Position numbers and translations under genes: made by a program. 33,072 bases of DNA from an uncultured Bacteroidaceae bacterium. Its GTDB lineage: Bacteria; Bacteroidota; Bacteroidia; Bacteroidales; Bacteroidaceae. This document shows, piece by piece, positions 1-33,072 of the stretch. The DNA is taken from the NCBI GenBank assembly GCA_905233285.1, contig CAJODY010000010.1, positions 1-33,072 on the forward strand, in the 5' to 3' direction. The notes beneath the pieces are model-generated. The model was not told where the DNA came from. It was given only the letters and a program-made list of their open reading frames with translations, and searched no databases. The stretch's first letter is position 1, and the number at the start of each line of letters is the position of its first letter.

Positions 1-240
1 ACCGTCCTTACTGCCCGAGGTGACCGTGGATTCTTCGCGTCCGCAGACTCCGCGCATGAAGAACTCCTTGATAGCCACCAGCACGCTGCTGTCGAGTGAA
101 CCCAGTTCGCCCTGCATCTGAACTCGTGCCAGATAGGTGATGCCGAAGCTACCTTGACCGAGCACTTTCTGGATAGTATAATTATACGATTTTCCTTTCA
201 GCGTGATGCCCGAAGGTAGCGCATATTCTATTCGTTCCAT
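1..240 (-). CDS. Ser/Thr protein kinase, N-terminal 80 residues (partial, runs off the window)
   Basis: This is the first 80 codons of a eukaryotic-like Ser/Thr kinase; the rest lies beyond base 1. Visible are the glycine-rich loop (VLGQGSFGITY, residues 27-37) and the beta-3 lysine motif VAIKEFFM (about 55-62), both almost identical to the other kinases in this window. The insert between these motifs (about 17 residues, rich in G, S and L) places it in the long-loop subgroup with the kinases at 2942 and 10838. The ATG at 240-238 is the only sensible start. It follows the exported FGE-domain gene in the same direction with a 39-bp gap holding a weak promoter-like box. The C-terminal output or sensor domain cannot be seen. 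Kinase identity is secure; substrate is unknown. Confidence 0.9.
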   Translation of the reverse strand, partial: MERIEYALPSGITLKGKSYNYTIQKVLGQGSFGITYLARVQMQGELGSLDSSVLVAIKEFFMRGVCGREESTVTSGSKDG

Positions 241-261
241 CGTGGATGCTTTTATAGTGTG

Positions 262-269
262 CAAAGTAA
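262..269 (-). promoter_or_regulatory. Possible Bacteroidota -7 box for the kinase gene at 240
   Basis: Read on the minus strand, 269-262 is TTACTTTG followed by C. This is one base off the TAnnTTTG consensus of the Bacteroidota major sigma factor. It lies about 20 bases before the ATG at 240. No TTTG -33 element is seen at the expected distance, so this is weak. Confidence 0.25.
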
Positions 270-279
270 GCAATTATTT

Positions 280-1239
280 CTAGAAAAAAGATAACCTTCC
301 ATCTGGCCCTTGCGGGGGCTTGCTCCGCTTTGCCCCGCCGTGCCGATGGTTGTCAGCACTTCGCCTTGAGCCTAGAACCTTTTCTGAGAGTTGTAAACTC
401 AAAGAGCCAGGCGGGTCGTCGTCGCGGAGTGTCGGGATGCTGCCGCCACGGCACGACGAGCGGGCGATTCCCCTGTAGTTGCTGAGCCAACCGTCCCCAC
501 GAACCACGCGGTAAGAGCCAGTGGATGCGCCCGTGGGATTGGTCTGAGAAATACTGCTATAGTCGTCTTTCCAATCCTGACACCACTCCCACACATTGCC
601 GCTCATGTCATATATACCAAGTTCGTTAGGCTTCTTAGTAGCCACTTCGTGTGTCTTTTCGCCGCTGTTATCCCAATACCACGCGACATCGTCAATATTG
701 TTGCTGCCACTATACTTATAGCCTAGGCTCTTGTTTCCACCTCGTGCTGCATATTCCCATTCAGCCTCGGTAGACAAGCGGAATTCTTCTCCTGTCATTT
801 CGTAGAGTTTATTTATAAACTTCTGACAGTCATCCCAACTTACTTGCTCTACTGGCAGTTTGTCGCCTTTAAAGTGTGAAGGGTTGTTACCCATGACTGC
901 TTTCCACAGAGCTTGAGTTACTTCGGTCTGACCAATATAATAACTGCTCAAGGTCACGCTGTGGACTGGTTTTTCATCATCAACAGCATCATCTTCTTGC
1001 TCTATTGTAGCACCCATTTGGAATGTACCGCCCTCTACATATATCATAGTAAGCGAAACTCCATTTACATAAAATACTTTATTATATGTTTTTTGTTGAA
1101 TGTTTGCAGTTTTTCCTCTACGTTGAGGTTTCTGATTATTTTGTGGAGTTGGGCGACGTATATGTTCTCCTGCTTTTTGTGCATGCATGAGAATTGGAAA
1201 TATGCAAAGCAATAATATGCTTAATCTGTATCTTTTCAT
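280..1239 (-). CDS. Exported FGE-sulfatase/SUMF1-fold protein with variable C-terminus, apparently frameshifted near its end
   Basis: A 319-codon ORF with a signal peptide (residues 1-20, cut near MHA|QK) followed by a formylglycine-generating-enzyme-type domain from about residue 55: EGGTFQMGA, TEVTQALW, LPVEQVSW, FRLSTEAEWEYAARGG, YDMSGNVWEW. There is no kinase domain, so the product is an exported FGE domain alone. Residues 243-275 align with the presumed variable zone of the protein at 2942. Both sister proteins then end in LG(L/F)RLAL. Here that ending (RLAL-stop) occurs in another frame, with its TGA at 401-399. Alignment suggests 8 bases are missing after base 415, so the last 44 residues would be aberrant read-through; the intact protein would be about 282 residues. 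The catalytic cysteine of true FGE (GFRCA in the human enzyme) is absent, so a binding role is more likely. Confidence 0.8.
   Translation of the reverse strand: MKRYRLSILLLCIFPILMHAQKAGEHIRRPTPQNNQKPQRRGKTANIQQKTYNKVFYVNGVSLTMIYVEGGTFQMGATIEQEDDAVDDEKPVHSVTLSSYYIGQTEVTQALWKAVMGNNPSHFKGDKLPVEQVSWDDCQKFINKLYEMTGEEFRLSTEAEWEYAARGGNKSLGYKYSGSNNIDDVAWYWDNSGEKTHEVATKKPNELGIYDMSGNVWEWCQDWKDDYSSISQTNPTGASTGSYRVVRGDGWLSNYRGIARSSCRGGSIPTLRDDDPPGSLSLQLSEKVLGSRRSADNHRHGGAKRSKPPQGPDGRLSFF
312..338 (-). other. GC-rich hairpin 3' of the variable zone
   Basis: An inverted repeat with arms GCGGGGGC (312-319) and GCCCCGC (332-338), one C bulged, encloses a 12-base loop. It lies about 75 bases 3' of the variable zone of the exported FGE gene, inside the apparent read-through tail. 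The minus strand has no immediate T-tract (the nearest is about 20 bases further on), so a plain terminator is not convincing. GC-rich structures 3' of variable repeats help target recognition in some DGRs, but that link is only an inference here. Confidence 0.4.
415..513 (-). repeat. Candidate DGR variable region, copy 1 (exported FGE protein)
   Basis: Codons 243-275 of the exported FGE gene. Fixed framework codons (CGT, TGG, CGC TCG TCG, CCG, CGC) alternate with codons ending in C whose first two bases differ from the copy at 2972-3067. The aligned triplets AGC/GAC, ATC/GAC, CTC/GAC, GAC/GGC, GAC/TAC and GAC/TCC all fit AAC in a hypothetical template. The stretch is strikingly GC-rich compared with the rest of the gene. 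The template repeat itself was not found in this window. Confidence 0.6.
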
Positions 1240-1273
1240 AGTGTCTGTTATATTTTATGTTGTTATGATTGAA

Positions 1274-2917
1274 CTAAAGAGCAAGACGGAAGCCAAGGTT
1301 GTCATAGCGGGATGATGGAGAATAGTAGTACCGCCCTGATATTCGACAGCCACTTGCTTCATAGCTCCAACTACCCCCACGTCGCACACGCAGAAGTCCA
1401 TCTATGGCTCCTGTAGGATTGGTCTGCGGCTCCGGTGTGTACATATCTTTCCAATCGGATACCCATTCAAAAACATTACCACTCATATCATACATCCCCA
1501 GTTCGTTAGGTTGTTTTGTCGCCACTTCGTGTGTCTTACCTTCACTATTGTCTTTATACCATGCAATTTTTCCTAAATCATTGCTACCACTATATTTATA
1601 TCCTTTGCTTTTCTTACCTCCACGTGCTGCATACTCCCATTCAGCCTCAGTAGGAAGACGGAAATCTTGTCCTGTCATTAAGTTGAGTTTACTTATAAAC
1701 TCCTGACAATCGTTCCAACTGACATTCTCAACTGGGAGTTTGTCACCTTTATATTTAGATGGATTGTTTCCCATAACTTCTTTCCAAAGTTCTTGAGTTA
1801 CCTCAGTAGTAGCTATATAATAGTCGTTTAAGGTCACGTTGTGTATTGGTTTTTCATCATCATAAGCATTTTCTCCTTGCTCAGTTGTAGCTCCCATTTG
1901 GAAAGTTCCACCTTCGATGGCAACCATTTTTATAATAACATTACCAACAGGTATTTCCCAAACTCCATTCTTTACCATATGATGTTCTATGGCTGAATCT
2001 ATAATTGTTTCATCGGTATCAGGTTGGTTCAGGGAAATGTCTTTAACCACATCTTTCCTTTTCTCATCAAGCAGACCCATGAATTCTTTAATGGAATGAG
2101 GACGATTGTTTTTATTCGGACTCATAGAGGAATGTATGGCATTCCAAAGCGAATCAGAAATTCCATTCGGACGTTTTATGGGGTCGATAATCAGTTCTGT
2201 AGCTTCTGGTGGAACTTGACCTGTAACAAAGAAGTAAGCTGTGGCTCCCAAACTATATATATCTGTTTCAGGTGAAAACGATTGAACACCACCTTGACGA
2301 TACTGTTCTATAGGTGCATATCCTTTACTTCTCCCAACAGGAGTGGTAGTCGTTGCCTCACCTTCAGAATCATAGTGTTTAGAAACTCCGAAATCTATCA
2401 GGAACAAGTCATTGCCGCGTAGAAGCACATTAGCCGGTTTGATGTCTAAGTGCATAATTCGTTTAGAGTGGAGCGTGCTTAGTGCATCAGCCATCTGAGT
2501 AATATACTTAATGGCAATGCTTTCATTTAATGCACCTTCTTTTTTGATTTTGCTGTCAAGTGAACCTCCTTCGATGAATTGCATCACATAATATGCTGTA
2601 CCATTCTCTTGAAAGATGTCGTGAATTCGAATGATATGAGGAACATCTTCCAATTCGGCAATCATCTGGGCTTCTTTAATGAATTTCTCTTTAAAGCGTA
2701 CTACCAAAGACCGATTCCCTTCAGTCCCAGCTATTGTTACCATCGATGTTTCTCCGTCTCTCTCACAGAAGTCTTTCATAAAAAACTCCTTAATAGCAAC
2801 TTTCCTTCCTAATCCGGTCTGTACACCTTCATAAGTGATTCCAAAGCCCCCTTGACCAAGAACTTTCTCTATTCTATATTTTCCTCCTTGAAGAGTACTG
2901 TTGGGTTGTAATGTCAT
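1274..2917 (-). CDS. Ser/Thr kinase fused to FGE-sulfatase-fold domain, no membrane segment
   Basis: A 547-residue protein. The kinase domain spans about 14-285: glycine loop GQGGFGITYEG (21-31), lysine K43 in VAIKEFFM, catalytic loop HLDIKPANV (156-164, with HLD rather than HRD), DFG at 175-177, a Thr-rich activation segment (ATTTTPVG), and YAPIEQ in place of APE. After a linker, the FGE domain spans about 328-547 (EGGTFQMGA, TEVTQELW, FRLPTEAEWEYAARGG, YDMSGNVFEW) and ends LGFRLAL. No transmembrane helix joins the two domains, unlike the neighbour at 2942, so both parts should be cytoplasmic. It belongs to the short-loop kinase subgroup with the MORN kinase at 12493. The gaps are 24 bp to the gene before it and 34 bp to the one after, so co-transcription is likely. 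It would phosphorylate Ser/Thr in unknown partners. Confidence 0.93.
   Translation of the reverse strand: MTLQPNSTLQGGKYRIEKVLGQGGFGITYEGVQTGLGRKVAIKEFFMKDFCERDGETSMVTIAGTEGNRSLVVRFKEKFIKEAQMIAELEDVPHIIRIHDIFQENGTAYYVMQFIEGGSLDSKIKKEGALNESIAIKYITQMADALSTLHSKRIMHLDIKPANVLLRGNDLFLIDFGVSKHYDSEGEATTTTPVGRSKGYAPIEQYRQGGVQSFSPETDIYSLGATAYFFVTGQVPPEATELIIDPIKRPNGISDSLWNAIHSSMSPNKNNRPHSIKEFMGLLDEKRKDVVKDISLNQPDTDETIIDSAIEHHMVKNGVWEIPVGNVIIKMVAIEGGTFQMGATTEQGENAYDDEKPIHNVTLNDYYIATTEVTQELWKEVMGNNPSKYKGDKLPVENVSWNDCQEFISKLNLMTGQDFRLPTEAEWEYAARGGKKSKGYKYSGSNDLGKIAWYKDNSEGKTHEVATKQPNELGMYDMSGNVFEWVSDWKDMYTPEPQTNPTGAIDGLLRVRRGGSWSYEASGCRISGRYYYSPSSRYDNLGFRLAL
1298..1372 (-). repeat. Possible DGR variable region, diverged copy (cytoplasmic kinase-FGE)
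   Basis: Codons 516-540, just before the terminal LGFRLAL. The protein pattern SW-three variable-A..C R..S. R....P..R... matches the other two copies position by position, and several codons end in C or T (AGC, TAT, TAC, TAC, TAT, TCC, TAT, GAC, AAC). The DNA framework differs (CGA ATA TCA GGG CGG), and the zone is not as GC-rich. It may use another template or be an inactive relative. Confidence 0.35.
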
Positions 2918-2941
2918 TTCGTTTCAAATAAATAATATTTA

Positions 2942-4876
2942 TTATGGGGTTAAGGCTAGGCGCAGCCCCAGGGAGTAGCCGCGGTCCGCCGGGTCGTCGT
3001 AGCCACGGTACGACGAGCGACAGTACCTTGCGCCGTTGCCCCAATAGCCTCCACGGAGCACGCGGTTAGAGCCAGTGGACGCGCCTGTAGGATTAGTCTG
3101 AGAACTACTGCTATAGTCGCCATACCAGTCCTGACACCACTCCCACACATTGCCACTCATGTCGTAAAGGCCAAGTTCGTTGGGCTGTTTGGTTGCCACT
3201 TCGTGTGTCTTTTCGCCGCTATTATCAGCATACCATGCAACTTTATCTAAAGAGTTGCTACCACTATATTTATATCCTTTTCTTTTCTTACCGCCACGTG
3301 CTGCATATTCCCATTCAGCCTCGGTAGGCAGGCGAAAGTTCTCACTTGTCAGCTGATTAAGTTTGGATATAAAGGTCTGGCAGTCGTCCCACTTTACCTG
3401 CTCAACTGGCAGTTTGTCGCCTTTAAAGTGTGAAGGGTTGTTACCCATGACTGCCTTCCACAGAGCTTGAGTTACTTCAGTACTGCATATATAATAATCG
3501 TTTAGAGTTACACTGTGAACAGGCTTTTCGAAATAAGAATCATAATCATCTCCTTGCTCAGTTGTAGCACCCATTTGAAATGTTCCACCTTCCACGGGTT
3601 TCATTTCAAATGTAATTCCCTTAACGTTGAATTTTAAAGAAGTATTTGAAAATACTTTATTTGTCATTTTGTTTTCATCTAGGCTTTTATCCTTTGTCGA
3701 TGAAGACATAATTGCGATAAAAAATGCCATCATGATAATGAGTCCCAAACCGATGATAGCCCAATATGTGTAATTAGAGTTGCTTTCTGTTTTCTTTGTA
3801 TCTTTTTGTTTTGTATTTTGTATGTTATGAGGTTTTTCTTCGTATTTGTTGTGTTCTTCTATAATAGTATCTTCATACGAAGAATCATGTTTTTCTTCTA
3901 CTTCGGGTTTTGTTTCCGCAGATGAAAGTACCTCCACAGATTCCTCTTCTGAATTTTCTTTGTCTGCATTAAACATGTCAAGAAACGCCTTTGCAGTCTG
4001 AATTCTTTTCTTTACGTTTGGATTCATTGCAGCTTTAACAATTGCAATGTTGTTTTCGCTGATATTATGTGAGCGCAGACTTTCACCAATTATATCATCA
4101 TCGGAAATCAGTTCGTCGGCAGATGGGGGAGTTTGTCCTGTCAAAAGTTTATAGAATGTGGCACCAAGAGCATATATGTCAAGAGTAGTTCGGAACTGAT
4201 TGGATTGCTTGCTGTTAGCCTGTTCGATAGGTGAATATCCCGGTGTGCCTAGGCCAACACTTGTTGAAGTTTCTGGTTGACCATCTTCACTGTAATGCTT
4301 GCTAAGACCGAAATCAATAAGGAAAATATGTCCGTCTCTATTTCGTCTCATGACATTTCCAGGCTTCAGGTCAAGATGTAACATGTGTTTCTCCTCATGC
4401 ATGTATTGGAGTGCCTCGGCAACATCCTTGATAATCCTTACAGCTTCCTCTTCGCTTATCTTATTATGTTTCAGGTAATCGTTAAGGTTCTCACCTTCTA
4501 CGTAGTCCATCACATAATAATATGTGTTATTTGCACTGATGAAGTCGATAACCTTAACAATATTAGGGTGGCTCATGCCTGCAAGGTTCTCGGCCTCTTT
4601 CCTGAATTTCTGGGCATAGTTGTAGGAAATACTTCCTTCAGACATACTTGTAAGGGAACCAGAGGCATTGCGTTCGTTCACTTCTTTCATGAAGAACTCT
4701 TTGACAGCCTTAGGTGTACTAAGTTCAACAGTCTCTTCTCCGAACTTACCCTTTATTTTTGTGAAAACTTTTACTTTATATGTGACTCCGAAACTACCTT
4801 GTCCCAATACGGATTCTATGCGGTATGTCGTATTGTCACTATGAAGTTCTTGTCCTATGTCCAGTGTTTTTGCCAT
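2942..4876 (-). CDS. Transmembrane Ser/Thr kinase with extracytoplasmic FGE-sulfatase-fold sensor domain
   Basis: A 644-residue protein. The N-terminal kinase spans about 18-303: VLGQGSFGVTY (23-33), a long loop before K59 in AVKEFFM, HLDLKPGNV (167-175), DFG 188-190, GYSPIEQ in place of APE. An acidic, Ser/Glu-rich linker (305-365) leads to one transmembrane helix (371-391, YWAIIGLGLIIMMAFFIAIM). The FGE domain (about 418-644) is then predicted to lie in the periplasm. The architecture suggests a receptor kinase: outside ligand binding by FGE, inside phosphorylation. Residues 604-635 form the variable zone, followed by the fixed end LGLRLALTP. The catalytic Cys of FGE enzymes is absent. It sits 27 bp after the PP2C phosphatase gene and 24 bp before the next kinase, so probably shares their transcript. 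Confidence 0.93.
   Translation of the reverse strand: MAKTLDIGQELHSDNTTYRIESVLGQGSFGVTYKVKVFTKIKGKFGEETVELSTPKAVKEFFMKEVNERNASGSLTSMSEGSISYNYAQKFRKEAENLAGMSHPNIVKVIDFISANNTYYYVMDYVEGENLNDYLKHNKISEEEAVRIIKDVAEALQYMHEEKHMLHLDLKPGNVMRRNRDGHIFLIDFGLSKHYSEDGQPETSTSVGLGTPGYSPIEQANSKQSNQFRTTLDIYALGATFYKLLTGQTPPSADELISDDDIIGESLRSHNISENNIAIVKAAMNPNVKKRIQTAKAFLDMFNADKENSEEESVEVLSSAETKPEVEEKHDSSYEDTIIEEHNKYEEKPHNIQNTKQKDTKKTESNSNYTYWAIIGLGLIIMMAFFIAIMSSSTKDKSLDENKMTNKVFSNTSLKFNVKGITFEMKPVEGGTFQMGATTEQGDDYDSYFEKPVHSVTLNDYYICSTEVTQALWKAVMGNNPSHFKGDKLPVEQVKWDDCQTFISKLNQLTSENFRLPTEAEWEYAARGGKKRKGYKYSGSNSLDKVAWYADNSGEKTHEVATKQPNELGLYDMSGNVWEWCQDWYGDYSSSSQTNPTGASTGSNRVLRGGYWGNGARYCRSSYRGYDDPADRGYSLGLRLALTP
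2972..3067 (-). repeat. Candidate DGR variable region, copy 2 (receptor kinase FGE domain)
   Basis: Codons 604-635. Thirteen or so of these codons are NNC (AAC, GGC, TAC, GAC, CGC, TCC) set among fixed codons shared with the copy at 415-513 (TGG, AGG, CGC TCG TCG, CGT, CCG, CGC, CTG). Synonymous third positions barely vary while first and second positions do, the reverse of ordinary divergence. The first variable codon is AAC here and TAC in copy 1. The zone is very GC-rich inside an AT-rich gene. Confidence 0.6.
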
Positions 4877-4903
4877 GTTTTTTATTTAAAGGCTTTACAT
4901 ATC

Positions 4904-6274
4904 TCATTTATTAGAAACTGTGTCAGTTTTCTCCACCTTTTCAACATTATCAGTTTTGTTAGTTTGGGAAGCTTTTTCATCCTTTTCATTTTTTTCATCT
5001 TTATCTTTCACCTCTGCTTCATCTGCTTTCTTTTTTATAGGGGTGTTGTCTGGCTTATTTACTTCCTCTGTAGTATTTTGAATTTTATCTGCCTGTTGAG
5101 AATTATTATTGAATAAACTATTAATAATTGGAGTTTCTTTTTTGATTGTATCAGTTGCTTTATCATTGCTTTCTATGTTCATAGAATCACTTTGATTGTC
5201 AACATAGACACTGTCGGTTGTAAGTTCTCGCAGCACATAAGTCCCTCCATATCTTATTCCGAAAAATACAATTGTAAGAACAATAAGGATACCGAAGAGA
5301 TATTTTATAACACGTTTGGCTAAAGAATGGCTATTATGTGTTTCTTTGCTCGTTGTAGTTTCTGACTCAGAAGATGATTGTGGTTTTAATGTTGAATTAT
5401 CTTCCTCGACTTCAGCCATGATAGGAGTAGGCTTCTTGGTCGCAGTATTCTTATCACTTTTTTCTGATGCCTTTATATCAAAGACATCAAGGATGTGAAT
5501 AATTATAGCTGAATGGTTGTCGGAATTCTGGCTGGTGGCTTGAGTTAGAATCTTGACTTTATTATCGTCATTACCTGTTGCTTCGGAAAAATTAAATAGT
5601 ATATTTTCATCTTCCATTTGTTCAAGCATCCCGTCGGAACACATATAGAAATAATCACCTGGACGAATATCATCAGTATGATATATGTCAGCTTTGGGTC
5701 TCCGACCCATATTGGGCTGCATGGCGCGAGTGATAACATTCTTTTGTTTGGAAAATTTAGCCTCTTCTGGAGTTAATTCTCCAACTTTTATAAGGTCGTT
5801 GACTAAAGAATGGTCGCTTGTCTTGAATAGGATTTTTGAATCATCGCGTCCCTTGCCTGGTCGGATGTGATAGACGCGACTATCACCCATATGAGCGATG
5901 GTACATCCATCTTTGTGGAACTTGAGAAAAGTCATGGTTGTCCCCATCTTTTTCTCACTACTTACATTTGTATCGACTGCATCCAAGGCATTAAAGGCGT
6001 CATCTATTGCTTGTTGCAATATGTCGTCGCTAAAGAATCCTTCGGCATCGGATGTGTTTTTAAGCACAGATGTGCTCATTACTTTACATACAGTAGCACT
6101 CGCAACCTCACCAGCATCGTGACCACCCATCCCATCACAAAGAATGAAAAGACGATCTGTATCACGTTGGTGCCCGTGAGCGGGATAAATACTGTCTTCT
6201 TGGTGTGGATTACCGTCAGCATCGACACGTTGTCCATATTCCAAGATTGTTTTAACTTTCAGTTTATATTTCAT
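4904..6274 (-). CDS. PP2C-family protein Ser/Thr phosphatase with membrane segment
   Basis: A 456-residue protein. The PP2C domain occupies about 1-265, with the metal-binding motifs CDGMGGH (46-52), MGDSR (129-133), CSDGM (212-216) and DNHSA (252-256), plus the HQED motif near residue 24-27. These are the acidic residues that hold the two Mn/Mg ions. A Ser/Thr/Glu-rich linker follows, then a single transmembrane helix (about 322-342) and a roughly 110-residue Lys/Glu/Asp-rich low-complexity tail predicted to be outside. It should dephosphorylate targets of the neighbouring kinases, and perhaps the kinases themselves. It lies 21 bp after the FHA gene and 27 bp before the receptor kinase, giving a compact FHA-phosphatase-kinase set. 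The charged extracytoplasmic tail is unusual; its role is unknown. Confidence 0.93.
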   Translation of the reverse strand: MKYKLKVKTILEYGQRVDADGNPHQEDSIYPAHGHQRDTDRLFILCDGMGGHDAGEVASATVCKVMSTSVLKNTSDAEGFFSDDILQQAIDDAFNALDAVDTNVSSEKKMGTTMTFLKFHKDGCTIAHMGDSRVYHIRPGKGRDDSKILFKTSDHSLVNDLIKVGELTPEEAKFSKQKNVITRAMQPNMGRRPKADIYHTDDIRPGDYFYMCSDGMLEQMEDENILFNFSEATGNDDNKVKILTQATSQNSDNHSAIIIHILDVFDIKASEKSDKNTATKKPTPIMAEVEEDNSTLKPQSSSESETTTSKETHNSHSLAKRVIKYLFGILIVLTIVFFGIRYGGTYVLRELTTDSVYVDNQSDSMNIESNDKATDTIKKETPIINSLFNNNSQQADKIQNTTEEVNKPDNTPIKKKADEAEVKDKDEKNEKDEKASQTNKTDNVEKVEKTDTVSNK

Positions 6275-6295
6275 ATTGTCCTATTCTATATAAAA

Positions 6296-6889
6296 TTAGA
6301 TTTCGGTTCCTTCTTCATCCGGAATCTCAAATTTAACCTTTATGTCGGGTAAATTGATAACGTCGCCATGATTAAGTACAATGCAGTCGCCATATTCCAA
6401 AGGTACATTGTTAACAAATGTCTCATTTACATTCTGTTTGTAAAGTGATGCATAATGAACAATCCCTTTTCCTTGAACTTTCTTCAGTTCTATTATTAAG
6501 TGCTCACGGCTCATTCGTTTACTTCCTTCAGTTGGTATCTGAATGTCAGCTTTTGACTGCTGCGCTTGCCTTCCAATAATGTTTTTACCAATTCTTAATT
6601 GGAATGACCTTCCTGAAGAAATAACTTTTAATTGTCCAAGAGTAAAATTGATTTCCTGATAATATTGGGAGTTCTTCTCTGAACGGTTATTATAGCTGTT
6701 ATCTGTTTCGCTATCCGGGTATTGAGTGGCTTCTTCGTTCTGTTTCTCAAATATAACTTTAAAATCACTGAATCTAGATTTCTGTTTACATATCGGACAG
6801 GTCACATTCTTAGACTCTATACCGGCTTGACTCTTAACAGAAAGGACAGCACCACAATACGGGCATTTTATTTTTAATAAATCATCCAT
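6296..6889 (-). CDS. Zinc-ribbon plus FHA-domain protein (phosphothreonine reader)
   Basis: A 197-residue soluble protein. The N-terminus has a CPYC...CPIC zinc ribbon (residues 9-34). A polar linker leads to an FHA domain (about 80-190) with the conserved GR (IIGRQ, near 106), SREH (about 127-130) and an NVNETFVNN turn that stands in for the usual N-G. FHA domains bind phosphothreonine peptides, so this is a likely adaptor for the products of the local kinases. A longer ORF begins at a TTG at 6913 inside the caspase gene. I chose the ATG at 6889 because it sits two bases after the caspase stop codon and keeps both domains whole. No signal peptide or membrane helix is seen. Confidence 0.88.
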   Translation of the reverse strand: MDDLLKIKCPYCGAVLSVKSQAGIESKNVTCPICKQKSRFSDFKVIFEKQNEEATQYPDSETDNSYNNRSEKNSQYYQEINFTLGQLKVISSGRSFQLRIGKNIIGRQAQQSKADIQIPTEGSKRMSREHLIIELKKVQGKGIVHYASLYKQNVNETFVNNVPLEYGDCIVLNHGDVINLPDIKVKFEIPDEEGTEI

Positions 6890-6891
6890 GT

Positions 6892-7641
6892 TTATTTCTT
6901 TTTTTGAGTCCAAATCATAACAGGCATGTTGTCATCGAACTTACCCCACATAACAGGATGTTGCCTATCACGTGTCTCTTTGATAACATCCGAATGTACA
7001 TACATGTATAATTCCTTTGCTGTAATAATTCGATTCTTATTTGCGTCAGCTCCTCCTCTTAGTCCTTTTTGAAGACTTGAGGTAAAGTATCCGTTGGACA
7101 TACTTCTATTTTCTAATGATGTTTCGTCGCTTCTCGAAGACAGCAAAAGCATTACGTTTGCTTTCTTTGCTGCTTGAACTGCAGAGCCGGAAGAGCGTTT
7201 GTTGGTTCGAATATCTCCCGAAAAACATGCATCAGCAAAAATCATTTTGTTTTGACTTTTGCTGGATGCCATAGCTTTTCGAACATCACCATAGGTCAAA
7301 GCATAATCATAGGAGCAAAAACCGCCTGCATAGCCATGTCCGCTAAAATAGAATACTATTATATCATCTTCTTTTGCTTTAGAGAATTTTGACTTCATAG
7401 CAGCAAGTATGTTATCCTTGGTCGCATTATCATCAAGCAGTAAAGTACAACTTACATCAGTATTCTTTGAATATAGCCATGCTATAGTTTGTGCATCTTT
7501 AGCAGGGAGACTCAAATCGCTTTCAGTTCCTGGATAATCAGAGATTCCTGCAGAAACCAGATAAGTTTTGGCTTCACCAACTAATGTACATGCCAATATG
7601 AGAATAGTGACACATATTTTAATAAATACATTATGCTTCAT
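6892..7641 (-). CDS. Exported caspase-family (peptidase C14-like) protein
   Basis: A 249-residue protein with an N-terminal hydrophobic export segment (about 5-24, IKICVTILILACTLVGEA) and a p20-type caspase-fold domain. The catalytic His is H102 in FYFSGHGYAGG and the catalytic Cys is C139 in IFADACFSGD. Near the C-terminus, DANKNRIITAKEL resembles the short acidic loop often seen in bacterial caspase homologues. An upstream ATG at 7686 would add 15 residues deep in the preceding gene. The ATG at 7641 overlaps that gene by only 11 bases and gives a normal signal sequence. C18 could be a weak lipobox cysteine. The protein is probably a periplasmic or membrane-attached protease, perhaps acting on the neighbouring acidic membrane proteins; that partner choice is inference. 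No large regulatory domain is attached. Confidence 0.88.
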   Translation of the reverse strand: MKHNVFIKICVTILILACTLVGEAKTYLVSAGISDYPGTESDLSLPAKDAQTIAWLYSKNTDVSCTLLLDDNATKDNILAAMKSKFSKAKEDDIIVFYFSGHGYAGGFCSYDYALTYGDVRKAMASSKSQNKMIFADACFSGDIRTNKRSSGSAVQAAKKANVMLLLSSRSDETSLENRSMSNGYFTSSLQKGLRGGADANKNRIITAKELYMYVHSDVIKETRDRQHPVMWGKFDDNMPVMIWTQKKK

Positions 7642-8674
7642 ATATGTCAGCATCATTAGTGTAGTCAATATCAAGATTGTTGTCATTTTGAGTGAAGATA
7701 CCTTCTTCCATAATTAGAGAGCTGTCGGTTTCGTCAATGATAGGATTTGCATCTGATATATCATCTGTTCCAGCAGTAGCAATCTCTTCAGTTACAGCGT
7801 CTCCAGTGTCATCTCCTACATCTATTACTGCTACTTCTTGACCATCATCAATGGTCACGCCTTCTATATCGCTTCCAATATCATCTGTCTGTGCCACACC
7901 TAATATTTCAACATCTTGTTCATCGGTCGATTGTGCGATTTCTTCAACATAATCAATCTGATTTTCATCAACGTCCCCTACAATGTCATTTGGGATTTCA
8001 AGATTTTCATTATCCGTGTTTTGAGTAATCTCTTCTTCATGGACCTCTTCTTGCGTGGTTTGATTATTATCGTCGTTGTTCTCTATTGCGGAATTCTCTG
8101 CATTTTCTTCCCCTGATTCCTGGTTAGTGTTATTTGTTACATTCTCGCTGTAATCAGAAATCTGAGAGTCGCCATCGTTTAAATTGTACTGACTTAAATA
8201 ATCGTCTCTTTGCTCATCTGACATGTTCCCCCATTCTTCTTCTGTATAGGTGGAGTAGAGGTTCCCATACCATTCAAAAGCACCTCCAGAACCCATTTCA
8301 GCTCTTGCAGCTGCAAATGCTTCGTTGAAAGATATGTCATCGGAAGTAGATGTCGAAATATTTTCTTCTACGTCATTCCCGTTTGTGTCACCTTCGTTAT
8401 TGGTTTCTGTGTCATTTACATTGTCATTATTCTCAGGTGTTGCACTGCTAAATAACATTGATGCTCCTAAACCAATTGCAAATGAACCAGCCGTTCCAAT
8501 TGCAACTCGTTTCCATTTTGGTTTCTTTTTGTCTGATGTTTTTTTCTCGGAAATGTCGTTTTTATTCTCATCTTTTTGATTTTTGCATGTGTCTAAATGA
8601 GTGGTTTCTGTATCAATATTAGAATTTGTTTCATTCTTTTGACCAGAATCATATATAGTTTTTTCTTCGTCCAT
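7631..8674 (-). CDS. Acidic single-pass membrane protein of unknown function
   Basis: A 347-residue protein that I do not recognise. Residues 1-55 are hydrophilic and Lys-rich just before one small-residue transmembrane segment (about 56-76, VAIGTAGSFAIGLGASMLF, glycine-zipper-like). About 270 residues extremely rich in Asp, Glu, Asn and Thr follow, with no repeats as regular as in the upstream gene. Positive-inside charge predicts the acidic part to be extracytoplasmic. Residues about 115-165 (FNEAFAAARAEMG, GNMSDEQRDDY) look more structured. The final residues, DYTNDADIYEA, closely resemble the end of the upstream protein (DYTNDANVDDYIA), and both have a Gly/Ala-rich hydrophobic segment, so they seem distant paralogues. 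It is co-directional with, and overlaps by 11 bases, the caspase gene. Confidence 0.85.
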   Translation of the reverse strand: MDEEKTIYDSGQKNETNSNIDTETTHLDTCKNQKDENKNDISEKKTSDKKKPKWKRVAIGTAGSFAIGLGASMLFSSATPENNDNVNDTETNNEGDTNGNDVEENISTSTSDDISFNEAFAAARAEMGSGGAFEWYGNLYSTYTEEEWGNMSDEQRDDYLSQYNLNDGDSQISDYSENVTNNTNQESGEENAENSAIENNDDNNQTTQEEVHEEEITQNTDNENLEIPNDIVGDVDENQIDYVEEIAQSTDEQDVEILGVAQTDDIGSDIEGVTIDDGQEVAVIDVGDDTGDAVTEEIATAGTDDISDANPIIDETDSSLIMEEGIFTQNDNNLDIDYTNDADIYEA

Positions 8675-8706
8675 AATATTTTATATATAAGGTTCTAATG
8701 TATTTT

Positions 8707-9507
8707 TTATGCTATATAATCATCCACGTTAGCATCATTTGTGTAATCGGGGTCATTTGCCAGATCATAGTTTGTGGTTAATCCTTCTATGGCAGTTGTG
8801 TCATCAAGTATTTGCGGTACATCAATTTCCGTTGTTATTAATTCTGGCTCATCGTTTATTACCGGATCTGTGATGATACCTGGATCAATCTCGATATAAT
8901 CTTCTATCGGATTTTCAGAATCTGATATAACTGCAACGTCTTCAGATTCGATCTCTGCTTCTTCTTGTGCTGTAGCAGGCTCTTCCGGTTCTATCTCCGG
9001 TTCTTCCTGTGCTGTAGCAGGCTCTTCCGGTTCTATCTCCGGTTCTTCCTGTGCTGTAGCAGGCTCTTCCGGTTCTATTTCTGCTTCTTCCTGTGCTGTA
9101 GCAGGATTTTCCGGTTCTATCTCTGGTTCTTCCTGTGCTGTAGCAGGATTTTCCGGTTCTATCTCTGGTTCTTCCTGTGCTGTAGCAGGATTTTCCGGCT
9201 CGGTCTCTGCTTCTTCCTGTGCTGTAGCAGGCTCTTCCGGTGTAGAAACGTGATTACTATTTGACTGGTACGTATTTGCATTTTGTTTCATATTATGCTC
9301 TCTTTCCTCCATTGGATGTGCATTTAATACCTCTAATTCGTCTGTATTAGACTCTTCATCAACGTTGTCATTGTTGTTTACGGTATTTTCTGCTTGAGCA
9401 TCTGCTGCTACAAAAGCACCTGCCATCGCACCTACGGCTGCACCTGCAACAGAACTGGCACCTGTCATTACCTTGGATTTTGTTTCTGAATCAAATTTCT
9501 TTTTCAT
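8707..9507 (-). CDS. Acidic repeat protein with Gly/Ala hydrophobic segment; first gene of a probable operon
   Basis: A 266-residue protein that I do not recognise. After a basic start (MKKKFDSETKSK) comes a Gly/Ala-rich hydrophobic stretch (about 14-36, SVAGAAVGAMAGAFVAADA), either a membrane anchor or a signal sequence with an AQA-like cut site. Residues 93-190 are seven uninterrupted 14-residue repeats (PATAQEEPEIEPEN type), followed by another acidic region and the tail DYTNDANVDDYIA shared with the downstream protein. The 131-bp gap upstream contains a promoter-like sequence, so this probably begins the transcript that carries the caspase, FHA, phosphatase and FGE kinase genes. The repeats suggest a stalk or spacer of adjustable length. 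Confidence 0.85.
   Translation of the reverse strand: MKKKFDSETKSKVMTGASSVAGAAVGAMAGAFVAADAQAENTVNNNDNVDEESNTDELEVLNAHPMEEREHNMKQNANTYQSNSNHVSTPEEPATAQEEAETEPENPATAQEEPEIEPENPATAQEEPEIEPENPATAQEEAEIEPEEPATAQEEPEIEPEEPATAQEEPEIEPEEPATAQEEAEIESEDVAVISDSENPIEDYIEIDPGIITDPVINDEPELITTEIDVPQILDDTTAIEGLTTNYDLANDPDYTNDANVDDYIA
8938..9231 (-). repeat. Seven tandem 42-bp repeats inside the acidic protein gene
   Basis: Exactly 294 bases, seven in-frame units of 42 bp encoding 14 residues each. The units vary only at a few codons (PEIE versus AEIE or AETE; PEN versus PEE; the last ends SED), and neighbouring units are nearly identical in DNA. This points to recent expansion by slippage or unequal recombination. 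Copy number is likely to vary between strains. Confidence 0.95.
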
Positions 9508-9548
9508 TGTTCTTGTGTTTTAAAGGTTAGAAAATAATAAATATGTTG

Positions 9549-9581
9549 CAAGTATATGTGTTTTTTAACAAATAAAACAAA
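9549..9581 (-). promoter_or_regulatory. Candidate promoter for the acidic repeat protein/caspase/FHA/PP2C/kinase operon
   Basis: On the minus strand, a -33 TTTG (9581-9578) is followed after 21 bases by TATACTTG (9556-9549), seven of eight matches to the Bacteroidota -7 box TAnnTTTG. It would start RNA about 35-40 bases before the ATG at 9507. The gap around it (9508-9638) is AT-rich and has no ORF. Confidence 0.45.
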
Positions 9582-9638
9582 TATATTTCTTTTTTATGTA
9601 CGAAATAGTCTGTTTAATGTACAAAAACATTGGATATA

Positions 9639-10421
9639 TTATTTTTCGTTAAACTTACAGCCACAATAACTGCATTTTTTATTTGTACGTAACACATCAT
9701 ATGGTATATTCCCCATAAAATGATGACATTCAGGATTGGGACAAGTATATTTTTTCCTAAAATCTGCATCTAAATCTTTTAATCTTACTAAAAGAGAGTT
9801 TGATGTATTTAAACCTCTAACAAAAAATATTATAGCAATTAGAACTGAAAATCCTGTAAGAACAAAGCGAAGGTCGCCCATACCTTCAATAAACATGAAA
9901 AGTATTCCGCACGAAGAAAAAATACCTCCTAATTTTTGAATATTGTTTCTCTTTTGTTCTGATAATTGTTCTTCAGTTCTCTTTGTGTCGTATTCTTCCC
10001 ATACTATTTTTAATGACTTTATTGAATATTCCTGAGCGGGTGGGGGAGTGGATTCTCCTATAGCTTTGGATATTGTATCGATAATTGAGCCGACATTGAT
10101 GGAATATTTGTCTTTCCCAAGTTCTATGAATGAATCATTTGTAACTGTTTTGGATATGATTTCCACACCATTTACATATGTCACATTCTGTGGTTTCAGG
10201 TTTGTTACTTTTATTGCGCCTGTATTGTCCACATCAATTTTACAATGTCCGATATTTTCGGCAGGCTTACATCTACTAACCGAATTGGGCACGCTGTTCA
10301 TTTCTCCTATTGTTGTCATTTTGGGCTGCCCATTTATCTTAACTGAAATAAACAGACGCCCATTACCAGGTTCTTTACCTACAAGAATCGTTTTCCCTTT
10401 TAATTTGTCAATGTTATTCAT
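9639..10421 (-). CDS. FHA-like membrane protein with C-terminal zinc ribbon
   Basis: A 260-residue protein. The N-terminal ~115 residues look like a divergent FHA domain: ILVGKEPGNGRL, NSVSR (47-50, the S-R of FHA), and QNVTYVNGVEI (79-88, matching the T-x-x-N-G turn). Residues about 166-181 and 186-203 form two hydrophobic helices, likely a membrane hairpin that leaves both ends in the cytoplasm. The C-terminus carries CPNPEC (227-232) and CSYC (250-253), a CX4C-X17-CX2C zinc ribbon. It would recruit Thr-phosphorylated partners to the membrane. It is the last gene of the train starting at 13935, 24 bp after the LytTR gene. The FHA call rests on short motifs and should be treated as probable. 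Confidence 0.75.
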   Translation of the reverse strand: MNNIDKLKGKTILVGKEPGNGRLFISVKINGQPKMTTIGEMNSVPNSVSRCKPAENIGHCKIDVDNTGAIKVTNLKPQNVTYVNGVEIISKTVTNDSFIELGKDKYSINVGSIIDTISKAIGESTPPPAQEYSIKSLKIVWEEYDTKRTEEQLSEQKRNNIQKLGGIFSSCGILFMFIEGMGDLRFVLTGFSVLIAIIFFVRGLNTSNSLLVRLKDLDADFRKKYTCPNPECHHFMGNIPYDVLRTNKKCSYCGCKFNEK

Positions 10422-10445
10422 TTGTAAGTTGTTATATTTTATACA

Positions 10446-10832
10446 TTATTTATTATCATTTACATGTACACCAATGGAATTGATGTATAAATCCTTGAGT
10501 CTTTTGAGAGCATCTTTTGAAATATTCAGCTGGTAAGCAAATACTTCACCGTCGCTCAATGTTAGTTGTTGATGAAGTATCCCAATACGATATACATAAG
10601 TCAGATTTATAATATGTCGTTTCCCTACACGTGCAAAAATGGAAGCTCCTTCCTTTAGACTGCTACTTAACATTTTCTGCATCTGGGAAAGATTCATACA
10701 TACTACTCCTTTAATATTATTACTCAATACGAAGTTGGTATAATTCCCTTCAGCTTCAAAATAGACAATCTTAGATATGTCTATTCTATATAATTCATCA
10801 CGTGAGTTCAAGTATAAATATTTTTTATCCAT
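10446..10832 (-). CDS. Stand-alone LytTR-family DNA-binding protein
   Basis: A 128-residue protein made up almost entirely of a LytTR domain: the typical opening YLNSRDELYRIDISKIVYFEAEGNY is split over residues 6-30, with the later RVGKRHIINLTYV core (about 67-79) and LSDGE. LytTR domains bind DNA through beta strands, usually behind a receiver domain; none is present here, so activity is not controlled by a classical Asp phosphoacceptor. Lying 5 bp after a Ser/Thr kinase gene and before an FHA gene, it may be controlled by Ser/Thr phosphorylation. It could regulate the two gene trains of this island. No target site could be identified by eye. Confidence 0.88.
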   Translation of the reverse strand: MDKKYLYLNSRDELYRIDISKIVYFEAEGNYTNFVLSNNIKGVVCMNLSQMQKMLSSSLKEGASIFARVGKRHIINLTYVYRIGILHQQLTLSDGEVFAYQLNISKDALKRLKDLYINSIGVHVNDNK

Positions 10833-10837
10833 ACTTA

Positions 10838-12415
10838 CTATTCTTTTTTCAAAACAGGTCTAATAAAATTTTGACCTGTAATAAGATTGTACATTATATC
10901 ATAATTATTTGAGTTAAAATAGATATAGTAAAAACTTTTGTACTTCGATGCTTTAGATGCTGACCAATAACAGGCATTTTTATATTTTGTAGAAGGAAGA
11001 AAAATACTATTCCCATTTGATCCAATTACTCTATACCCAACAATATCATTTATTTCAACCCAATGCCATTCACATTTATCAATTAGTTCTTTCCATTGTT
11101 TTCTTATAGGAAGCATACAATTACCGTTAGATAGAATATTTGCGATGTCTAATTCAGAACCTGCTATGCTATCAGGAATAGTGTTCCATTTAATGTTGGC
11201 ATCAACTGGAATAGCAGAATACCTATCACCAAGTTCTAATATATTATTTGCTCCAACATTTTTGCTGGCCCACTTAACGCTTAAACCTAAATCAACATAA
11301 TCATCATCAGAAATCAATTCGTATCTAGTTGGTTCCGCAATAACTTCATCTTCCGAATCAGCATTTTCTTTTTTTTCATTCTCAACACTTATATCGTGTA
11401 GAGATACATCCATATTATGTTCAACATATTCGGTCGCTTCTTCATCAATTGTGTCTCCGATAACGTCTGTATTACTATCTGTATTACTATCATTATTGAT
11501 ATTACAGGTATCTAATGATTTTATAAATTCAGAAACAGAAGGGGTGCGACGTTTTGCACTTGGCATCATAGCTTCGACTATTACTTTTTGAATATGTTTA
11601 GACACATTGTGCTTACACATAATATCCTCTAACAAATCTTCGTCTTCCAAAATATCCGAAGCTGGTGGAGGGGTCTCACTCGTCAACATTTTGAAAAGTG
11701 TTCCTCCTAACGCATAAACATCAATAGTAGGTCTAAAAGAACTTTGTGCCGATGCTCTCTTCCCTTGTTCCAATGGTGCGTATCCTTCAGTTCCAAGTCC
11801 TATTGTCGTTGATGTGTCAGGTTGTCCTTCGTCACTATAATGCTTGCTCAGGCCAAAGTCAATTAAGAAGATGTGACCATCACATTTTCTCCTCATGATA
11901 TTACCTGGCTTTAAGTCCAAATGAAGCATTTTATGTTCTTCATGCATATATCGTAAAGCTTCTGCAACATTTTTTACGATAGAAATTGCTTCGGATTCGT
12001 TGAGAGGTTTACCTTGCATGTAATGTGTTATGTCATCTCCATCAATGTAATCCATTACATAGTAAAAAGTGTTATTTGCCTCAATAAAATCCATTACGCG
12101 TACAATATTTGGATGTCGCATAACAGCAAGACGTTCTGCTTCTTTCCGAAATTTTTTTGCGTAATTGTATGCTAAGCTTCCCTCTGAAAGTCCGGAAATA
12201 GAGCCGTCGACATCCCTTTGGTTTATATCACGCATAAAGAACTCCTTTATTGCTATAGGATGGGGGAGTTCCACCTTTATCTCGCCAAATGCTCCTTTCG
12301 CCTTGGTATAGCCCTTTGCCTTATATGTTACTCCAAAGGAACCTTGTCCTAATACGCTTTCAATAACATATTGGATATTATTCCCATTTAGTTCTGATCC
12401 TTGTTTTAACGTCAT
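10838..12415 (-). CDS. Ser/Thr kinase with C-terminal VDLGLSVKWA-type domain
   Basis: A 525-residue protein. The kinase domain spans about 17-303: VLGQGSFGVTY (21-31), a long loop to K57 in AIKEFFM, HLDLKPGNI (165-173), DFG 186-188, GYAPLEQ in place of APE. It is very similar to the kinase at 2942. An acidic linker (305-365) has no transmembrane helix. Residues about 372-525 carry the YVDLGLSVKWASKNVGA opening, LPIRKQWKELI, and ACYWSAS with a final FIRPVL. This domain family (often annotated Fibrobacter major-paralogue-like) is common in Bacteroidota surface or sensory proteins; its ligand is unknown. Its 3' codons are AT-rich and lack the NNC pattern of the FGE genes. It lies 5 bp before the LytTR gene. 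Confidence 0.9.
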   Translation of the reverse strand: MTLKQGSELNGNNIQYVIESVLGQGSFGVTYKAKGYTKAKGAFGEIKVELPHPIAIKEFFMRDINQRDVDGSISGLSEGSLAYNYAKKFRKEAERLAVMRHPNIVRVMDFIEANNTFYYVMDYIDGDDITHYMQGKPLNESEAISIVKNVAEALRYMHEEHKMLHLDLKPGNIMRRKCDGHIFLIDFGLSKHYSDEGQPDTSTTIGLGTEGYAPLEQGKRASAQSSFRPTIDVYALGGTLFKMLTSETPPPASDILEDEDLLEDIMCKHNVSKHIQKVIVEAMMPSAKRRTPSVSEFIKSLDTCNINNDSNTDSNTDVIGDTIDEEATEYVEHNMDVSLHDISVENEKKENADSEDEVIAEPTRYELISDDDYVDLGLSVKWASKNVGANNILELGDRYSAIPVDANIKWNTIPDSIAGSELDIANILSNGNCMLPIRKQWKELIDKCEWHWVEINDIVGYRVIGSNGNSIFLPSTKYKNACYWSASKASKYKSFYYIYFNSNNYDIMYNLITGQNFIRPVLKKE

Positions 12416-12492
12416 ATTAGTCTAGGACATATTTTTGAAGGAATACTGATATTTTAATGTGAAAAAGGCTATGCCTGCATAATCATTTATTA

Positions 12493-13935
12493 TTATGGAA
12501 TAATTTTCCCATTTTTAGTATACCATTTTCCTTTATCTGGCTGACCATTTTTGAATGTACCATAGAAGTAACTGCCATCAGACTTGATGGTATATCGTCC
12601 CATCTTGAATTCGTTTTTATAAAATTTACCTCTGAATTCGTCACCATTATCATACATAAATATCACACTATCTCCCTCCATTTCACCATGAACAAATGAA
12701 CCACTATATTTCCGACCATCATTGAATATTAAACTACCATTGCCATCTGGCATGCCTTTCTCATCAATGTAACCCCTATAGATTCCTGTTCCTAAAGAAG
12801 ATTTGTAATACATTGAATCCGTCCATATTCCCATTGAATCAGCTGATTCTACTAATTGAGAGGACTTATGATTACACCCATTGTATAGCAATATAGAAAT
12901 CAATATTATTGATGGGAATATAATCCATAATAGATATTTTATTTCGAATTTATACTTTTTCTTTTCCTTTTTCTGTTCCTGTTCTTTTTCCTTTACCTTT
13001 ACCTTTTCCTTTTCCTTTTCCTTTACTGCGGATATTACGATTATCTCAGTCTCAGGCTCTTTGTCATCAAACGTAATAGTTTCAATAAAATCGGAAATGG
13101 AATGATATCTATCTTTCTTCTTTGGCTCCATTGCCTTACAAATGGCATTGATGATATTCTCATTCACGTCCTTACTTCTTAAAATATCAACGGGTACCCC
13201 GTCTTCATATATATCTGAAGCGCTAGGAGGATTAATACCTGTTAATAGTTTAAAGTATGTTGCTCCGAGAGCATAAATGTCAGCTTCAGGAGAAAACTCA
13301 CTAACACCACCTTGCTTGTATTGCTCCATCGGAGCATACCCCTCACTTATGCCTACTGGTGTGTTACTTGTTTGTATTCCTCCTGTGTCATATTGTTTGG
13401 ATAGTCCGAAATCTATAAGAACAACATTGTCGTTTTCATCCAGAAGCACGTTACTAGGTTTTATATCTAAATGATTTATACGCTTTTTGTGAATATAATC
13501 AACTGCTTCTGCTAATTGTAAAATGTATCGTGTAGCTTTTTCCTCCGAAAGAGCTTTATTATTTCGAACTTTATCGGACAGAGAGCCTCCTTCCATATAC
13601 TCCATAACATAATATGCCGTCCCGTTTTCTTCAAAAACGTCCATTATGCGTACAATGTGTTGATGCTTTAATTTGGCAATGTTACGAGCTTCTTTTAAGA
13701 ATTTTTCTTGATAACGCTTCACAATTTCCTGACTGCCTGTTGAAGGGATGCTTACGTGGCTGGTTGACTCATCACGTTCGCAGTATTCTTTCATAAAGAA
13801 CTCTTTGATAGCTACTTTACGTCCAAGCATTGTTTGTTCGGCTAGATATGTAATGCCGAAACCTCCCTGTCCAAGGACATCTTCTATTTTGTATTTATTT
13901 TCTTGTAGGACACGACCTGTAGTTAATTCAGTCAT
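12493..13935 (-). CDS. Transmembrane Ser/Thr kinase with extracytoplasmic MORN repeats
   Basis: A 480-residue protein. The kinase domain spans about 16-287: VLGQGGFGITY (20-30), K44 in VAIKEFFMK, HLDIKPSNV (155-163), DFG 175-177, GYAPMEQ in place of APE. A striking Lys/Glu run (KEKEKEKVKVKEKE, about 305-327) precedes one transmembrane helix (334-351). About three to four MORN-type repeats follow (384-470; YRGYIDEKGMPDGNG, YSGSFVHGEMEGD, FRGKFYKNEFKMG, YGTFKNGQPDKG). MORN repeats usually contact lipids or act as spacers; here they would face the periplasm. It is the first gene of the minus-strand signalling train, with 77 bp to the next kinase. Kinase and MORN calls are secure; the signal sensed is not known. 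Confidence 0.92.
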   Translation of the reverse strand: MTELTTGRVLQENKYKIEDVLGQGGFGITYLAEQTMLGRKVAIKEFFMKEYCERDESTSHVSIPSTGSQEIVKRYQEKFLKEARNIAKLKHQHIVRIMDVFEENGTAYYVMEYMEGGSLSDKVRNNKALSEEKATRYILQLAEAVDYIHKKRINHLDIKPSNVLLDENDNVVLIDFGLSKQYDTGGIQTSNTPVGISEGYAPMEQYKQGGVSEFSPEADIYALGATYFKLLTGINPPSASDIYEDGVPVDILRSKDVNENIINAICKAMEPKKKDRYHSISDFIETITFDDKEPETEIIVISAVKEKEKEKVKVKEKEQEQKKEKKKYKFEIKYLLWIIFPSIILISILLYNGCNHKSSQLVESADSMGIWTDSMYYKSSLGTGIYRGYIDEKGMPDGNGSLIFNDGRKYSGSFVHGEMEGDSVIFMYDNGDEFRGKFYKNEFKMGRYTIKSDGSYFYGTFKNGQPDKGKWYTKNGKIIP

Positions 13936-14011
13936 AATGGCAATAAAACTAGTTCAGATTCTTTTGTAATATGGTATTATCGATTTTATATTTTAAACCA
14001 AGTATTAGCCG

Positions 14012-14019
14012 CAAATCTA
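14012..14019 (-). promoter_or_regulatory. Possible -7 box for the MORN-kinase operon
   Basis: TAGATTTG on the minus strand is an exact TAnnTTTG match, about 75 bases before the ATG at 13935. No TTTG was found at the usual 19-21 base distance upstream, so the call is weak. Confidence 0.3.
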
Positions 14020-14362
14020 ACACTTTTTAAAAACATGATGAAATTTTTACAAATAAAATATTAATTCATGTTATATTTTGTCATAATTTTATCATGTGAG
14101 TCCCGTTAAAATAGAATAAGTTTTAATATTAATTATATGCCCCGGAATAAATGAACCAAATAAATCTTTGATATTGTTGAATTTAGTCTTATCGAACAAG
14201 TCTGGCTGGTGAGTTTTGTTTGTTAGTGAGATGCTATGAATCTGCAAGATCTCATGGGATGAGCGTTCCAATCGCATGTCATTTTGGCTAATAGCCACGA
14301 GATAGTAAGTGATAATAACCACAGTTGATACATCCGTGAGGTAAAGTTATGACAGGGAAACA

Positions 14363-14394
14363 CACTCGCATCAGGAACTATTCTGGTGTGAGTG
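14363..14394 (+). other. Stable 12-bp hairpin of unknown function
   Basis: CACTCGCATCAG (14363-14374) pairs with CTGGTGTGAGTG (14383-14394) over 12 base pairs, two of them G-U as plus-strand RNA, around the loop GAACTATT. There is no following T-tract, so it is not a typical terminator. It lies about 130 bases before the lipoprotein ATG and upstream of the candidate promoter. Confidence 0.6.
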
Positions 14395-14437
14395 GTGTAT
14401 ATATAGATAATGTGGAGAATGAAAAAAAGGGATAATA

Positions 14438-14469
14438 TTTGTGAGGTTCGGATTTTTTCGTTTTCTTTG
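14438..14469 (+). promoter_or_regulatory. Candidate promoter of the lipoprotein gene
   Basis: TTTG at 14438-14441 and TTTCTTTG at 14462-14469 (seven of eight matches to TAnnTTTG), spaced by 20 bases, fit a Bacteroidota primary promoter. The predicted leader is about 45-50 bases. Confidence 0.45.
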
Positions 14470-14523
14470 CACGGAATTATTAATCGTAATGCGATTGAGA
14501 TTTGTATTGTATAACCTTTAAAA

Positions 14524-15168
14524 ATGAAACACACAATGAAAAAGTCTTTCTTTTTTGGTGCAGCATTATGCTGCGGAATGTTGCTGACAGCCTGTGGTGG
14601 CGCGTCAAGCAGTAAGGCAACTGACGACGGCGTGGCTAACGATTCTGACGAACTGGTTCAGGAAGTTGCTACTGAGTGCGACGAAGTGGCTAAGAATGTA
14701 GTACAGGGCGAACTGGGTCTTTTCGAACTGCAGGGTCCGGTGAAGAAGTGTACGGTAATAAATGAATGGGGTAATGTGGTACGTACTTTCGACGAGAAGG
14801 GCTTCTGGCTGACTCACGACGGCAAGCCGCTGAGCAAGGTTTATCCAGGCGGTATTGAGCGTGATGAGTGCGGACGTATAGTCAAGGGTCTGCTTGATGA
14901 AGAGGGAAATGGTGAGGAGTATTCGTACAATGAGTTCGGCAAGATTGTGGAGTACAGGTATCACTATTATGACAGCATTGAGAGGGATTTGTCTTTTTAC
15001 GACGAGAATGGCAATCTGCTGAAGAAGTATATCGAAATGGGCGGCATGGATGCTGAAGAGCCTTATGACGAGACTTACACGGATGTGGTTACTGACGATA
15101 AGGGTAACTGGACAAGCCGCAAGGCAAACGGCGAAGTACAGAAGCGCAAGATTGAATATTATAATTAG
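14524..15168 (+). CDS. Lipoprotein of unknown function with YD-like repeats
   Basis: A 214-residue lipoprotein and the only clear plus-strand gene. The signal peptide ends at a lipobox, LLTAC, with the lipidated Cys at residue 24. A second ATG at 14536 (residue 5) is equally possible as start. The mature part is acidic and contains several short DEKG/DENGNLL/DECGRIVKG/NEFGKIVEY-type units resembling degenerate YD (RHS-like) repeats, a pattern common in Bacteroidota lipoproteins. It is probably outer-membrane attached. It stands alone, with its own promoter candidate and a strong terminator 24 bp downstream. Function cannot be assigned. Confidence 0.88.
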   Translation: MKHTMKKSFFFGAALCCGMLLTACGGASSSKATDDGVANDSDELVQEVATECDEVAKNVVQGELGLFELQGPVKKCTVINEWGNVVRTFDEKGFWLTHDGKPLSKVYPGGIERDECGRIVKGLLDEEGNGEEYSYNEFGKIVEYRYHYYDSIERDLSFYDENGNLLKKYIEMGGMDAEEPYDETYTDVVTDDKGNWTSRKANGEVQKRKIEYYN

Positions 15169-15185
15169 TCTCTATTATTAACCCT

Positions 15186-15228
15186 AAAAAGAGAGAACTG
15201 TACCATTGCAGGTGCGGTTCTCTTTTTT
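15186..15228. terminator. Strong bidirectional intrinsic terminator
   Basis: A 13-bp stem, AGAGAACTGTACC (15192-15204) with GGTGCGGTTCTCT (15211-15223), has a 6-base loop and is followed by a T-run on the plus strand and by a T-run on the minus strand (A-run 15186-15190). It lies between two convergent genes and can serve both. Confidence 0.9.
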
Positions 15229-15245
15229 ATATATGTATATCCGGT

Positions 15246-16202
15246 TTATGCGTTCACTTGGTTTATGGGTTCGCCATCGAGCCAGGCTTTGACGTTCCGG
15301 GCACAGATGTCGATGAGTCGGGTGCGGGCTTCTTTGGTTGCCCAGGCGATGTGGGGCGTGAGGTAGCAGTAGGGGGCTGAGAGCAGGGGATTGCTTGCTT
15401 TCGGAGGTTCGGTGGTGACGACGTCGGCTCCGTAGGCGGCAATGGTTCCGTTGTGGAGGGCTTCAGCTACTGCCTGGTCATCGACAAGTGGTCCGCGTCC
15501 GGTATTGATGAGGATGGCGGAGGGTTTCATCAGGGCGAGGGTCTCGTGGTTGATGAGGTGGTGGGTGCTGTCGGTGAGGGGGCAGTGGAGGCTGACGATG
15601 TCGCTCTCGCTGAGGAGTTCGGAAAGGGGCACTTTGCGGATTCCGGTTGGCAGTTCGTCTTCGTCTTTGGATGTGAAGGCGAGTACGTTCATTCCGAATG
15701 CGGTTGCAATCAGAGCTGTTGCCATGCCGGTGTTGCCAAGTCCGACGATACCGATGCGCTTGCCGCTGAGTTCGGTGAGGTTGTGGTCGAAGTAACAGAA
15801 GTCGGGCGATTCGGTCCAGCGTCCCTTGCGGTTTTCACGTGCGTAGTGGTCAACGCGGTTTGTGATGTTGAGTATGTGTGCCCATACCATCTGTGCCACG
15901 CTGTCGGTGCTGTAGGACGGTATGTTGGTGACGACGATGTTCTGGCGGCTTGCCACTTCGAGGTCAACGACGTTGTAGCCTGTGGCGAGCACTCCGATGT
16001 ACTGGAGACGGGGCAGCATGTTGAGTGTGGTGGCATCGAGCACTACTTTGTTGGTAAGTACGATTTCTGCGCCTTTGCAACGCTCCACGATTTCTTCTTC
16101 ACGGGTTCGTTCATAGACTACGACGTCGGCAAGGTCTTCGAGTGGTTGCCAACTGAGGTCGCCAGGGTTTACTGTATTTCCGTCTAATATTACTATTTTC
16201 AT
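15246..16202 (-). CDS. D-2-hydroxyacid dehydrogenase (glycerate/hydroxypyruvate reductase-like)
   Basis: A 318-residue NAD-dependent oxidoreductase that interconverts 2-ketoacids and D-2-hydroxyacids. It shows the Rossmann motif GLGNTG (154-159) and the catalytic triad of the family: R236 in NTGRGPLVD, E265 in TTEPP, and H284 in TPHIAWA. The ending, TKEARTRLIDI...KAWLDGEPINQV, is typical of the glycerate dehydrogenase (HprA-like) branch. Length is normal. The product is cytosolic. It is transcribed on the minus strand after the porin gene with a 44-bp gap filled by GTTCAAG microrepeats, and ends at the shared bidirectional terminator. The exact substrate cannot be told from sequence; hydroxypyruvate/glycerate is the best guess. 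Confidence 0.9.
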   Translation of the reverse strand: MKIVILDGNTVNPGDLSWQPLEDLADVVVYERTREEEIVERCKGAEIVLTNKVVLDATTLNMLPRLQYIGVLATGYNVVDLEVASRQNIVVTNIPSYSTDSVAQMVWAHILNITNRVDHYARENRKGRWTESPDFCYFDHNLTELSGKRIGIVGLGNTGMATALIATAFGMNVLAFTSKDEDELPTGIRKVPLSELLSESDIVSLHCPLTDSTHHLINHETLALMKPSAILINTGRGPLVDDQAVAEALHNGTIAAYGADVVTTEPPKASNPLLSAPYCYLTPHIAWATKEARTRLIDICARNVKAWLDGEPINQVNA

Positions 16203-16210
16203 TGGATTTT

Positions 16211-16245
16211 GTTCAAGGGTTCAAAGAGTTCAAGAAGTTCAAGGG
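16211..16245. repeat. GTTCAAG microrepeat, four units
   Basis: Four tandem 8-9 bp units starting GTTCAA (16211, 16219, 16228, 16237) fill the gap between the porin stop codon and the dehydrogenase start codon. Confidence 0.85.
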
Positions 16246-16246
16246 T

Positions 16247-18334
16247 TTAATCATAAAAGTTCCAGCTGAGTCCGAAGTGTACTCCTGTTGGACTGGCGGG
16301 ATAGCCCGGAGCCCAGAAGTAGCGGTTGGTGCCGGCATTGAAGTGATAGTATTGTATGTAGAATCTGACTTTTTTCAGGTCGAAGTTTGCATAGACGCTG
16401 AGGATGGGGAAGTTTCCGATTTTCTCTGTGTAGTTGGGGTCTTGGTTACAGAACATGCCAAGGGTAGGGGAATAGGTGGGTGCGTCGTACTGGGTGAAGT
16501 ATTTCAAATCGACTCCGAATTCGGTGTGGAGCACTTTGGCGATGCGGAAGTCGAGGTAGAGGTTGTGGTATGTGGAGAGGAGTGGCAGCGGGAGGACTGT
16601 CTGATGGGTGGAGCTCTGAATGGTGATGTCGTTCTCGAGGTTGAGGATGCCGATACGGAAGTTCTGGCGGAGGTTGAGCGAGAAGACTTGTATCATGTCG
16701 TAGTGTTGCTGTGGCGACCACTGGTTGGTGAAGGTGGTTGCGTTTGCCGTCGTCGGGGTGAGTGTGTTCTGGAAGTAGGTGTGGTTTTTAATGTTTTCGA
16801 TTGCAGCCGTTAGGGTGGTCTTTGTCTTGCGTGATGACACGATGGCTTCGATGCGGGCTTTCCACTCTTTCGAGGCATCGAAGTCGTACCATGTGTAGCG
16901 GCTGTGGTAGTGACGGATGTAGTAGGATGGGGTCTGGTTCTTGATGAAGGCGTTGAGGGCTACCTGTGCTGTGTCTTTCATGAAGAGGAAGTTGAGCTCG
17001 GTGTGTCCTTTGATTTCGAAGTCGCCGATGCGCTCACCTGCAAAGCGGAATTGGGCATTGAGGTCGAAGTGGAGTTTTTCGCCCTGGGTACGTATAATCT
17101 GACCGCCGAGGAAGAGGTCGTTGTATTTGGTGTCGGTCATGGGGCGGAGGGTGGTGCCATCGACGACGGTGGAGTCAATCATGCTGTAGCGCTTGTATTC
17201 GTGTCCGACGTAGGCATTGATGCCGAAGGCTGCATAGCGGTTGAAACCTTCGCAGAGGGAGAGCCCGACGATGTTGCGGAGGTAGAACTGCTTGGTACGG
17301 TCCTGCGTGGTGTCGGCAGGGAAGTACATTTTGGTGTAGTAGTTCTTCGGGGTACTGTACTGTCGGTAGTTCTTCATGTATTTGCCGAGTTTCAGGGTAT
17401 GGAAGATACGCGTGACGGGTACGAATATTTTCTTTGTACCTGTGGTGTCGGCAGGGTCGTCTTTCTGGAATCCGATGTTGTAATGATGGTTGAAGAAGAA
17501 GAGGTCGTTCTCCTGACGGTTCCATGTGCTCTGCAAACGGACGGGTATGTCGTTGGATGAGTTCAGACCTCCGTGGGTTTCAGGAGCTGTGATGTATGTC
17601 TCGTCGGCTATTCCTCCGTTTTCTGCCATCTTCATGAAGTTGTGCTGGTAGTACATGTGGAAGTCGTAACGGTCGCCGAGGTAGGATGCCCATGCTGATG
17701 CGTTCATGAAGGATGTGGACTGGTTGTCGTAGTAGCCCTGTCCGTACATGTAGTCGAATATGCCTCCGAAGTTGATGCGCTTGCCTGCGTTGTTGGTATA
17801 GGTGGCTTTCACGTGGTCGTAGCCTGTTTCCTTTCCTCCGCAGAAGTTGTATGCTATGTTCATGAATGGCGACTTGGTGTTGTAGTGGGCACACTGGTCG
17901 ATGTTGCGGAAGAACTGGTCCATGGGGGTGAGGAAGAGGAAGTCGTAGTTGTCGGGGCGCTCGATGTAGATTCGGGACATGCGTGGCGAACCCAGGTTGC
18001 CGAGTGTGTTGTAGTGGCCGTTGACGCCTTCGGGCAGGTTGGAGTTCTGATATTGGTGATGGAGTGTATCGACGGGCACTTCGGTCATGTTGCCATATAT
18101 CTCATCGACGACCCAGGCACGGATGTCGTTGGGTACTACTTTCTTTCCTTTGCTTTGGTTTTCTTTGTTGAAGATGCTGTCGGCTGCATCGGCATAGGTA
18201 TCGGTATTTGCCTCGAGTTCGCGTACGATGCGCTGGGCATGGAGGGTAAGTAGGCAGAAAACACAAAAACACAAAGAAACGAGTCGCCTGTTTCTTTGTG
18301 AGTATGTGATATGTGTAGTCTGCCGATTTGCCAT
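16247..18334 (-). CDS. Putative outer-membrane porin (Bacteroidetes Porin_10-like)
   Basis: A 695-residue outer-membrane beta-barrel protein. From the ATG at 18334 it has a signal peptide (residues 1-34, hydrophobic core about 18-31, cut after LHA). That start overlaps the TGA of the upstream gene by one base (TGATG), a sign of translational coupling. The ORF extends 66 codons further upstream, but only through the neighbouring gene. The rest is rich in aromatic, amphipathic strands and ends in a strand GLSWNFYD with an aromatic penultimate pair, as in barrels inserted by BAM. Sequence style (YYDNQSTSFMNAS, YQHNFMKMAENGG) matches the Bacteroidetes putative porin family. The solute is unknown. 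Confidence 0.82.
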   Translation of the reverse strand: MANRQTTHITYSQRNRRLVSLCFCVFCLLTLHAQRIVRELEANTDTYADAADSIFNKENQSKGKKVVPNDIRAWVVDEIYGNMTEVPVDTLHHQYQNSNLPEGVNGHYNTLGNLGSPRMSRIYIERPDNYDFLFLTPMDQFFRNIDQCAHYNTKSPFMNIAYNFCGGKETGYDHVKATYTNNAGKRINFGGIFDYMYGQGYYDNQSTSFMNASAWASYLGDRYDFHMYYQHNFMKMAENGGIADETYITAPETHGGLNSSNDIPVRLQSTWNRQENDLFFFNHHYNIGFQKDDPADTTGTKKIFVPVTRIFHTLKLGKYMKNYRQYSTPKNYYTKMYFPADTTQDRTKQFYLRNIVGLSLCEGFNRYAAFGINAYVGHEYKRYSMIDSTVVDGTTLRPMTDTKYNDLFLGGQIIRTQGEKLHFDLNAQFRFAGERIGDFEIKGHTELNFLFMKDTAQVALNAFIKNQTPSYYIRHYHSRYTWYDFDASKEWKARIEAIVSSRKTKTTLTAAIENIKNHTYFQNTLTPTTANATTFTNQWSPQQHYDMIQVFSLNLRQNFRIGILNLENDITIQSSTHQTVLPLPLLSTYHNLYLDFRIAKVLHTEFGVDLKYFTQYDAPTYSPTLGMFCNQDPNYTEKIGNFPILSVYANFDLKKVRFYIQYYHFNAGTNRYFWAPGYPASPTGVHFGLSWNFYD

Positions 18335-18597
18335 CAAAACATAAAACGTAAGTAGAACTCTATCAGTTTCAGCAGTATGGAACCGAAGCCGATGGCAAAG
18401 AAGAGTGTTTTCTGTTCGGGGAAAACGAAATAGACTATGATGGTCGCTACGAAGCCTATCATAAATAGTGTGTTGAGCCACCGACGTGCGACATCGACCT
18501 TCCCGGTGCGTCCACTGGTGGGTCGGTGCCATCGGCTCTGACGCTTGCTTTCGTTCACCGCGTCGGCTATTATCTTATCTATTTCGTCTGCTTTCAT
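18334..18597 (-). CDS. Small two-helix membrane protein of unknown function
   Basis: An 87-residue protein with a basic soluble N-terminus (1-37) and two hydrophobic helices (about 41-59, LNTLFMIGFVATIIVYFVF, and 64-85). I do not recognise a family. The ATG overlaps the stop of the DUF4468 gene by four bases (ATGA), and its stop overlaps the porin start by one base, so the three genes form a tightly coupled operon and probably act together at the envelope. Confidence 0.8.
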   Translation of the reverse strand: MKADEIDKIIADAVNESKRQSRWHRPTSGRTGKVDVARRWLNTLFMIGFVATIIVYFVFPEQKTLFFAIGFGSILLKLIEFYLRFMF

Positions 18598-19238
18598 TTA
18601 AGCTTTTCTGCTATCTCGTCAGCGAGTTCGTTGAAGAGGTCTATGGTCTTAACTCGGAATTTGCCGTTTATACGACGCAGTTCGCCTTTCTTGTTAAGTG
18701 CTTCTTTGTCGGTTATCCACTCTTCGGCTGTCAGACGTGTGGTGTCTCCGCTTCCGGCATAGACGTAGGCTATCTGGTCCATAGAGACGTTGACTCTGCC
18801 TTCGGTGATGTATATGTAGAAGTGGTAGAAGACCTGGGTGTAGTCCTGCGAGAGGGCTTTGTTGGAGAATATCATTTCTTCTGCTCCCTGGGCTTCGATG
18901 ATTCCCTCTGCTTTGTCGGCTTTTGTCACTTTGGCATAGTTGATGTTGCGGAAGAAGTTGGGTTCTTTCCAGTCGCCGCGCTGTGAGTTGGGTTCGAATC
19001 GGAGGGATGCGAAGGATGCCAGCAGGGCATAGATCTGGTCTTTTGTCTTGCCTTCTGTCTTGATGTCTTTCTCGAATATTACTTTGCCGCCAACCTCGGG
19101 TACAGCACCCGGCATTTTATATTCGTTGATGTCGGCTTTCTGGGTGTAGAGTTTTTTAGTGCTGATAAGTCCGCGCTGTGCGTTTACCATACTGAAAGGC
19201 AATGCCATAATCATGGCTGCTATGATGTATTTTTTCAT
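18594..19238 (-). CDS. DUF4468-type exported protein
   Basis: A 214-residue protein with a signal peptide (1-20, MKKYIIAAMIMALPFSMVNA). The mature part resembles the Bacteroidota DUF4468 family (predicted TBP-like fold): VIFEKDIKTEGKTKDQIYALL, read as two adjacent motifs, then a central YAKVTKADKAEGIIEAQG segment and a strand-rich region. The family has no known activity. It is the first gene of a three-gene unit with the small membrane protein and the porin, and has an exact TAnnTTTG box about 31 bases before its ATG. Confidence 0.8.
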   Translation of the reverse strand: MKKYIIAAMIMALPFSMVNAQRGLISTKKLYTQKADINEYKMPGAVPEVGGKVIFEKDIKTEGKTKDQIYALLASFASLRFEPNSQRGDWKEPNFFRNINYAKVTKADKAEGIIEAQGAEEMIFSNKALSQDYTQVFYHFYIYITEGRVNVSMDQIAYVYAGSGDTTRLTAEEWITDKEALNKKGELRRINGKFRVKTIDLFNELADEIAEKLK

Positions 19239-19269
19239 AATGTATGTATGTTTATGAGTATCTTAGGTG

Positions 19270-19277
19270 CAAAGATA
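19270..19277 (-). promoter_or_regulatory. -7 promoter box of the DUF4468/porin operon
   Basis: TATCTTTG (then C) on the minus strand matches TAnnTTTG exactly and sits 31 bases before the ATG at 19238. A -33 TTTG is not evident. An inverted repeat, ATAATTG (19288-19294) with CAATTAT (19310-19316), lies directly upstream and includes TTGAC microrepeats. Confidence 0.5.
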
Positions 19278-19359
19278 GGTAAAAATGATAATTGACGACT
19301 GACTATTGACAATTATTTTATTAATTATGTGTTTTTTTAAGATGTAGGCTGTATGCTAG

Positions 19360-20367
19360 TCACTCAGGATATTGCATTGTGCTGCAATGTAGAGAGCCGT
19401 GCTGACGTATGAGTACGCGGCAGTCGATGCTGACGATGTCGCGGTCGGGGAAGGCGGTCTTGAGTTGATGTGCAGCAAGAGCGTCGAGGTCGGGCTGTCC
19501 GTAGGTGGGCAGGAGTACGGCTGTGTTCATGATGAGGAAGTTGGCATAGGTGGCCGGGAGCCGTTCACCTTCGTCGTAGATGGGACGAGGAAGGGGAAGG
19601 GGAATGAGCCGGTAGGGGGTGCCGTCGAGGGTTGTGAACTGTTTCAGCTCGGTTTCCATGGCTTGCAGTTCGGCATAGTGTTCGTCGGAAGAGTCGGTAC
19701 ACTGAACGTAGGCTATGGTGTCGGGAGAGCAGAATCGGGCTATGGTGTCGATATGTCCGTCGGTATCGTCGCCTGCCAACCAGCTGTGGTCGAGCCAGAG
19801 GATGCGTTCGGCTCCGAAGAACTGACGGAGTTGCTGTTCTGCTTCTTCCTTTGTTTTCAGTCCGTTACGGTTGGGGGCAAGCAGACATGAGGTAGTGGTG
19901 AGGATGGTGCCGCGTCCGTCGCTTTCGATGCTGCCGCCTTCGAGAACAAAGTCGCGACAGTCGGTATAGATGCCGTTGAGGAGTCTAGATTGGTATAGTT
20001 TCTGATTTATCTGATTGTCGTAGTTTGCAGGAAATTTCAGTCCCCATCCGTTGAACTGGAAGTCCATGAGTATGTGTTGTCCGTCGTACAGACAGCTGAT
20101 GAAGGCGTGGTCGCGTGCCCAAGTGTCGTTGGTGGGACAGGGGAAGAGGCTTATGTTGTCGAGACGGATTTGGTGACGTTCCAACTGGATGGTTGTCTCT
20201 TCAACGTCCTGAGTTACGATGATGATTGGCTGACGCTCGATGATGGCACGTGTCATTGCGCAGTAGCATTCTATGACTTCGTCGTAGATGGGTGCCCAGT
20301 CGGTTTGGCGGTGTGGCCATGTGAGCTGGATGAATGATTGCGGGTCGAATTCGGCAGGAAGGTGCAT
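19360..20367 (-). CDS. aguA: Agmatine deiminase / peptidylarginine deiminase family
   Basis: A 335-residue amidinotransferase-fold hydrolase. It would convert agmatine to N-carbamoylputrescine and ammonia, in the putrescine pathway. Motifs include QLTWPHRQTDWA near the start, LEGGSIESDGRG (the E-G-G guanidinium pocket), WLAGDDTDGHIDTIARF (catalytic His and Asp) and the C-terminal nucleophile Cys in GSLHCSTMQ (C328). The ORF could begin at an ATG at 20415 inside the ribonuclease Z gene. I prefer the ATG at 20367 because family members start just before the LPAE(F/W) motif and it falls 10 bases after the rnz stop. No N-carbamoylputrescine amidase (aguB) is adjacent, though the two genes often lie together. 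Confidence 0.85.
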   Translation of the reverse strand: MHLPAEFDPQSFIQLTWPHRQTDWAPIYDEVIECYCAMTRAIIERQPIIIVTQDVEETTIQLERHQIRLDNISLFPCPTNDTWARDHAFISCLYDGQHILMDFQFNGWGLKFPANYDNQINQKLYQSRLLNGIYTDCRDFVLEGGSIESDGRGTILTTTSCLLAPNRNGLKTKEEAEQQLRQFFGAERILWLDHSWLAGDDTDGHIDTIARFCSPDTIAYVQCTDSSDEHYAELQAMETELKQFTTLDGTPYRLIPLPLPRPIYDEGERLPATYANFLIMNTAVLLPTYGQPDLDALAAHQLKTAFPDRDIVSIDCRVLIRQHGSLHCSTMQYPE

Positions 20368-20377
20368 GGGGTAAAGA

Positions 20378-21346
20378 TTAAGGGTTATTGAGGGGCGCCT
20401 TCGATATATCGACATGTCGAGATGTCGTTATGTCGATAGGTTTGGGTGCCCTGTCGTCGGCAAGGATGGTGTTGGGGAATATACTCTGTGCCTCGCGGAG
20501 AAGGAGGTTTTCGTCGGTATAACGTGATGAGAAGTGTCCGATGAGGAGTTGACGGGCACTGCATTCTCGTGCCATCATAGCTGCCTGGAGGGCTGTGCTG
20601 TGGTAGGTCTGCTGGGCGAGGTTCTGGTGCTCGCTGAGGAATGTGGCTTCGTGGTAGAGTAGGTCGATGCCGTGTAGCTGTGGTGCCAGTTCCGGTGTGT
20701 AGAGTGTATCGGAGAGGTAGGCATAGCTGCGTGGCGGGTCGGCAGGTGTCGTGAGCAGATGGTTGGGTATGACGTCGCCCTCGGGTGTTGTCCAGTCCAT
20801 GCCTGCTTTTATGTTGTTTATTTGTGAAAGAGGTATGCCAAAGGCATCGATGGCATCACGACGTATATGTGGAAGTAGTGGTTTTTCGCGGAAGAGATAG
20901 CCGACGCAAGGTATGCGATGGCGGAGGGGCAGGGCTGTGACGGTGAGGGAGCGGTCGTCGAGGATGACGGACGTAGTGGTGTGGTCAATCTCGTGGAGAT
21001 GGACGGTGTATGTCATGCCTGCGCAGAAGTAGTCGATTTGTGACCCGAATACGGACTGTAGTCCGACGGGTCCCCATACATGGATGTCGGCTGTGCGTCC
21101 GAGTAGGGCTAGGGTAGAGAGGAGTGGGAGGAGTCCGAAGCAGTGGTCGCCATGCAGGTGGGTGATGAAGATGTGATTGATGTTCTGCATCTTCACACGG
21201 CTGCGACGCAGTTGCATCTGTACCCCTTCGCAGCAGTCGATGAGGAAGAGTTTCTCACGGACATTAAGCAGCTGTGAGGAACAAAAATGATGCGGAGTGG
21301 GTAAAGCCGCTCCGCATCCAAGTATGTATAGTTCAAATCGTTCCAA
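20378..21346 (-). CDS. rnz: Ribonuclease Z (tRNA 3' endonuclease)
   Basis: A 322-residue metallo-beta-lactamase-fold nuclease that trims the 3' trailer of tRNA precursors. The zinc-binding motif THLHGDH occupies 62-68, after the standard opening ILGCGAALPT (8-17); later zinc ligands occur in YLSDT and in IGHFSSRY. The start appears to be TTG at 21346-21344: no ATG exists in frame upstream before the rpsA stop, and the next internal Met would remove the conserved N-terminus. It follows rpsA by 45 bp and precedes aguA by 10 bp. The 3' end contains ATGTCG microrepeats (20414-20435) that are translated into the last residues. Confidence 0.92.
   Translation of the reverse strand: MERFELYILGCGAALPTPHHFCSSQLLNVREKLFLIDCCEGVQMQLRRSRVKMQNINHIFITHLHGDHCFGLLPLLSTLALLGRTADIHVWGPVGLQSVFGSQIDYFCAGMTYTVHLHEIDHTTTSVILDDRSLTVTALPLRHRIPCVGYLFREKPLLPHIRRDAIDAFGIPLSQINNIKAGMDWTTPEGDVIPNHLLTTPADPPRSYAYLSDTLYTPELAPQLHGIDLLYHEATFLSEHQNLAQQTYHSTALQAAMMARECSARQLLIGHFSSRYTDENLLLREAQSIFPNTILADDRAPKPIDITTSRHVDISKAPLNNP
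20409..20437. repeat. ATGTCG microrepeat with palindrome at the rnz 3' end
   Basis: ATGTCG recurs at 20414, 20422 and 20430 with an exact 8-bp period, preceded by the 12-base palindrome TCGACATGTCGA (20409-20420). It overlaps the last codons of rnz and the upstream alternative ATG of aguA. Confidence 0.8.
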
Positions 21347-21353
21347 TTGTGTA

Positions 21354-21388
21354 AGTTTACTGTTTACCGATGACGGTTTACAGATTAT
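21354..21388. repeat. 7-bp GTTTAC microrepeat between rpsA and rnz
   Basis: Units of 7 bp (AGTTTAC, TGTTTAC, CGATGAC, GGTTTAC, AGATTAT) fill most of the 45-bp gap. The period and the final GATTAT are shared with the tatA-tatC gap. Confidence 0.75.
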
Positions 21389-21391
21389 AGC

Positions 21392-23179
21392 TTACTCTTC
21401 TGTCATTGATGCCTTGAGTGCAGCGAGTGCATCGAGGTCGCCGAGTGTAGTAGAAGCAGCTACGTTCTTGATCTGTGGTGCAGCTTCCTTAGCTGGACGT
21501 GCAGCTTTCTTTGCTGCTGTCTCTGCCTTCTTAGCTGCTTTTGCCTCAGCACGTGCTACGTCTTCGAAGATACGGCTGTGAGAGAGGATGATGCGCTTTG
21601 CTTCTTTGTTGAACTCGATAACCTTGAACTGGAGTGTCTCGCCGAGCTGTGCCTGGCTGCCATCTTCCTTAACGAGGTGCTTTGGAGTAGCGAAACCTTC
21701 GACACCACCTTCAAGTGCGATTACTGCACCCTTGTCGAGCACTTCTGTAATCTTACCTTCATGTACAGTGTCCTGAGCAAACTGCTCTTCGAATGCATCC
21801 CATGGGTTGTCTTCAAGCTGCTTGTGACCGAGTGAGAGACGACGGTTCTCCTTGTCGATGTCGAGTACCTGAACGTCGATTGTCTCGCCAACCTTTGTGA
21901 ATTCAGATGGGTGCTTGATTTTCTTTGTCCAAGAGAGGTCAGAGATGTGGATGAGTCCGTCAACACCTTCTTCTACCTCAACGAATACACCGAAGTTAGT
22001 GAAGTTGCGAACACGAGCTGTGTGCTTGCTACCTACAGGGTACTTGGTTTCGATGTTCTCCCATGGGTCAGCCTTGAGTTGCTTAACACCGAGAGACATC
22101 TTACGCTCGTCGCGGTCGAGAGTGAGGATAACTGCCTCTACTTCGTCGCCTACCTTCATGAAGTCCTGAGCTGAGTGGATGTGTGCGCTCCAAGACATTT
22201 CAGATACGTGGATGAGACCTTCAACACCCGGTGCGATTTCGATGAATGCTCCGTAGTCGGCCATTACTACAACTGTACCCTTTACCTTGTCGCCTACCTT
22301 GAGGTCTGCTGGCAGAGCATCCCATGGGTGTGGAGTGAGCTGCTTCAGGCCGAGTGCAATGCGCTTCTTCTCGTCGTCGAAGTCGAGGATTACGACGTTG
22401 AGTTTCTGATCGAGCTGTACGACTTCCTTCGGATCTGTTACGCGACCCCAAGAAAGGTCTGTGATATGGATGAGTCCGTCAACACCACCGAGGTCGATGA
22501 ATACACCGTAAGATGTGATGTTCTTGACTGTACCTTCGAGAATCTGTCCTTTTTCAAGTTTAGAAATGATAGCCTTCTTCTGCTCTTCGAGTTCTGCCTC
22601 GATGAGAGCTTTGTGGCTAACGACAACATTGCGGAATTCCTGGTTAATCTTAACGATTTTGAATTCCATAGTCTTGCCGACGAATGTATCGTAGTCGCGG
22701 ATTGGCTTAACGTCGATCTGGCTGCCTGGGAGGAATGCCTCTGTGCCGAATACATCGACAATCATACCACCCTTAGTGCGACACTTAACGTAACCATTAA
22801 CGATTTCATTGTTTTCGAGTGCTTCGTTCACGCGATCCCAAGAACGGCTCTGACGTGCCTTCTTGTGTGAGAGCAGGAGCTGACCTTTCTTGTCTTCCTG
22901 ATTCTCGATGTAAACCTCAACTTTGTCACCTACTTTGAGGGCGTCGTTGTAGCGGAATTCGCTGCGTGCAATAACACCGTCGCTCTTGTAGCCGATGTTG
23001 ACAACAACTTCGCGGTCAGTAATAGCTGTAACCGTACCGTCAACGACATCGTTGTTGTTCACGCTGTTAAGGGTGCCTTCATAGGCTTCTTTTTCTGCCT
23101 GTTTGTTGAGGTCAGAACCGCCATTTTCGAATTCGTCCCAATTGAAATCTTCCAGCGGAGTAATGTTCTTTGTGTTCAT
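21392..23179 (-). CDS. rpsA: 30S ribosomal protein S1
   Basis: A 595-residue RNA-binding ribosomal protein with six S1 (OB-fold) repeats at about 45-106, 125-190, 212-280, 297-366, 384-453 and 470-540. Repeats 3-5 carry the classic GVFIDL..GLIH(I/V)S(D/E)(L/M)SW pattern. Repeats 1 and 2 are the more divergent ribosome-docking type. The Ala/Lys-rich tail (about 545-580) is a usual Bacteroidota extension. S1 unfolds mRNA leaders, important where Shine-Dalgarno sites are weak as in this lineage. It is preceded by a 152-bp gap with an exact TAnnTTTG box, so probably has its own promoter apart from any read-through from tatC. Confidence 0.97.
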   Translation of the reverse strand: MNTKNITPLEDFNWDEFENGGSDLNKQAEKEAYEGTLNSVNNNDVVDGTVTAITDREVVVNIGYKSDGVIARSEFRYNDALKVGDKVEVYIENQEDKKGQLLLSHKKARQSRSWDRVNEALENNEIVNGYVKCRTKGGMIVDVFGTEAFLPGSQIDVKPIRDYDTFVGKTMEFKIVKINQEFRNVVVSHKALIEAELEEQKKAIISKLEKGQILEGTVKNITSYGVFIDLGGVDGLIHITDLSWGRVTDPKEVVQLDQKLNVVILDFDDEKKRIALGLKQLTPHPWDALPADLKVGDKVKGTVVVMADYGAFIEIAPGVEGLIHVSEMSWSAHIHSAQDFMKVGDEVEAVILTLDRDERKMSLGVKQLKADPWENIETKYPVGSKHTARVRNFTNFGVFVEVEEGVDGLIHISDLSWTKKIKHPSEFTKVGETIDVQVLDIDKENRRLSLGHKQLEDNPWDAFEEQFAQDTVHEGKITEVLDKGAVIALEGGVEGFATPKHLVKEDGSQAQLGETLQFKVIEFNKEAKRIILSHSRIFEDVARAEAKAAKKAETAAKKAARPAKEAAPQIKNVAASTTLGDLDALAALKASMTEE

Positions 23180-23264
23180 AAAAAATTAATAAAGTTTTGA
23201 TAATTAATAAAGTTAGACATTATATTGACATATAAAATCATGCTTGGTTTTTGCAAACCGGCTG

Positions 23265-23272
23265 CAAAGGTA
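23265..23272 (-). promoter_or_regulatory. -7 promoter box of rpsA
   Basis: TACCTTTG (then C) on the minus strand is an exact TAnnTTTG match about 86 bases before the rpsA ATG. This leaves a leader of about 80 bases that could hold autoregulation. No clear TTTG -33 element is visible. Confidence 0.5.
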
Positions 23273-23305
23273 CGAACTTTATTCCAATTAGCTGCTGCCA
23301 ATTTG

Positions 23306-23322
23306 CAATTATTTTATAATTG
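23306..23322 (-). other. Short AT hairpin after tatC
   Basis: CAATTAT-TTT-ATAATTG forms a perfect 7-bp stem ten bases after the tatC stop codon. It is AT-only but for the closing pair and has no T-tract, so a terminator role is uncertain. Confidence 0.35.
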
Positions 23323-23331
23323 GGGTTAAAA

Positions 23332-24048
23332 TTAATTCTTAACCACAAGAATGCTGGCTTCGTAGAGGAGGTACATAGGTACTGCAACGAGTGCGAGGGT
23401 AAAAGCGTCGGTGGTAGGGGTGATGAGTGCTGCCGTGATAAAAATGATGACGAAAGCATGGCGACGGTAGTATCGCATGTAGCGGCGATGGAGAATTCCG
23501 AGGCGACCGAGAAACCAGGATAGAACGGGGAGTTCGAAGGCGATGCCAAGTGCCAAGGAGAGGAAGGTGAGTGTGTCGATGTAACTCTCAAGAGATATGA
23601 GATTTTCGACGCTCGTGTCAACCTGATAGTTGGCAAGGAATTGGAATGTAAGTGGAAAGATGATGAAGTAGCAGAAGAGTACCCCAAATATGAACATGAG
23701 GTAGACTATGAGTATGAGCGGTGTTGTATATCGGCGCTCTTCCTGTCGTAGTGCCGGAAGTACAAAACCGTAGAGTTGGTAGATAATGTATGGCATGACG
23801 ACAAGCAGTCCGGCATAGAAGCTGACCATCATGTGAATGATGAACTGACGGGTGAGTTCGGTGTTGATGAGCCGGATATTAGCCCCTGTATCGAACAAGG
23901 ATGCAAAGAGGTTGCTTTGCTTTGGGGCAAAGACAATCGAGAAGAGTTCATCTTTGAAACAAAATGCCACAACGGATGCAAGGAGTACTGCCAAAATACA
24001 TTTCAGCAATACTCCACGCAATTCGTCAAGGTGATCCCAAAAGGTCAT
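23332..24048 (-). CDS. tatC: Sec-independent protein translocase TatC
   Basis: A 238-residue polytopic membrane protein and core receptor of the twin-arginine translocation system, which exports folded proteins. It opens with the family motif FWDHLDELRG (3-12), the site that recognises the RR signal. Six hydrophobic helices follow (about 14-33, 70-95, 105-130, 152-175, 190-210, 213-232), and the conserved FxxxLGI.FELPV segment is near 160-172. Length is normal for the family. It follows tatA by 27 bp. No tatB is present, as usual in Bacteroidota, where TatA and TatC suffice. Confidence 0.96.
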   Translation of the reverse strand: MTFWDHLDELRGVLLKCILAVLLASVVAFCFKDELFSIVFAPKQSNLFASLFDTGANIRLINTELTRQFIIHMMVSFYAGLLVVMPYIIYQLYGFVLPALRQEERRYTTPLILIVYLMFIFGVLFCYFIIFPLTFQFLANYQVDTSVENLISLESYIDTLTFLSLALGIAFELPVLSWFLGRLGILHRRYMRYYRRHAFVIIFITAALITPTTDAFTLALVAVPMYLLYEASILVVKN

Positions 24049-24052
24049 ATCA

Positions 24053-24073
24053 GCTTACCGCTTATGGCTTACG
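24053..24073. repeat. 7-bp GCTTAC microrepeat between tatA and tatC
   Basis: Three exact 7-bp units (GCTTACC, GCTTATG, GCTTACG) followed by GATTATT occupy most of the 27-bp gap. This is the same period and end motif as the repeat at 21354. Confidence 0.8.
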
Positions 24074-24075
24074 GA

Positions 24076-24267
24076 TTATTTCTTGTCGTCGTTATTCTCG
24101 TTGTCGGTGGTTACTTCTTTCATGCCGTCCTTGAAGGCACGGACTCCCTTGCCGGCTCCGCGCATAAGTTCGGGAATTTTCTTTCCACCAAAGAGGAGAA
24201 GGACGATGACGAGGATGATGAGTATCTCCTGCATTCCAAGTCCTAGAAACATTGGTACGTTTGTCAT
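24076..24267 (-). CDS. tatA: Twin-arginine translocase subunit TatA
   Basis: A 63-residue protein with one transmembrane helix (about 10-27, [18 protein letters not shown]), the FGGKKIPEL hinge, an amphipathic helix (about 33-52) and an acidic/polar tail. TatA forms the protein-conducting assembly recruited by TatC. It lies directly after a gene encoding a Tat-type lipoprotein and before tatC. Confidence 0.95.
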
Positions 24268-24310
24268 AATTATTTAATTTTCAGTTATTAATTATTGATT
24301 TGTTATTGTT

Positions 24311-25744
24311 TTACTCTATGTTTTCAGCGCTTGTAAGTGTGCCTTGTTTGAGCTTTTCGATGAAGCCGTCGATGCGACGCAACTGTTCTGGTATGCGTAT
24401 GTTTTGCGGACAATGGCTCACGCATTGCCGGCAACCGATGCAGTGGTCTGCTTGACGTTCCCTTGGTACTGTACGTTCGTAACTGATAAGGAAACGGCGA
24501 CGTGCTTCGCGGAAGTTTGCAGCTTGGGCCGATTCGGGCATTGTACCTTGGTTGACGCAGCGGTTGTAGTGGTCAAAGATTGCCGGAATGTTGATGCCGT
24601 AGGGACAAGGCATGCAATACTGGCAGTTGGTACACGGAATGGTCGGGTAAGAGTAGTAGAGACGTGCCACTTCGTTTTCAAGCCAGTCCTGTTCTTCCTG
24701 TGTCAACGGCTGGAGCGGACTGTAGGAACGGATATTGTCCTGCAGGTGTTCCATGTAGGTCATACCACTGAGTACGGTGAGCACTCGTGGTTTGGTGCCT
24801 GCATAGCGGAATGCCCACGATGCTACGCTGTCGTCGGGACGGCGCTGCTTGAGTGTGGCAACGACGTGGTCAGGCATCTTGGATAGTCGTCCGCCGAGGA
24901 GAGGTTCCATGATGACAGCCGGAATATCTCGTTTGTCGAGTTCGTTGTAGAGGTATTCGGCATCTGTGTTGTTGGGGTTCATTTCACGTGCCAGATACCA
25001 ATCGACATAGTTGAGCTGAATCTGTACGAAGTCCCACTTGTATTCGTCGTGTTTTGACAGCAGATAGTCGAAGCAAGTCACGTCGCCATGGTAGGAGAAT
25101 CCGAGGTTGCGGATGACTCCTTTCTCACGCTGTTCGAGCAGATAGTCGAGTACTCCGTTGTCGAGAAATCGCTTATGGAGTGTGTCCATACCGCCACCTC
25201 CGATAGCATGCAGCAGGAGGTAGTCTATATAGTCGGTCTGCAGGAATTTCAGGGAGTTCTGGAATATCTTTACTCCTTCTTCGTGGCTCCATTGGGCGGG
25301 AGAGAAGTTACTGAGTTTTGTAGCTATGTAGTATTTGGAGCGGTCGTAGCCAGATGCTTTCAGGGCTATGCCTGTCGCTGTCTCGGAATAGCCGCGGGAG
25401 TATGCAGGACTGGTGTCGAAATAGTTGACTCCGTGGTCGAGTGCGTAGCGTACGAGTCGGTTGACCTGCTCCTGGTCTATCTCTTCGGCTGGTGTAGGAC
25501 GCTGATCGGATGAGGGGTCGAGCTGACGGTTAGGTAGTCGCATCATGCCGTAGCCGAGGATGCTCACTTTGTCATTTGTATTAGGATTGGTGCGATATGT
25601 CATTTTACCGATTGGCACTTCGTCGGTGTGATGCCCCATAGGGTCGAGACCGGCAATGGAACCTCCGACGTTGCCACCACAGGCTGCAAGTGCTGCTGCA
25701 CCTGATGCTGCGCCTGCTGTCTTTAAAAATTCTCGTCTATCCAT
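24311..25744 (-). CDS. Tat-exported aldo/keto reductase-ferredoxin lipoprotein
   Basis: A 477-residue protein. The N-terminus combines a twin-arginine signal (DRREFLK, 2-8) with a lipobox LAAC (Cys 22), so the folded enzyme should be exported by Tat and then lipidated. Residues about 50-365 are an aldo/keto reductase barrel with the usual Asp/Tyr (NYFDTSPAYSRG), Lys (YIATKLSN) and His (LLLHAIG) catalytic residues. The C-terminal 80 residues hold two 4Fe-4S sets: CTNCQYCMPCP and CIGCRQCVSHCP. AKR-ferredoxin fusions are widespread in anaerobes; the substrate is unknown. An iron-sulfur cargo explains the use of Tat. It sits between the polyferredoxin gene and tatA with short gaps (36 and 43 bp). 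Confidence 0.92.
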   Translation of the reverse strand: MDRREFLKTAGAASGAAALAACGGNVGGSIAGLDPMGHHTDEVPIGKMTYRTNPNTNDKVSILGYGMMRLPNRQLDPSSDQRPTPAEEIDQEQVNRLVRYALDHGVNYFDTSPAYSRGYSETATGIALKASGYDRSKYYIATKLSNFSPAQWSHEEGVKIFQNSLKFLQTDYIDYLLLHAIGGGGMDTLHKRFLDNGVLDYLLEQREKGVIRNLGFSYHGDVTCFDYLLSKHDEYKWDFVQIQLNYVDWYLAREMNPNNTDAEYLYNELDKRDIPAVIMEPLLGGRLSKMPDHVVATLKQRRPDDSVASWAFRYAGTKPRVLTVLSGMTYMEHLQDNIRSYSPLQPLTQEEQDWLENEVARLYYSYPTIPCTNCQYCMPCPYGINIPAIFDHYNRCVNQGTMPESAQAANFREARRRFLISYERTVPRERQADHCIGCRQCVSHCPQNIRIPEQLRRIDGFIEKLKQGTLTSAENIE

Positions 25745-25780
25745 TTTGTTGTTTCTTTTTCGTTGTTTGACATGGTGTTA

Positions 25781-27370
25781 TCAGATTTCACGATGCACTT
25801 CGTGTCCTTCTACATAGATGGCACTGAAGGGTCGGGAAGGACATAGGTATTCGCAGGCTCCACAACCGATACACTTCTCGGTGTTGACACTCGGTATCAT
25901 AGGAACGTTGCGCGTATCAACCATGTTGCCGTCGGCATCGTACCAGCGACCATTCTCTGAATTCAAAGTATAACCTTCACTGTCTGGCACCATCTGGATG
26001 GCTCCTGACGGACAGTGGTAGGCGCAGTTACCGCAGGAAACTCCGTCGGTAAACACAACGCAGTTCTCCTTTACAAATACTGCATGACCAATCTGTACGG
26101 CAGTCTTTTCTTCAACGGTAATGGGACGGATGGCTCCAGCGGGACATACTTCGGAACAGGTGGTACACTCCGGACGGCAGTAGCCTTTGTCGTATTGCAT
26201 CTCGGGTTGTAGGAAAGAATTCAGACTCTGCGACGGACGCAATACGTTGTTCGGACATTTTGCTATGCACAACTGACATGCGGTACAATGCTGCTGCATG
26301 TTACGGGCTGAGAGCGACCCCGGAGGTGTAAGTGGAGTAAGACGTTCTGGAATCTTCTTTCCCTCGATGACTGCCAGTCCGCCGTCAGTGGTCTTATCCT
26401 GTCCGTGGATGGCAGCTGTATAGAGCAGTCCGGCAGTAAGGGTCAGAAAGTTGCGACGTGACATATCGCTGCTTTTGTCTGTTGTCTTAGTAGTTGCAGG
26501 GGCGACAGACACGTTGCTACTGGTTGGAGCAAGGTGAAGTGCCGATTTGCTACATACTTGTTGGCAGTCGCCACATACGACACATCGTGTGTAGTCGATG
26601 ACGACGGGCTTACCTTTTTCCACTTTGATACATGCTGCCTTGCAGTTACGTTCGCAGAGTCCGCATTTGATACAGTTGTCTTCGTTGACTTTCATCTTCA
26701 GCCAAGAGAACTTTGCCACGTAACCCAGGAATGTTCCGACGGGACAGATGGTGTTGCAGTAGGTGCGTCCGCCATAGATGGAAAGTATGAACAGAACGAG
26801 TGCTGATATGGCTGCCACCCATGCCAGTATGCTGGGAAGTGTGTTGGGTTCGACAACAGAGAACATGTAGTTGTCATTTGCCTCGGACCATGCTGCCAGC
26901 ATGTTGTTTGCATCGATGTAGAGCGGTTGAAGCAGGGCTGTGACCATTCGTCCGTACGCACTATATGGAGCAAGTATGATGAATACGGCATTGAATCCTG
27001 CGACTATCATTATTATAAATATAAGCAGAACGGCAAGACGCAGCCAAGTCTTAGGCTTGGAGTAACGGTAGCGATTATGGAACTTTGCTTTCTTGTTTCT
27101 TCTGAAAATCTTCCAACCTGCTATCCATGCGAAGAAGTCTTGCAGAACGCCTGCTGGACAGATGATGGAGCAATAGATGCGGCCAAGGAAGAGGGTGAGC
27201 AGCAGAAGGAGTACAATCATAACGATGTCGAGTTGCATGACGTTGGGCAGGAACTGCATTTTTGCCATCCAACCGAACCATTCCTTTCCGACACCTGATA
27301 TGTCGAGGAAGAGGAATGTGATGCCCAACCAGAAGATGAGGGCAAGGAGGCGTCGTGTGATTTTCAGCAT
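25781..27370 (-). CDS. Membrane polyferredoxin, NapH/NapG-like fusion with internal twin-arginine motif
   Basis: A 529-residue protein. The first half resembles NapH-type quinol-linked ferredoxins: hydrophobic helices at about 7-25, 46-64, 110-137 and 180-200, two cytoplasmic CX3CP signatures (YCSIICPAG, 66-74; YCNTICPVG, 204-212) and two 4Fe-4S sets (CIKCGLCERNC, CVVCGDCQQVC). At 303-324 comes MSRRNFLTLTAGLLYTAAIHG, a complete twin-arginine signal, then a NapG-like soluble part with four more Cys clusters (CTACQLCIAKC, CTTCSEVC, CGNCAYHC, CIGCGACEYLC). A plausible topology puts the last part in the periplasm through Tat. It may pass electrons across the membrane to a periplasmic acceptor such as the neighbouring reductase. 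Confidence 0.87.
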   Translation of the reverse strand: MLKITRRLLALIFWLGITFLFLDISGVGKEWFGWMAKMQFLPNVMQLDIVMIVLLLLLTLFLGRIYCSIICPAGVLQDFFAWIAGWKIFRRNKKAKFHNRYRYSKPKTWLRLAVLLIFIIMIVAGFNAVFIILAPYSAYGRMVTALLQPLYIDANNMLAAWSEANDNYMFSVVEPNTLPSILAWVAAISALVLFILSIYGGRTYCNTICPVGTFLGYVAKFSWLKMKVNEDNCIKCGLCERNCKAACIKVEKGKPVVIDYTRCVVCGDCQQVCSKSALHLAPTSSNVSVAPATTKTTDKSSDMSRRNFLTLTAGLLYTAAIHGQDKTTDGGLAVIEGKKIPERLTPLTPPGSLSARNMQQHCTACQLCIAKCPNNVLRPSQSLNSFLQPEMQYDKGYCRPECTTCSEVCPAGAIRPITVEEKTAVQIGHAVFVKENCVVFTDGVSCGNCAYHCPSGAIQMVPDSEGYTLNSENGRWYDADGNMVDTRNVPMIPSVNTEKCIGCGACEYLCPSRPFSAIYVEGHEVHREI

Positions 27371-27400
27371 ATTTTTAGAATTACGTTAGGTGTTGAAATG

Positions 27401-29254
27401 TTAGAATTTGAGGTTTACACCACCCATGAACGTAGCACGTGGCATTGGGTAGCCTTTGTTGATTTCGTAGTTCTGTGCAAGAAGGTTTTCGCCGCGTACC
27501 CAGAAACGTATGTATCGGTTCAGAGCGTAACCAATGGTGGCATTCAGCAGACAGACGTTTTCTTTCGTTTCGTCTTTGCCTACTTCGGTGTAGAGTCCGC
27601 CCAAGTATTGCAGTCCGACTATGGCATTCCACTTGCCATAGTTGCAGTTGGCACCTATGAAGCCTTTATACTCGGGAGCACCTATTATCTTGTTCTTCAT
27701 GTGGAGGAAGGAATGGTTGGTATTCAGACTCCAATGGGTGTTGATGCGATAAGCAGCTTCGAGTTCACCACCACAGTTTTCAATTTCTCCCGTGTTCACG
27801 TTTTTCTTGTTAACTGTCTGAATCATATTGTCGCCCTTCAGGTAGAAGATGTTGACTCCGTAGTTGAAATCCGAGATGCGATGACGCCATGAGAGTTCGT
27901 AGTTCATGATGCGTTCGGGTTCTAGCTCTTCGTTTGAAGGCGGATAGAGGTAGAGGTCTTTCATCGATGGGTTGCGGAATCCCTTGCTGACCATAGCTTT
28001 CAGTTCGCCAGTCTGCATCGGACGTACTACAATACCGACTTGAGGAATGAGTTCGGTACCTGTGACGCTGTGATGATCGACACGCAGTCCGGCATCGACG
28101 GTGAGCCAGTTGATGATGTCCTGACGGAAATCGACATATCCTGCCACTTCGTTGCGGTGGGATTTTCCACTCTGCTTGTTTTGGGTTGCCATTTCCTCAC
28201 CTGTAGCCTTGGATATATACCATGCGTTTCCGTAGATATGTTGCCAGTCGAAGCCAAGGGTTATGCGGTTGCCTTCAAACAGACGTGCACTCTGATAGAG
28301 TGATACTCCTGCAAGGTTATCTTTGGAACGGAAATAACGTTGGGTAGGCTTTGCAGGGTTGTTCGTACCGTCGTCAATCTTATGACTGCCGAAATTGGAA
28401 TAGACACTCAGTCCACCACTTGTACGTTCGTAGTTGTTTTCGAGTGCTGCCGACACGGCTCCACGTGTTATCCACTGGTCGGCATCGTAGAGGGGAGAGT
28501 CCTCTGTGCCGGGGTGTGAAGCATTGAAATGTGTGATGTTTGCATCAGCATATACGAGCCAGTGGTCGGAGATGTCGTAGCCGACTTTTGCGAATCCGCC
28601 GTACTGCTCAAATCCCATTCGTGGACGGTGGTTGTCGCTTCGGTTATATTGTGCTGCCACATTGGAGAAGAATCGTCCCTGTCGCAGTATGTTAGAGGCT
28701 TCTGCTTGTATGGTTCCCCAACTGCCGGCTCCCAGATTGACGTGGGTGTGAACTCCGTTGGTCTTCATCTGTCGTGTCACGATATTGATGACTCCACCCA
28801 TGGCGTTACTACCGTAGAGCATTGATGCAGGTCCGCGAAGCACTTCGACACGTTCGGCTATCATGGTCTGATAGCTGTCGGATATGGGATGACTGTATAT
28901 ACCTTGGTATTGCGGGTGTCCGTCGATGAGGACAAGTATCTGTCCTGTGCCTCCCGTGATGCCTCGGAGATTGATTCCTCCTGCTGCTCCGCCTGATACT
29001 CCGTAACCCATCATGGCACGGCTTGTTATCATGAGTCCGGGCACTTGTTCCATCAATGTGGGCAAGATGTTCGTTTGTTCCTTCTCTGTCAGGGTCTTAC
29101 GGTCGATGACGTTTACGGTGAAGGGTAGGTGGCGCACGTCTGTCTCGTTACGTGTTCCTGTCACGACTACGTTGTCCAGTTCACGGCTGTCGCTCTGGGC
29201 ATAGCTTGAGATAGCTAAAGATGCTAATATGCAGAATAATAGATTTTTTTTCAT
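27401..29254 (-). CDS. TonB-dependent outer-membrane receptor
   Basis: A 617-residue protein with a signal peptide (1-19, cut after SYA), a TonB-box-like strand near NVVVTGTR, a plug domain (about 30-150, GINLRGI and VEVLRGPASMLYGSNAMGG motifs) and a 22-strand type barrel ending in VNLKF with a terminal Phe. It has no N-terminal carboxypeptidase-like extension, so it is of the CirA/FepA/vitamin-type class rather than the SusC type. It is co-directional with a DUF362 gene (23-bp gap) and the polyferredoxin (30-bp gap). The iron-sulfur setting suggests uptake of iron, heme or a metal complex, but the substrate cannot be read from sequence. Confidence 0.94.
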   Translation of the reverse strand: MKKNLLFCILASLAISSYAQSDSRELDNVVVTGTRNETDVRHLPFTVNVIDRKTLTEKEQTNILPTLMEQVPGLMITSRAMMGYGVSGGAAGGINLRGITGGTGQILVLIDGHPQYQGIYSHPISDSYQTMIAERVEVLRGPASMLYGSNAMGGVINIVTRQMKTNGVHTHVNLGAGSWGTIQAEASNILRQGRFFSNVAAQYNRSDNHRPRMGFEQYGGFAKVGYDISDHWLVYADANITHFNASHPGTEDSPLYDADQWITRGAVSAALENNYERTSGGLSVYSNFGSHKIDDGTNNPAKPTQRYFRSKDNLAGVSLYQSARLFEGNRITLGFDWQHIYGNAWYISKATGEEMATQNKQSGKSHRNEVAGYVDFRQDIINWLTVDAGLRVDHHSVTGTELIPQVGIVVRPMQTGELKAMVSKGFRNPSMKDLYLYPPSNEELEPERIMNYELSWRHRISDFNYGVNIFYLKGDNMIQTVNKKNVNTGEIENCGGELEAAYRINTHWSLNTNHSFLHMKNKIIGAPEYKGFIGANCNYGKWNAIVGLQYLGGLYTEVGKDETKENVCLLNATIGYALNRYIRFWVRGENLLAQNYEINKGYPMPRATFMGGVNLKF

Positions 29255-29277
29255 GAGTTCTTCTATTTACTGCATGA

Positions 29278-30237
29278 TTATTTATCAAGGTTCACAAGTT
29301 TGTATTTCTTGCTGCCCAGTCCGATTTTCTCCGCATAGTCGGTTATGTATGTTCCATGTTGACGGTTGATGCGTGCGATGAGCGGTTTTTCGTCATCACC
29401 TTCTGAGGCTTTATGGTTAAACACCATGTCGAGACAAGCCTGGTCAGCGGCAACGGGATCAAGCGATGCAACTATACCCATATCCTTTATTTCCGGTTTT
29501 GCCGGATGACCGTCGCAGTCACAATCGACCGACATGTTGTTCATGACGTTTATATACAGGATATTCTTTCCTCCACCAAAATATTCATGAACTGCCTGAG
29601 CTGCTGCAGCCATCGACTCGAGGAAGAAGTCCTGGGGTTGGGTGTGGCGCCAGCATTCTTTTGAGTCGGTAGTCACTCCGTGTGAATGGATGTATGCCTT
29701 GCCAGCAGTAGAACCGACGCCTATGCTTGCATTCTTCAATACTCCACCGAAACCGCCCATTGTATGTCCTTTGAAGTGGGCAAGGTTTATCATGAAGTCA
29801 TAGTTGGCAAGGTGTTCCCCAACTATGTCATACTTCAGGTGCTTCTTATCCTTAATCGGGATACGGATTTCTCCAAACTCGTCCATCAAATCGACTGCAA
29901 AGATTGAATCGAATCCGTGTTCGTGGATGGTCTCCCAATGTTTCTTCGGGTCTTGACGAGTACCACCATAGGCAGTGCAGCATTCTACTATCGTACCGTT
30001 TACTTCATCGACGAGCTGACGGATGAGGGTAGGGCGCAGGTAGTGTTGATTGCCACCTTCACCAGTAGAGATTTTTACGGCTACTCTGCCCTTTGCTTCC
30101 CTGTCAAGAGCTTTGTAGATTTTTACAAGAGACTCGGGACTGATATCCTTTGTGAAATACACTTTTGGTTGAGCAGAAGCTGCAATTGCAACTACTGCCA
30201 ACAATACGGTAAATAGATTTTTTTTTTTGACTCTCAT
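29278..30237 (-). CDS. Exported DUF362-family protein
   Basis: A 319-residue protein with a signal peptide (about 1-22, cut after ASA). The mature part matches DUF362: VAVKISTGEGG, an early strand-helix region, YDFMINLAHFKGH and MGGFGGVLKNASIG, then a late region ASLDPVAADQACLD. DUF362 proteins are often tied to iron-sulfur or corrinoid redox systems, but this one has only scattered Cys residues (for example CDCDGH) and no ferredoxin tail. Codons 4-7 contain a run of 11 A residues, a slippage-prone tract in the signal peptide. It is four bases after the GH2 gene and 23 bp before the TonB-dependent receptor. Function is unknown. Confidence 0.87.
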   Translation of the reverse strand: MRVKKKNLFTVLLAVVAIAASAQPKVYFTKDISPESLVKIYKALDREAKGRVAVKISTGEGGNQHYLRPTLIRQLVDEVNGTIVECCTAYGGTRQDPKKHWETIHEHGFDSIFAVDLMDEFGEIRIPIKDKKHLKYDIVGEHLANYDFMINLAHFKGHTMGGFGGVLKNASIGVGSTAGKAYIHSHGVTTDSKECWRHTQPQDFFLESMAAAAQAVHEYFGGGKNILYINVMNNMSVDCDCDGHPAKPEIKDMGIVASLDPVAADQACLDMVFNHKASEGDDEKPLIARINRQHGTYITDYAEKIGLGSKKYKLVNLDK

Positions 30238-30241
30238 GGAT

Positions 30242-32761
30242 TTATAGATTTGTGTAAATATGTTTTATGATGGTAGGCATGCCTTCCGATTCAACTTTGA
30301 CAATAATATCACCTTCATGCTTCATACTTTTTACTATTGCAAGTGCACGACCATTATAGAGGCGTGGACTCGAACTTCGGAAACTTTCCATATCGTTTGG
30401 AGCAGCATTACCTGCTGCAATCAGGGTTCCTGCACCTTCGACGCTGATATGAACTTTCCTCTTGCTGTCTGAAGTAATCACCCTCCCTTCCGCATCAATC
30501 AGTTCGATAGTGACGTATGCAAGATCCCGACCGTCGGCACGAAGCATTTCCCTATCACTTGTAAGACGAATGTCCGTAGGGGTACCTGTAGTAACAAGAG
30601 AGAATGTTTCGTTCTTTATCTCGTTGCCGTCTTTGTCCAAATTTACTGCTGTCAGTTCGCCTTTCTTGTATTTTATCTCAAATCCGGCATAGTAAGTATT
30701 GCCTGGAACCGCCTCACCTACGATATCACCGTTCAGATAAAGTCTTACTTTCGGGGCACGCGAATAGACATTCACTCTGACTGGTTCACCTTCTTTCAGG
30801 TCAGGGTATGTCCAACTCTGCTGTTCCAACTGCCATCCCCACAACGAGATGCTTTCGTGTTCACCCTCCTTGGGCAACAGGGCAGTAGCCATAGTAACGG
30901 GACTCCTGCGCCATACTACGTCACGATAGTAACTCTGTGGCTTCTTTTGTCCGATGAGGTCTATGTCTCCGCACCAGCCGTTGTACCAAGGCCATCCTTG
31001 GAACATAGTCTGGTTTCCCTCCTTGCGGAACGAGGCACTTCCTATTCCGGCTTCGCCAAGGTAGTCCATCGCTGTCCAAACAAAATCACCAATCACGTAA
31101 GGAAGTCTCTCCACCAGATCCCAGTTTTGTGAAGCCTGCTTTGGAAAACTCTCGGCTCCAAACATGACCCGCTCGGGATGAGTCTTATGGTCTCTCTCAT
31201 ATTTATCGTATAGGTAGTTATATCCGCCAACGTCAAGACTGAGGAATGCCTTTTCATTCTGTGCATCCCACCCATGTCCGGCAGAGTTCCACTCGTCACC
31301 TTCATCCCAACTGCAGATGGCAGCCGTGACGGGACGTGTAGTGTCGAGCTGACGAACGGCAGCCCTCAGTTTTTCTGCTGTCTCGAGTCCTGCAGGTTCA
31401 ATTCTTCCGGGTATCTCATTGCCGATAGACCACATGATGACGGAGGGATGATTTCTGTCGCGACGCACCATCGTCTGCAGGTCATACAGACTGTGAGTCT
31501 GGAAATATCTGTGATAGTCGTCTTTGTTCTTCTTCCGTAACCACTGGTCGAATGCTTCGTCTATTACGAGAAGTCCGAGCGAGTCGCACATGTTGAGCAT
31601 ATTCTCACTCACCATATTATGACTGCACCTTATTGCATTGAAGCCCTGAGCCATAAGCAGTTTCAGTTTTCTCAGTTCGGCGGCATCATATGCGGCAGCT
31701 CCCAACAGTCCGTTGTCGTGGTGTATGCAGCCTCCTTGCAGCAACATTTGTTTGCCGTTCAGACGGAAACCTTCACTTGCCGAAAACTCCAGACGGCGTA
31801 TTCCATACTTCTTCGCCAGCGTGTCCTTTACCCCGGTCTTTTCATCAGTTACGATTATCTCGGCGCGGTACAGATATGGATTCTCCGGACTCCACAGTTT
31901 TGCATCAGGTACTTTAATCGTGGACTTTACATCACACACTTCGCCCCTGACGTTCACTTTCATCTTCTTGCTTCCTACAGTTCTTCCTTCGGCGTCCTTC
32001 AGATATATCTGAACTTTTGCCTTCCTATGCTGGTCGGAAGAATTACAGATAGTTGTCGAGACCTCAACATTCGAGTCCTCAGCTTTTATGAACGTATCCC
32101 ATTCGTCAGCAAAAAGGGTAGGGTAGTGCAGAAACCATACATGCCGATAGATTCCGCTACCTGCATACCAGCGGGTATTGCTACCTTCGTTTCTTACTCT
32201 GACCAGAATGTCGTTCCTGCCCTCGTGCAGTTTTCCGCTGGTATCAACACGAAAACTTTGATAACCATACACATTATTATATATATGCTCTCCGTTGATA
32301 AAAACATCAGTCTCGTTGTATGACCCTTCGAAATACAGCTCGTTGTGCGAATCGGCAATGTCCTCGGCCTTCATGGTCAGTTGCTTGTAGTACCAACCCT
32401 CACCACCAACGGTGAAGCCTGTCTGATAACCGCCTATGCTTTTAGAGGAAAATGGTCCCACTACGTTTCCTCCGGCTTTCCGTGCAGCCTCAGCCTCAAC
32501 ACTCCAGTCGTGAGGCAAGTCGAGTCTATGCCATTCCTTAGTAGCTGAAATGTCGGCTATTGCTTTACTGTCGTCTCCATAATAGAACAGCCATTCGAAG
32601 TCAAGGTTAGTCCTCTGTTCAGCAGGGGCTTCCAAGGCACAAAAAAGTAATGTGCCTGCGATGATGAAATTCCAAGCGCTTGGAAATAAATTTCCAAGCG
32701 CTTGGAAATAAAATTCTAAGCGCTTAGAATTTTTGCGTGCATTCTGAGTCGTTTTTTTCAT
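30242..32761 (-). CDS. Glycoside hydrolase family 2, beta-galactosidase-like, exported
   Basis: An 839-residue protein. The jelly-roll sugar-binding domain spans about 50-215, an immunoglobulin-like domain about 220-325, and the TIM barrel about 330-600, with acid/base E449 (WSIGNE) and the likely nucleophile E537 (MFGAES). C-terminal beta-sandwich domains fill the rest (DUF4982-like, then a GH2 C-terminal type). These enzymes remove beta-linked galactose or related sugars from glycans; the exact sugar is not certain. A hydrophobic signal core (32-45) follows an unusually long N-terminal stretch whose codons 10-31 are three 22-bp palindromic repeats. No other Met is available upstream of the signal core. 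It starts 14 bp after lysA. Confidence 0.92.
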   Translation of the reverse strand: MKKTTQNARKNSKRLEFYFQALGNLFPSAWNFIIAGTLLFCALEAPAEQRTNLDFEWLFYYGDDSKAIADISATKEWHRLDLPHDWSVEAEAARKAGGNVVGPFSSKSIGGYQTGFTVGGEGWYYKQLTMKAEDIADSHNELYFEGSYNETDVFINGEHIYNNVYGYQSFRVDTSGKLHEGRNDILVRVRNEGSNTRWYAGSGIYRHVWFLHYPTLFADEWDTFIKAEDSNVEVSTTICNSSDQHRKAKVQIYLKDAEGRTVGSKKMKVNVRGEVCDVKSTIKVPDAKLWSPENPYLYRAEIIVTDEKTGVKDTLAKKYGIRRLEFSASEGFRLNGKQMLLQGGCIHHDNGLLGAAAYDAAELRKLKLLMAQGFNAIRCSHNMVSENMLNMCDSLGLLVIDEAFDQWLRKKNKDDYHRYFQTHSLYDLQTMVRRDRNHPSVIMWSIGNEIPGRIEPAGLETAEKLRAAVRQLDTTRPVTAAICSWDEGDEWNSAGHGWDAQNEKAFLSLDVGGYNYLYDKYERDHKTHPERVMFGAESFPKQASQNWDLVERLPYVIGDFVWTAMDYLGEAGIGSASFRKEGNQTMFQGWPWYNGWCGDIDLIGQKKPQSYYRDVVWRRSPVTMATALLPKEGEHESISLWGWQLEQQSWTYPDLKEGEPVRVNVYSRAPKVRLYLNGDIVGEAVPGNTYYAGFEIKYKKGELTAVNLDKDGNEIKNETFSLVTTGTPTDIRLTSDREMLRADGRDLAYVTIELIDAEGRVITSDSKRKVHISVEGAGTLIAAGNAAPNDMESFRSSSPRLYNGRALAIVKSMKHEGDIIVKVESEGMPTIIKHIYTNL
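32670..32733. repeat. Three palindromes at a 22-bp period inside the GH2 signal-peptide region
   Basis: Palindromes centred on AGCGCT occur at 32670-32685 (TTCCAAGCGCTTGGAA), 32690-32709 (20 bp, same core) and 32710-32733 (24 bp, with TTCTAAGCGCTTAGAA core). Their centres are exactly 22 bp apart. Three units total 66 bp, so the reading frame of the host gene is kept. Confidence 0.95.
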
Positions 32762-32775
32762 ATTTAGACGTGAGG

Positions 32776-33072
32776 TTAAAGGTTGATGAGTTCGTCGGAT
32801 GTGTAGCCCTTAGGCAGAGGACGGCAGTTGTAGCATGATGCCATTATCTCGCCGTAGGCTCCGGCTGAGAGTAGGGCGATGAGGTCGCCACGACTTACAG
32901 CACGTAGTTGAATATCTTTATCGAAGACGTCGGACGATTCGCAGATGGGTCCCACAAGGTCGTAAGTCTCTTCTTCGCCCTGACTTGTAAGGTTGACTGC
33001 CTTGTGGTGAGCATCGTAGAGGGCAGGACGTATGAGGTCGGTCATACCTGCATCTACTATTGCAAACTGCTT
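32776..33072 (-). CDS. lysA: Diaminopimelate decarboxylase, C-terminal part (partial)
   Basis: The last 98 codons of a fold-type III PLP enzyme that makes L-lysine from meso-diaminopimelate; the N-terminal barrel with the PLP lysine lies beyond the right edge. Visible are FAIVDAGMTDLIRPALYDAHH, read as the standard strand and D-A-G/R-P-A-L-Y motifs, GPICESSDV (the substrate-site Cys-Glu-Ser of the dimer interface) and YGEIMASCYNCRPLP near the end. The reading frame runs open to base 33072. It ends 14 bp before the GH2 gene, which may be read through from it. Confidence 0.93.
   Translation of the reverse strand, partial: KQFAIVDAGMTDLIRPALYDAHHKAVNLTSQGEEETYDLVGPICESSDVFDKDIQLRAVSRGDLIALLSAGAYGEIMASCYNCRPLPKGYTSDELINL

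Follow-up and report, generated by a model that had tools for sequence, protein, structure and literature searches.

The closest solved structure to the FGE domain discussed here is that of TvpA from Treponema denticola (2y3c), a variable protein of a diversity-generating retroelement (DGR) and not an enzyme. It is the nearest match by sequence (E=3.1e-46) and, with a structure model as query, also the best PDB match by fold (E=5.8e-18). Both proteins share this fold and a C-terminal variable region (VR), and they align across the VR as far as the final residue. In the VR the model has low confidence (pLDDT 33-42 over residues 191-220), too low for mapping variable residues onto its surface; that mapping was dropped and the model was used for the fold match only. 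Unlike TvpA, the FGE heads described here are also fused to Ser/Thr kinases, in gene C with a transmembrane-like segment, and the cognate reverse transcriptase (RT) is missing from the assembly.

In cyanobacteria, the functional domain found most often in DGR-internal targets is a protein kinase, predicted to be of the Ser/Thr type, and caspase-like domains also occur, according to the available portion of Vallota-Eastman et al. 2020 (PMC7517822). The present locus differs in belonging to the Bacteroidales, in having a separate caspase gene with its own hydrophobic N-terminal segment beside FHA and PP2C genes and, in its relatives, in the HRDC neighbour of the RT. FGE/CLec heads are proposed antigen sensors beside peptidase effectors in DGR-diversified conflict systems (Dore et al. 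2024, PMC10907252; Kaur et al. 2020, PMC7159879); as excerpted, these are STAND NTPases or MoxR-vWA ternary modules, mainly of multicellular bacteria, whereas our DNA carries kinase, phosphatase, FHA and caspase genes. The DGRs of Bacteroides (Macadangdang et al., as cited in the accessible part of a J Bacteriol 2025 review, PMC12632263) likewise belong to gut Bacteroidales and act on tip pilins rather than on FGE-kinase sensors. A DGR with a broken motor and persisting repeats was described by Schillinger 2012 (PMC3521204), whose accessible text also gives FGE-sulfatase family membrane targets without stated function and not split by phylum; the systems it covers keep a recognisable RT and template, whereas neither was found in our assembly. 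The main text of Roux 2021 (PMC8144416) does not mention kinase, FGE, HRDC or caspase, and the literature searched, with subscription journals, preprints and supplements outside its scope, contained no DGR-diversified kinase in Bacteroidales.

Sensor genes and their neighbours

The window, the whole stretch of 33,072 nucleotides that was analysed, is the start of contig C10 of an uncultured Bacteroidaceae genome (G000; 89.9% complete, 110 contigs; C1, C7, C25 and C31 are other contigs of this genome). The contig breaks off within the neighbouring kinase-like gene, and C10 and C25 both terminate in the FGE sensor gene family. A caspase-FHA-PP2C-kinase cluster adjoins the FGE sensor genes. The features are as follows.

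1..240 (-), N-terminal part of another kinase-like gene, truncated at base 1 where the contig ends; GQGSFG loop by eye
280..1239 (-), gene A, FGE-domain protein, 319 aa; Pfam FGE-sulfatase E=1.6e-43
399..519 (-), predicted VR of gene A; codons of the form NNC, an additional codon in the AAC run, and a frameshifting 8-bp deletion near the VR end
1274..2917 (-), gene B, Ser/Thr kinase - FGE fusion, 547 aa; Pkinase 6.6e-39, FGE 6e-48
1274..1399 (-), VR-like C-terminal end of gene B; if a VR, an old one that has drifted
2942..4876 (-), gene C, receptor-type Ser/Thr kinase - transmembrane-like segment - FGE, 644 aa; Pkinase 9.8e-40, FGE 3.2e-45
2951..3073 (-), predicted VR of gene C; changed at 20/32 template adenines and at 12/91 other bases
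4904..6274 (-), PP2C-type phosphatase, neighbour of the sensors; PP2C_2 7.2e-10; one transmembrane-like segment
6296..6913 (-), FHA protein; FHA 2.5e-9; zinc-ribbon-like N-terminus, below the cut-off of that family
6892..7686 (-), caspase-like peptidase (C14); Peptidase_C14 3.8e-19; HG and DACFSG motifs
9639..10421 (-), relative of proteins adjoining the caspase gene in genomes G012 and G007; FHA domain known in the G012 protein only
10838..12415 (-), further Ser/Thr kinase of the cluster, without FGE head
12493..13935 (-), further Ser/Thr kinase with transmembrane-like segment

Gene A has a signal-like N-terminal segment (by eye), and its C-terminus is out of frame past the VR. A hydropathy scan places a transmembrane-like segment at aa 369-387 of gene C and gives none for gene B; Pfam gives no match for the kinase-like fragment at 1..240. 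From its N-terminal hydrophobic segment, the caspase-like peptidase is probably exported or anchored. This gene neighbourhood is common to the window, G012 and G007. With PADLOC, the kinases hit numerous kinase models, the caspase hits a single caspase model, and the proteins of gene A, PP2C, FHA and 9639-10421 match no model; no complete defence system was identified.

Variable ends of the FGE domains

The first-pass annotation had noted that the 3′ ends of genes A (415-513) and C (2972-3067) share fixed codons and differ only in the first two positions of codons ending in C, and had read this as the footprint of a DGR. Both stretches lie on the (-) strand where they had been placed, and the listed codon pairs are present. 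The restriction to positions 1 and 2 holds for most changes, but third positions differ in 6 of 34 codons between C and A and in 4 of 41 between C and E, a third FGE copy outside the window (about G000:C25:22221-22352) which makes the cleanest comparison partner. Relative to E, gene A carries one additional codon and the 8-bp deletion, its last codons being out of frame; in the C-A comparison gene A was cut before this frameshift.

The ratio of position 1+2 to position 3 differences is reversed between the VR and the rest of the FGE domain in each pair: 30:6 against 31:55 for C-A (p=2.6e-6), 23:4 against 35:63 for C-E (p=5.6e-6) and 34:5 against 30:62 for E-A (p=7.7e-9). Across these pairs, 4-6 of 34-41 codons differ at the third position in the VR, compared with 55-63 of 150-157 upstream (p=1.6e-4, 0.043 and 0.0031). 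Third positions which are common to the VRs of A, C and E and have diverged upstream point to rewriting from one common template. The VRs are located at the 3′ end of target genes with a C-type-lectin/FGE fold.

A template was predicted from the codons of the window by placing AAC at the variable sites, before any real template was known. It has a 93% match (111/120 identical) 3′ of an RT gene in G012, a genome of the same genus. The AAC-bearing template next to a DGR RT that the annotation had anticipated was thus found in a congener and is absent from the assembly itself, so the adenine-confinement test for A, C and E takes the congener's template as its reference and not their own. Relative to this template, the changes listed above for C are concentrated at adenines (p=2.3e-7), as are those of E, with 22/32 template adenines and 12/91 other bases (p=8.7e-9); in C, 8 of the 12 non-adenine differences are at third positions, and likewise in E. 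For A the counts are 22/32 and 27/91, with the out-of-frame tail included. The same comparison gives 14/32 and 4/91 for a kinase-FGE fusion of the congener G007, and 15/32 and 20/91 and 17/32 and 20/91 for two genes of G014. A pair from G012 itself (G012a-b) shows a weaker pattern (22:11 against 48:63, p=0.028), which counts against a DGR.

Seven FGE ends of G000 were compared with the template (A, B, C, E, both ends of a double-FGE protein on C25, and a gene on C7), an FGE match on C31 being outside this set. Three of them (C, E and A) agree with it, B does so weakly, and the other three do not. Gene B ends in the same motif, yet 26/41 codons differ from C at the third position; against the template it has 19/32 adenine and 31/91 other differences, 26 of these 31 at third positions, and this drift rules it out as a recent VR. 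The C25 double-FGE ends (26/32 and 51/91; 21/32 and 46/88) and the C7 gene (20/32 and 51/91) show mainly third-position drift and no recent footprint. B, these three ends, the frameshift in A and the lack of AGTT in C (see below) count against a DGR origin. The idea of a DGR footprint on FGE domains is nevertheless borne out by the predicted template beside the RT in G012, the adenine bias and the codon-position reversal, and the C-terminal FGE ends of C and A, together with E on C25, are almost certainly variable regions of an FGE-class DGR.

Template and reverse transcriptase in the assembly and its relatives

No FGE template was found in the G000 assembly by blastn with three queries, and no matching RT; the only clear RT is prophage-like and 29% identical, a second match having E=0.22. 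An HRDC accessory gene is likewise missing: the sole match (39% over 80 residues) lies inside a 730-aa frame and was rejected as a cassette remnant, this frame presumably encoding a RecQ-like helicase. The annotation had held that a genome with neither RT nor template would refute its reading; both are lacking as far as the 89.9%-complete, 110-contig assembly reaches. Because the contig breaks in the next kinase-like gene and other copies lie at the end of C25, this absence is not decisive.

Relatives were searched in a collection with one genome per species. The gene order FGE-HRDC-RT, with the template beside the RT, was found at L032, L061-L064, L066, L067, L093, L116 and L124, and 11 of 12 VRs in these 10 RT-linked loci have 0 or 1 non-adenine change from the template. 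An A-rich repeat finder picks adenine-biased pairs by construction and was not counted as evidence. In 6 of 8 RT-linked loci inspected by eye, AGTT follows the VR and AGCT the template (exceptions L064 and L093), a difference that we take to be the one named IMH versus IMH*. In G000, also by eye, AGTT is kept in A, B and E and missing in C. No conserved hairpin behind the VR was found among 25 folded flanks; z falls below -2 only in the L093 template, and the gene A flank lay too far downstream.

Some RT match (E<=1e-8) occurs in 14 of 45 genomes of the genus. Among the 21 listed places, 18 (those besides the G012 cassette, C1 and one without a locus) have no FGE template or gene within flanks of about 1.5 kb. 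As candidates for the cognate RT, L153-L170 were rejected: no match to the G012 template exceeds 21 bases (best E=0.006), and there is no FGE or HRDC match.

It is quite possible, if short of probable, that the DGR acted in this lineage and that RT and template have since been lost, leaving the sensors frozen at their last variant and drifting. Within G000, the drift of B and the frameshift of A agree with this. The congener G007 (83% complete) keeps an HRDC fragment after an FGE target (L033:6985-7233, 54% identity) and three VRs with only 4/41 third positions differing per pair; its genome has no RT match at E<=1e-8, and only these VRs match the template. In the family, 30 of 349 genomes contain DNA that matches the template or a VR (E<=1e-6), 8 of them with an RT match at E<=1e-70 (two scans, presumably of the same genome draw); DNA matches alone, however, do not prove true VRs in all 30. 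A VR pair is comparable in 3 of 8 genome groups (G136, G163 and the RT-bearing G201), each in the expected direction, the other five having at most one VR; one VR pair of G136 (p=0.0018) and one of G163 (p=0.0013) bear the footprint, neither genome having an RT match at E<=1e-30. Inactivated RTs beside intact repeats have already been published, in the accessible text of PMC3521204. Against such a loss stand the incompleteness of the assembly and the ending of C10 and C25 in this very gene family, as repeats and strain variation can break assemblies.

Gene conversion between paralogues with diversifying selection on a binding surface, and no DGR at all, is very improbable. The paralogues do lie close together, and C and E are also similar just upstream of the VR (4/25 third positions differ). 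Conversion, however, would not focus differences on the template adenines of an independent genome, and C and E differ at 18/32 of these and at 9/91 other sites (p=3.6e-7). Nor would selection keep a third-base C in both copies at all 14 of the 14 codons where the G012 template has AAC or AAT, and the congener does have the predicted template, next to an RT. That the prophage-like DGR on C1 writes the FGE ends in trans is extremely improbable: its RT (C1:84675-86150) is the assembly's one clear RT, and a genuine template/VR pair is present in the element's own target gene, but it was rejected as the FGE writer since its template bears no relation to the FGE ends, its RT is only distantly similar to the FGE-class RT and the assembly offers no FGE template to copy.

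Probable rewriting of receptor heads and its meaning

In the mechanism that we favour, DGR rewriting from a template, an AAC-bearing template would be transcribed and then reverse-transcribed by an adenine-misreading RT, and the cDNA copy would be pasted over the 3′ end of each target gene. The pasting in of such a copy of one template would explain the shared non-adenine bases together with the scrambled first and second positions at AAC sites. The template-copy pattern is present in G000, and the matching template, RT and accessory gene are present in a congener and in further Bacteroidales; retrohoming in the G000 lineage would have occurred after its split from G012. In gene C the FGE head lies across the transmembrane-like segment from the kinase, so that rewriting most likely alters what the receptor senses. 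The FGE heads may be ligand sensors, and the kinase may signal via the neighbouring FHA, PP2C and caspase-like proteins, which would couple the sensors to the caspase.

Among 11 RT-bearing loci (L032, L061-L067, L093, L116, L124; several cut by contig ends), a kinase is found in 3 (L032, L064, L124); in the fetched DNA of these loci, PP2C is found in 2 and caspase in 1. The 79 named loci include 13 with a kinase-FGE fusion, 8 with a caspase-like match and 3 with an RT; none of the 13 fusions lies beside an RT, and none occurs in the RT loci. Because of this sparse linkage of the RT to caspase and kinase-FGE fusions, we consider it rather unlikely that animal-associated Bacteroidales carry rewritten extracellular FGE heads on Ser/Thr receptor kinases wired to a caspase, in lineages that repeatedly lose the RT after writing and keep a frozen repertoire; if true, such a system would amount to an immune-like, diversified sensor in bacteria that are not known to be multicellular.

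The locus links DGR hypermutation in Bacteroidales to transmembrane receptor kinases of the Ser/Thr type whose genes adjoin that of a caspase-like peptidase. With it the purpose of cellular DGRs can be tested, and congeners with and without the RT allow the writing and the frozen states to be compared.

FGE genes and their codon-position footprint

The assembly containing the window (2.55 Mb in 110 contigs, 89.9% complete) has the window as bases 1-33,072 of contig C10, which is broken at base 1 within a kinase-like gene (1-240). The FGE genes of the window are as follows:

280-1239, minus strand: gene A, FGE-domain protein
1274-2917, minus strand: gene B, kinase-FGE fusion
2942-4876, minus strand: gene C, kinase-transmembrane-FGE fusion

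Beyond these, the minus strand carries PP2C, FHA and caspase-like genes, then more kinases. Two acidic/polar-rich proteins, each with one hydrophobic segment, are encoded at 7631-8674 and 8707-9507; judged by eye, a protein of like composition lies beside the FGE cluster of the same-genus genome G007 (L033:7318-8448). None of the three had a Pfam match. The genome holds nine FGE matches, six of them outside the window on contigs C25, C7 and C31. The end of the 25,041-base contig C25 encodes a double-FGE protein and copy E, the latter split over two frames near its start (L016:8224-9058; N-terminal part 8807-9058, FGE part 8224-8832).

The first-pass annotation had proposed that the 3′ ends of A and C are variable regions (VRs) written by a diversity-generating retroelement (DGR) from an AAC-bearing template, with only positions 1 and 2 changed at the variable codons. 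Differences were counted per codon position in the VR and in the remainder of the same FGE domain. Between C and E, positions 1, 2 and 3 differ 12, 11 and 4 times in the VR (41 codons) and 18, 17 and 63 times upstream (157 codons; p=5.6e-6); for third positions taken separately, 4/41 versus 63/157, p=1.6e-4. The ratio of position 1+2 to position 3 differences follows the same trend for C-A (30:6 in the VR, 31:55 upstream) and E-A (34:5 and 30:62); all three pairs show the codon-position reversal, in the VR only. That third positions are alike in the VR and diverged upstream shows that the VR was homogenised even as codon positions 1 and 2 in it were scrambled; neither ordinary conversion nor selection produces this combination.

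The pattern is absent from B, which differs from C at 26 of 41 third positions; its end, if a VR, was written long ago. Of seven FGE ends compared with the template of the relative G012, three have a clear footprint, that of B is weak (p=0.011), and the C7 gene and both ends of the C25 double-FGE protein resemble ordinary drift. Measured against E, one codon has been added to the variable run of the gene A VR (399-519) and 8 bp have been deleted, leaving a tail of ~44 residues out of frame. Gene A is either a frozen or a misassembled target.

Template and reverse transcriptase in relatives

A template inferred from the window codons, with AAC at variable codons, matched six of 45 genus genomes at E≤0.001. 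The top match (G012:C42:28950-29069, 93%) is no target gene and lies at the 3′ end of a reverse transcriptase (RT) gene with a YMDD motif, so that the search of the genus did yield the anticipated AAC-bearing template beside an RT. It is identical to the prediction at 111 of 120 positions and keeps 13 of 15 predicted AAC codons, the remaining two being AAT and ACC. The gene order in G012 is two FGE genes (the first over two frames, L032:9299-10278, much like copy E), an HRDC-domain gene, RT and template, followed by kinase and PP2C genes on the opposite strand; caspase and FHA genes are close by.

The FGE-HRDC-RT order also occurs in G221, G259, G201, G230, G308 and G305, is interrupted by a contig end in G277, and is found in at least three (L093, L116, L124) of 79 named, mostly Bacteroidales, loci retrieved with gene C. 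Compared with their own templates, 11 of 12 VRs from ten RT loci have 10-18 adenines and 0-1 other bases changed; the twelfth, G012a, differs at 18/32 adenine and 15/93 other sites and is older than the other eleven. The L093 VR has, like gene A, an in-frame codon insertion close to the AAC run. By eye, six of eight RT-linked loci have AGTT behind the VR and AGCT behind the template; AGTT stands behind the VR in A, B and E and is absent in C. This one-base difference is a candidate mark telling target from template.

The missing DGR motor

An RT and AAC template were also looked for in the window's own genome: no FGE template and no convincing HRDC accessory gene were found in the incomplete assembly, and its sole clear RT, on C1, is 29% identical to the FGE-class RT. 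The template/VR pair that belongs to the C1 RT lies in a large, unrelated protein, and the RT itself is surrounded by phage-like families. In this second, unrelated DGR (L019:13676-18912 = G000:C1:84675-89911; also L001) the RT is phrog_1423, the target a 1133-aa phage-like protein (phrog_14959), and nearly all template/VR differences fall at template adenines; a 2-aminooxy adenylosuccinate synthetase-like gene (phrog_1211) is close by.

C and E each have 12 non-A differences from the G012 template, eight of them third positions, and differ mutually at only four third positions; this comparison suggests that the template behind both belonged to their own lineage. G007 retains a truncated remnant of the HRDC gene (L033:6976-7248) behind an FGE target. 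Neither an RT nor a separate template was found in that genome or behind the truncated gene, and its three VRs are still similar at third positions; G007 is likely a natural loss of the DGR motor. Template DNA was matched by 30 of 349 family genomes, and eight of these 30 have a close RT (E≤1e-70); matches lacking one may reflect frequent RT loss, frequent assembly breaks there, or both, and either may apply to the genome of the window.

Probable sensor heads and putative signalling neighbours

Among solved structures, the DGR variable protein TvpA comes closest to the FGE domain (E=3.1e-46), with true formylglycine-generating enzymes behind it near 1e-21; Foldseek, from a modest-quality model, also places TvpA first. 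In C, a transmembrane-like segment (aa 369-387) separates the kinase from the FGE head. In the window, as in G012, G007 and the loci L076 and L078 (L078 carries the title Bernardetiaceae), FGE genes have caspase, FHA-type, PP2C and kinase genes in their neighbourhood. In the fetched DNA of 11 RT-bearing loci, kinase genes occur in three, PP2C in two and caspase in one, and none of the loci examined had a kinase-FGE fusion next to an RT; both count against a tight link. What ties the fusions to the DGR is their VRs, in C and in G007c (14/32 adenine and 4/91 other sites differing from the G012 template).

FGE domains are familiar DGR targets. As kinase, peptidase-linked and inactivated-RT DGRs are known also, the window case belongs to a known kind. 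Earlier reports give kinase as the commonest functional domain among DGR-internal targets in cyanobacteria (PMC7517822), propose an immune-sensor role for DGR sensors beside peptidases (PMC10907252; PMC7159879), and describe DGRs with inactivated RTs (PMC3521204). For Bacteroidales, no receptor-kinase form with an adjoining caspase was found in the literature searched. The likeliest reading of these sequences is that they encode a set of receptors with rewritten tips, which would signal through phosphorylation. The caspase may be the output of these putative sensors.
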